NCBI GenBank assembly: GCA_024222455.1
Contig: JAAEPD010000305.1
Location: 1-40,885, forward strand
Direction of reading: 5' to 3'
Length of the DNA: 40,885 nt
Source: Aureispira sp.
GTDB lineage: Bacteria; Bacteroidota; Bacteroidia; Chitinophagales; Saprospiraceae
The translations under genes were made by a program, and so were the position numbers. Positions 1-40,885 of this stretch are shown in pieces (position 1 is the stretch's first letter; every line of letters starts with the position of its first letter). A model generated the notes under the pieces. The model was not told where the DNA came from. It did not search any database and saw only the letters and a list, made by a program, of their open reading frames with translations.

Positions 1-2378
1 ACAATAAGACCAATAAGGCTGCCCCTATTGCAGAATTGATCAGCACTTTTGAGCAAGAAGGTAATGCAACTATAGATGCAGCTACTGCTCAAGAAGAGAT
101 TTTCACCGCTGAGCAATGGAATGGCTATAACAACAAGGAACAAGACGATGTTTTGATGAACTATCGTTTGGCTTATCGCAAGATGGGTTTTGTGAATTGG
201 TGCGAAGAGTTGGGAACAGTCTTGGCCAATGATGAGGTCAAAGATGGTGTTTCGGAGCGTGGTGGATTTCCTGTAGTCAAAAAACATATACGTCAGTGGG
301 CTTTACGCATTACAGCTTATGCTGAACGTTTGTTGACAGGTTTAGATGATGTAGATTTCTCAGAAGCATTGAAAGCACAACAACGCAATTGGATTGGTCG
401 TTCAGAAGGTGCTTCTGTAGTATTTAACATACAAGATCATGATGGACAAATAGAGGTATTTACTACTCGTCCTGATACTATATATGGAGCAACCTTCATG
501 GTTTTAGCTCCAGAACATGAATTAATTGATCAGATAACAACAGCAGAGCAAAAAGAAACAGTCAAAGAATATGTAGACTATGTCAATAGTCGTTCGGAGC
601 GTGATCGCATGGCCGAAAAGAAAATTTCAGGTGCTTTCACAGGTGCTTACGCTATCAACCCATTAACCAACAAACCTGTTCCTGTTTGGATCAGCGAATA
701 TGTATTGATTGGTTATGGTACAGGTGCTATCATGGCTGTGCCTAGTGATGATGAGCGTGACAATCGTTTTGCTAAACATTTTGGATTAGATATTATCGAA
801 ATAATTGACCAAAGTGCTTATCCTAATGCAGAAATTGGTGACAAGGTAGGTACCTTGATCAACTCAGATATATTGAATGGAATGGAAATTCCAGAAGCAG
901 TTTCTACTATTATTGCTAAGATAGAAGAAATGGGTATTGGACAGGGCAAGATCAACTATCGCTTGCGTGATGCAAACTTTAGTCGTCAACGCTATTGGGG
1001 AGAACCTTTCCCTATTAAGTATGACAAAGATGATGTAGCTTATGCTGTAGATTCATTGCCTTTAGAGTTGCCTGATTTGGACAATTTCAAGCCAACAAGA
1101 GAAGGTAAACCACCTTTGGCTCGTGCTACTGAATGGGTAAATACTGATGATGGAATGACTCGTGAGTTGGATACAATGCCTGGTTATGCTGGTTCTTCAT
1201 GGTATTTCTTGCGCTATATGGATGCTGATAATAAAGAGGCAGCATTTAGCAAAGAGGCCGTTAACTATTGGCAAGATGTTGACTTGTATGTAGGTGGTGC
1301 TGAGCATGCTGTAGGGCATTTGATGTATTCTCGTTTCTGGCACAAGTTTATGCACGATACTGGACGTGTACCAACACAGGAACCTTACAAAAAGTTGATC
1401 AATCAAGGTATGATACAAGGGGTAATTGAGTCTTTGTATATGTTGAAAGAAAAACAAGATGGTAATTCTGTCTTTGTAAGTGCTGATTGTATTGGACAAT
1501 ATACTGAAGAAGAGTTCACTTCCATTTTTGTACATATTGATTTTGTAACAGATTATGGTAGCAAAGATTCCTATTTGAATGCAGATGGAATTAGTCAATT
1601 CAAAAACTGGCGAGCTGATTATAAAAATGCTTCTTTTATTACCAATGATAGTGGCAATGTAGTAACAGTTAGCGAAGTAGGGAAAATGTCTAAATCTAGA
1701 TTCAATGTAATCAACCCGGACCATGTAGTAGCCAAATATGGTACAGATTGCTTCCGTATGTATGAGATGTTTTTAGGTCCATTAGAAGATAGCAAACCTT
1801 GGGATACTAAAGGTATCACAGGGGTGTCTAAATTCTTACGTAAGTTTTGGACATTATTCTATAATGCTGAAGGCAAATGGGTGGTCACTGATGAAAAGGC
1901 TACTGATGAAGAGTTAAAAATCTTGCATACTGCTATCAAGAAAATCACACATGATATTGGCAATTATTCTTTTAATACTTGTGTAGCACATTTTATGGTA
2001 GCAGCTAATGAGTTGACTAAATTGAAGTCGCACAAAAAAGCTATTTTGATCGATTTGGTAGTTATGTTGGCACCATTTGCACCACATATTACTGATGAAC
2101 TTTGGTCTGCTTTGGGCAACAGTACTTCTATACATAATCCTGCTACGGATATATTCCCTACGCATGATGAAAAGTATTTGAAACAAAATACAGTTCAATA
2201 CCCTATTCAGATAGGTAAAAAAGTGCGTGGTCGAATAACAGTTCCTGCTGACACCAGCAAAGAAGATGTAGAAACAGCTGCTCTAGCTGATCCTGCAGTT
2301 CAAAAATTCTTAGAAGGTAAGACTGTCCGTAAGGTAATTGTAGTGCCTAAAAAATTGGTCAATATTGTGGCCAACTAA
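1..2378 (+). CDS. leuS: Leucyl-tRNA synthetase, 3' part (5' end outside window)
   Basis: Class I aminoacyl-tRNA synthetase that charges tRNA-Leu in the cytoplasm. The reading frame is already open at base 3, so the gene enters from the left and the N-terminal HIGH region is missing. Visible landmarks are the CP1 editing-domain motif TTRPDT (nt 462-479), the later editing segment GTGAIMAVPSDDERD, and the catalytic KMSKS loop (nt 1683-1697). An insertion of roughly 95 residues sits between the QGMIQG segment and KMSKS, where LeuRS carries its leucine-specific domain. The end VRKVIVVPKKLVNIVAN is typical of the bacterial enzyme. About 790 residues are present, against somewhat over 900 for full-length Bacteroidota LeuRS. 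A terminator follows at 2431. The assignment is firm; the gene is cut only by the window edge. Confidence 0.97.
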   Translation, partial: NKTNKAAPIAELISTFEQEGNATIDAATAQEEIFTAEQWNGYNNKEQDDVLMNYRLAYRKMGFVNWCEELGTVLANDEVKDGVSERGGFPVVKKHIRQWALRITAYAERLLTGLDDVDFSEALKAQQRNWIGRSEGASVVFNIQDHDGQIEVFTTRPDTIYGATFMVLAPEHELIDQITTAEQKETVKEYVDYVNSRSERDRMAEKKISGAFTGAYAINPLTNKPVPVWISEYVLIGYGTGAIMAVPSDDERDNRFAKHFGLDIIEIIDQSAYPNAEIGDKVGTLINSDILNGMEIPEAVSTIIAKIEEMGIGQGKINYRLRDANFSRQRYWGEPFPIKYDKDDVAYAVDSLPLELPDLDNFKPTREGKPPLARATEWVNTDDGMTRELDTMPGYAGSSWYFLRYMDADNKEAAFSKEAVNYWQDVDLYVGGAEHAVGHLMYSRFWHKFMHDTGRVPTQEPYKKLINQGMIQGVIESLYMLKEKQDGNSVFVSADCIGQYTEEEFTSIFVHIDFVTDYGSKDSYLNADGISQFKNWRADYKNASFITNDSGNVVTVSEVGKMSKSRFNVINPDHVVAKYGTDCFRMYEMFLGPLEDSKPWDTKGITGVSKFLRKFWTLFYNAEGKWVVTDEKATDEELKILHTAIKKITHDIGNYSFNTCVAHFMVAANELTKLKSHKKAILIDLVVMLAPFAPHITDELWSALGNSTSIHNPATDIFPTHDEKYLKQNTVQYPIQIGKKVRGRITVPADTSKEDVETAALADPAVQKFLEGKTVRKVIVVPKKLVNIVAN

Positions 2379-2430
2379 AGACTAGCATAATTTTAATATG
2401 TTACTATATTAGTTTTAACTATATTTATTG

Positions 2431-2465
2431 CAACCTATTCTATCTAGAATGGGTTGTAGTTTTTA
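2431..2465 (+). terminator. Rho-independent terminator after leuS
   Basis: An inverted repeat of about 11 bp with one G-U pair (2431-2441 CAACCTATTCT against 2446-2456) is followed by TAGTTTTT. It lies about 50 nt past the leuS stop and reads as an intrinsic terminator on the + strand. Confidence 0.75.
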
Positions 2466-2632
2466 AGAGAACTAGTTCTTGAAGTTTTTCTGATAGATTG
2501 ATATTAAAAATGCATGAACTATTTAAGAGAAATACGTATATTAATAGACACAGAAGATGTCCCTCTTACATTCTAAGCATCTTCATCTATCTTTTTTTTA
2601 ATCTAACATTACTAACCAAATCGAAATAATCA
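2466..2632. other. Intergenic stretch with a 12-bp palindrome and a loose hairpin
   Basis: No gene is seen here. A perfect palindrome AGAACTAGTTCT lies at 2468-2479. A 7-bp inverted repeat GAAGATG/CATCTTC (2553-2559 and 2578-2584, loop of 18) is followed by a T-run near 2590, about 40 nt before the next start codon. No convincing TAnnTTTG promoter element was found. Any regulatory role is speculative. Confidence 0.3.
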
Positions 2633-3052
2633 ATGGGAATTCTATTACCAATAATAGCCATTATAGCAGGATTATTAGCTGCTGCAAGTGTTGTTCTCGA
2701 AAAAATACCAAGCCTTAAAGATTCTGTAGAAAAGCTCCAAAAATACCAAGCAGTCATTGGTGTTGTTGCCATTTTTATGGCCATTTCGCCATTACTAAAC
2801 TGGGCAAAAGTGACTAAAACGATGTCTTTTGTGCCTTGGGTTTCGCTTATTGCTTGTATGGTATCCTGTGTAGTCATCGGTTTTTTGCTAGGTTATCCTG
2901 TTTTGCAAGGTTTGTTTATAGATGACCTCAGCGAAGAAAATCGAAAAAAGGCTGATGACTTACGCCTAAAACTAGCTCCTTATAAGATACTGGGAGGTTT
3001 GGTAGCAATTGGTACAGGCATTATTTTATTTATGTCCTATATGGGTAGCTAG
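2633..3052 (+). CDS. Small integral membrane protein, unknown function
   Basis: A 139-residue hydrophobic protein with about four predicted membrane segments (roughly residues 3-22, 41-60, 66-92 and 115-136). A charged connector near residues 97-112 (DDLSEENRKKADDLRLKL) lies between the last two. I recognise no family or catalytic motif. It starts a rightward run: its stop is 2 nt before the start of the DinB-like gene, so the two are probably co-transcribed. The start ATG at 2633 leads directly into the first membrane segment. A role in the cell envelope is inference from hydrophobicity only. Confidence 0.75.
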   Translation: MGILLPIIAIIAGLLAAASVVLEKIPSLKDSVEKLQKYQAVIGVVAIFMAISPLLNWAKVTKTMSFVPWVSLIACMVSCVVIGFLLGYPVLQGLFIDDLSEENRKKADDLRLKLAPYKILGGLVAIGTGIILFMSYMGS

Positions 3053-3054
3053 TT

Positions 3055-3651
3055 ATGGAAGTAACAAGTACTGATTTACTCCAAGAGCTACACAAGTTTA
3101 CTCGACGCTTATCAGAAGTGATCGAGCATGATTTTTTATCCCTTTCAGATAGACAAATCCAATGGCAAGAAACACCCGAAACTTGGAGCATCGCACATTG
3201 TTTACACCATATTAATATGGCTAGTGCTTATTATTATCCCAATATAAATCAAGGCATAAAACAAGCTAAAGCAGCAGGTCAAAAGCCTAGACCTACATTC
3301 AAATCAGGATGGTTTGGGCAAAAATTAATAGAAAACATCCAATTGGACAGCAACCATCAGCCCAAACGAAAATTGCGTGTACCAAGCACTTTTAGCCCTA
3401 TAGATCAACCAGCTCCCAATAATTCTGCGCAGGCCCTTGTCACCACCTATTTAAATGATAATAAATTTTTCATGCAGTTATTGGAAGAAGCCCAAACCGT
3501 TAACATAAAAAAAACACGTGTGGCTATAGCTATCCTTAAGTTTATCAAACTCAGATTAGGAGATATTCTGCAGTTTACCCTCTATCATAACGAACGACAT
3601 ATTGTTCAATTACTTAGGATACGATATCATCCTAAGTTCCCCAAAAGCTAA
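3055..3651 (+). CDS. DinB-like (DinB_2/YfiT-type) four-helix-bundle protein
   Basis: A 198-residue cytosolic protein with the DinB/YfiT pattern: an N-terminal helix, then the W-S-I-x-H segment with H48 (followed by H51 and H52), and a C-terminal helix HNERHIVQL giving H178 and H182. In this superfamily three histidines bind a divalent metal. Members act as thiol-dependent transferases or hydrolases, and many have no known substrate. Family membership is well supported by the histidine spacing and length, but the substrate cannot be read. The gene follows the preceding membrane-protein gene by 2 nt. Confidence 0.8.
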
Positions 3652-3700
3652 GAATATCTTTAATATTTAGTTTGTGCATACTAAACTTGAGTAGATTATT

Positions 3701-3708
3701 TATCTTTG
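3701..3708 (+). promoter_or_regulatory. Bacteroidota -7 promoter element upstream of lpxD
   Basis: TATCTTTG matches the Bacteroidota -7 consensus TAnnTTTG and lies 26 nt before the chosen lpxD start. A well-spaced -33 TTG is not obvious: the nearest are a TTTG at 3671 and a TTG at 3687. Its position inside the longer possible reading frame supports starting lpxD at 3735. Confidence 0.5.
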
Positions 3709-3734
3709 CAGCATTACTAAAATCACTATATATT

Positions 3735-4727
3735 ATGAAGCTAGCACAGCCTATTGCTGTTCAGGAGATTGCAACACTTATTAATGCTAAAATCATAGGG
3801 GATCCAACAGTAAAAGTTCATCACCTTAGCGAAATACATAAAGTTCAAAAAGGTAGTTTACTGTTTGTGGACCACGAAAAATATTACAATAGAGCTATAT
3901 ATTCTACAGCTACAGCCATTATTATAGATAAGGAGGTAGAATGTCCTGAAGGTAAAGCACTGTTGGTTGTTGAAAAACCATTCGAAGCTTACAATTCCTT
4001 AGCATTACAATACAGCCCTTTTGTTCCTATTTCTAAAAAATTCCCAATTAGTCCTAATGCTAAAATTGGAGACAACACTGTGATAGAACCAGGTGTTGTT
4101 ATCGGACATGGAGTTACTATTGGTCATGACTGCCTAATACGTGCCAACACTGTTATTTGTGATAACACCAAAATTGGGGATAATGTTATTATCCATTCCA
4201 ACTCTTCTATAGGCAATGATGCATTTTATATGCATAAAAAGTCTGATAAAAGTTATGATCGTTGGCATTCTATAGGTCGAGTGATTATAGAATCTGATGT
4301 TGAAATTGGTGCAAATTGTACGATCGACAAAGGGGTTTCAGGAGACACGATTATAGGCAAAGGGACTAAAATTGATAACTTAGTACACATTGGTCATGGT
4401 GTAGAAGTTGGTAGACATTGCATTATTGCGGCTCAAGTTGGTATTGCAGGGAAAACAATTATACAAGATCATGTTAATATATACGGACAGGTTGGTATTT
4501 CTAAATCCTTAGTGGTTGGAGAAGGTGCTACCTTACTCCCCAAAACAGGGGTTGCCAAATCTATACCTGGTGGGAATCGCCAATATATAGGTGTTCCAGC
4601 GGGAGAAGCTCGTTCTAAATTTAGAGAGATGTTGGCTATGCGTCATCTTCCAGATTTAGTCAAAAAAATGGATAAGCTTTATGATGAAGTCTTTAATAAA
4701 AAAGACGAACAAAGTAACCGAAAATAA
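3735..4727 (+). CDS. lpxD: UDP-3-O-acylglucosamine N-acyltransferase
   Basis: This enzyme transfers the second 3-hydroxyacyl chain from acyl-ACP to UDP-3-O-acyl-glucosamine in lipid A synthesis. Residues 1-100 form the uridine-binding N-terminal domain. Residues about 105-290 are hexapeptide repeats of the left-handed beta-helix ([IV]GxxxxI pattern). The C-terminal helix includes [12 protein letters not shown]. The catalytic His is H241 in [10 protein letters not shown], equivalent to His239 of E. coli LpxD. I start at the ATG at 3735 (330 residues). An in-frame start at 3672 would add 21 residues and place the TATCTTTG promoter element inside the gene. It is not beside other lpx genes here, so a second LpxD elsewhere is possible. 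Confidence 0.9.
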
Positions 4728-4742
4728 CGTCCATCATTTGCG

Positions 4743-5225
4743 ATGAAAAAGATAAAAACAATCCCTATTGAAGTTACTCCTTCTGAACATGTTCATATAT
4801 CTATAAAATCTGTTTTTCACAAAAGGAGAGTAAACTTCTTTGCAATGACTATTGCATTAGGCCTAGTATTGTCTATACTACAGCCTTCTATTTTACATAT
4901 TTCTATTCTAGTTATATTCACTCTTATTCCTACAGTATTTCTAATACTAATTCTCTATACAGCATACAACCCTAAGAATAAATCGATGTACCAAAGACGG
5001 CACTATGAGATTGATGCTGAAACTATTTCAGTTACATCCGAAAACGGAAAAAAAGCTGTAAGGAAGACTTCTGAAATTCTTTATATTGTTAAGATCAAAG
5101 ACAATTATCTAATTTTCCCTTCTAAAACAGAATCCTTCTATTATCCCAAAAGAGGTTTCTCAACCTCAGAAGATTTTGAAAACTTCAAACTACTCATAAC
5201 CCAATTTGATGCAAAACACTTCTAA
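4743..5225 (+). CDS. YcxB-like two-TM membrane protein
   Basis: A 160-residue protein. A short N-terminal cytosolic stretch is followed by two closely spaced membrane segments (about residues 33-50 and 54-73). A soluble C-terminal domain holds YEIDAETISV, a short charged hairpin, then DNYLIFPSK. This resembles the C-terminal domain of YcxB-like proteins, which have no established function. It begins 15 nt after lpxD and its 3' end overlaps the next gene by 20 nt in a different frame, so co-transcription is likely. The family call is by pattern resemblance only. Confidence 0.6.
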   Translation: MKKIKTIPIEVTPSEHVHISIKSVFHKRRVNFFAMTIALGLVLSILQPSILHISILVIFTLIPTVFLILILYTAYNPKNKSMYQRRHYEIDAETISVTSENGKKAVRKTSEILYIVKIKDNYLIFPSKTESFYYPKRGFSTSEDFENFKLLITQFDAKHF

Positions 5226-5793
5226 ATTCCACATAGGGGTATATGATAGCACAGACAACCATCTAACTCCACTACAAACCTATTTAGATAGATTTCAAGC
5301 AGACCAACTCAATGGTTGGAAAAGCGAGTTGGATAGTTCTAGCCTAATGATAGAAGTTGATGGTATAGACTATGGGGTTAGATGGTATACACAAGGCTGT
5401 ATTCATCTAATAGCTGAGCAATTTGAACATATATATAAGCGACTAAGCGAAGGTGAGTTTTCCTTTTTCAAGCAAACACTATTGTTCTGCCCTGAGGATG
5501 AATACTTATTATTTGAGCCTAAAGGCAAATATGTAGAAATATCCAATTTTACCAGCAAGGGTTTTGATCACATGTTCCCTATTCCGACCCAATATAATGG
5601 AGAACCAAATCGATTAGAAGAGTTTTACAACTATATTGCTCAAAACCGAAACAAGTTAATTTATCCTAAAACAGAGATTTACAAAGTTCCTTTTCCTACC
5701 AATTTGTTATTAGAAGCCCTAAAAAGAGAAGCTAAATTAGGTAAAGAGATTTATGATTTAACCAATACCCCTATTACCTATAGTTATTATTAA
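5206..5793 (+). CDS. Hypothetical cytosolic protein
   Basis: A 195-residue soluble protein with no signal peptide or membrane segment, rich in aromatic and acidic residues. I recognise no motif. It overlaps the upstream YcxB-like gene by 20 nt; starting at the second Met (5209) would still leave 17 nt of overlap. Such overlaps often indicate translational coupling. Its stop codon overlaps the stop codon of the converging dehydrogenase gene (shared bases 5790-5793). The function is unknown. Confidence 0.65.
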   Translation: MMQNTSKFHIGVYDSTDNHLTPLQTYLDRFQADQLNGWKSELDSSSLMIEVDGIDYGVRWYTQGCIHLIAEQFEHIYKRLSEGEFSFFKQTLLFCPEDEYLLFEPKGKYVEISNFTSKGFDHMFPIPTQYNGEPNRLEEFYNYIAQNRNKLIYPKTEIYKVPFPTNLLLEALKREAKLGKEIYDLTNTPITYSYY

Positions 5794-6677
5794 TATCGAA
5801 ATTCTTGCCCCAAAAGCTCTTCACTAACAGTCCATAACTGATCAGCAACAGCCTCATCATAAGACAACGCTGAAGAGTGAGCCACCTCAACCTGCTTTGT
5901 TTTATTAGAGACTTCAAAATATTTTCCATGAATATTATAAGAAGAGGCCAACTGGTATAAATTCTCTCCAGCCTGCTCTATCCCGTGTGCTCCACGCAAC
6001 CAAAAATTAAGCTTAGCTAATTGGTTTAGAGGAAAAGAAAAATGTCGAGTCAATGCTGTTTTCACCAATCCTGGGCAGACTGTAGCTACAGATATATTCT
6101 CTTTCTTCCAACGCTGAGCCAAACCGTAAGTTAATAATACACGAGCCAAGACAGCCTGCTTAGCAGCTTTCACAAAACTAAACTTCTTTTTCCCTTGCAA
6201 ATCTTCGAAGTCAATAGATGCTGCCTTTCTCCCCTCTAGCCAAGTAGGTTTATGCCCCCTTCCCGAAACAATTAATACAGTCGGAGACTTAGCTTTTTTT
6301 AGTTGTTCAAGCAGCAGATTAATCAATAAAAAATGCCCTAAATAATTGGTTGCAAACATCTGCTCTAGACCATCTACTGTTACTTGCCGCTGAGTAGTCA
6401 AGACTCCTGCGCAAGCAAACAAAAAATCTAATTTTGAATGTTTCTTTTGGAAAGAATCTACAAAATTCCGCACTGACTGCATAGAAGATAAATCTGTCGA
6501 AATCAACTCTACACTAACCTCTGGATTTAGAGTTTTTAGCTCTTCCTGCACTAGCCTAGCCTTCTCAGAATCTCGATTGACTAAGACAACAGCAATTCCT
6601 TCCTGCACTAATTTTTTAGCAACACCTTTTCCTATTCCAGAGCTAGCTCCAGTAACTATCGCAACTTGTTTTTGCAT
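5790..6677 (-). CDS. Short-chain dehydrogenase/reductase, retinol-dehydrogenase-like, catalytic Tyr not found
   Basis: A 295-residue Rossmann-fold protein with cofactor loop TGASSGIG (residues 9-16). N111 in NYLGHF and S138 in LIVSGR match the catalytic Asn and Ser of classical SDRs. The NNAG-type motif is degenerate (ACAGV, 88-92). Most notably, the helix that should carry Tyr-x-x-x-Lys reads KKFSFVKAAKQAVLARVL (163-180). Lysines are present, but Phe or Val occupies the place of Tyr. The protein may be a pseudo-enzyme or may use altered chemistry. By overall layout it belongs with the WWOX/retinol-dehydrogenase-type SDRs. It converges on the preceding gene with overlapping stops and diverges from the cupin gene across 89 nt. 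Confidence 0.85.
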   Translation of the reverse strand: MQKQVAIVTGASSGIGKGVAKKLVQEGIAVVLVNRDSEKARLVQEELKTLNPEVSVELISTDLSSMQSVRNFVDSFQKKHSKLDFLFACAGVLTTQRQVTVDGLEQMFATNYLGHFLLINLLLEQLKKAKSPTVLIVSGRGHKPTWLEGRKAASIDFEDLQGKKKFSFVKAAKQAVLARVLLTYGLAQRWKKENISVATVCPGLVKTALTRHFSFPLNQLAKLNFWLRGAHGIEQAGENLYQLASSYNIHGKYFEVSNKTKQVEVAHSSALSYDEAVADQLWTVSEELLGQEFRY

Positions 6678-6766
6678 GATTTTTTATTTAATAAATTGCA
6701 CTTACCTGCAAAAAATAGTATTATTGATTTTAAGATTCTCAAACCCACAAACCAATAAATGAACCC

Positions 6767-7438
6767 ATGTTAATGACAGAAACTAAACATTTCCTACCCT
6801 TTCAATTCAAAAATGGCCTTTTAGCATCCTTTTTAGAGAATGATTACCCAGCTCAATTACATGCTTGGGATAACCAACCACTCCAATTAGATAACGAACA
6901 AGCAAGCTACTTTGCTTATATATATGAAGGCACAGCAGAAATAAAAACAACTAGTGGCTCATTTAAGTTGCAAGCCGGAATGTATTTTACGGCTGTACAA
7001 ACCCTACATTTAGAAGGGTCAGGTAAAGCTATTATAGTAGAACAATTACACACACAAAGCCTTTTCCAATTAGGAGGACCAGTTGAGCATACTGGAAGAT
7101 TACAATATATAGATGGCTGTACAGATAGCCTGCTTATAGCTCCAGTCATGAAAGGCGACCCTTGCCTCAATCTTTTACATATACCTTCAGGTACATTCCA
7201 GACTCAACATACCCATCCTTCTTTTCGGATAGGAATGATTATTTCAGGAACAGGACAATGCATTACTCCATCTATGACCTATGATCTAAAACCAGGTCTT
7301 ATTTTTTGTATCCCTAAAGATGCAAAACACAGCTTCAAGACAACCACTGAAGATCTCAGAGTAATTGCCTATCATCCAGATTCTGACTTTGGGCCTACTC
7401 ATGAAGAACATCCTATGATCAATAGAACTATTATCTAA
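6767..7438 (+). CDS. Bicupin-type cupin-domain protein
   Basis: A 223-residue protein with two cupin-like halves. The first (about 40-100) has EGTAEIKTTSGSFKLQAGMYF but no metal-binding histidines that I can align. The second (about 140-205) has QTQHTHPSFRIGMIISGTG and later DAKHSF, which supply the HxH and His ligands of a metal cupin. Its role could be catalytic or sensory (small-molecule binding); the substrate is not evident. The start could be ATG 6767 or ATG 6773, two codons later. The gene is 18 nt ahead of the zinc-ribbon gene, so the two may form an operon. Confidence 0.75.
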   Translation: MLMTETKHFLPFQFKNGLLASFLENDYPAQLHAWDNQPLQLDNEQASYFAYIYEGTAEIKTTSGSFKLQAGMYFTAVQTLHLEGSGKAIIVEQLHTQSLFQLGGPVEHTGRLQYIDGCTDSLLIAPVMKGDPCLNLLHIPSGTFQTQHTHPSFRIGMIISGTGQCITPSMTYDLKPGLIFCIPKDAKHSFKTTTEDLRVIAYHPDSDFGPTHEEHPMINRTII

Positions 7439-7456
7439 ACCTTAACTCATATTCCC

Positions 7457-8389
7457 ATGAAGTGTCCTAAATGCGAAAATAGCCAGAAGTATATCTATGG
7501 CATGACTTGCCTAAACTGCAAATATGAATTTGTCCTTAATCCTAAAACTTCTGGTAGTAGTGATTACAGATTTAATAAGGTAGTACAAGTTGTAAGCGAA
7601 GAAGGTACTAAATACTATACTTTCAATCAGTTTTATAATGTTTATGCCAACTACAAGGGGCCTCTTGTTATGATTCTTCTTTTCCTATTGAGTCTAGTCT
7701 TTGTTGCATTAGCAGCAGCAGGTATTATCGAATGGAGTTTAGGTATAGTCGGGGCTGTTGGATCAGGTATTTTTGCTCTCACCAAAACTCCAGAGCCTAT
7801 ACCAACAAAATCTAGCGTTTTGAACAATTTTACGGCCTACAAGGCTGCCAATGGACTTCCTTTTCATCTAGATAAACCTCAAATGCAAACAGCTCCAAAC
7901 GATTTTTCGGCAGCAACTATGATCGAACATGGCACAGAGGGGATTGTATTTGTAGATCAAGATATCTATGTTGACCTGTTTATAAAAAATAAGATACACC
8001 AAGACCTAAAATCTATAGTAGTTGCACAATCTGGTTATCCTAAATACCTAACAATACCGATTGCAGAGATGTACGAAAAACATCCTAATATCAAAGTTTA
8101 TATGCTGCACGATAGCAATACAGACACGCACAAAATGCGAGAAAAAATAAAGGTTTGGCTCAATAATTCTAATGTAGAAATTATTGATTTAGGCATGTCT
8201 CCTGATGCTAAAACAAACATCAAGGTATTCAAAAAATACAAAAAGGATGAGGCTGTTTATGTAGATTACTTACGCCCAAACACCTTATCCGAAACCTTGA
8301 CTAGTGCTGTAATGACAGGTATTGCTATGGATTTAGCTTATCAGTCTATTTATGGCCAATCTAGAGGTTTTATTGATGATTTTGGGTAG
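7457..8389 (+). CDS. Zinc-ribbon membrane protein with a possible Toprim-like C-terminal domain
   Basis: A 310-residue protein. The first 21 residues form a CxxC...CxxC zinc ribbon (C3, C6, C18, C21). Two membrane segments lie at about 69-90 and 92-110. The C-terminal 150 residues are soluble. They contain EHGTEGIVFVDQD (about 157-169), VVAQSGYPKYLT and VYMLHDSNTD (about 214-223). The order acidic-strand, S-G-Y-P, then a strand ending in D-x-N-x-D recalls Toprim domains of topoisomerase VI A/Spo11-like proteins, but I rate this as a weak resemblance. It may equally be an uncharacterised domain. The start ATG at 7457 leads immediately into the zinc ribbon, which supports it. Confidence 0.7.
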   Translation: MKCPKCENSQKYIYGMTCLNCKYEFVLNPKTSGSSDYRFNKVVQVVSEEGTKYYTFNQFYNVYANYKGPLVMILLFLLSLVFVALAAAGIIEWSLGIVGAVGSGIFALTKTPEPIPTKSSVLNNFTAYKAANGLPFHLDKPQMQTAPNDFSAATMIEHGTEGIVFVDQDIYVDLFIKNKIHQDLKSIVVAQSGYPKYLTIPIAEMYEKHPNIKVYMLHDSNTDTHKMREKIKVWLNNSNVEIIDLGMSPDAKTNIKVFKKYKKDEAVYVDYLRPNTLSETLTSAVMTGIAMDLAYQSIYGQSRGFIDDFG

Positions 8390-8468
8390 GATTCCAATAC
8401 TTAGCGAGTAGTCTAAACCACTCGTTGACATGTTTTTTATTCAAATCAAAATTTAGGTGTAGTATAAT

Positions 8469-10205
8469 ATGGCAGGTATAGCAGGGATTACAGCAGGTAC
8501 GACTCAAGCAGCAAAAGCCATGCTCAATCAGCTCAGACATAGAGGAATAACAGAGCAAATACATTCAACTCCACAACACACTTTTCTTGGAGATTTTCAA
8601 CATATAGTTGATAAAGTCAATCAACCTTCTAGTGGATCTTTTCATAACGATCAAATTACGGTAAGTATAGCAGGAACTGTATTTATAGATGATTATAGGA
8701 TCTTAACACCTACATCAATTGCTGAGTATTTCTTGAGATATGGCACTGATCTTTTTGAAGATTTAAGTGGCCCTTATGTTTTAGCTATTCACCATCAAGA
8801 TAAGCTCTATTTGGTGCGTGATGCTGTTGGTGAAAAAACGCTTTTTTATGCCTTGTTTGATAATAAATTAGCTTGGGCAGTGGAAGCTAAAGGCATTCAT
8901 GCCATCCCCTCCTTTAGTCCATCCTTAGATGTCGGTTCTATATTCAGATACTTTACTTATAGTTTTTGTCCGATGGATAATACTATGGTCAAAGAGATTA
9001 AAGAATTGCCTGCTGGGTTTTATTTGGAATATAATTACAAAACCTCTCAAGCACAGTTAAAACAACATTTTGAGTTAGAAGCTATAGCTAAATCAACTAA
9101 TACTGATGTCAATTTTTGGGCGCCTAGAGTGCGAGAGCAAATAGAGGCTTTAGTTCAGAAGAAATTAGAACGCAAAAATGAAGTTGGGGTATTCCTTTCA
9201 GGTGGGTTAGACTCTAGTCTAATTGCGGGGTGTGTGAGTCAACTACACAGCAAGCCTATACATACCTTTTCCATTCACTTTGGCAAAAAATATGGCAATG
9301 AACTCGATTATGCTAAAATGGTGGCCGATCGTTGGAAAACAGAGCACCATGAGGTTCTCGTTTCTCCCAAGAAATTTATTCCTAGCCTCCGAAAAACCAT
9401 TTGGCATTTAGATGATCCTGTAGGTGACCCAATCACTGTTCCCAACTTTGAGTTGGCTAGATATGCTGCTAATTATACCGATATTATTTTTAATGGAGAA
9501 GGTGGAGACCCTTGTTTTGGAGGGCCTAAGAATATTCCTATGCTCATGCAGGATCTATACCCTATAGAGCGACCTAAAAACCATAAAGAAAAGGCCTATT
9601 TAGATTCTTATAGAAGAGGTTATACACACATGAAGAACTTCTTTTCTAAGGATATGTTAGCTCAACTTGACGAAGAGAAACACTTAGAAGGACTCTTAAC
9701 ACCTTTTTTCCAAGAGTCAAGACTCAATCAGATCGACCAATTGATGGCCATCAATATTCGTTTGAAAGGTGCACACTTGATATTACCAAAAGTAGAACGG
9801 ATGTTAGGCGCTTCTCAAATAACACCTATTGCACCACTCTTTTCCAAGCAAATAGTGGAATCGAGTATGCAGATGCCCTCCAATCTCAAACTACATGGAG
9901 GAATAGAAAAATACATTCTCAAACAAGCTTTTGCAAATGATATTCCTCAACCAATTATTGATCGCCCCAAAAGTGGAATGCGAGTGCCTGTTCGATATTG
10001 GTTTCAGGGAGAGATGAAGCGCTATGCTCGCAAACTGCTCAACAAAAAGAGTCTAAAACAAGCAGGTATTTTCAATCCAGAAGCTGTTTCTGAAATTCTA
10101 AAATATAGCAAAGTTAAGGGGTTCAAAAGACATGGTTTGCTCATTTGGATGATGATGACTTTTGAAATTTGGCGCAAGTTATTTATTGAGAAAGAACCAT
10201 TATAA
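8469..10205 (+). CDS. Asparagine-synthetase-like amide-forming enzyme with inactivated glutaminase site
   Basis: A 578-residue, two-domain AsnB-family protein. The N-terminal class II glutamine amidotransferase fold is recognisable (GIAGI, RHRG 23-26, LVRDAVGEKTLFYA 115-128). However, the nucleophile Cys that follows the initiator Met in the family is Ala here (MAGIAG; codon GCA at 8472-8474). The usual NGEIYN segment is replaced by AGTVFIDD. The synthetase domain keeps the ATP PP-loop SGGLDSS (244-250) and a pyrophosphate-site motif GEGGDPCFGG (343-352), where the family norm is GDGGDELFGG. ATP-dependent activation therefore looks possible but glutamine hydrolysis does not. It may use free ammonia or another amine, or act as in beta-lactam synthetase. 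A bidirectional terminator follows it. Confidence 0.88.
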   Translation: MAGIAGITAGTTQAAKAMLNQLRHRGITEQIHSTPQHTFLGDFQHIVDKVNQPSSGSFHNDQITVSIAGTVFIDDYRILTPTSIAEYFLRYGTDLFEDLSGPYVLAIHHQDKLYLVRDAVGEKTLFYALFDNKLAWAVEAKGIHAIPSFSPSLDVGSIFRYFTYSFCPMDNTMVKEIKELPAGFYLEYNYKTSQAQLKQHFELEAIAKSTNTDVNFWAPRVREQIEALVQKKLERKNEVGVFLSGGLDSSLIAGCVSQLHSKPIHTFSIHFGKKYGNELDYAKMVADRWKTEHHEVLVSPKKFIPSLRKTIWHLDDPVGDPITVPNFELARYAANYTDIIFNGEGGDPCFGGPKNIPMLMQDLYPIERPKNHKEKAYLDSYRRGYTHMKNFFSKDMLAQLDEEKHLEGLLTPFFQESRLNQIDQLMAINIRLKGAHLILPKVERMLGASQITPIAPLFSKQIVESSMQMPSNLKLHGGIEKYILKQAFANDIPQPIIDRPKSGMRVPVRYWFQGEMKRYARKLLNKKSLKQAGIFNPEAVSEILKYSKVKGFKRHGLLIWMMMTFEIWRKLFIEKEPL

Positions 10206-10250
10206 AACAACAAAGCCTAATCCATTTGGACTAGGCTTTGTTTAGTTTTT
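10205..10250. terminator. Bidirectional terminator between the AsnB-like gene and parC
   Basis: An 11-bp stem AACAAAGCCTA/TAGGCTTTGTT (10209-10219 and 10232-10242) is extended past one A-C mismatch by TCC/GGA around an ATTT loop. It is followed by TAGTTTTT on the + strand and preceded by an A-rich stretch that gives a short U-tract on the - strand. It lies between two converging genes and can serve both. Confidence 0.88.
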
Positions 10251-10251
10251 A

Positions 10252-12816
10252 CTAGAAAAGATTTGTTTGACCATCATCCTCTACAGTTGGTGGTTCCACT
10301 ATTATTTCGGTTACGCTAGTTAGTTTATTTCCACTTATTTTATTTCCTAAAGCCTTCCAGCCTTTCACATCTACAAATTCATGCAGATTTAATTCACCTG
10401 TTACCGACTTAGAGCCAGCTTTTACTTTATATTCTATACGAGGTTGTTCTCTCAATGAGGCAAATAATAGCTTGGTACTTCGATGCGAATTAGGCAAAAA
10501 TTCAAATTTTTGACCAAGACTAGTTGTCTCTACCTGGAAACGCTTAGCGTAGGTTACCTTACGCTCTCCATCTGTATACACAGCAGAAATCACCATTTCA
10601 GGGTTCCACTTGACAATATCTACCAATTCTTTAGCTTCATAACGATTAGTTAGTTCAAAATTGGTGATCTCATAAGTACCATTATTGAATATAGCCAAGA
10701 TTCTATCTTCCTCTCCAAACTCTCCCAACAACTTACCATACTCAGAAGTATTGAGACGGCCAGTAGTATCATCAAACCAAATTTTGATAGCTCCCAAAGT
10801 AGAAACACCTTGTTCAGTTACCTTTATTTTCCAGATAGGATATTTAGTTAAGGTATTTCCTCTCGCACCTCGACCTTTTACATCAATATCGGCAAAATCA
10901 AAGTCAATTTCTTTTTTGCGAGCACTACAGCTTTTGGTCAGCTGCACTTGTATTTTTTCGGCTTCTCCATTAGGATTTGCACTAAAATGCAACACTTTTG
11001 CCTTCTCCACTCCATTTGCCACAGGATAGACTCGATCTCTTGTTATACTCTTTATTGCAAAACGCTTAACATAGTTTGTTCCCTTATTTAGGTCAGCATA
11101 AACCATATTATAAATCTTACGTTCATCCTGTTTTTTCCAAACTGCTACATAAAGAGGATTTTTGCCAATAAACCCTTTTTCTGCTATTTTAGTAACTGAA
11201 AAAGTCCCATTCCTATGGAATACTATAATATTATCTATATCTGAACACTCCTCTATAAACTCATCTTTTTTGAGTCCATAGCCCACAAAACCTTCCTTGC
11301 GATTGATATATAACTTAGCATTATTGATAACTACTTGAGTAGCTACAATATGGTCAAAGCGAGTAAGTTCAGTCTTACGTTCACGACCTTTTCCATGTTT
11401 TTTGAGTAGTGTCTTAAAGTAGTTGATCGTAAATTCTACCAAGTGTACTAAATCATGGTTAACCTGTTTGAGTTCTTCTTCTATATTCTTGATCAGCTCA
11501 TCTGCCTTAAACTTATTATACTTAGAAATTCTTTTGATTCGAATCTCTGTCAGACGTACAATATCATCTTCTATTACAGGTCTATGCAAATGTTTGATAA
11601 ATGGTTTAAGCCCCTCATCAATTGCTACAACTACTTCTTCCCAAGATTCACATTCTTCTATCAGCTGATAGATTCTATTCTCTATGAATATTTTCTCTAA
11701 AGAAGCAAAATGCCAACGATCTTCAAGCTCTTGTTTGCGATTTTTCAACTCCCATTCCAACAAGAATTTAGTATGTTGAGTAGAATGTCTCAGCAGTTCT
11801 TCAACCGTTACAAATATTGGACTCTCTCCTTGAATAACACAAGCATTAGGAGATATAGACACCTCACAATCTGTAAATGCATACAAAGCATCTATAGTCA
11901 TTTCTGGCGAAGCACCAGAAGGCAAATCAATCAATACTTCTACCTCAGCAGCAGTATTATCAACAACCTTTTTAATCTTAATTTTATTCTTATTATTAGC
12001 CTTAATAATACTCTCGATCAAACTTGTAGTGGTCGTATTATAAGGGATTTCACGTACTGCCAGAGTCTTTCTATCTATCTGCTCAATTTTAGCACGCACA
12101 CGCACCTTTCCACCACGTTTTCCATTATTATAGTTACTACAGTCAATCATACCACCCGTAGCAAAATCAGGAAAGATCTCTACTTTTTTATCTTTTAGAA
12201 TATCAATAGAAGCCTTGATTAGCTCTATAAAGTTGTGCGGAAGTATTTTGGTAGACAAACCTACTGCAATTCCCTCTACACCTTGAGCCAAGAGCAATGG
12301 AAACTTCATAGGAAGCACCAATGGCTCCTTTTTTCGACCATCATACGATAGTTGGAAGTTAGTTGTTTTAGGATTGAAGGCTACATCCAAAGCAAACTTA
12401 GACAAACGAGCCTCAATATACCTTGCAGCAGCGGCAGAATCTCCTGTACGAACATCACCCCAGTTTCCCTGGCAGTCAATCATCAAGTCCTTTTGCCCTA
12501 AATTAACTAATGCACCACCAATAGCAGCATCTCCATGAGGGTGATATTGCATCGTTTGCCCTATAATATTAGCAACCTTATGATAACGCCCATCATCCAT
12601 AGAGAACATAGAATGGAATATCCTTCGTTGTACAGGCTTTAGACCATCATCGGCAGCAGGAATTGCCCGTTCTAGGATTACATAAGAGGCATAATCCAAA
12701 AAATAATCCTTATACATTTCAGCAATTACACCACGCTGCCCTTTTTTTTCTTCAGGATTTTGTAAATTGTCATCTAACTCACCATTCTGATTGTCATTAG
12801 GGTTAAGTTCGTCCAT
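10252..12816 (-). CDS. parC: DNA topoisomerase IV subunit A
   Basis: ATP-dependent type IIA topoisomerase subunit that cleaves DNA and decatenates chromosomes with ParE. It has 854 residues. An acidic, Asn-rich N-terminal tail is followed by the winged-helix/tower core with QYHPHGD (90-96) and the active-site Tyr133 in AAARYIEARLS. Strong ParC-type signatures include QGNWGDVRTGDSAAAARY, KFPLLLAQGVEGIAVGLST and LPHNF. A coiled-coil segment lies around 440-480, and the C-terminal half is a beta-rich pinwheel-like domain without a clear GyrA box. parE, often next to parC, is not in the window. A -7 element lies upstream at 12888-12895. GyrA is the alternative, but the motifs favour ParC. Confidence 0.93.
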   Translation of the reverse strand: MDELNPNDNQNGELDDNLQNPEEKKGQRGVIAEMYKDYFLDYASYVILERAIPAADDGLKPVQRRIFHSMFSMDDGRYHKVANIIGQTMQYHPHGDAAIGGALVNLGQKDLMIDCQGNWGDVRTGDSAAAARYIEARLSKFALDVAFNPKTTNFQLSYDGRKKEPLVLPMKFPLLLAQGVEGIAVGLSTKILPHNFIELIKASIDILKDKKVEIFPDFATGGMIDCSNYNNGKRGGKVRVRAKIEQIDRKTLAVREIPYNTTTTSLIESIIKANNKNKIKIKKVVDNTAAEVEVLIDLPSGASPEMTIDALYAFTDCEVSISPNACVIQGESPIFVTVEELLRHSTQHTKFLLEWELKNRKQELEDRWHFASLEKIFIENRIYQLIEECESWEEVVVAIDEGLKPFIKHLHRPVIEDDIVRLTEIRIKRISKYNKFKADELIKNIEEELKQVNHDLVHLVEFTINYFKTLLKKHGKGRERKTELTRFDHIVATQVVINNAKLYINRKEGFVGYGLKKDEFIEECSDIDNIIVFHRNGTFSVTKIAEKGFIGKNPLYVAVWKKQDERKIYNMVYADLNKGTNYVKRFAIKSITRDRVYPVANGVEKAKVLHFSANPNGEAEKIQVQLTKSCSARKKEIDFDFADIDVKGRGARGNTLTKYPIWKIKVTEQGVSTLGAIKIWFDDTTGRLNTSEYGKLLGEFGEEDRILAIFNNGTYEITNFELTNRYEAKELVDIVKWNPEMVISAVYTDGERKVTYAKRFQVETTSLGQKFEFLPNSHRSTKLLFASLREQPRIEYKVKAGSKSVTGELNLHEFVDVKGWKALGNKISGNKLTSVTEIIVEPPTVEDDGQTNLF

Positions 12817-12887
12817 ATTTTATATAAAGTATTGTATTAATATTGTCTATTTGAGGTCTTATTAAAACATTTTATGTTATAATACTC

Positions 12888-12914
12888 CAAAGATAAAACT
12901 TTTTTGATTAACAA
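12888..12914 (-). promoter_or_regulatory. Putative promoter of parC
   Basis: Read on the minus strand, TATCTTTG (12895-12888) matches the Bacteroidota -7 consensus TAnnTTTG. A TTG lies 16 nt upstream (12914-12912) as the -33 element. Transcription would start near 12880 and leave about 65 nt of leader before parC. Confidence 0.55.
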
Positions 12915-12964
12915 TAAAGCATTTTGTTTAATAATATCACTTTTTTGATTAGATTCTTAATTCA

Positions 12965-13876
12965 ATGATGGCCAAAAAGAAACTATTCATTACTGGAGCT
13001 TCTGGTTTTTTAGGTTGGAATCTTTGCATGTTGCTTGCAGAGCATTACCAAATAGTAGGAACCTACTTCCGCAATCAGTTTGATCATGATCAGCTGGAAT
13101 GGGAGCGCATCAACCTTTTAGAGACTAAACAGCTCAAAGAATTAGTCCAAAAAGTAAAACCTGATTTGATTGTGCATTTAGCAGCAATCAGCAACACCAG
13201 TTTTTGTGAACAGCACCCTGCACTGAGTCACCATATTAATGTTTACACGACAGTTACCTTAGCAGAATCAGCAAAAGAGTTAGAGATTCCAATACTTTAC
13301 ACTTCTACAGACTTGGTTTTCAATGGGAATAATCCTCCTTACGATGAATTTAATTTTCCTTACCCACTTATGATGTATGGTGAGCAGAAATTAGCTGCTG
13401 AAGATGCCCTTTTGGATAGTTATGATAGAGTTTTGGTTTGTAGATTACCACTAATGTTTGGATGGGCCGCAGATTACCATTCCAATTTTTTTATTGATTG
13501 GTATCAAAAGTTAAAAAATGGGGAGCCTATACATGCCTTTATAGACGAATATCGCACTCCTATTAGTGGGACAGTAGCTTCAGAATGGCTGCACAAAGCA
13601 ATTCAATATTTATTGGCAATGGATAAGCCTACCGAATCTTTATTGAACATGGGTGGAATGGAGCGTATTTCAAGATATGATTTTGCCATACAAATGGCCA
13701 AAGTTTTTGAGCTACCAGACAACACTATAGAGGCTACCTCACTTGCAGATGTAGAACTAGCCGCTCCTCGCCCTAAAGATGTGAGTATGGACAACCAATT
13801 AGCTCGAGAGCTGTTAAACTATACACCTCCTAGTATTCAAAAGCAACTATTAAGTCTAAGAAAAAAAATAAGCTAA
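12965..13876 (+). CDS. RmlD-like NAD(P)-dependent sugar-nucleotide reductase (extended SDR)
   Basis: A 303-residue extended-SDR protein of the RmlD/dTDP-4-dehydrorhamnose reductase type. The cofactor loop is GASGFLG (11-17), the strand LIVHLAAIS follows, and the catalytic residues are S114 or T115 with Y138 and K142 (YGEQK). The C-terminal part contains EYRTPISGTVASEWL and ISRYDFAIQMAK, as in RmlD substrate domains. The length fits RmlD. No other rhamnose-pathway genes are present, so the exact sugar nucleotide is uncertain. The start is one of two adjacent ATGs (12965 or 12968). Two unknown genes follow at 10- and 12-nt spacing, suggesting a three-gene operon. Confidence 0.85.
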   Translation: MMAKKKLFITGASGFLGWNLCMLLAEHYQIVGTYFRNQFDHDQLEWERINLLETKQLKELVQKVKPDLIVHLAAISNTSFCEQHPALSHHINVYTTVTLAESAKELEIPILYTSTDLVFNGNNPPYDEFNFPYPLMMYGEQKLAAEDALLDSYDRVLVCRLPLMFGWAADYHSNFFIDWYQKLKNGEPIHAFIDEYRTPISGTVASEWLHKAIQYLLAMDKPTESLLNMGGMERISRYDFAIQMAKVFELPDNTIEATSLADVELAAPRPKDVSMDNQLARELLNYTPPSIQKQLLSLRKKIS

Positions 13877-13886
13877 GTAATATCCT

Positions 13887-14327
13887 ATGGAAAAAACAAC
13901 TATTGATTTAGAGTTACTAAAAGACTTACTAATCCCAATTGGTTATGAATTGGATACCTCTCAAGATCACCCTTTCTTGTGGAAGCACATCAAACAAAAT
14001 GATACTCGCAGCCCTTATGCTTTTAGTTTAGTGATGGCTACTATAGATAATTACACTATGCGCTTAGAAGGACTGAACGAACCTCGCCTGCGCAAAGCTA
14101 TTCGAGCTGGTATTATTAAGGTAGAAAGTCAAGATGATGTAGAAGCACTCAAAGAGGTTGTATTTGAGAGCACCCTAGATAGCCCTAGTCGCCTAAAAAC
14201 AATTCTCCCTTTCTTTGAAAAACAACTTGCAGTCATTGGTTCAGAACCTATTCATACTAAAGAATATAAAAAGGCGCTCGACAATATAGAACTCTTGGTA
14301 GATGCTGCTAATGCTATTGAAATGTAA
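13887..14327 (+). CDS. Hypothetical soluble protein
   Basis: A 146-residue protein without a signal peptide or membrane segment. It is largely helical in appearance, with charged stretches such as RLRKAIRAGIIKVESQDDVEAL. I recognise no family. It lies 10 nt after the RmlD-like gene and 12 nt before the next gene, so it is probably part of one transcript. The function is unknown. Confidence 0.7.
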   Translation: MEKTTIDLELLKDLLIPIGYELDTSQDHPFLWKHIKQNDTRSPYAFSLVMATIDNYTMRLEGLNEPRLRKAIRAGIIKVESQDDVEALKEVVFESTLDSPSRLKTILPFFEKQLAVIGSEPIHTKEYKKALDNIELLVDAANAIEM

Positions 14328-14339
14328 TAAAATATCATC

Positions 14340-15002
14340 ATGAAAAAGGCAATAAAATGGAAAGAGCTAGCACCAACAACTTTAGTTTTTGTTGCTCTCT
14401 TAGCTCTTATTTTTTGGTGGGTCAATAGAAGTTTAAAAACTGATGGTCAAGAAGTAGATGCTCTGTTTAAAAAAGTTGCAACTGTCTATCCTTCGCTAAG
14501 TGTAGAAATACATGAATCTGAAACTTACTTTCCTTGTATAATAGGTAATATAAGAGGTACCAATGTGCACTTCCACCATGGTTATAAAGGGCGCGGAGGG
14601 AACAGAAAAGATTATTTATACGCTGAATTTTGGACAGATCAAACCATTAATACAGCACGTTGGTTTAGCCTTACTGAAAGTGGCTTCACTATATCAGACA
14701 GTCAAAAAGGACTAAAACAAGATATCCTACATCAAGGTTTACAGGAGCTATATACACTCAAAGATAGAGACACCAGTTTTGCTCAACCTATTTTCACCGG
14801 GCAGTTAGCCGAAACACTCTTAAATCTTAATGCAAAGGGTGGTTTTGGAGAAATATTTTTGAATGAAGGCAATCTTAAATTTATGCGCATCCCCTACCCA
14901 CAAAATCCTAGCGAAGAAGATGTTTTGCAGCTTCGAAATATATTAGAACTGGGGGTTGCCTTACAAGCGCAAATTTTGGTAAGGGATCAAGGGGCTTTAT
15001 AA
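14340..15002 (+). CDS. Hypothetical protein with one N-terminal membrane anchor
   Basis: A 220-residue protein. A basic N-terminus (MKKAIKWK) precedes a single hydrophobic segment at about 13-28. A soluble domain follows, mixed in predicted secondary structure, with GNIRGTNVHFHHGYKGRGG (about 63-81). No enzyme motif is recognised. The orientation suggests the domain lies outside the cytoplasmic membrane. It is the last gene of the RmlD-led group and converges on the cytochrome-lipoprotein gene with an 8-nt gap. Confidence 0.7.
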   Translation: MKKAIKWKELAPTTLVFVALLALIFWWVNRSLKTDGQEVDALFKKVATVYPSLSVEIHESETYFPCIIGNIRGTNVHFHHGYKGRGGNRKDYLYAEFWTDQTINTARWFSLTESGFTISDSQKGLKQDILHQGLQELYTLKDRDTSFAQPIFTGQLAETLLNLNAKGGFGEIFLNEGNLKFMRIPYPQNPSEEDVLQLRNILELGVALQAQILVRDQGAL

Positions 15003-15010
15003 TATTTTAT

Positions 15011-17107
15011 TTACTTTGACCGAATATAAGCCAAGATAGCCTTAATATCCATATCAGATAATTGAGGAAAAGAAGTCATTACAGACTTATCCCATTCATT
15101 AAATAAAGCTACAGCCCGAGGTTGCCCTTCGGCCACCAACTCTTGAGAGTTTCGGATGTATCTATACAAATCGTTTGGGTAATTTAGCCATCGAGCTTCT
15201 ACGCCTGCTAAGGCCGGACCAGTCATATCAGCATCCATATCTGGATTATGACAAGCACTACAATTTTTCTTGAATAATAATTCTCCTTTTTCTTTTAGCT
15301 CCTTATCTTCACAACAACTAAACACCAATTGATACAAGTTGTATATAAAATTAGTTTCTCTCTCTAGTTTTCTCAACCGAAGTTGTTCTACATAAAACGC
15401 CCGTTGGTATTCTAAATCGACTCTAAGCTTATTGAATCGAGCAGAAACCTTATCAAATTTAGCCAATTGCTTTTTGAGTTCTTTTTTAGTAATTTTTTGG
15501 AGCATTAATTCTGGTTGCATTACCTTCTTTTGGGTAGCTCCTGTTTTAGCAAAATAAACTTCGTCTCCTTTATAACCCACTCCAATTATATTCAAATAGG
15601 CTCCCTTTTCCACTATTAAGGCCCAATCAGTTAAATATGCAGAACCAAATGTTGCCTTATCACCATTATTCGCTACTAGAGCAAACAAACTATTAATACT
15701 AGGATCAAAGGTATAAACATGAGCACGATCTAGTTCTACAGCTTTAGGCACTTTAACTTCCAAGGTAAATTTCTCTAACTTTTCTAATTCAGTTGCTAGC
15801 ATAACCCAGCCCATTTTATCCAGTTCAAATCCAAACTTACTAAATCTATATTTTTGCCTTTCTTCCAATAGCTCTATATATTCTTCTCGTTTGGCTTGAG
15901 CTTTTTCTTCCTTTTTTTGGAGTGAGGTTAAGTATGCTTGATGTGCGTCTTGAGTGGCTTGATTTATCTTTATTAGTCTTTTTTGATAGAAGTTTTTTAG
16001 AACCTCAGCATATTTAGCTCCGTTTTTAACCTTAGTTAATTTTTCTTCAGCAAAAGCAATAAAACCTTCATAAGTACTTGATTCTTGCCCCACTTTTTGA
16101 GCAGCTAACTGGTCAATCTCCCAAAGGTTTTTATCTAAATTATTAATATACAAATCCAACAACTCTTGATCACAAGACCTATAAATCACCTTCAAGCGCT
16201 CTTCAAACTCACGAGTAGCCAATAAAGAGTGTTCAAATTTTGGATGTTGAATGGCTGCTATGGATTGAGGAGTAACAGTATTGCAAGAACTATGCTCGCC
16301 TCCATTATCGCCATGATAACTAACGGAAGCTGAATCCCCATGATCACTTGTAGGAGGTGGCCATGTTCCTCCTCCTGGCATTGGAGCTAATGACAAATCA
16401 TATTTCAAACTAAAAAATAGACTATCCTTTAGCTTTTTATCAGCTACAGTATAACCTCTAAAAGGCATCCCAGATTCCACAGCTTGCTCAAACCCTTTGG
16501 GATAAAAATCTAGGGTATTAATATCTACAGCCATCAAAAACTGCTCTATTGGGCCTTTATCTATCCAATGCATTTCTCCATCGGGGCTTCTTACCCCTTC
16601 AAATTTAAGTACGTTGGCTTTAGATTCTTCATCCTTTGGCATTTCTACATAGATAGGATTATTTTTATCTATATAGAGGTTTTCCCCATTGGCTGTAGCA
16701 TTGATATAAAATATACCTCCATTGGCTGCCAATTTATCTTTTATGGTTGTAGTGAGGTTAGATTGAATCATATCTTGTATAGAATACGCTTCGGCCAATT
16801 CTATTTTGATATTATCTTCCACCAACCCTCCTTTACTATTTCTAAACGCACCTTTTGGAATGATGATAACTGTTCCATTTTCCCCTTCAATCACTTCATC
16901 TTTTAGGCCCGTTATCTCAAAAAACTGGCTTTCTACAATATTATCTTTGAACGGATCAAGGTCATGATATTTCAATCGCTCTATAATATCATTGGCATTG
17001 ACTTCTATTTTTACTTGATCAGCATCTGGTGAAGAAGATGGGGTGCATTTTACAAATAACAATAATAAAGTTAGGTATAGTAAGCTAAAAGATAATTTAT
17101 TCATCAT
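15011..17107 (-). CDS. Large lipoprotein with a C-terminal class I cytochrome c domain
   Basis: A 698-residue envelope protein. The signal peptide ends in a lipobox-like LLFVKC (C21) followed by a Ser/Pro-rich linker. Residues about 35-210 form a beta-rich region with FEITGLKDEVIEGENGTVII and DMIQSNLTTTI, a pattern found in other secreted Bacteroidota proteins. Residues about 340-430 are charged helices, probably a coiled coil (KKEEKAQAKREEYIELLEER). A second helical stretch lies near 535-590. The C-terminus carries a heme-c motif CSACH (616-620) and a candidate Met ligand at 677 (VMTSFPQL). This suggests a surface or outer-membrane electron-transfer protein. The partner is unknown and no oxidase gene is adjacent. 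Confidence 0.85.
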   Translation of the reverse strand: MMNKLSFSLLYLTLLLLFVKCTPSSSPDADQVKIEVNANDIIERLKYHDLDPFKDNIVESQFFEITGLKDEVIEGENGTVIIIPKGAFRNSKGGLVEDNIKIELAEAYSIQDMIQSNLTTTIKDKLAANGGIFYINATANGENLYIDKNNPIYVEMPKDEESKANVLKFEGVRSPDGEMHWIDKGPIEQFLMAVDINTLDFYPKGFEQAVESGMPFRGYTVADKKLKDSLFFSLKYDLSLAPMPGGGTWPPPTSDHGDSASVSYHGDNGGEHSSCNTVTPQSIAAIQHPKFEHSLLATREFEERLKVIYRSCDQELLDLYINNLDKNLWEIDQLAAQKVGQESSTYEGFIAFAEEKLTKVKNGAKYAEVLKNFYQKRLIKINQATQDAHQAYLTSLQKKEEKAQAKREEYIELLEERQKYRFSKFGFELDKMGWVMLATELEKLEKFTLEVKVPKAVELDRAHVYTFDPSINSLFALVANNGDKATFGSAYLTDWALIVEKGAYLNIIGVGYKGDEVYFAKTGATQKKVMQPELMLQKITKKELKKQLAKFDKVSARFNKLRVDLEYQRAFYVEQLRLRKLERETNFIYNLYQLVFSCCEDKELKEKGELLFKKNCSACHNPDMDADMTGPALAGVEARWLNYPNDLYRYIRNSQELVAEGQPRAVALFNEWDKSVMTSFPQLSDMDIKAILAYIRSK

Positions 17108-17291
17108 TCATTATTTTTTAATAATTCTTAGGTATAGCTTACAACATAATGAAAATGGAAAAAGTTACATAGCTTCTAGCTTTTCAAGCTCTCAAATTCC
17201 TGTTAAACCTACCCTTGATTTAGGATTTTAGCAGTTATTGATATACTATTATAAAATCATCAGCATCTAATCACAAAAAGAGGCAACACAT

Positions 17292-18236
17292 ATGCGTACA
17301 TTCATCATCTTATCAATTGTTTTAGTATTGTTACTAACCTGTTTGAGTTCATGTAGCATTTTCAAGATAGCAGATGGGCATATCAAAAAGAAGTTGAAGC
17401 GAAGCGGTATGCAATTCCATACGCTCGAAACAGAAGAGTATACCATTACCTATTGGGATACAGGAGATCAGACTAAACCTCCTTATGTACTGCTTCACGG
17501 ATTTGGGGCATCTACTCGATTTCAGTGGCATGGACAAGCTAAAAAACTGACTAAAACACATCGACTTATTCTACCCAACCTACTCTATTTTGGCAGTACT
17601 CCTAAAAAGGAGGGCCTTTATCATATTAGCGATCAAGTACAGGTCATGACTACGCTATTGGAACATCTAAAATTAGATACCATGGTTTTGGGTGGTATTT
17701 CTTATGGAGGTGTAGTGGCTGCTGAACTGGCACTAACAAGAGCTGATAAGGTGCAAAAACTGACTCTCTTTTCGACTCCTGTCAAATACTTCAAAGAAAG
17801 TGATTTAACACCTATTGAAAAGGATTTTGAGGTTGATGACCTCGGAGAATTATTGATCCCTAAAGACCATAAGGTCATGCGAGATTTATTTAAACTAACG
17901 ATGTACAAGCCTCCTGCTGTGCCTGGTTTCATCCTGAAAGATTTGCACAAAAACCTATATCAACACGAAGCCAACAACAATGGCCAAATAGAGCTTCTAA
18001 ATGCCCTAAGAGCTGATGTTGATCTACTTTCCAATAGAAATTATGCCTTTGATTTTCCTGTACTATTGGTTTGGGGAGAAGCAGATAAACTGATTCCACC
18101 TAGAATTGGCAATCAACTAAAGGAGCATCTATCCAATTCAGAGTTACACATGATTCCCAAAGCAGGTCACGCACCCTGTGTAGAACAAAAACGAAAGTTT
18201 AATAAAATTTTATTGGATTTTTTGGCAGAAAACTAA
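17292..18236 (+). CDS. Alpha/beta-hydrolase lipoprotein
   Basis: A 314-residue serine hydrolase with an N-terminal signal peptide ending in LSSC (lipid-modified C21). The fold signatures are the oxyanion strand LLHGFGAS, the nucleophile elbow GGISYGG (S137), an acid in WGEADKLIP (D265) and the catalytic His in AGHAP (H293). All three triad residues are present, so an esterase, lipase or related hydrolase activity in the envelope is expected; the substrate is not evident. It is divergent from the cytochrome lipoprotein across 184 nt with no clear promoter motif. It converges on the next gene with a 12-nt gap. Confidence 0.88.
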   Translation: MRTFIILSIVLVLLLTCLSSCSIFKIADGHIKKKLKRSGMQFHTLETEEYTITYWDTGDQTKPPYVLLHGFGASTRFQWHGQAKKLTKTHRLILPNLLYFGSTPKKEGLYHISDQVQVMTTLLEHLKLDTMVLGGISYGGVVAAELALTRADKVQKLTLFSTPVKYFKESDLTPIEKDFEVDDLGELLIPKDHKVMRDLFKLTMYKPPAVPGFILKDLHKNLYQHEANNNGQIELLNALRADVDLLSNRNYAFDFPVLLVWGEADKLIPPRIGNQLKEHLSNSELHMIPKAGHAPCVEQKRKFNKILLDFLAEN

Positions 18237-18248
18237 ATCTGTTTCAGA

Positions 18249-19943
18249 TTACTTTTGCTGCACTTCAAAACTATAATGAAGGCTCTTTATATCTTGTTTA
18301 TCAGAACAACTCCCCTCAAAACTAGCTCCCTTACTAGCATAAGGTATCAATAGTTTTCCAATCAAATCATGTCCATTAAGAAAATTATCATGATCTAAAA
18401 CATTCAAATATAATTCATCTCCTTTCGAAAATCGAATAGTTCCTTTTTCTTGACTATCCCATATATAGCTATTGTAGATAACTTTACTCTTATAGAGATC
18501 TATTTTCCCAGCTTTGATTCGCCATTGCAAATCAGACTTATGTTTCAAATGGGTAGTTGGTCCTTTTACATCATAATTTTTTTCTACTACTGCAATTCCA
18601 TCAACTACAATTGTTGCAACTTGCATAGGTGGTTTATTGCAATCTATTTTTTTACTTAGTAGTTCTCCAAATTTAACTTGCCCATTGTCATCTGTTGCCT
18701 CTATTGTTAAAGCCCAGGTTTGCTGCCCAGGAGAAGATTCTATCAGAAAATAAGGAATGAATTGACGTAGTTTGAATACTTTTCCTTTGTCTTTTTGTGT
18801 TGCTGAAAGCAAAAAATAATGCTCGTTTGCAAAATTAATACGCCCAGAAGGTTCATAAACTACCTTATCATCTTTTTTGATTTTTGCATAGAAAAAATAA
18901 GGTTTCCCAGCATCTTTATCTTGCCTTATATCTATGTATTTCAATTTACAATCAAAACTAATGGAAAGCCCCTGTATTCCATGTTGAGAGCTGGGAGTTA
19001 TATCAACATTAGAAATATCAAACTCTTGATCTTCAAATCTTTTAAACTCAGGAAGTTTAACCTCAATATTTTGCTCATGAATTTTAGCTTTTTCTTCCTT
19101 TCCATTCTCTGAAAACAATTGAAAAACAAAAGTTTGATTGCCTGATAAATCAAATTCACTATAATCAATAAATGTTTTAATCTCTATTTTACCATCTTTC
19201 TTGAGATGATCAAAAAACACATAATCATCACTAGTGTGACTAAAAAAAGATTTAGCCTTTTTTGCGTTAAAAAGCACATAGCCTGAAGCATCCAAAATGA
19301 TCCATTCTAGTTTATAATAGCTCTCACTTATAGTATTCAGTTTTGAGTCATCAAGCATTGCCATATCTCCTGTAACAGCTATGCCATAGACTTTTTTGCT
19401 CCTATTTAACTGATGTTTTGTTTTTAGATCACTTACTTTGAATATCGGTTCAATAAGTGTTTTTTGGTATTTTTTTGAATATTCAAACTGTACAGAAGTA
19501 GACCAAAAGTTAGGGATTGAAACACCTGATTTTTCAGCACTTAATACTAACCTAAACTCCTGTGCTCCTACAGTAGGCAATATTAAATCTTTATACGGTA
19601 TAAAGATCTCCACCTCTTTAGGTTGGCTACAATCTTTTATGGGGTCTGGTTTGAGAGATACACTTTCTTTTTCATAAAAAATCTTGGAAGCATTCCGACT
19701 ATCGTAGGCAACTACTCCTGAAGCTGTTTTTAATTGCCATGTAATGGAATAAGAGGCCTCTAAAGATTTCAAATTTGTATCACAAACTTCCAAATTAAAA
19801 ACACACTTAAGACCTTCATCCCCATCCGAAAAAAAATCCGTTTGATGCTCAAGTAATCTAAAGTTATTAATACTCATTTGTTGTCCACAGACCTGCCAAC
19901 TTAGAAAGAGAAAACAATAAATTTTTAAACTTCTCATCATCAT
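18249..19943 (-). CDS. Secreted repeat protein with a C-terminal C2-like domain
   Basis: A 564-residue exported protein with a signal peptide to about residue 20 (SWQVCG before QQ). Three diverged repeats of about 130-140 residues can be seen. Each ends in an [IL]-x-x-F-I-x-Y strand, then a G-x-Q-x-[FW] turn and a strand: residues 111-137, 253-281 and 391-421. Each also has an earlier strand of the YxITWQLK type. The last part (about 470-545) contains LNVLDHDNFLNGHDLIGKLL, like the Asp-rich loop of C2 domains, suggesting Ca2+ or membrane binding. I know of no named family. A 20-bp palindrome lies just upstream of the start. The first three codons are all ATG, so the exact start is uncertain by two residues. 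Confidence 0.72.
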   Translation of the reverse strand: MMMRSLKIYCFLFLSWQVCGQQMSINNFRLLEHQTDFFSDGDEGLKCVFNLEVCDTNLKSLEASYSITWQLKTASGVVAYDSRNASKIFYEKESVSLKPDPIKDCSQPKEVEIFIPYKDLILPTVGAQEFRLVLSAEKSGVSIPNFWSTSVQFEYSKKYQKTLIEPIFKVSDLKTKHQLNRSKKVYGIAVTGDMAMLDDSKLNTISESYYKLEWIILDASGYVLFNAKKAKSFFSHTSDDYVFFDHLKKDGKIEIKTFIDYSEFDLSGNQTFVFQLFSENGKEEKAKIHEQNIEVKLPEFKRFEDQEFDISNVDITPSSQHGIQGLSISFDCKLKYIDIRQDKDAGKPYFFYAKIKKDDKVVYEPSGRINFANEHYFLLSATQKDKGKVFKLRQFIPYFLIESSPGQQTWALTIEATDDNGQVKFGELLSKKIDCNKPPMQVATIVVDGIAVVEKNYDVKGPTTHLKHKSDLQWRIKAGKIDLYKSKVIYNSYIWDSQEKGTIRFSKGDELYLNVLDHDNFLNGHDLIGKLLIPYASKGASFEGSCSDKQDIKSLHYSFEVQQK

Positions 19944-19965
19944 GTTATTTCAATTGTTAATTCAA

Positions 19966-19985
19966 GAAGTTGTTTAAACAACTTC
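19966..19985. promoter_or_regulatory. Perfect 20-bp palindrome, candidate operator
   Basis: GAAGTTGTTTAAACAACTTC is its own reverse complement over 20 bases. It lies 23 nt upstream of the leftward secreted-protein gene, in the 154-nt gap shared with the rightward MmcQ gene. The position fits an operator for a dimeric regulator. A hairpin in the leader RNA is also possible. Confidence 0.5.
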
Positions 19986-20097
19986 CTAGCCTAAAAAACA
20001 ACATTAGCTATAGAATTCCAATTTTTATAGTTTTTTTTATGTACTTTAAAAACAAAGTATTCCCTTATTTGAGTAACTCTTATTCAACCTTGCCACT

Positions 20098-20460
20098 ATG
20101 AACATCGAAGACTATAGAGAATATTGCTTAGCAAAACCTGGTACCACAGAGGATTTACCTTTTGATGAAGATACTCTAGTCTTTAAGGTCATGGGAAAAA
20201 TGTTTGCACTTACCTCCTTGTCCAGCACCGATTTTACAGTCAACCTAAAATGTGACCCTGACAAAGCTATCGAACTTCGAGAAGAATATGATGAAATCAA
20301 GCCAGGTTATCACATGAATAAAAAACATTGGAATACTGTTACTTTTGATGGTGATTTGAGCGATAACTTATTAAAAGAGTTAATCGACCATTCTTATGAG
20401 ATGGTAGTCAAAAAAATGACTAAAAAGCTTCGGGAAGAATTGAAAAACCTAAAAAAGTAA
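20098..20460 (+). CDS. MmcQ/YjbR family protein
   Basis: A 120-residue protein with the family pattern: N-terminal CLAKPGTTEDLPFDEDTLVFKVMGKMFAL, the central strand VNLKCDPDKAIELREEY, then GYHMNKKHWNTV and a C-terminal helix. This small fold (formerly DUF419) is described as DNA-binding-like, but its biological role is poorly defined. The length matches the family. The gene lies 14 nt before the large LRR membrane-protein gene and probably shares its transcript. Confidence 0.88.
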   Translation: MNIEDYREYCLAKPGTTEDLPFDEDTLVFKVMGKMFALTSLSSTDFTVNLKCDPDKAIELREEYDEIKPGYHMNKKHWNTVTFDGDLSDNLLKELIDHSYEMVVKKMTKKLREELKNLKK

Positions 20461-20474
20461 AACCTACTTTCCCC

Positions 20475-22808
20475 ATGCCCCAAAATGCCAAAATAGAATC
20501 CGAAGAAAAGTTTTTGGAAGACGATGTCCATCGTTTAGTCTATGATACCATCAAAGCACTGCCCCAATCAACAGGAGTTAGTATCAATCAACTTGTACAA
20601 ACGACAGGTTTACCTATATTTAAGGTAGAAATGGCTCTAAAAGATTTCATGGAATTCTACCCCACTCGCTTACAGGTGAATGAGGAAGGAGAATTAATTT
20701 ATTTCTTCAAGCTACTTCGCAAACTCCCCTCTCAAAGCTTTGGCAAACAACTATGGAGCAAAATAAAACTGGTTTTTGAATTTATATTCAAACTCTGGAT
20801 TACCCTAATGGTTTATGTTATGGGTATTGTTTATGGAGGTGCATTGACATTATTGGGAATGAGCAGCGACCCTCGCATATTTTTGGGTGCAGTAGTGATG
20901 CTAATTGTTTGTATAATAGTGCTTATCACAGATATATTCAAGTTCTTATTTGGTCGGAAAAATAAGACTGTTTTGCAGAGTATATTTAGAATGGTTTTAG
21001 GTCCTAAAAAACAGTATGAAGAGCAACTCAAGGAAGAAAAAAATATACTAAAATGGATTATAACTAATCAGTACAAGATTACAACAGTAGACTTGGTAAT
21101 ACTGACGGGTTGGAGTTTAGAAAAATCAGAAGAAGAACTTACAAATCTATTAATCAACTACCAAGGAGAGGTTTATGTAACAGAAGAAGGAGTTATTGTT
21201 TATCATTTTCCCAAATTAGATTCCAGTTCTGTTGAGAGCAATGAGGAAGAAGCTAGCGAAAAGATACAGTTCGCATGGAGTTATTGGAAAATGGCTCCTA
21301 AATGGCATCCTAGTCCCGATTTATATAAAACCATTCTGGCGATTATCTGGATAAACTTGTTGGTGGCAATGGGTACAACCATATTTTCAGACTATAGAGT
21401 GCATGGTTTTTGGGGCATCCAAAACCTACTTGATTTTAATGTGCATTTAAGTGTTTGGACCACTTATTTTTTGTTGGCCTTCTCTATTATATTCTTGTTG
21501 CTCAACAAACTGAACAGGGTTCCATTTCTTCAAAAAGTCAAAGAATTTGAAGCACAAAAAGTCCAAAGCAAACTGCTCAAATATGTATTTGTATATATTT
21601 CTAGTTTTAGAACAAAGGCTATAGCAGGTCGAGATGAAGAGGTTTTTGATCAACTTCGTTTTGATTTAGATGGGACTACTGATACTAATGAGCTGGGCAA
21701 TATTGTTGTGAATTTTGATCGAATTAGACAAGAACTAAAAGTCATACAACGAGAACGTGGCGAGTTGGCTACCAATTGGCCCAAAACATGGCGAAAAGAG
21801 GTAATGAACAAGAGTGTCTTCCCATCTATAGAAGAGCAAATTCCTAAGTTTCGAAAATATCGATACAAAGACTTAGATAAAGCTCAGAAAGCTAAACTAA
21901 AAAATATACTAAGTATTCCCTTTCTCTTTATATTCATTATAGGAGGTATTTTTGCGGGGAAAGAATTTATAAAAACACAGAAATCGAAGGCTCTTTTAGA
22001 ATATGAAGAAAAGCTTATTCATGCTAGTAGCACTAAGCGATTAGAGCTAAACAAGGATATGAATTTCAAAACTATTAAATATATAGAAGCTACAATCGAT
22101 CAATTTAAAAACCTAACTTACTTATCTATCCAAGGTAATGAAAGCCTCGAAATTATGAAGGCTACAAAAAACCAACTACAATTATTAGACACCTTAATTA
22201 TAGAAGGTTTTTATAGTAAAGATTTGGATGCATCTATCCTTAACTTACCCAATCTTCATTATCTCAAAATGAATAGTAGATATGCTAATAAATTACCTAA
22301 CAACATCGTTACCCTAAATCAATTAAAAACATTAGAACTAGAGAACTTCGATAGATTACCAAATAGCTTTGCTGATTTTCCAAATCTCGAACAATTAACG
22401 CTTAAAAATTTTCGTGGCGAGGCCATACCAATAGAGTCGTTAAGCTCCTTAAAAAAGTTAGAGACGCTAAAAGTCATTAATTCTCATCCTAAAGACAACA
22501 CAGTCCCTAGCACTATCAATCAATTACAACAACTCAAATACTTAGATTTGAATAGCTCTTTTATATTTGAATTGCCCATAGAGTTGGGAGAATTACAAAA
22601 TCTAGAAGTATTAGATCTTAGTGAGTTAGAATTGAGCGCAGGGCAACTAGCACCAATTTTTAAGCTTATCAACCTTAAAAAGCTCTATTTGCGAGACACT
22701 AAAATTGCGCCCGAAAACCAATCTTCGAGTAGAATATTAATATCTAAACTAGATTCGTTGAAAGAAGAGTTACAAAAAGCTCTACCTGGAACCGAAATTC
22801 GCTATTAG
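20475..22808 (+). CDS. Membrane protein with two winged-helix-like domains and C-terminal leucine-rich repeats
   Basis: A 777-residue protein with an unusual order of parts. A winged-helix-like domain (about 16-78, ending LQVNEEGELIYFF) is followed by membrane segments near 100-125 and 135-156. A second, similar winged-helix-like domain (about 190-248) ends with VYVTEEGVIVYHF. Further membrane segments lie near 285-305, 328-352 and 498-516. About eight leucine-rich repeats span 540 to the end (for example LKYLDLNSSFIFELPIELGELQ). The two winged-helix copies share the ending V-x-E-E-G-x-[IL]-[IV]-Y-x-F. By topology the LRR part and the winged helices could lie on opposite sides of the membrane. 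The function is unknown; signalling or protein binding is inference. Confidence 0.8.
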   Translation: MPQNAKIESEEKFLEDDVHRLVYDTIKALPQSTGVSINQLVQTTGLPIFKVEMALKDFMEFYPTRLQVNEEGELIYFFKLLRKLPSQSFGKQLWSKIKLVFEFIFKLWITLMVYVMGIVYGGALTLLGMSSDPRIFLGAVVMLIVCIIVLITDIFKFLFGRKNKTVLQSIFRMVLGPKKQYEEQLKEEKNILKWIITNQYKITTVDLVILTGWSLEKSEEELTNLLINYQGEVYVTEEGVIVYHFPKLDSSSVESNEEEASEKIQFAWSYWKMAPKWHPSPDLYKTILAIIWINLLVAMGTTIFSDYRVHGFWGIQNLLDFNVHLSVWTTYFLLAFSIIFLLLNKLNRVPFLQKVKEFEAQKVQSKLLKYVFVYISSFRTKAIAGRDEEVFDQLRFDLDGTTDTNELGNIVVNFDRIRQELKVIQRERGELATNWPKTWRKEVMNKSVFPSIEEQIPKFRKYRYKDLDKAQKAKLKNILSIPFLFIFIIGGIFAGKEFIKTQKSKALLEYEEKLIHASSTKRLELNKDMNFKTIKYIEATIDQFKNLTYLSIQGNESLEIMKATKNQLQLLDTLIIEGFYSKDLDASILNLPNLHYLKMNSRYANKLPNNIVTLNQLKTLELENFDRLPNSFADFPNLEQLTLKNFRGEAIPIESLSSLKKLETLKVINSHPKDNTVPSTINQLQQLKYLDLNSSFIFELPIELGELQNLEVLDLSELELSAGQLAPIFKLINLKKLYLRDTKIAPENQSSSRILISKLDSLKEELQKALPGTEIRY

Positions 22809-22812
22809 AGAC

Positions 22813-23394
22813 TTAATCCAAAACAGCTAGGCCTGTTTGTACAACCTGTTGAAGATGTTCTGTGGTAGGATTAACTTTAGCAATAACATTAAGACCACTA
22901 TAAAGGGTAAATAAGAAAGCTGCAATAGCCTTAGCATCTTTATTTTCAGTTATTTCGCCTTGCTTCTTCCCTCTATTGACATAATCCATAAAAAACTGCT
23001 CCATAGATTCTTGATTGCTCGAAAGGATTTTGACCATTTTAGCATTATTGGGCAATGATTCAGTAGCACAATTAACTACAAAACAGCCCTTTCTATCCTT
23101 ATCTGCTACACAAGTGTTTATTGACATCATAAATAGCTTCTCCAATCCTTTTCGTACAGAGGATTGGCTATCCAAAAAAGCTCTTAACTTTTGTTGATTC
23201 TCCTGTCTATAATGTTCAAAAGCTTTATGAAACAACTCCTCTTTACCACCATAAGTGTCATAAATACTAGCTCTATTAATGCCTAGATGATCAACCAAAT
23301 TTTGCATAGATGTAGTATTGTAGCCCTGTTTCCAGAACAGTTCTACTGCTTTTTGGAGGACAACTCCTTCATCAAATGATTTTGGTCTAGGCAT
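22813..23394 (-). CDS. TetR/AcrR family transcriptional regulator
   Basis: A 193-residue repressor-type protein. The N-terminal helix-turn-helix (about 27-55: SMQNLVDHLGINRASIYDTYGGKEELF) is typical of TetR. The ligand-binding half contains KGCFVVNCATE, the Cys-containing segment also seen in NemR-like regulators, where a Cys senses electrophiles. It lies 66 nt downstream of a dehydrogenase gene on the same strand. The paired palindromes before that dehydrogenase are the obvious candidate operators. The gene converges on the LRR gene with a 4-nt gap. The inducer is unknown. Confidence 0.93.
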   Translation of the reverse strand: MPRPKSFDEGVVLQKAVELFWKQGYNTTSMQNLVDHLGINRASIYDTYGGKEELFHKAFEHYRQENQQKLRAFLDSQSSVRKGLEKLFMMSINTCVADKDRKGCFVVNCATESLPNNAKMVKILSSNQESMEQFFMDYVNRGKKQGEITENKDAKAIAAFLFTLYSGLNVIAKVNPTTEHLQQVVQTGLAVLD

Positions 23395-23410
23395 GTTTAT
23401 ATTGCATAAT

Positions 23411-23448
23411 ATTTGTGAGGATAACTCTCATAAGTTATCCTCACAAAT
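23411..23448 (-). other. 16-bp perfect hairpin between the SDR and tetR genes
   Basis: ATTTGTGAGGATAACT (23411-23426) and its exact reverse complement (23433-23448) flank a 6-nt loop. The hairpin starts 12 nt past the dehydrogenase stop and ends 16 nt before the tetR ATG. No U-tract follows on the minus strand, so it is not a standard intrinsic terminator. It could be a partial terminator or attenuator, an RNA-stabilising structure or a protein-binding palindrome. Confidence 0.7.
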
Positions 23449-23460
23449 TACGTTAATTTA

Positions 23461-24210
23461 TTAGACTTGTGCAAATCCGCCATCTACAGGAATCTCCGTA
23501 CCTGTGATATAAGAAGCATCGTCTGAAGCTAAAAACAAAGCAGTTTTAGCAACTTCTTCTGACTGTCCAAAACGTCCTAAAGGCACCATAGATGGGAAAC
23601 TTGAAGCCATTTGGTCAACTTGCTCCTGTGGCATATTGTGCTTACCATAAATTGGTGTATTTATTGGTCCTGGTGCTATAGAATTTACTCTAATTCCTTT
23701 GGAACCTAACTCTGCCGCCAATGTCCTAGAAATAGAACGCAAAGCAGCTTTACTAGATGCATAAGTAGCCATAGCTGGAAATCCTTTCATATTCACTACA
23801 GAAGTATTAAATATTATACTTCCCCCTTCGTTTAAGTGTGGAATAGCCTCATTGATTGTAAATACTGGTCCTTTTACATTTACATTGTAAACCTCGTCAA
23901 ATACCTCTTCTGTCAACTGCCCCAAAGGTTGCATACGGAAGACTCCTGCATTGAGAAACAATGCATCAATTTTGCCAAAGGTATCTACTGTTTTCTGAAT
24001 CAAGGCTTTGCTATCGACTACACTAGATGCTTCAGCCTTAGCTAAAAGATAAGTGCCACTCAACTCGCCTTCTATTCCTTGTAGTTTCTCCAAAGAACGA
24101 CCAGTCAAAACTACTTTAGCTCCTTCTTCCAAAAATAATTTTGCTGTTGCTAATCCAATACCACTAGTTGCTCCTGTTACAATGGCTACTTTACCTGCTA
24201 ATTTACTCAT
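23461..24210 (-). CDS. Classical short-chain dehydrogenase/reductase
   Basis: A 249-residue NAD(P)-dependent oxidoreductase of the glucose-1-dehydrogenase/FabG-like type. TGATSGIG (12-19) binds the cofactor, and NAG is at 87-89. The catalytic residues are S137, Y150 and K154 (TYASSK). The C-terminus TGTEIPVDGGFAQV is typical. All catalytic residues are intact, unlike the SDR at 5790-6677. It is probably controlled by the TetR regulator encoded just downstream: two copies of GAACGATCATTC lie 39-82 nt upstream of its start. This arrangement (TetR plus SDR) is common for oxidoreductases induced by reactive compounds; the substrate is not known. Confidence 0.93.
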   Translation of the reverse strand: MSKLAGKVAIVTGATSGIGLATAKLFLEEGAKVVLTGRSLEKLQGIEGELSGTYLLAKAEASSVVDSKALIQKTVDTFGKIDALFLNAGVFRMQPLGQLTEEVFDEVYNVNVKGPVFTINEAIPHLNEGGSIIFNTSVVNMKGFPAMATYASSKAALRSISRTLAAELGSKGIRVNSIAPGPINTPIYGKHNMPQEQVDQMASSFPSMVPLGRFGQSEEVAKTALFLASDDASYITGTEIPVDGGFAQV

Positions 24211-24248
24211 GATTTGTTTTGTTATTATTGTTGTGACTAATTATTCCA

Positions 24249-24292
24249 GAACGATCATTCTAAAATGAATACAAATACTAGAACGATCATTC
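24249..24292. promoter_or_regulatory. Paired operator sites GAACGATCATTC upstream of the SDR-tetR pair
   Basis: The 12-mer GAACGATCATTC occurs at 24249-24260 and 24281-24292. It is a near-perfect palindrome (GAAYGATCRTTC), and the copies start 32 bp apart, about three helical turns. They lie just upstream of the SDR start and flank a promoter-like TATTTG on the minus strand. They fit binding sites for the adjacent TetR regulator. Confidence 0.75.
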
Positions 24293-24305
24293 CGAAATAA
24301 AGTTT

Positions 24306-24347
24306 AAAAAAGCGGAATAAAAATTATAAAATTTCTATTCCGCTTTT
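24306..24347 (-). terminator. Rho-independent terminator of the DUF5916 gene
   Basis: A 12-bp stem AAAAGCGGAATA/TATTCCGCTTTT (24308-24319 and 24336-24347) with a 16-nt loop runs on the minus strand into six consecutive U residues. It lies about 20 nt past the stop of the gene at 24369-26879. Confidence 0.82.
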
Positions 24348-24368
24348 CTCTTTAAGACCTACAACTCC

Positions 24369-26879
24369 CTATTCGCCTAATCTTTGCCCTCTTCTTTTTT
24401 TCTTTAATAATCTAAAGAAATCTAAATAATACAATGCTTTAATAGAAAACTGATTGGATTGATTCCCTTCAAACATTTCCCCAAAATTGGTAAAGAAATT
24501 ATCTTTAGGTTGATCACCAAACTCCAATACTGAGTTTTTCCAAACAACATTAAGTTCACTGCCTGGAGCAAAGCGCCATCTATAAATCAGATCCACATTA
24601 AAAGCATTAAAATTCTGATCGTGTGAACCTGCATAAGCAGAGCTTTCTAAAGAACCATCTTGCTGCAAATCATACATCTCCAAATATTCTACCGTTGCCC
24701 AATAGTGACGCAAACGGAAACTCAAAGACATCTTGCTGTTGAATAAATAATTGAGTGTAATGGTACTTATAATATCTTTTCGGAAACGTCTACCAAATAT
24801 AATAGATTCCTCTCCTTTTACACCAGTTGTTTTAGTTACATAGCCAATACTATTCAAGCGAACTGTGGTATTATTCTCCAACACCGTATTTACTCGATCA
24901 CTAAAGCGTATAAGTGGACTCAATACCCCTTGTATCACATCTGAATTTTTCCATGCTCCACTGCCCCAAAATCGACGATAAGAACAACGGCCATCCAAGG
25001 CAAATGCCTTTCTATAATCACTAGAAAACCAGCCACCAATTCTTGTCCAAGTAGGCTTATCCCAAACTTGACCATCAGTACGTGCCTCAAAATAATCGTT
25101 ATAACCAATAGGTTCTACTCTAAAATCAAGCCCTGTACTCAAAAAATTCTTGTAAGTAGCTCCCCAATCACCTCCAAACTGGATGCGCATAAATTTATTG
25201 GGATTGTACAGCATCTCATGTGAGGCATCAAAACTCATCCACATATTCATGAACACAGAGAAAGGCTTATATATATTGTAAGACACCCATCCATTAGAAT
25301 TCACATAATTGGTGCGTGCAGAATAACCCAAATCATTAATATTATAGTTCTTACTAATGGTCTGTTGAGCTACCCCAAACCGGAACTGCCCACTAAACTT
25401 CTGAAAAGACACATTATATTTATAGCCATTCTGATACCTATCTGTATACAACAAGGTATCTAAAAATTGCTGAGACAAGGAAGCATTTCCGGCTGTGCCA
25501 TATTTATTGTTCTTATCTACTACCTTAAATGCAGTACCTGTCACTACAGCATCCGTAAAGCTTCCAAAGCGAATAACACTGGTATTAATCAAACTAACAT
25601 ATGAATTCTTGCCAAACTGCTGATCAAAAACGAGTACATTATAATTAGTAAAAGGCTCTGTTCTAAACTTTCGTTTTTCGCCACTAAGTGTATCTTCAAT
25701 ATGTGTATTAGATGGAGCCGTTAAGGCATTAAATACACCTATTCCCAAACCTTTTTTGGTACGGCCAGATACTTTCAAGGCATTAATCAACTGAGGTCTT
25801 TCTACATTTTTGGTAATGACTTCTGCAGAATCTAACATTCCTGAGGCTATATTATATCTTGTTGGACGACTTCCTACCCTCCTTGAATAAAAAATACCTG
25901 CTCGATTAAATAGCTCCACACCTTCCGTAAAAAAAGGTCGACGCTCTGCATAAAAAATCTCAAAAGGCCCCAAGTTGAACTGTAAGTTATCAGACTGAAC
26001 ATCTCCAAAATCAGGGACCAAAGCTACATCTAAAGTAAAACTTTCATTAATACCATACTTCAAGTCAGCCCCTGCTGAGATACTAGGCTTCCAATCCTTG
26101 GTAGTAGGATCTCCATCATCTTGATGATTGAGGTAAGTGGCCACATAAGGAGTAAGAGAAAGGCGTACAGGTGGCTTGATTCGCTCGATTCCTTTGAGAA
26201 GCCCCTCTAGCTGTACAAAATTATCTTGTTTCGGATCTATTGGGCTCCAATAAGATTCCTCTCTAAGTCTTCGAATACGTCTACTAAAGTTAATCCCCCA
26301 TGTCTGCTCATTGCTCCTAGGAAAACGGAGCTGAGAATAAGGTATTTCTATCTCTATCACCCAACCATTATCCACTACCTTTACTTCACTTTTCCACACT
26401 GCATCCCAAACATAATCTTCGCTACTTGCGTCAGCTTGTACACCTGCAGCTGTCACCGTGAAGGTGAAATCATTTTGGAGGGTAAGCATTCCATCTATAT
26501 AAACTGAAAATAAGTCGGTGTTGGTTGCCCCTATATTATCTCGTACCGATAGTTGACTCAAGATGCTATCGGGAGCAGTATCATAGCACATAGCTCCTAC
26601 ATAAATCCCTTCAGTAGAATATAAAACCCTAACTTCTGTAGATTGCGAAGCAGGGTTGCCCGGATTGGGCCTAAATTGTGTAAAATCAGTAGCAGGAATT
26701 GCTGTTTGCCACTCTGGCTCGTCCAATACTCCATCTATCTTAGGAATATTCTCCACATAAGCCGCATTTAGGCTTGGTTTACCTGCTAATTTTTCGGATA
26801 AGTTGTTATTATTATCTTGAGCCTCTAGTATAGTTGTAAGAAATACACAGCTACATAATAACCAAAGTATTTTTGACAT
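24369..26879 (-). CDS. DUF5916/CBM9-like outer-membrane protein
   Basis: An 836-residue exported protein. The signal peptide is about residues 1-20 (ending ILEA before QD). A carbohydrate-binding-module-9-like domain follows from IDGVLDEPEW (48-57) to about 220. The remainder is rich in alternating beta strands and aromatic residues, as in an outer-membrane barrel, with the family hallmarks PDFGDVQSDNLQFNLGPFE and ERRPFFTEG. Proteins of this type are widespread in Bacteroidota and have no firm function; a role with surface glycans or peptides is inferred from CBM9. Its -7 element lies near 26920, and a terminator closes the gene at 24306. Confidence 0.9.
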   Translation of the reverse strand: MSKILWLLCSCVFLTTILEAQDNNNNLSEKLAGKPSLNAAYVENIPKIDGVLDEPEWQTAIPATDFTQFRPNPGNPASQSTEVRVLYSTEGIYVGAMCYDTAPDSILSQLSVRDNIGATNTDLFSVYIDGMLTLQNDFTFTVTAAGVQADASSEDYVWDAVWKSEVKVVDNGWVIEIEIPYSQLRFPRSNEQTWGINFSRRIRRLREESYWSPIDPKQDNFVQLEGLLKGIERIKPPVRLSLTPYVATYLNHQDDGDPTTKDWKPSISAGADLKYGINESFTLDVALVPDFGDVQSDNLQFNLGPFEIFYAERRPFFTEGVELFNRAGIFYSRRVGSRPTRYNIASGMLDSAEVITKNVERPQLINALKVSGRTKKGLGIGVFNALTAPSNTHIEDTLSGEKRKFRTEPFTNYNVLVFDQQFGKNSYVSLINTSVIRFGSFTDAVVTGTAFKVVDKNNKYGTAGNASLSQQFLDTLLYTDRYQNGYKYNVSFQKFSGQFRFGVAQQTISKNYNINDLGYSARTNYVNSNGWVSYNIYKPFSVFMNMWMSFDASHEMLYNPNKFMRIQFGGDWGATYKNFLSTGLDFRVEPIGYNDYFEARTDGQVWDKPTWTRIGGWFSSDYRKAFALDGRCSYRRFWGSGAWKNSDVIQGVLSPLIRFSDRVNTVLENNTTVRLNSIGYVTKTTGVKGEESIIFGRRFRKDIISTITLNYLFNSKMSLSFRLRHYWATVEYLEMYDLQQDGSLESSAYAGSHDQNFNAFNVDLIYRWRFAPGSELNVVWKNSVLEFGDQPKDNFFTNFGEMFEGNQSNQFSIKALYYLDFFRLLKKKRRGQRLGE

Positions 26880-26919
26880 TGTATAATGCTTAATAGTGTC
26901 CTTGAGTAAATAACTCGCA

Positions 26920-26940
26920 CAAATCTAAGCCTTTTAGATT
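26920..26940 (-). promoter_or_regulatory. -7 promoter element with an overlapping inverted repeat
   Basis: On the minus strand TAGATTTG (26927-26920) matches TAnnTTTG, about 40 nt before the DUF5916 gene start. A 7-bp inverted repeat AATCTAA-GCCTT-TTAGATT (26922-26940) overlaps it and could be an operator. No well-spaced -33 TTG was found. Confidence 0.45.
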
Positions 26941-26987
26941 CATTCTAAGTAAGAATACAATGTTAAAAATTCCTTAAGGATCTAAAG

Positions 26988-27863
26988 TTACAGATGGTCA
27001 TTATCTTCGTTCATATTCAATACATCACGTTCCTTAGCCTCTTCCAAATAACCTCTTAGTTGTACAGGCTCACCTGCTTTTCTCATCTTAATGTTTAAGA
27101 ATTCAACCAATAGAGCAAATGCTATAGCAAAGTATAGATAGCCTTTAGGAACAGCTGTTACTTTAGATCCTGCAATAGCCAAATGAGCAGTATGTCCACC
27201 TTCAGCCATCAACATGAATCCAATCAAGATAAGGAAAGATAATCCCAGCATTTGAATACTTGGATGTTTATTAACAAAACGCCCAATAGGCCCAGCAAAA
27301 GCCATCATTAAGATCATAGAGAATACTACACCTAATATCATAATAGGTAAAGCATCATAACCTTGACGAGTAATATCTTGTGTCAGTCCAACTGCGGTAA
27401 GAATAGAATCAAAAGAAAACACTAAGTTCAATAAACTAATTTGCACTATAATTTGTCCCAAACCAACACCTTCTTTCGATTTAACATTGTCAGGATTGTG
27501 TCCTTCTAGTTTGTGATGTATCTCCGAAACACTCTTCCACAATAAGAATAAGCCACCTGCCATCAATATTAAACTTTGACCAGTTACTGCGGCATGGATA
27601 GATAATGCATCGATATGAAAGAGAGGCTCTGTCATCGCTACTACCCAAGTAATACCAAACAACAAAATAATACGCAAGACCATTGCTAATAGCAATCCAA
27701 TATTACGAGCTTTTGGCTGTTCTTTTTCAGGCAGTTTGTTGGCTACAATAGAGATAAAGATAATGTTATCAATCCCCAATACTACTTCCATTAAGGTAAG
27801 CATAAATAAGGCTACCCAAGCTTGAGTGGAACTGAATAATTCTATGAGTGCTGCAAAATCCAT
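26988..27863 (-). CDS. TerC-family integral membrane protein
   Basis: A 291-residue protein with about seven to eight membrane segments and the TerC/Alx hallmarks MEVVLGIDNIIF (E26, D32) and LVFSFDSILTAVG, which place acidic residues in the membrane. Family members are linked to metal-ion export (Mn2+ in Alx/MntP-linked systems) and to tellurite resistance. No other tellurite genes are present, so a metal-efflux or metalation role is more likely here. It is transcribed divergently from an MscS gene. Its own promoter is seen at 27912-27941. Confidence 0.92.
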   Translation of the reverse strand: MDFAALIELFSSTQAWVALFMLTLMEVVLGIDNIIFISIVANKLPEKEQPKARNIGLLLAMVLRIILLFGITWVVAMTEPLFHIDALSIHAAVTGQSLILMAGGLFLLWKSVSEIHHKLEGHNPDNVKSKEGVGLGQIIVQISLLNLVFSFDSILTAVGLTQDITRQGYDALPIMILGVVFSMILMMAFAGPIGRFVNKHPSIQMLGLSFLILIGFMLMAEGGHTAHLAIAGSKVTAVPKGYLYFAIAFALLVEFLNIKMRKAGEPVQLRGYLEEAKERDVLNMNEDNDHL

Positions 27864-27911
27864 ATCTCTAGTATATTATTTTGATAGTGTGTTTTCTAAT
27901 CGTGGAATTTG

Positions 27912-27941
27912 CAAAAATAGCTTTTTTTCAAACAACTCCAA
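27912..27941 (-). promoter_or_regulatory. Promoter of the TerC-family gene
   Basis: On the minus strand, TTG (27941-27939), a 19-nt spacer and TATTTTTG (27919-27912) form a good match to the Bacteroidota -33/-7 promoter. Transcription would start near 27905, leaving about 42 nt of leader. Confidence 0.6.
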
Positions 27942-28038
27942 GCCCATAGCTTTAAGTATTCCTATTTAGAGTAGGATAAATCCCTAAAAATGTTGAACTT
28001 TGCCCCCGATTTTTAACTCCCTCAAACCATTCATAATT

Positions 28039-29742
28039 ATGAATATTTTAAAATGGTCTTGGCTATTAATTGGATTATTAGCCATCAGTTCATGGGCTCA
28101 AGCCCAAGATGATAGTGAGCCAGAAGGCGATCTTCGCTCACCAAAGGATGTAATGCATGTACATTTGTATTACCTACAACAAGAACACTATGATGAGGCC
28201 AAAGCCGCAAAGGCATTAGGAATACCAACTAAGGATGAGAATAAGGCTAAAGAAAAGGAATTAGCTGTCAAGCTAAAACAAATACTAGATGGTCGTGGTT
28301 TGCAGGTGCGTATCAATATGATTCCTGATGATTTTGACTATAGAGATACCCTTAGTGGAAATGCAGTGTATACGCCTTTCCCTAATGCTATGCCCGAAAT
28401 CTATTTGGAACTCCCCAAAAAACGTACAAGAAAAGGCGATGAGAAAAAACAATATGCCAAACAATGGCGCTATTCGGCAGAGACTATAGATTTGATTCCC
28501 AAGCTACATCGTCAGGTTTATCCATTAGGTAGCCATATGCTCCTCAACTTGCTTCCTAGTTTTGGTCAACAAAAAGTTTTTGGATTAGCCATTTGGCAAT
28601 ATTTAGCATTAATGATTCTTATACTGCTTAGTTTAGTTCTCAATTTTATCACTTGGCGATTGCTCAATGTCATTTTGCGCTTCTTTGCCAACACTAAACT
28701 TGGCAAAGGGCATTTTGATGAAGACAGTATCAAGAAAATAGCTAAGACAGCGAGTATCCTCTCTGTTGTTTATTTATTCTATCTATTCTCACCAGTGCTT
28801 CAGCTCCCTGTAGGGATGATGTATTATGTCTTAATTATATTAGGTATGCTCACTACTATTTATGTTGTCTTTTTGGGGCTGCATGTTATAGAACTGACAA
28901 CTTCTTATTTTGTTAAGATGGTAGAAAAGACATCTAGCAAATCTGATGATCAACTCCTACCTATTTTTATGCGTACTATCAAGATTTTGGTAGTTATAGC
29001 AGGTAGTATACATGCCTTGAGTATATTGAATGTAAATGTTACGGCACTTATAGCAGGTTTATCTATAGGAGGTTTGGCTATTGCTTTAGCTTCACAAGAT
29101 GCTGTTAAAAACTTGATTGGTTCTGTCATGATCTATGCCGATAAGCCTTTTCAGTTAGGAGACTATGTAACAGGTAGTGAATTTTCTGGAACAGTTGTGG
29201 ATATAGGGTTTCGCTCTACACGTATTCGTACTTCAGATAGCTCTATGATTACTGTTCCTAATGGTAAGATGGCTGATACTGTAGTTAATAATATGGGGGC
29301 AAGAGAGTTTCGTCGCTACAATACTACTATTGGAGTAGCTTACTATACACCACCGGCTTTAATCGAAAAGTTTTTGGAAGGTCTGCATTTGATCAATGAA
29401 GCACATCCTATTACACGGAGTGAACAACATTTTATTCGACTTATTAACATGGGTGCTTCTTCTCTAGATATTATGTTTGTGGTTTATATCGACACTGATG
29501 ATTACACCCAAGAACTAAAAGTAAAAGAAGAATTAGTTTTTGCTATTTTGCGTTTAGCCGAATCGCTCAATGTTCATATAGCATTCCCATCTACTTCTGT
29601 CTATTTAGAAACTATGCCAGAGAAGAAAGGTCTGCCACCTACATACTCTATTAGCGAACAACAACAAGCTAAAGAAGACATGGAAAGCTTCTTAGAGAAT
29701 TTAAAAAAGAAATATGATTCTGAAAATAATCCTATAGTCTAG
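28039..29742 (+). CDS. MscS-family mechanosensitive channel with long N-terminal periplasmic domain
   Basis: A 567-residue protein. A signal peptide (about 1-22, ending SWAQA) precedes a soluble region of about 150 residues. Membrane segments lie near 181-205, 237-255, 261-283 and 313-330. The pore helix is about 334-362, with LSIGGLAIALASQDAVKNLIGS. The MscS beta domain follows (QLGDYV, VDIGFRSTRIRTSDSSMITVPNG), then the alpha/beta C-terminal domain. It releases solutes under membrane tension. I start at ATG 28039, which gives the signal peptide; an in-frame TTG at 28000 would add 13 residues that spoil it. It is longer than the 286-residue E. coli MscS because of the N-terminal domain. Confidence 0.92.
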   Translation: MNILKWSWLLIGLLAISSWAQAQDDSEPEGDLRSPKDVMHVHLYYLQQEHYDEAKAAKALGIPTKDENKAKEKELAVKLKQILDGRGLQVRINMIPDDFDYRDTLSGNAVYTPFPNAMPEIYLELPKKRTRKGDEKKQYAKQWRYSAETIDLIPKLHRQVYPLGSHMLLNLLPSFGQQKVFGLAIWQYLALMILILLSLVLNFITWRLLNVILRFFANTKLGKGHFDEDSIKKIAKTASILSVVYLFYLFSPVLQLPVGMMYYVLIILGMLTTIYVVFLGLHVIELTTSYFVKMVEKTSSKSDDQLLPIFMRTIKILVVIAGSIHALSILNVNVTALIAGLSIGGLAIALASQDAVKNLIGSVMIYADKPFQLGDYVTGSEFSGTVVDIGFRSTRIRTSDSSMITVPNGKMADTVVNNMGAREFRRYNTTIGVAYYTPPALIEKFLEGLHLINEAHPITRSEQHFIRLINMGASSLDIMFVVYIDTDDYTQELKVKEELVFAILRLAESLNVHIAFPSTSVYLETMPEKKGLPPTYSISEQQQAKEDMESFLENLKKKYDSENNPIV

Positions 29743-29829
29743 CAGCATATTCAAGATAAAGTCCGTTCTATTTTATGAGACGTTATTTTACCATATGTTT
29801 TTCGTTGTAGGTAAAATTTATACAATTTT

Positions 29830-29866
29830 CCGTTTAGCTATCCCCTTAGCTAAACGGTTTTTTTTT
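29830..29866 (+). terminator. Strong rho-independent terminator after the MscS gene
   Basis: An 11-bp perfect stem CCGTTTAGCTA/TAGCTAAACGG (29830-29840 and 29847-29857) with loop TCCCCT is followed by nine T residues. It insulates the following ABC operon from upstream transcription. Confidence 0.95.
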
Positions 29867-29881
29867 GCACTTTTTTCAAAA

Positions 29882-29897
29882 ATGACTTGCCAGTCAC
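29882..29897. promoter_or_regulatory. Operator-like palindrome, copy 1
   Basis: ATGACT-TGCC-AGTCAC fits the consensus RTGACT-N4-AGTCAY shared with two further sites at 29916 and 30059. It sits about 87 nt upstream of the promoter -33 element. Confidence 0.65.
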
Positions 29898-29915
29898 ATT
29901 AAATTAGCCTACCTT

Positions 29916-29933
29916 AGTGACTGGGTAGTCACT
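29916..29933. promoter_or_regulatory. Operator-like palindrome, copy 2
   Basis: AGTGACT-GGGT-AGTCACT has perfect 7-bp arms with a 4-nt spacer. It has the same core as copies 1 and 3 and lies about 50 nt upstream of the -33 element. Confidence 0.7.
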
Positions 29934-29983
29934 TTTTGCCAATAAATGACAAATAGCAGTATCAAAAATGAGCTACCTTAACA

Positions 29984-30012
29984 TTTGACATATATAAAAG
30001 GTCTTATATTTG
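29984..30012 (+). promoter_or_regulatory. Promoter of the LolA-like/ABC operon
   Basis: TTTG (29984-29987), a 17-nt spacer and TATATTTG (30005-30012) match the Bacteroidota -33/-7 consensus. The predicted start near 30019 gives a leader of about 140 nt that contains operator copy 3. Confidence 0.72.
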
Positions 30013-30058
30013 CATATAGGATTAGTGATAACAAGTTTATCTATTTTTTTGACTACAA

Positions 30059-30076
30059 TATGACTAGGCAGTCATT
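30059..30076. promoter_or_regulatory. Operator-like palindrome, copy 3
   Basis: AATGACT-AGGC-AGTCATT has perfect 7-bp arms around a 4-nt spacer. It lies about 40 nt downstream of the predicted transcription start, where a bound repressor would block elongation or loop with copies 1 and 2. Confidence 0.7.
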
Positions 30077-30157
30077 CCAGTAATAGCCTATAAACTATTA
30101 TATTGGCTATAGATTGAACTTAAATTGATGTTATTCTAAAATAAAGAATTAGCTATT

Positions 30158-30910
30158 ATGAAAAAAGTAATTTTGAATGTGTTTATCCTGCTTATGGCAG
30201 TTACTGGGCTCTCCGCTCAAGATAAAACCGCTACAGAGATCATCAAAGAGATGGATCAACGTACTAAAGGTACAAGTAGCCAAGGGGAAATGAAAATGAC
30301 AATAGTTCGTCCTACTTGGAAACGTGAAATGCGAATGAAAACATGGGCAAAAGGAGATGATTTATCGCTAGTATTAGTCACTAGTCCTGCTCGTGACAAA
30401 GGTATTGCCTACCTAAAAAGATTCAAAGAAATGTGGAACTGGCAACCATCTATCGACCGTAATGTCAAGATGCCTCCTTCTATGATGATGCAATCTTGGA
30501 TGGGTTCAGATTTCAAGAACGATGATTTGGTAAAACAATCTTCTATTGTAAATGATTACACCCACAAATTGATTGGAAGCGAAACGGTAGAAGGACGTGA
30601 CTGTTACAAAATAGAACTTATTCCAACAGAAGAAGCTGCTGTAGTTTGGGGTAAAGTTATCTCTTGGGTAGACAAAAAGGACTACCTACAGCTCAAAACA
30701 GAGTTTTATGATGAAGATGAATATTTAGTCAACACTATGCTTGGCAAAAAAATCACAGAATTTGATGGTCGTTTATTACCTGCAATTATGGAGATTATTC
30801 CTGCAGATGAAGAAGGACACAAAACGATCATTGAGCAACTCACTATCAAATTTAATACAAAGATGGATGATAAATTCTTCTCTGTTCAAAATATGAAACG
30901 CATCCGATAA
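30158..30910 (+). CDS. LolA-like outer membrane lipoprotein-sorting protein
   Basis: A 250-residue periplasmic protein. The signal peptide is about residues 1-20 (ending GLSA before QD). A LolA/LolB-like beta-sheet domain carries the subfamily hallmark LKRFKEMWNWQPSIDRNVKMPPSMMMQSWMGSDFKNDD, seen here around residues 88-130, which marks the uncharacterised lipoprotein-sorting branch (PF17131-type) and not classical LolA. It would carry a lipid or lipidated cargo between membranes. Its stop codon overlaps the start of the first permease by one base (TAATG), so the two are translationally coupled. The operon promoter and three operator-like sites lie upstream. Confidence 0.92.
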   Translation: MKKVILNVFILLMAVTGLSAQDKTATEIIKEMDQRTKGTSSQGEMKMTIVRPTWKREMRMKTWAKGDDLSLVLVTSPARDKGIAYLKRFKEMWNWQPSIDRNVKMPPSMMMQSWMGSDFKNDDLVKQSSIVNDYTHKLIGSETVEGRDCYKIELIPTEEAAVVWGKVISWVDKKDYLQLKTEFYDEDEYLVNTMLGKKITEFDGRLLPAIMEIIPADEEGHKTIIEQLTIKFNTKMDDKFFSVQNMKRIR

Positions 30911-32127
30911 TGCTTTGGAAACTAGCTTGGCGAAACATTTGGCGAAATAAACGACGTACTATAATTACGGCAGCCTCGATACTCTTTGCAGTATTGGCAG
31001 CAGTGAGCATGAACTCGATACAACGTGGTGTTTGGGACAATATGATCAATAGTGTGGTCAACTCCTACTTTGGTTTTGCACAAATCCATACCAAAGGTTA
31101 TTGGGATGACCGCTCTATCGACAAAGCATTTGCTTTTGATGCAAACTTGCAAAGTTTACCAGAGGATTCTAAGACCCTCAAAACCTTAGTTCCTCGTATA
31201 GAATCCTTTGCTTTAGCGTCTTCCGAAACGATGACAAAAGGAGCGTTGGTAATAGGTGTTGATCCAACTTTAGAAGACGAGTTAACCAACCTTACCTCTC
31301 GTATTCAAGAAGGAGAATACCTTCATGAAGATGACAATGCTGTTTTGATAGCTAAAGGGCTTGCTAAAGATCTAAAATTAGGTATTGGAGATACCATTGT
31401 ATTTGTAAGTCAAGGTTATCATGGCATCAATGCTGCAGGCAAATATCCTGTAAAAGGGATTCTAAATTTTCCATCTCCTGAGCTCAATAGACAAATGGTT
31501 TATATGCCCTTAAAACAGGCTCAATGGCTTTATGGTGCAGAAGGTTTAGTCACCTCTCTAGCTTTGAATATAAAAGATAAAAACAGTGTAGCTCCAACCC
31601 TAAAAGCAATTGAAAGCAAAGTAGATACTGCAATCTATGAACTCATGGATTGGCAAGCAATGATGCCCGATTTGGTACAAGCCAAAGATATGGATACTGC
31701 AGGTAACCAAATTATGTTGGCAGTGCTTTATCTAATTATTGCTTTTGGAATACTAGGAACCATCCTAATGATGACCAAAGAACGAGAGTACGAATTTGGA
31801 GTTTTGGTTTCGATAGGTATGCAACGATGGCGATTAGCCATAATGGTTTGGGGAGAGATTGTACTCTTAGGAATCATGGGCGCTATTGCTGGTATTTTAG
31901 CCAGTTTGCCTATTGTTTTGTATATTCATTACAACCCTATAGAACTCTCAGGAGAAATGGCTGCTGCTTATGATAAGTTCGGTATCGAACCCTTCATATT
32001 AGCATCCTTAGATTTAGATATTTTTTATTCGCAAGCGATATTGGTTGTGATCATTACATCGGTACTAGCGCTATACCCTCTGCTTAGTATCCGAAGATTA
32101 AAAACGGTAGAGGCTATGCGTGCTTAG
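30910..32127 (+). CDS. FtsX/MacB/LolE-type ABC permease (copy 1)
   Basis: A 405-residue inner-membrane permease. The N-terminal motif LAWRNIWRNKRRT leads into the first membrane segment (about 18-40). A large periplasmic domain of about 220 residues contains SQGYHGINAAGKY. Three membrane segments lie near 270-290, 315-345 and 375-395, with the coupling helix KEREYEFGVLVSIGMQ between the first two. This four-segment layout is that of MacB/LolCE-type mechanotransmission transporters. It is closely related to the next permease. It would work with the ATPase encoded at 36149 to move a lipid or lipoprotein to the LolA-like carrier. Confidence 0.93.
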   Translation: MLWKLAWRNIWRNKRRTIITAASILFAVLAAVSMNSIQRGVWDNMINSVVNSYFGFAQIHTKGYWDDRSIDKAFAFDANLQSLPEDSKTLKTLVPRIESFALASSETMTKGALVIGVDPTLEDELTNLTSRIQEGEYLHEDDNAVLIAKGLAKDLKLGIGDTIVFVSQGYHGINAAGKYPVKGILNFPSPELNRQMVYMPLKQAQWLYGAEGLVTSLALNIKDKNSVAPTLKAIESKVDTAIYELMDWQAMMPDLVQAKDMDTAGNQIMLAVLYLIIAFGILGTILMMTKEREYEFGVLVSIGMQRWRLAIMVWGEIVLLGIMGAIAGILASLPIVLYIHYNPIELSGEMAAAYDKFGIEPFILASLDLDIFYSQAILVVIITSVLALYPLLSIRRLKTVEAMRA

Positions 32128-32164
32128 TTGCTAGGAGTTAGTACTGCTTCGCTCTTAGTAGCAA
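32128..32164 (+). other. Intergenic stem-loop between paralogous permeases
   Basis: TTGCTA (32128-32133) and TAGCAA (32159-32164) pair across a 25-nt interior that can form further short pairings. It begins directly after the stop codon of the first permease and lacks a U-tract, so it does not look like a terminator. It may adjust message stability or be a dispersed palindromic repeat. Confidence 0.4.
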
Positions 32165-32264
32165 GTGGTAAGATTTCATTCAAAATTTCCTTTGGAAAAT
32201 CTAAATAAAACCTTAAGTCTAATATACTTACAACAAAGTGGTCTAACTACTAAAGAAAACACAT

Positions 32265-33482
32265 ATGTTACTAAAAATTGCTTGGCGCAATATATGGCGC
32301 AATCGACGGCGAACCCTGATTACAGCAACATCTATTTTCTTTGCTGTATTCTTCGCCATATTCATGAACTCCTTCCAAAGAGGTGTATGGGATAACGTGA
32401 TTAACAATGTTATTCGATTCTACTTTGGTTTTGTGCAAGTGCACCAAAAAGGCTATTGGGAAGAACAATCACTAGACAAGACTTTTGTCTTGACAGATGA
32501 ACTGGTCAACAGTATGGGCAGCCCCAAACAAGTTCAATTAGTTGTTCCTCGTTTAGAATCCTTTGCTTTGGCCTCTCACGGGACCTTGACCAGAGGAACT
32601 TTGGTAGTAGGTATTGATCCTGAAAAGGAAGATAAATTAACCACTTTGGCTAGTAGAGTTTCTCAAGGTGAATATCTACAAGCAGAGGATAAAGCTGTAT
32701 TAGTAGGCGAAGGATTGGCCGAACGCCTAAAAATCGGGTTGGGTGACACTCTAGTCCTAATCAGTCAAGGGTACCATGGTATCAATGCTGCAGGCAAGTA
32801 CCATATCAAAGGTCTCTTAAACTTTGGTTCTCCAGAGTTGAGCAATCAAATGGTCTATCTCCCACTCAAAGAATGTCAATGGTTTTTTGGAGCTGAAAAT
32901 ATGGCAACCTCTCTAGTAGCACATGTCGATGATAAATTTGCTGCCGCTAAAGCCATTAGACAACTCAACACAGAACTAGATACCGCTGCTTACGAAATCA
33001 TAGCTTGGCAGCAAATGATTCCCGAAATATTGGAGATGAAAGAGATGAAGGATTCTAGTAGCAAAATTATGCTTTGGGTTCTATATCTAATCGTCACCTT
33101 CGGAATATTTGGAACAGTGCTTATGATGACCAAAGAACGTCAGTACGAATTTGGTATTCTAACCTCTATAGGTATGAACCGTTCTAAGTTGGCCTTTAGT
33201 GTTTGGATAGAGACTGTATTTCTTGGTTTGTTAGGAGTCTTATTAGGCTTATTGGTTAGTGTACCACTAACCATGTATTTCTATTACAACCCAATTATTG
33301 TAACTGGGGAGCTAGCAGAAATCTATGAAAAATTTGGTATTGAACCTAGTTTATCCACCTCTATAGATCCTGATTTATATTATACACAAGCTATAGTTGT
33401 TTTTGTCATCACTAGTGTATTAGCTATATATCCTGCACTGAAAATATTGAGACTAAAACCAGTGGATGCTATGCGCTCCTAA
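32265..33482 (+). CDS. FtsX/MacB/LolE-type ABC permease (copy 2)
   Basis: A 405-residue permease with the same length and domain order as copy 1: IAWRNIWRNRRRT, a periplasmic domain with SQGYHGINAAGKYHIKG, the coupling helix KERQYEFGILTSIGMN, and a C-terminal LKPVDAMRS. Over the first 60 residues 42 are identical to copy 1 by my count, so the pair arose by tandem duplication. The two could form a heterodimer, as LolC and LolE do. The 137-nt gap before it is longer than other gaps in the operon and holds a stem-loop but no clear promoter or terminator. Confidence 0.93.
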   Translation: MLLKIAWRNIWRNRRRTLITATSIFFAVFFAIFMNSFQRGVWDNVINNVIRFYFGFVQVHQKGYWEEQSLDKTFVLTDELVNSMGSPKQVQLVVPRLESFALASHGTLTRGTLVVGIDPEKEDKLTTLASRVSQGEYLQAEDKAVLVGEGLAERLKIGLGDTLVLISQGYHGINAAGKYHIKGLLNFGSPELSNQMVYLPLKECQWFFGAENMATSLVAHVDDKFAAAKAIRQLNTELDTAAYEIIAWQQMIPEILEMKEMKDSSSKIMLWVLYLIVTFGIFGTVLMMTKERQYEFGILTSIGMNRSKLAFSVWIETVFLGLLGVLLGLLVSVPLTMYFYYNPIIVTGELAEIYEKFGIEPSLSTSIDPDLYYTQAIVVFVITSVLAIYPALKILRLKPVDAMRS

Positions 33483-33494
33483 TTATCAAAAAAT

Positions 33495-34532
33495 ATGAAC
33501 TTACAACTAAAGTTAGACAGGCAATTAATTCTCTTTCTGATTCCTTTGGGGATTTTGATGGGACTAGTAACTTTTATTAATTCACCATTATTTCAAGAAC
33601 ATTCTAATATACTTAGTATAGGAGTGACTATTGATTTATTAGTATCTATTCCAATAGTTTATTATCTAATAATACGAAAAACAAGTATCCCTAAAACTAC
33701 TGTTGTCCCAATTATGGTTATTGGATTAATCGTTGGAACATATTATTTACCACCTGAAAACCAAAACTACCTAACTCTATTTAAAACTTGGATTCTTCCA
33801 ATAATTGAATTATCTATATTTACATTTATCGTTCTAAAAATTAGAACTGTTATTAAAAAATATAATAGCCTTAAATCTGAAGCATCTGATTTTTTCACCT
33901 CACTAAAAGAGGCTTGTCAAGAAATTTTACCTCAAAAAATAGTCTTACCATTTGCTACAGAAATTGCTGTAATTTATTATGGCTTTATTAATTGGAAACC
34001 AAGCCTAATTGGAGAAAATGAGTTCAGTTACCATAAAAAAAGTGGAACTCCAGTTTTGTTAGGAACCCTTATTTTTATGATAGCAATTGAAACTGTTGCT
34101 CTACATCTTTTACTTATGAGGTGGAACGAAGTTATTGCTTGGATTTTAGCTATTCTTAGCACCTATACAGCAATACAAATTCTGGGGTTTACTAAATCCT
34201 TAAAAAGATGTCCAATACGTATTCTTGACAATAAATTAGTCTTACGTTATGGTATTTTAGCTGAAGTTGAAATCCCATTTGAAGACATTAGTAAGATCGA
34301 GTTGTCTAGAGAGCCTATAATACAGGATACTGTAACCAGTAAACTTTCTCCTCTTGGCGATTTTGAAAGTCATAATGTTTTAATTCATTTAAAGAGAGAA
34401 AACATAGTAGTTGGGGTGTATGGAATCAAGAAAAAATTTAAAATCCTAGGCTTACATATTGATGACGAAACTAAATTCAAAGAGAAAATAGAAGGTGTTT
34501 TAACTGATTTATCAAAAAACATATCTAAGTAA
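33495..34532 (+). CDS. Multi-spanning membrane protein with a C-terminal PH-like region, unknown
   Basis: A 345-residue protein with about six membrane segments (roughly 12-28, 40-58, 68-85, 95-112, 183-203 and 208-228). A cytosolic tail of about 110 residues begins CPIRILDNKLVLRYG and contains VEIPFEDISKIEL. That pattern of paired strands resembles the bacterial PH-like domains attached to membrane segments. I recognise no transport motif. It sits 12 nt after permease copy 2 and 63 nt before the third permease, so it belongs to the transcript, yet it is not a known ABC component. It may be a later insertion into the operon. Confidence 0.75.
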   Translation: MNLQLKLDRQLILFLIPLGILMGLVTFINSPLFQEHSNILSIGVTIDLLVSIPIVYYLIIRKTSIPKTTVVPIMVIGLIVGTYYLPPENQNYLTLFKTWILPIIELSIFTFIVLKIRTVIKKYNSLKSEASDFFTSLKEACQEILPQKIVLPFATEIAVIYYGFINWKPSLIGENEFSYHKKSGTPVLLGTLIFMIAIETVALHLLLMRWNEVIAWILAILSTYTAIQILGFTKSLKRCPIRILDNKLVLRYGILAEVEIPFEDISKIELSREPIIQDTVTSKLSPLGDFESHNVLIHLKRENIVVGVYGIKKKFKILGLHIDDETKFKEKIEGVLTDLSKNISK

Positions 34533-34595
34533 CTTTTCTGTGATAAAATATAGTATTTAAACCTATTTATCTATTTTTTAATAAAAAAACAAGTC

Positions 34596-35810
34596 ATGCT
34601 ATTTAAAGTATCTTGGCGAAATATATGGCGAAATCGAACCCGTAGTTTTGTAGTAATTGGAGCTATAGTGGTTGGTGTTTGGGCAGTTATCTTTATGATT
34701 GCCTTCACGATGGGAATCGTTGAAAGTTATGTGAGTAGTGCTATCGAAAATGATATTTCTCACATCCAAGTCCACCATCCTAAATTCAAGGATGAAAAAG
34801 AGGTAAAATTCTACCTAAACGATATTGGAACATTAGTATCTAATGTAGAGCAACAAGCCAATGTAAAAGTAGCTACACAACGTACACTTTCCAATGGGAT
34901 GTTATCTACATCTAAGGGAGCCAGAGGTGTTCAAATTAGGGGCATAGATCCAACTAAAGAAGCTGTTGTCACTAAGTTTGATAAGAAAGTTATAGAGGGA
35001 GACTATTTTGGTAAAGCCAAAAAGAATCCGATCATTATAAGTAAGCGTTTGGCTGACAAAATGAAGGTTAAAATCCGCTCTAAAGTGGTGGTTACTTTCC
35101 AAACGTTAGAAGGTGATATTACTACAGCTGCCTTTCGGGTAGTAGGTTTGTATCGCACCCAAAACTCTACTTTTGATGACATGAATATTTATGTGCAACA
35201 AACAGACCTTAACCGTCTTTTGGGTGGAGAAAGCATAGGTCACGAAATTGCTATGCTCATAGAGGATACTGAGCAACTAGAGAGCACTCAAGCAGCATTA
35301 AAAGCTATGTTTCCTAAACAATTGGTAGAAAACTATAGAGAGATTTCACCTGATGTTAATCTTTACGAAACACAGATACAAATGTCGACTACTATTATTA
35401 TGGTAATTGTAATGTTGGCCTTAGTTTTTGGTATTATCAATACTATGCTGATGGCAGTATTGGAGCGTGTAAGAGAGTTGGGAATGTTGATGGCTGTAGG
35501 AATGAGACGCTTACAAGTATTTTCGATGATTATGCTCGAAACTATCTTTTTGGGGCTGATTGGAGCACCTATTGGGTTGCTGGTCGGATATCTTACAGTA
35601 GTTTACTTCGGTAAAAATGGAATCAACCTTTCTGCCTACTCTAGTGGTATGCAAAAATTTGGTATAGAAGAAATTGTTTACCCTGCTTTAGAATCGGGAG
35701 TATACTTTCAACTAGCAGCAGCAGTAGTAATAACGGCTATTTTAGGAGCCTTATATCCTGCATGGAAAGCTATTCGATTGAAACCGGTAGAAGCTATTCA
35801 TAAGATCTAA
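34596..35810 (+). CDS. FtsX/MacB/LolE-type ABC permease (copy 3, diverged)
   Basis: A 404-residue permease with VSWRNIWRNRTRS at the start, a periplasmic domain (about 45-265), and three C-terminal membrane segments with LERVRELGMLMAVGM as coupling helix. The end is LKPVEAIHKI. It shares the layout of copies 1 and 2 but is clearly more distant and lacks their SQGYHGINAAGKY segment. With a single ATPase in the cluster, the three permeases may assemble in alternative pairs, or this one may be the partner of a copy 1 or 2 subunit. Confidence 0.92.
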   Translation: MLFKVSWRNIWRNRTRSFVVIGAIVVGVWAVIFMIAFTMGIVESYVSSAIENDISHIQVHHPKFKDEKEVKFYLNDIGTLVSNVEQQANVKVATQRTLSNGMLSTSKGARGVQIRGIDPTKEAVVTKFDKKVIEGDYFGKAKKNPIIISKRLADKMKVKIRSKVVVTFQTLEGDITTAAFRVVGLYRTQNSTFDDMNIYVQQTDLNRLLGGESIGHEIAMLIEDTEQLESTQAALKAMFPKQLVENYREISPDVNLYETQIQMSTTIIMVIVMLALVFGIINTMLMAVLERVRELGMLMAVGMRRLQVFSMIMLETIFLGLIGAPIGLLVGYLTVVYFGKNGINLSAYSSGMQKFGIEEIVYPALESGVYFQLAAAVVITAILGALYPAWKAIRLKPVEAIHKI

Positions 35811-35830
35811 TCTACCAAAAACAGACAGCT

Positions 35831-36124
35831 ATGTTAATCGATTTTTTTATAGGTTTTTTATTAATGAATGCCATGCCCCATTTTATTTTGGGGATTTATA
35901 AAGGTCGAATGCTTAGTGCATTTGGATTTAGTGCTAAAGCAAATTTAGCTTATGGTTTACTCAACTATAGTCTATCAATTGGCTTATTTGCTTTTCAATA
36001 TGGATTGGGAGATTTACTAAATCATCCAACCTATTTAGGTGCATTAGTTGTCATGACTATTTATGTCCTAACAGGACAATTTTGGTACAACCTATTTCAG
36101 AAACCTTATTTGAACAATAACTAA
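35831..36124 (+). CDS. Small three-TM membrane protein in the ABC operon
   Basis: A 97-residue hydrophobic protein with about three membrane segments (about 3-22, 42-60 and 68-86). A polar motif MNAMPHFILGIYKGRMLSAFGF runs from residue 13 to 34, followed by ANLAYGLLNYSLS. The dense pattern of Met, His, Gly and Arg suggests a conserved family, but I cannot name it. It lies 20 nt after the third permease and 24 nt before the ATPase gene, so it is very likely a working part of, or accessory to, the transporter. Confidence 0.75.
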   Translation: MLIDFFIGFLLMNAMPHFILGIYKGRMLSAFGFSAKANLAYGLLNYSLSIGLFAFQYGLGDLLNHPTYLGALVVMTIYVLTGQFWYNLFQKPYLNNN

Positions 36125-36148
36125 CTATTATATTAAATATATATTACC

Positions 36149-36841
36149 ATGAAAAATGTAATTTCAGTATCTGGTATCACAAAAACATATAATCCTAAAA
36201 CCATTCCTGTACATGCCTTACAAGGAGTAGATTTAGAAATCGAACAAGGAGAGTTTACAGCATTAGTAGGACCTTCTGGTTCTGGAAAAACAACACTTCT
36301 CAACATTATTGGAGGCCTAGATGAAGCTACAGAAGGCACTGTTATCATCAATGATCAGGATATAACTAAACTATCTGATGGGCAGCTTATCCAGTTCCGT
36401 AAAGAGCATATTGGCTTCGTTTTTCAAGCCTACAACTTAATTCCGGTACTTACAGCTAAAGAAAATGTAGAGTTTGTAATGCTCCTACAAGGTCGCTCTC
36501 AGGCCGAAAGAAATAAGCGTGTCAACGAGCTAATGGCAGCTGTTGGTTTATCAGACAAAATGAACAATCGCCCTTCTCAACTTTCGGGTGGACAACAGCA
36601 ACGTGTAGCTGTAGCAAGAGCTTTAGCGCCTAAGCCTACATTTATCCTAGCAGATGAGCCTACTGCCAATCTAGATTCTAAATCTACCGCCAACTTATTG
36701 GATATGATGGCAGAACTCAACAAACAAGAAAACATTACGTTCGTCTTCTCTACTCACGATCAACGAGTTATTGATAGAGCTAGACGTGTAGTGACTCTAG
36801 AAGATGGTAAAATAGTATCTGATGATCATAGAGATGTTTAG
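36149..36841 (+). CDS. ABC transporter ATPase (LolD/MacB type)
   Basis: A 230-residue cytosolic ATPase with all motifs intact: Walker A GPSGSGKT (41-48), Q-loop Q93, signature LSGGQ (145-149), Walker B FILADE (165-170) and switch H203 in STHD. It belongs to the LolD/MacB/FtsE group by length and by the FRKEHIGFVFQAYNLIPVLTAKENV segment. It is the only ATPase in the cluster and would power the three permeases encoded upstream. A 75-nt gap with no recognised element separates it from the outer-membrane gene. Confidence 0.95.
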   Translation: MKNVISVSGITKTYNPKTIPVHALQGVDLEIEQGEFTALVGPSGSGKTTLLNIIGGLDEATEGTVIINDQDITKLSDGQLIQFRKEHIGFVFQAYNLIPVLTAKENVEFVMLLQGRSQAERNKRVNELMAAVGLSDKMNNRPSQLSGGQQQRVAVARALAPKPTFILADEPTANLDSKSTANLLDMMAELNKQENITFVFSTHDQRVIDRARRVVTLEDGKIVSDDHRDV

Positions 36842-36916
36842 TTTTATCCTCGTCTAAATTCTAATCGTCTAGTATCTAATATCTAGCATAATTCTAATCT
36901 AAAAAATACACCAAGC

Positions 36917-38167
36917 ATGTTACGTCAATGGCTATTGGTAATGGTTCTGCTATTCCCTTTATATAGCATAGCTCAGCATAATACTTCTGATTCTACAAAA
37001 GTCATAAAGACCAAAAAGAAGAAGAAAAAAAAGAAGACTAAAGACCCTTATGCTCCCAAAAAATGGGCCTTGAATGGTTATGTCAAGCAAATGAGCTCTT
37101 TGCTGTTTATCAATGACCCCATGCTTTCTTTTATATACCCTAACAAGATGATGCAGGACAATCTGCTCCACAACCGCATCAATTTTAGTTGGTATATCTC
37201 AGATGCGTTTACCTTTAAAACTGATTTACGGACTCGCATATTTTATGGAGAAGTCGTTAGAAGTATCCCTAACTATGGTGATTTAGTAGATAATGCTAAT
37301 AATGATTTTTTTGACCTTTCTTGGGTTGTGCTCAACGAGAAAGCGGCTGTTATTCATACCATGATTGACCGTCTATACTTAGACTTTGCGAAGGGCAATT
37401 GGCAAGTTCGCTTGGGGAGACAACGTATCAACTGGGGAATCAATACTATGTGGAATCCTCACGATATTTTTAATGCTTATAACTTTACTGATTTTGACTA
37501 CGCCGAACGTCCTGGTAGTGATGCTCTAAGGGTTCAATATTATACTGGTGTAGCTTCTAGTATTGAGTTAGCCGTAAAAGTTTTTGACAAATGGGAAGAA
37601 GCAACAGCTGGCCTTTTATGGAAGTTTAATAAATGGAACTATGATTTTCAAGCCTTAGCAGGCATTACCAACAATGATTTAGTTGGAGGTTTAGGATGGG
37701 CAGGCAATCTAGGTACAGCAGGTTTTAAGGGCGAAATGTCTTATTTCTATAGTTTGGGTGACTCTGTAGCTACTCGACATAGTTTTGCAGCCTCTCTAGG
37801 GTTCGACTATATATTCTCTAATGGTGTTTATCTAAATGGTGGCTTACTCTACAATAGCAATGGCATTGTCAATGGGAGCATTAGTCAACTTTTCACGTTT
37901 GAACTATCCGCCAAAAACCTCTATCCTTACAAGTACTCTATGGTCTTGGCAGCAGGGCATGCTTTCACTCCCCTGATCTCAGGTAATTTAAGTGTAGTTT
38001 ATAGTCCAGGAGAAAGCCATGCCGTGTTTATTAGTCCAACTATAACTTATTCTATCAAAGAAAATTGGGATATTGATCTGATTGGACAAATCACCTTAAA
38101 CAAAAGTGGTAATAAATATATCAGCCCCATGCAGTTTATCTTTCTGCGCTTGAAATGGAGTTTTTAG
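36917..38167 (+). CDS. Outer-membrane beta-barrel protein of the ABC operon
   Basis: A 416-residue exported protein. The signal peptide is about residues 1-19 (ending YSIA before QH). A short linker contains an eight-lysine run (about 34-41), and the rest is beta-barrel-like. Its strands alternate and are rich in Gly, Tyr and Phe, and it ends in FLRLKWSF with the terminal Phe typical of outer-membrane barrels. Motifs such as LRQRINWG-like GRQRINWGINTMWNPHDIF and YAERPGSDALRVQYY recall DUF1302-type barrels that accompany LolA-like/ABC clusters. It would be the outer-membrane end point of the system. Confidence 0.85.
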   Translation: MLRQWLLVMVLLFPLYSIAQHNTSDSTKVIKTKKKKKKKKTKDPYAPKKWALNGYVKQMSSLLFINDPMLSFIYPNKMMQDNLLHNRINFSWYISDAFTFKTDLRTRIFYGEVVRSIPNYGDLVDNANNDFFDLSWVVLNEKAAVIHTMIDRLYLDFAKGNWQVRLGRQRINWGINTMWNPHDIFNAYNFTDFDYAERPGSDALRVQYYTGVASSIELAVKVFDKWEEATAGLLWKFNKWNYDFQALAGITNNDLVGGLGWAGNLGTAGFKGEMSYFYSLGDSVATRHSFAASLGFDYIFSNGVYLNGGLLYNSNGIVNGSISQLFTFELSAKNLYPYKYSMVLAAGHAFTPLISGNLSVVYSPGESHAVFISPTITYSIKENWDIDLIGQITLNKSGNKYISPMQFIFLRLKWSF

Positions 38168-38254
38168 GGTCTGTTAGTCTTCTATTATTTGCAGATTCGA
38201 TGAATTGAACTATCTTACTGGTAGCTAAACCTTAATCATCGAGCAAATATCAAC

Positions 38255-39322
38255 ATGGAAGATTTTATTATAAAACATCCAGCAATATCTTGGGTCATTG
38301 CAGTTACGCTCTCTACACTTCTATCTATTTTTGTATTCACTCAAATTCTAAATTTAATTGAGCGAAAATGGAAGAAGGCAAAAAGCTTTACCCATATTTT
38401 CAGAACACTGCGCAGAATCATTAAAGTCTCGTTTACGATAGTGGGACTTATTCTTATTAGTTATATCTTTTTTGATGAGAAATCTTATGATGATGTTAGC
38501 GAAAATTTAGGCATCATTGTCTGGTTTGGAATTGTAGCCATATTTACTGTTTTGGCAGTTGCTATCAATCAAAACTATTTCCACAACAAAGTTGCCCACC
38601 TATCTACACGAGACAAAGGAGACACTACCCTTTTCAAATATCTAAGCTATCTATCTACAGCATTTATCTATTTTATAGGTATTATTTTGGTGGCAGGTGT
38701 TATTCCACCACTGAGAAATTTGGCAGCTGCCGTAGGAACTGGAGCAGGTGTTTTTGCACTAGTAGCAGGAGTAGCAGCACAGGAAGGAATCGCCAACCTA
38801 ATTGGAGGTTTGTTTATAGCCTTTTTTAAACCCTTTAGGATAGGAGATATTATCAAAGTTGGAGATGATGTAGTTGGGCATGTTGAAGACCTTAATCTAC
38901 GTCATACTGTTATTAAAAACTTTGAGAACAAGCGAATTATTATTCCTAATGCTGTTATTAATAAAGAAAACATTATTAACTACCATCTCAACGATTCTAA
39001 AATCTGTGAATGGATAGAAGTGGGGGTTGCCTATTCCTCCAATCTAGAACATGTCATAACAGTACTTAGAGAAGTTTGCGAGAGCCATCCACACTGTTTA
39101 GATAACAGAACAGAAGAAGAAAAGGCTGCCAACAAACCAATTGTTGACATACAAGTTATCAATTTAGGAGACAGCTCCATCAACCTAAGAGCTTGGGTTT
39201 GGTGCGATACCTACCTCACAGGATTTAAGATGCGCAACCACCTTTTCAAAGGTATAAAAGAACGTTTTGAAAAAGAAAACATCGAAATTCCTTTCCCACA
39301 TTTAGTCACTATTGCACACTAG
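38255..39322 (+). CDS. MscS-family small-conductance mechanosensitive channel
   Basis: A 355-residue inner-membrane channel with membrane segments near 10-35, 55-73, 85-104 and 130-150. The pore helix is about 155-190, carrying AVGTGAGVFALVAGVAAQEGIANLIGG. The MscS beta domain follows (FRIGDIIKV, VEDLNLRHTVIKNFENKRIIIPN) and then the C-terminal domain. It differs from the channel at 28039: there is no signal peptide or periplasmic extension. The gene is 87 nt after the operon, with no firm promoter match, so read-through is possible. Its TAG stop shares bases with the stop of the converging gene (CTAG at 39319-39322). Confidence 0.92.
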   Translation: MEDFIIKHPAISWVIAVTLSTLLSIFVFTQILNLIERKWKKAKSFTHIFRTLRRIIKVSFTIVGLILISYIFFDEKSYDDVSENLGIIVWFGIVAIFTVLAVAINQNYFHNKVAHLSTRDKGDTTLFKYLSYLSTAFIYFIGIILVAGVIPPLRNLAAAVGTGAGVFALVAGVAAQEGIANLIGGLFIAFFKPFRIGDIIKVGDDVVGHVEDLNLRHTVIKNFENKRIIIPNAVINKENIINYHLNDSKICEWIEVGVAYSSNLEHVITVLREVCESHPHCLDNRTEEEKAANKPIVDIQVINLGDSSINLRAWVWCDTYLTGFKMRNHLFKGIKERFEKENIEIPFPHLVTIAH

Positions 39323-39987
39323 TGTGTATAACCAATTATACCTCTTATTCCAAAATCAGCTGTAATGGTTTGATATTCACCTAAGCCTACTCGAGCAAAG
39401 AAATTGGCTCCTAACAGGAAACTATAGCTCATATCAAACTCATGAGGAATAATGCCCACTTCAGCAAAATAAGTAACAAAAAATGGATTTTTTAAATCTT
39501 CATATACCACTGTATTTCTATTAAACTCCATGCGAGAAAACTGCGCTCCTGCTCCAAAGCTAAGCCCAATTCCTCCTACTGGAACATAAAAATTTAGACT
39601 TACAGGGAAAGCCAAAGCGCTCTGCCCTTTTCGTTCATCAAAATCATAACTAAAAGGCATATAACTTACCCCTCCTTCTATAGATAGATAATATTCATTG
39701 TACCAAGCTAAACCTTGATGTATTGTCTTAGTATCAATACACATCAATATTCCTAAACTAAAAGATGGCATTACATTAAGAATTTGTCCTGCCGAACGAT
39801 GCCCTGAAACCTTTGAGAACTCATGATTAATAGGTCGTTGATACCAATGATATAAGTTCCAACCTAAAGAACCTATTGGTCCTACTCTTACTGTTAACTT
39901 GTCTAGTTTAGGCATTTTTTGTGCCTGTAGGGTTGATGTAGATATTAAACAACTCAAACAACCTATTAAAAGTAATAATCTATACAT
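39319..39987 (-). CDS. Outer-membrane beta-barrel protein (PorT-like size), tandem copy 1
   Basis: A 222-residue exported protein. The signal peptide MYRLLLLIGCLSCLISTSTL ends before QAQ, supporting ATG 39987; an in-frame TTG at 40020 would extend it by 11 polar residues. The mature part is a small barrel with SLGWNLYHWYQRP, GLAWYNEYYLSIEGGVSYMP and KNPFFVTYF, lacking known enzymatic motifs. The same segments recur in the neighbouring copy, so the two are tandem paralogues. The size resembles eight-stranded outer-membrane barrels; the function is unknown. It starts 13 nt after the copy 2 stop. Confidence 0.8.
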   Translation of the reverse strand: MYRLLLLIGCLSCLISTSTLQAQKMPKLDKLTVRVGPIGSLGWNLYHWYQRPINHEFSKVSGHRSAGQILNVMPSFSLGILMCIDTKTIHQGLAWYNEYYLSIEGGVSYMPFSYDFDERKGQSALAFPVSLNFYVPVGGIGLSFGAGAQFSRMEFNRNTVVYEDLKNPFFVTYFAEVGIIPHEFDMSYSFLLGANFFARVGLGEYQTITADFGIRGIIGYTH

Positions 39988-40000
39988 ATCTCTGTTAGTT

Positions 40001-40639
40001 TTAGTATCCTTCTGGTGCAAAAGTTAGGAAACCTCGAACCCCTAAATCTATCGTCATGGTTTCATTGTTGCCAAAGCCTACTCGACTAAAAAAATTAACT
40101 CCACCAAAAAAACTATATCCTGCGTCAATACTATGAGGCACTACTCCAAACTCTATGAAATAGGTAACAAAAAATGGATTTTTTAAGTCTTTATAAACCC
40201 CTCTATTTCTATTAAACTCCGTACGAGAAAACTGAGCGCCAGCTCCTATTGTCAAAGCAGCACCATATAGAGGAATTAAAGTACCTACTTGCACAGGAAA
40301 AGCTAAAGCACTTTGCCCCTTATGCTCATCTAAATCAAAACTAAAAGGCATATATTTAACACCTCCCTCAATGGTCAAGAAAAAAGTATCATACCAAGCT
40401 AGCCCTCTACGAATCCTTTCAGAATCAAACTGAATCAATGTTCCTATACGAAAAGTAGGCAAGACATTGAGTACCTGTCCGACCGAACGTTTGCCTCCTG
40501 AAGCTATAGAAAACTCATGATTGCTTGGGCGTTGATATAAATGATATAAATTCCATCCTAAGGAGATTATAGGAGCTACCCCTACTTTTACTTTTTTAAG
40601 TTTGGATTTACTCTGCGCTTGGCTTGCAACTGTGCCGTC
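40001..40639 (-). pseudogene. Outer-membrane barrel paralogue, tandem copy 2, missing its signal peptide
   Basis: The reading frame is open from 40639 down to the stop at 40001 (about 212 codons) and aligns with copy 1 along its whole length, including SLGWNLYHLYQRP and KNPFFVTYF. It begins DGTVASQAQSKSKL, matching the end of copy 1's signal peptide (STLQAQKMPKL). An in-frame TAG at 40640-40642 directly precedes that. The first usable start codon inside is a TTG at 40462, which would cut off a third of the barrel. The signal-peptide-encoding part has been lost at the junction with the poly-A tract at 40642, beyond which a transposase-like frame starts. It is probably non-functional. Confidence 0.75.
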
Positions 40640-40640
40640 C

Positions 40641-40885
40641 TAAAAAAAAAAAAAAAAAAAAAGCAAGAATAAATGTCAGCAAAAAGAGGAAAAGCGAACA
40701 GCAAAAAGTTTAAACTAGGGAAACGGCGAACATTTAGTGAGCCATTAAGTAAGTGGACAAAAGAAAACGTATAATAAAAAAGGTTATCTTAGGCTGATGA
40801 AGAAAAGATATATAAAATTGTCATCCGCAGAAGAGAAAGAGTTAAACAGGTTAAAAAAAGAGAGTTTGTCGTCTAGAGTACGAGA
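40641..40885 (+). mobile_element. IS630-like insertion sequence, left part (runs off window)
   Basis: The junction with the broken barrel gene is TA followed by 21 A residues (40642-40662). Then comes about 134 nt of purine-rich DNA unlike the neighbours, then a transposase-like start at 40797. IS630/Tc1-mariner elements insert at TA. The exact left end is uncertain: if the target were the TA at 40641, the native barrel frame would also have a stop there, so the true boundary may be a few bases to the left. The right end and inverted repeat are outside the window. Confidence 0.5.
40797..40885 (+). CDS. IS630-family transposase, N-terminal fragment
   Basis: Twenty-nine codons are visible before the window ends. 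They read MKKRYIKLSSAEEKEL followed by NRLKKESLSSRVR. This matches the usual start of IS630-type transposases: a short strand, then S-x-x-E-x-x-x-L, then a basic S-x-R-V-R segment leading into the helix-turn-helix. No DDE residues can be seen, so the family call rests on this short N-terminus and on the inserted position. The gene is partial by window edge only. Confidence 0.55.
   Translation, partial: MKKRYIKLSSAEEKELNRLKKESLSSRVR

Follow-up and report, generated by a model that had tools for sequence, protein, structure and literature searches.

Gene content of the cluster

The window analysed here is a stretch of 40,885 nucleotides from Aureispira sp. (contig JAAEPD010000305.1), and an ORF check recovered on its + strand all eight of the open reading frames that a first-pass annotation had listed as a trans-envelope transport operon. 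These genes and the features preceding them are as follows.

29830..29857, + strand: terminator-like hairpin 3' of the upstream MscS-type gene (11 pairs, then a T run)
29883..29896, unstranded: operator-like palindrome 1, TGACTTGCCAGTCA (motif scan)
29918..29931, unstranded: operator-like palindrome 2, TGACTGGGTAGTCA (motif scan)
29984..30012, + strand: Bacteroidota-type promoter-like site, TTTG-N17-TATATTTG (consensus match)
30061..30074, unstranded: operator-like palindrome 3, TGACTAGGCAGTCA, 3' of the promoter-like site (motif scan)
30158..30910, + strand: carrier, LolA_like PF17131 (Pfam, 191.8 bits; model pLDDT 91)
30910..32127, + strand: permease A copy 1, MacB_PCD + FtsX (Pfam; 56.5% identity to copy 2)
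32265..33482, + strand: permease A copy 2, tandem duplicate, MacB_PCD + FtsX (Pfam; tree)
33495..34532, + strand: 345-aa membrane protein, apparently an inserted passenger (weak bacterial PH match; outside the conserved cassette)
34596..35810, + strand: permease B, MacB_PCD + FtsX (Pfam; nearest solved chains LolF, MacB and LolC)
35831..36124, + strand: 97-aa hydrophobic protein, apparently an inserted passenger (GC 0.306; outside the conserved cassette)
36149..36841, + strand: LolD/MacB-type ATPase (TIGR02211, 237.8 bits; ABC motifs)
36917..38167, + strand: outer-membrane beta-barrel, DUF1302-like, predicted OprD/Occ/AlgE-type channel (model pLDDT 87)

The carrier has a signal-like N-terminus without a lipobox cysteine (by eye), and its PF17131 match lies above the Pfam cut-off of 30. 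PF03548 and PF16584 gave no match to it at E<=1, and it fell below the NCBIfam cut-offs for LolA3 (NF053579, 19.9 against 83) and LolA1 (NF053572, 14 against 100). In structure comparisons, the fold neighbours of its model were the PF17131/DUF1329/LolA3 structures 9tp6, 4z48, 3bk5 and 3buu (Z 24-27), including the DUF1329 structure 4z48 (Z 26.5, 26% identity) and LolA3 of P. gingivalis, 9tp6 (Z 26.6, 25% identity), whereas scores were lower against P. gingivalis LolB (14.1) and classical LolA (<=12.3). With a match to PF17131 and every LolA-family cut-off missed, the earlier view that this is not a classical LolA was borne out.

Each of the three permeases has four TM-like segments in a simple hydropathy scan and scores 99-115 bits against the lolCE family TIGR02212, for which 362 is needed. 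The two copies of permease A are sisters in a tree (support 0.58) within a clade of nine (support 0.998), and the third permease is thus a local duplicate of permease A. In the ATPase, Walker A, LSGGQ, Walker B, and H-loop motifs were all found, and LolD (TIGR02211, cut-off 307.75) was its top match among 206 families, at a score below that cut-off. The inner-membrane components therefore have the make-up of a Type VII (MacB/FtsX/Lol) ABC transporter, with a 4-TM MacB_PCD + FtsX permease, a large periplasmic domain, and a separate ATPase. The barrel protein has a signal-like start and ends in ...KWSF (by eye). Its DUF1302 score (18.4 bits) is under the Pfam cut-off of 23.2, and 18 of the 57 members of its family match DUF1302 at E<=0.01. 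A sequence search found no solved relatives of the barrel at E<=1; by structure comparison, its model resembles OprD/Occ, chitoporin, MOMP, and AlgE barrels at Z 22-24.

A Pfam scan covering ten proteins (28036-39322) found neither a MacA-type adaptor nor a TolC-type duct among them, and a MacAB-TolC identity was rejected on these grounds. Similarly, no RND/MMPL family was present among the ten, the inner-membrane parts being ABC, and an HAE3-type exporter such as AmeABCD was also rejected as an identity.

The conserved cassette and the two additional genes

For comparison, 131 loci were fetched, each selected for the presence of a relative of the carrier or of a permease. Five gene types recurred in these loci as a cassette, consisting of the LolA_like carrier, two FtsX/MacB-type permeases (A and B), the LolD-like ATPase, and the DUF1302-like barrel, whereas the genes for the 345-aa and 97-aa proteins never did. 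All five cassette genes are present in 86 of the fetched loci and the order carrier-A-B-ATPase-barrel in 81, with a distribution covering Bacteroidota and Ignavibacteria. Other than TetR, no consistent neighbour family stands beside the cassette: none is common to more than 13 loci, and the neighbours give no hint of a cargo.

The two additional genes had been counted as parts of the system, and they do lie inside the operon, on the same strand and with small gaps. However, neither protein has a match in any related locus fetched, and both genes are low in GC (0.296 for the 345-aa gene, as compared to 0.37-0.395 for the core). The 345-aa protein has six TM-like segments in a hydropathy scan, and cassette genes were absent near all four of its homologues whose surroundings were read. 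The 97-aa protein has a single segment above the same hydropathy threshold and no Pfam or NCBIfam matches; it occurs in 2 of 395 genomes of the phylum, its own genome counted, and the 9 kb of surrounding sequence examined for the second copy hold no cassette gene. Where surroundings were read, homologues of the additional genes thus adjoin unrelated genes. Additionally, other cassettes carry different inserted genes. An eight-part machine with both proteins as true components is therefore rejected as highly improbable, because the two genes have no match in the related loci fetched and appear inserted. Judging from sequence, they look like foreign passengers outside the machine.

Promoter region and probable TetR-type regulator

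The sequence TTTG-N17-TATATTTG, which we take to be a Bacteroidota-type promoter consensus, occurs three times on the + strand and five times on the - strand across the window, and the match at 29984-30012 is the sole one on the + strand in the gap before the operon. Three perfect copies of the palindrome TGACTNNNNAGTCA lie around it (29883, 29918, and 30061), all within that one intergenic gap. With one mismatch allowed, TGACTNNNNAGTCA has four sites in the window where 1.38 would be expected; 4 of 100 shuffles gave at least as many. A sigma-70 scan was uninformative (27 found versus 30.3 expected). The terminator-like hairpin, promoter-like site, and three palindromes make it plausible that, as initially proposed, the genes stand behind one regulated promoter.

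Of the 95 related loci that were readable, 53 have a same-strand TetR gene immediately before the cassette and four have a divergent one, while none is within reach in the remaining 38. The motif TGAC-N6-GTCA precedes 12 of 57 cassette TetR genes, versus 0.13 expected (maximum of 2 in 200 first-order resamplings), and is absent from the other 45 upstream regions. Upstream of the relatives' carriers, no TGACTNNNNAGTCA-like site was found, save for one imperfect site (L090), because the promoter there precedes TetR.

No TetR gene adjoins the operon in the window. However, TGACTNNNNAGTCA also occurs 53 bp upstream of a TetR gene elsewhere in the same genome, C358, whose product is the top of 14 matches to the cassette TetR profile (53.1 bits), leading the runner-up by just 1.4 bits. 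The TetR encoded in the window (22813-23394) scores 39.6 bits and adjoins an SDR gene, and was rejected as the regulator. In this genome, the sequence data suggest that the TetR gene is probably separated from the cassette, as C358, and acts in trans; the cassette itself is probably repressor-controlled and inducible. NCBIfam places the C358 product weakly (ScbR 42.6 against 150; FadR 38.8 against 200), and therefore no guess is made at the inducer.

Relation to Lol systems and likely transport function

Like LolCDE-LolA-LolB, the cassette combines a Type VII ABC transporter with a LolA-fold carrier, but it has a different LolA family, no recognised LolB, a barrel, and often its own TetR. It is also not the best Lol-like set of its genome. 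Stronger LolC/E-like permeases are encoded elsewhere (C530, C385, and C437, with 212, 169, and 162 bits to TIGR02212), none of the other permeases scanned exceeding 212 bits where 362 is needed. A housekeeping Lol identity is rejected for the cluster because of these better candidates; it is not the only LolCDE-like set in the genome. Together with the conserved five-gene core, which has its own TetR in the majority of readable loci, this agrees with the original suggestion of a dedicated, inducible route distinct from housekeeping Lol. In this 683-contig draft genome (97.6% complete), classical LolA was not found with PF03548, NF053572, PF16584, or a profile of six LolA proteins of the family, in which LolA profiles are weak and several members are detected only at E 1e-4 to 0.1. 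Across genomes of the order, PF16584 matches at E<=0.1 in 126 of 149 and above cut-off in 86. The undetected classical LolA speaks against a simple picture of two complete Lol sets in this genome.

Several described systems share parts of this arrangement. In Castellaniella defragrans, AmeABCD joins a LolA-superfamily periplasmic protein and a DUF1302 outer-membrane protein to a co-encoded inner-membrane pump, is inducible, and makes cells tolerant of monoterpenes, with dye accumulating slightly more in its absence; however, its pump is an HAE3-type RND protein for monoterpene efflux, where the cassette has a Type VII ABC transporter, its carrier is longer (451 aa, DUF1329), and it has an extra COG4447 periplasmic protein (available parts of PMC6394551). 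P. gingivalis PG1175-1181 and three similar Prevotella intermedia operons each unite a TetR regulator with an 'outer membrane lipoprotein-sorting protein' within a single, strongly regulated operon that is induced by shortage of iron or haem, but their pump is of the MMPL (RND-type) kind and has ABC ATPase genes next to it (excerpts of PMC10434189 and PMC10470040). In Thalassolituus oleivorans, TOL_3187/TOL_3188 place a LolA-like domain next to an outer-membrane porin and respond to a hydrophobic substrate, although here the LolA-like domain is fused to an MMPL pump and the authors assign alkane uptake (excerpts of PMC6304351). Borrelia BBJ23-29 is a predicted export cluster with LolA-like, MacB/Lol-like ABC, and outer-membrane barrel components, which is likened to the cassette by its parts; it differs in its Omp85-family barrel, TPR proteins, and a single permease modelled as a homodimer (PMC13078400). 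P. gingivalis LolA3 belongs to the same carrier fold branch, and the main text of the paper, as available, gives no operon or pump for it and does not contain the word 'operon' (PMC13103446).

The reading we favour, with moderate confidence, is a five-gene, TetR-repressed cassette for ATP-driven export of a hydrophobic molecule across both membranes. The permeases and ATPase would use ATP to lift the molecule from the inner membrane and pass it to the periplasmic LolA-fold carrier. The carrier would then traverse the periplasm and hand it to the Occ/AlgE-type barrel, which would release it into or through the outer membrane. A TetR-type repressor would control the cassette, here the C358 product in trans. 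In this scheme, we infer the direction of transport, the repression, the hand-over, and the stoichiometry; the cargo would be a small hydrophobic compound (fatty, terpenoid, porphyrin-like, or lipid). Against this reading counts that most of what is known of LolA-fold carriers and LolCE-like permeases concerns lipoproteins. A lipoprotein as cargo, one of the two options first envisaged, is not supported: the carrier belongs to the PF17131/DUF1329/'LolA3' fold branch, for which the best-tested setting found is hydrophobe efflux (PMC6394551, in part). A non-Lol Type VII ABC system, YbbAP-TesA, is also a proposed extractor of hydrophobic compounds, although it presents them to a hydrolase, and no LolA-type carrier or barrel is described in the available part of that paper (PMC12646458).

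Lipoproteins are a less probable cargo than a hydrophobic molecule. As a second, inducible sorting pathway, the ABC transporter would release a subset of lipoproteins to the carrier, and the barrel would aid insertion or surface exposure. The lolCE matches of the permeases, the proximity of permease B to LolF, MacB, and LolC, and the undetected classical LolA (four profile searches) are consistent with this, and F. johnsoniae copes without any of its five known LolA/LolB proteins and still delivers a surface lipoprotein, from which a further route is concluded to exist (PMC11885536, in part). We nevertheless regard it as unlikely, since the carrier matches PF17131 and misses the LolA-family cut-offs, P. 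gingivalis LolA3 from the same fold branch binds LolB very weakly and lacks the conserved arginine of LolA (PMC13103446, in part), stronger LolC/E candidates exist elsewhere in the genome, and none of the cassette genes was recognised as LolB-like. Moreover, by our own count a strong cassette carrier and a LolA of the PF16584 family occur together in 26 genomes.

OprD/Occ porins, which are uptake channels, are among the fold neighbours of the barrel, and this would suit inward transport or lipid recycling, in which a hydrophobic nutrient or a lipid would enter through the barrel and travel inward on the carrier to the ABC transporter. Induction data from other operons point the same way: the Porphyromonas and Prevotella TetR-MMPL-LolA operons are switched on alongside genes for haem uptake when iron or haem is limiting (PMC10434189, PMC10470040), and the Thalassolituus MMPL/LolA-like protein rises 42-fold on long-chain alkane while the neighbouring porin appears, both being read by the authors as serving alkane passage (PMC6304351; excerpts in each case). 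However, the exporter AlgE shares the barrel fold, AmeABCD is an exporter according to its authors (PMC6394551), and the Type VII ABC systems mentioned in the available part of PMC12646458 extract, export, or transmit force outward, which makes inward transport quite improbable.

As a hydrophobic-molecule exporter, the cassette would most likely correspond, with ABC in place of RND power, to AmeABCD and to the iron-limitation-induced TetR-MMPL-LolA operons. Among the matches listed in full-text searches of open-licence papers, none describes the ABC-type cassette. Tentatively, it may represent a widespread and seemingly undescribed exporter class of Bacteroidota and Ignavibacteria, composed of a Type VII ABC transporter, a diffusible LolA3-type carrier, a DUF1302/Occ-type barrel, and its own TetR. 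If so, the RND-driven AmeABCD and PG1178-81 systems would have an ABC equivalent, and the cassette might carry some of the LolA/LolB-independent outer-membrane traffic inferred in F. johnsoniae (PMC11885536, in part). Orphan PF17131/'LolA3' carriers, some with solved structures, would also be tied to a defined inner-membrane engine and an outer-membrane exit. A conserved, self-contained, and probably inducible cassette whose single operon supplies pump, carrier, and barrel makes a directly testable candidate route to the outer membrane.

The five-gene cassette and its passengers

The window corresponds to contig C305 in a draft of 7.76 Mb and 683 contigs, and the eight open reading frames that the first-pass annotation had assigned to the operon are all present:

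30158-30910, + strand, carrier, family LolA_like (PF17131)
30910-32127, + strand, permease A, copy 1
32265-33482, + strand, permease A, copy 2
33495-34532, + strand, 345-aa membrane protein, weak bacterial PH matches
34596-35810, + strand, permease B
35831-36124, + strand, 97-aa protein, no family match
36149-36841, + strand, LolD-like ATPase
36917-38167, + strand, outer-membrane barrel, DUF1302 match below threshold

These families come from a family profile scan, which places all three permeases in MacB_PCD/FtsX. MscS-type mechanosensitive channel genes lie on either flank (28000-29742 and 38255-39322), and relatives of the former occur near the cassette in 9 of 80 named loci (L123, L125, L126, L128, L129, L132, L148, L171 and L191). 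Two adjacent minus-strand open reading frames at 39319-40462 encode proteins that are small and similar by eye, apparently a tandem duplicate.

The carrier search gave matches at E<=1e-3 in 62 of 198 genomes of the order, and 51 of 198, our own included, reach E<=1e-45 (rows counted). Neighbourhoods of carrier matches (52) were pooled with the 80 named loci fetched around relatives of permease B; one duplicate was removed, leaving 131. The five core genes are complete in 86/131 loci and stand on a single strand in the exact order carrier, permease A, permease B, ATPase, barrel in 81/131, figures that describe gene order and not natural frequency, since loci were picked by carrier or permease match. 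Both permeases and the ATPase occur together in 100 of the 131 loci, 14 of which lack the carrier or the barrel, several at contig ends. Record titles of the permease B loci include Bacteroidales, Flavobacteriaceae, Chitinophagales and Ignavibacteria/Melioribacteraceae/'Chlorobiota'. Distant carriers (26-33% identity) in eight loci (L080-L087) have either more distant ABC genes beside them or no visible ABC genes. Among individual variants, L155 carries two permease pairs (A-B-A-B) followed by ATPase and barrel; L061 and L150, to judge by length the same 340,537-base contig, form a split cassette, with carrier and barrel adjoining and the permeases and ATPase at another place; and a carrier gene with in-frame stops (G119:C4:178870-179527) is apparently a decayed copy.

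The 345-aa and 97-aa proteins, proposed earlier as machine parts with no known role in such systems, have no blastp match at E<=1e-3 across all fetched related loci, and the GC content of both genes is about 0.30 vs 0.37-0.395 for the core genes. Of 395 genomes in the phylum, 2 encode the 97-aa protein, counting our own. The 345-aa protein is present in 23 of 396 order genomes, and our own has another copy of it on contig C110. No cassette gene was present around the four 345-aa copies and one 97-aa copy whose surroundings were read, which also argues against membership in an eight-part machine. Both are judged to be passengers outside the transport machine. Inserted genes of other kinds are present in other cassettes, as if the operon were often tolerant of insertions. 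Differing, mostly small open reading frames lie within the cassette span in L042, L049, L053, L061, L066, L155, L170, L173, L176, L177, L178 and L182.

The two permease A copies share 56.5% identity, vs 28-29% between each and permease B. In a FastTree phylogeny of 85 permeases they are sisters with weak support (0.58) within a clade of nine (0.998); the two copies in L049 and L053, which belong to one genome, go back to a separate duplication (0.92). Tree and identities thus indicate that an A-B pair forms the basic transporter; speculatively, the two versions of A could pair alternatively with B.

Putative regulation by TetR proteins

Of the eight-part inducible trans-envelope route first proposed, what stands is a real and conserved transport cassette with a core of five genes, which is probably inducible. 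A TetR gene lies directly 5' of the carrier on the same strand in 53 of 95 readable loci (13 more were cut off), with a gap of at most 20 bp or an overlap in 39; it is divergent in 4/95, and 38/95 have none. The palindrome TGAC-N6-GTCA occurs upstream of 12 of 57 cassette TetR genes vs 0.13 expected (no more than 2 in any of 200 first-order resamplings), and is missing upstream of the other 45.

The window operon has no adjoining TetR gene. Three perfect TGACTNNNNAGTCA sites surround a promoter-like TTTG-N17-TATATTTG, and the genome holds 12 such sites vs 3 for the reversed control pattern. Of the remaining sites, one (TGACTAGGTAGTCA) lies 53 bp upstream of the listed TTG start of a TetR on contig C358, in a palindrome with 11-base arms by eye. 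This TetR is the top of 14 matches to a profile of 15 cassette TetRs, with a lead of only 1.4 bits, and its probable recognition helix (AKGSVYQYF) is similar to the one in the L042 cassette TetR (AKGSLYNYF), whose upstream motif is TGACTGACCAGTCA. The C358 TetR may therefore have been parted from its operon and would still control it in trans. Four further TGACTNNNNAGTCA sites on C440 and C584 share one sequence (TGACTCATCAGTCA); three of the four are on C440, spaced by about 700 bp. These sites are probably part of a repeat rather than operators. The window's own TetR (22813-23394), beside an SDR gene (23461-24210), scores 39.6 bits against the cassette TetR profile and is probably unrelated to the operon.

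Candidate cargo and relation to housekeeping Lol

The structure closest to the carrier model (pLDDT 91) is LolA3 of P. gingivalis (9tp6; Z 26.6, 2.8 A over 224), followed by DUF1329 4z48 (26.5), 3bk5 (26.2) and 3buu (24.3), vs 14.1 for P. gingivalis LolB and 12.3 and below for classical LolA; the carrier sequence profile recovers the same four chains. The barrel model (pLDDT 87) resembles channels of the OprD/Occ, chitoporin, MOMP and AlgE kinds (Z 22-24), as also in a Foldseek search, and its best conserved motif is GRQRINWG..WNP.DIFN.

No adjoining gene in the fetched loci fixes the cargo. The favoured reading is ATP-driven export of a hydrophobic molecule, which the carrier would take across the periplasm to the barrel. 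The nearest tested system, AmeABCD, teams an RND pump with two partners, one a DUF1302 protein and the other from the LolA superfamily; mutants lacking AmeABCD tolerate monoterpenes less well and, in de-energised cells, accumulate slightly more dye (PMC6394551). YbbAP-TesA, a non-Lol Type VII ABC system, is a proposed handler of hydrophobic compounds (PMC12646458). Iron limitation raises operons of TetR, MMPL and a 'lipoprotein-sorting protein' by factors of 13 to 136 in P. gingivalis and of 40 to 223 in P. intermedia (PMC10434189), and induction of such operons is also described for haem limitation (PMC10470040). A related Thalassolituus pair of MMPL/LolA-like protein and porin counts against export, its authors reading it as inward alkane passage (PMC6304351). 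Room is also left for lipoprotein cargo moved by an alternative route instead of hydrophobe export: the LolA fold and LolCE-like permeases suit lipoproteins too, and a viable F. johnsoniae quintuple LolA/LolB mutant, with a surface lipoprotein still exposed, leaves space for such a route (PMC11885536).

The proposed separation from housekeeping Lol is supported by three lolCE-like permeases elsewhere in the same genome, on C530 (212 bits), C385 (169) and C437 (162, with an adjoining ATPase), vs 99-115 bits for the cassette permeases. Classical LolA was not found in this 97.6% complete draft with four profiles. Across the order, PF16584 matches at E<=0.1 in 126 of 149 genomes, above cut-off in 86, and comparison of the two lists gave 26 genomes with both a strong cassette carrier and a PF16584 match (E<=1e-3), in which the cassette thus stands beside classical LolA.
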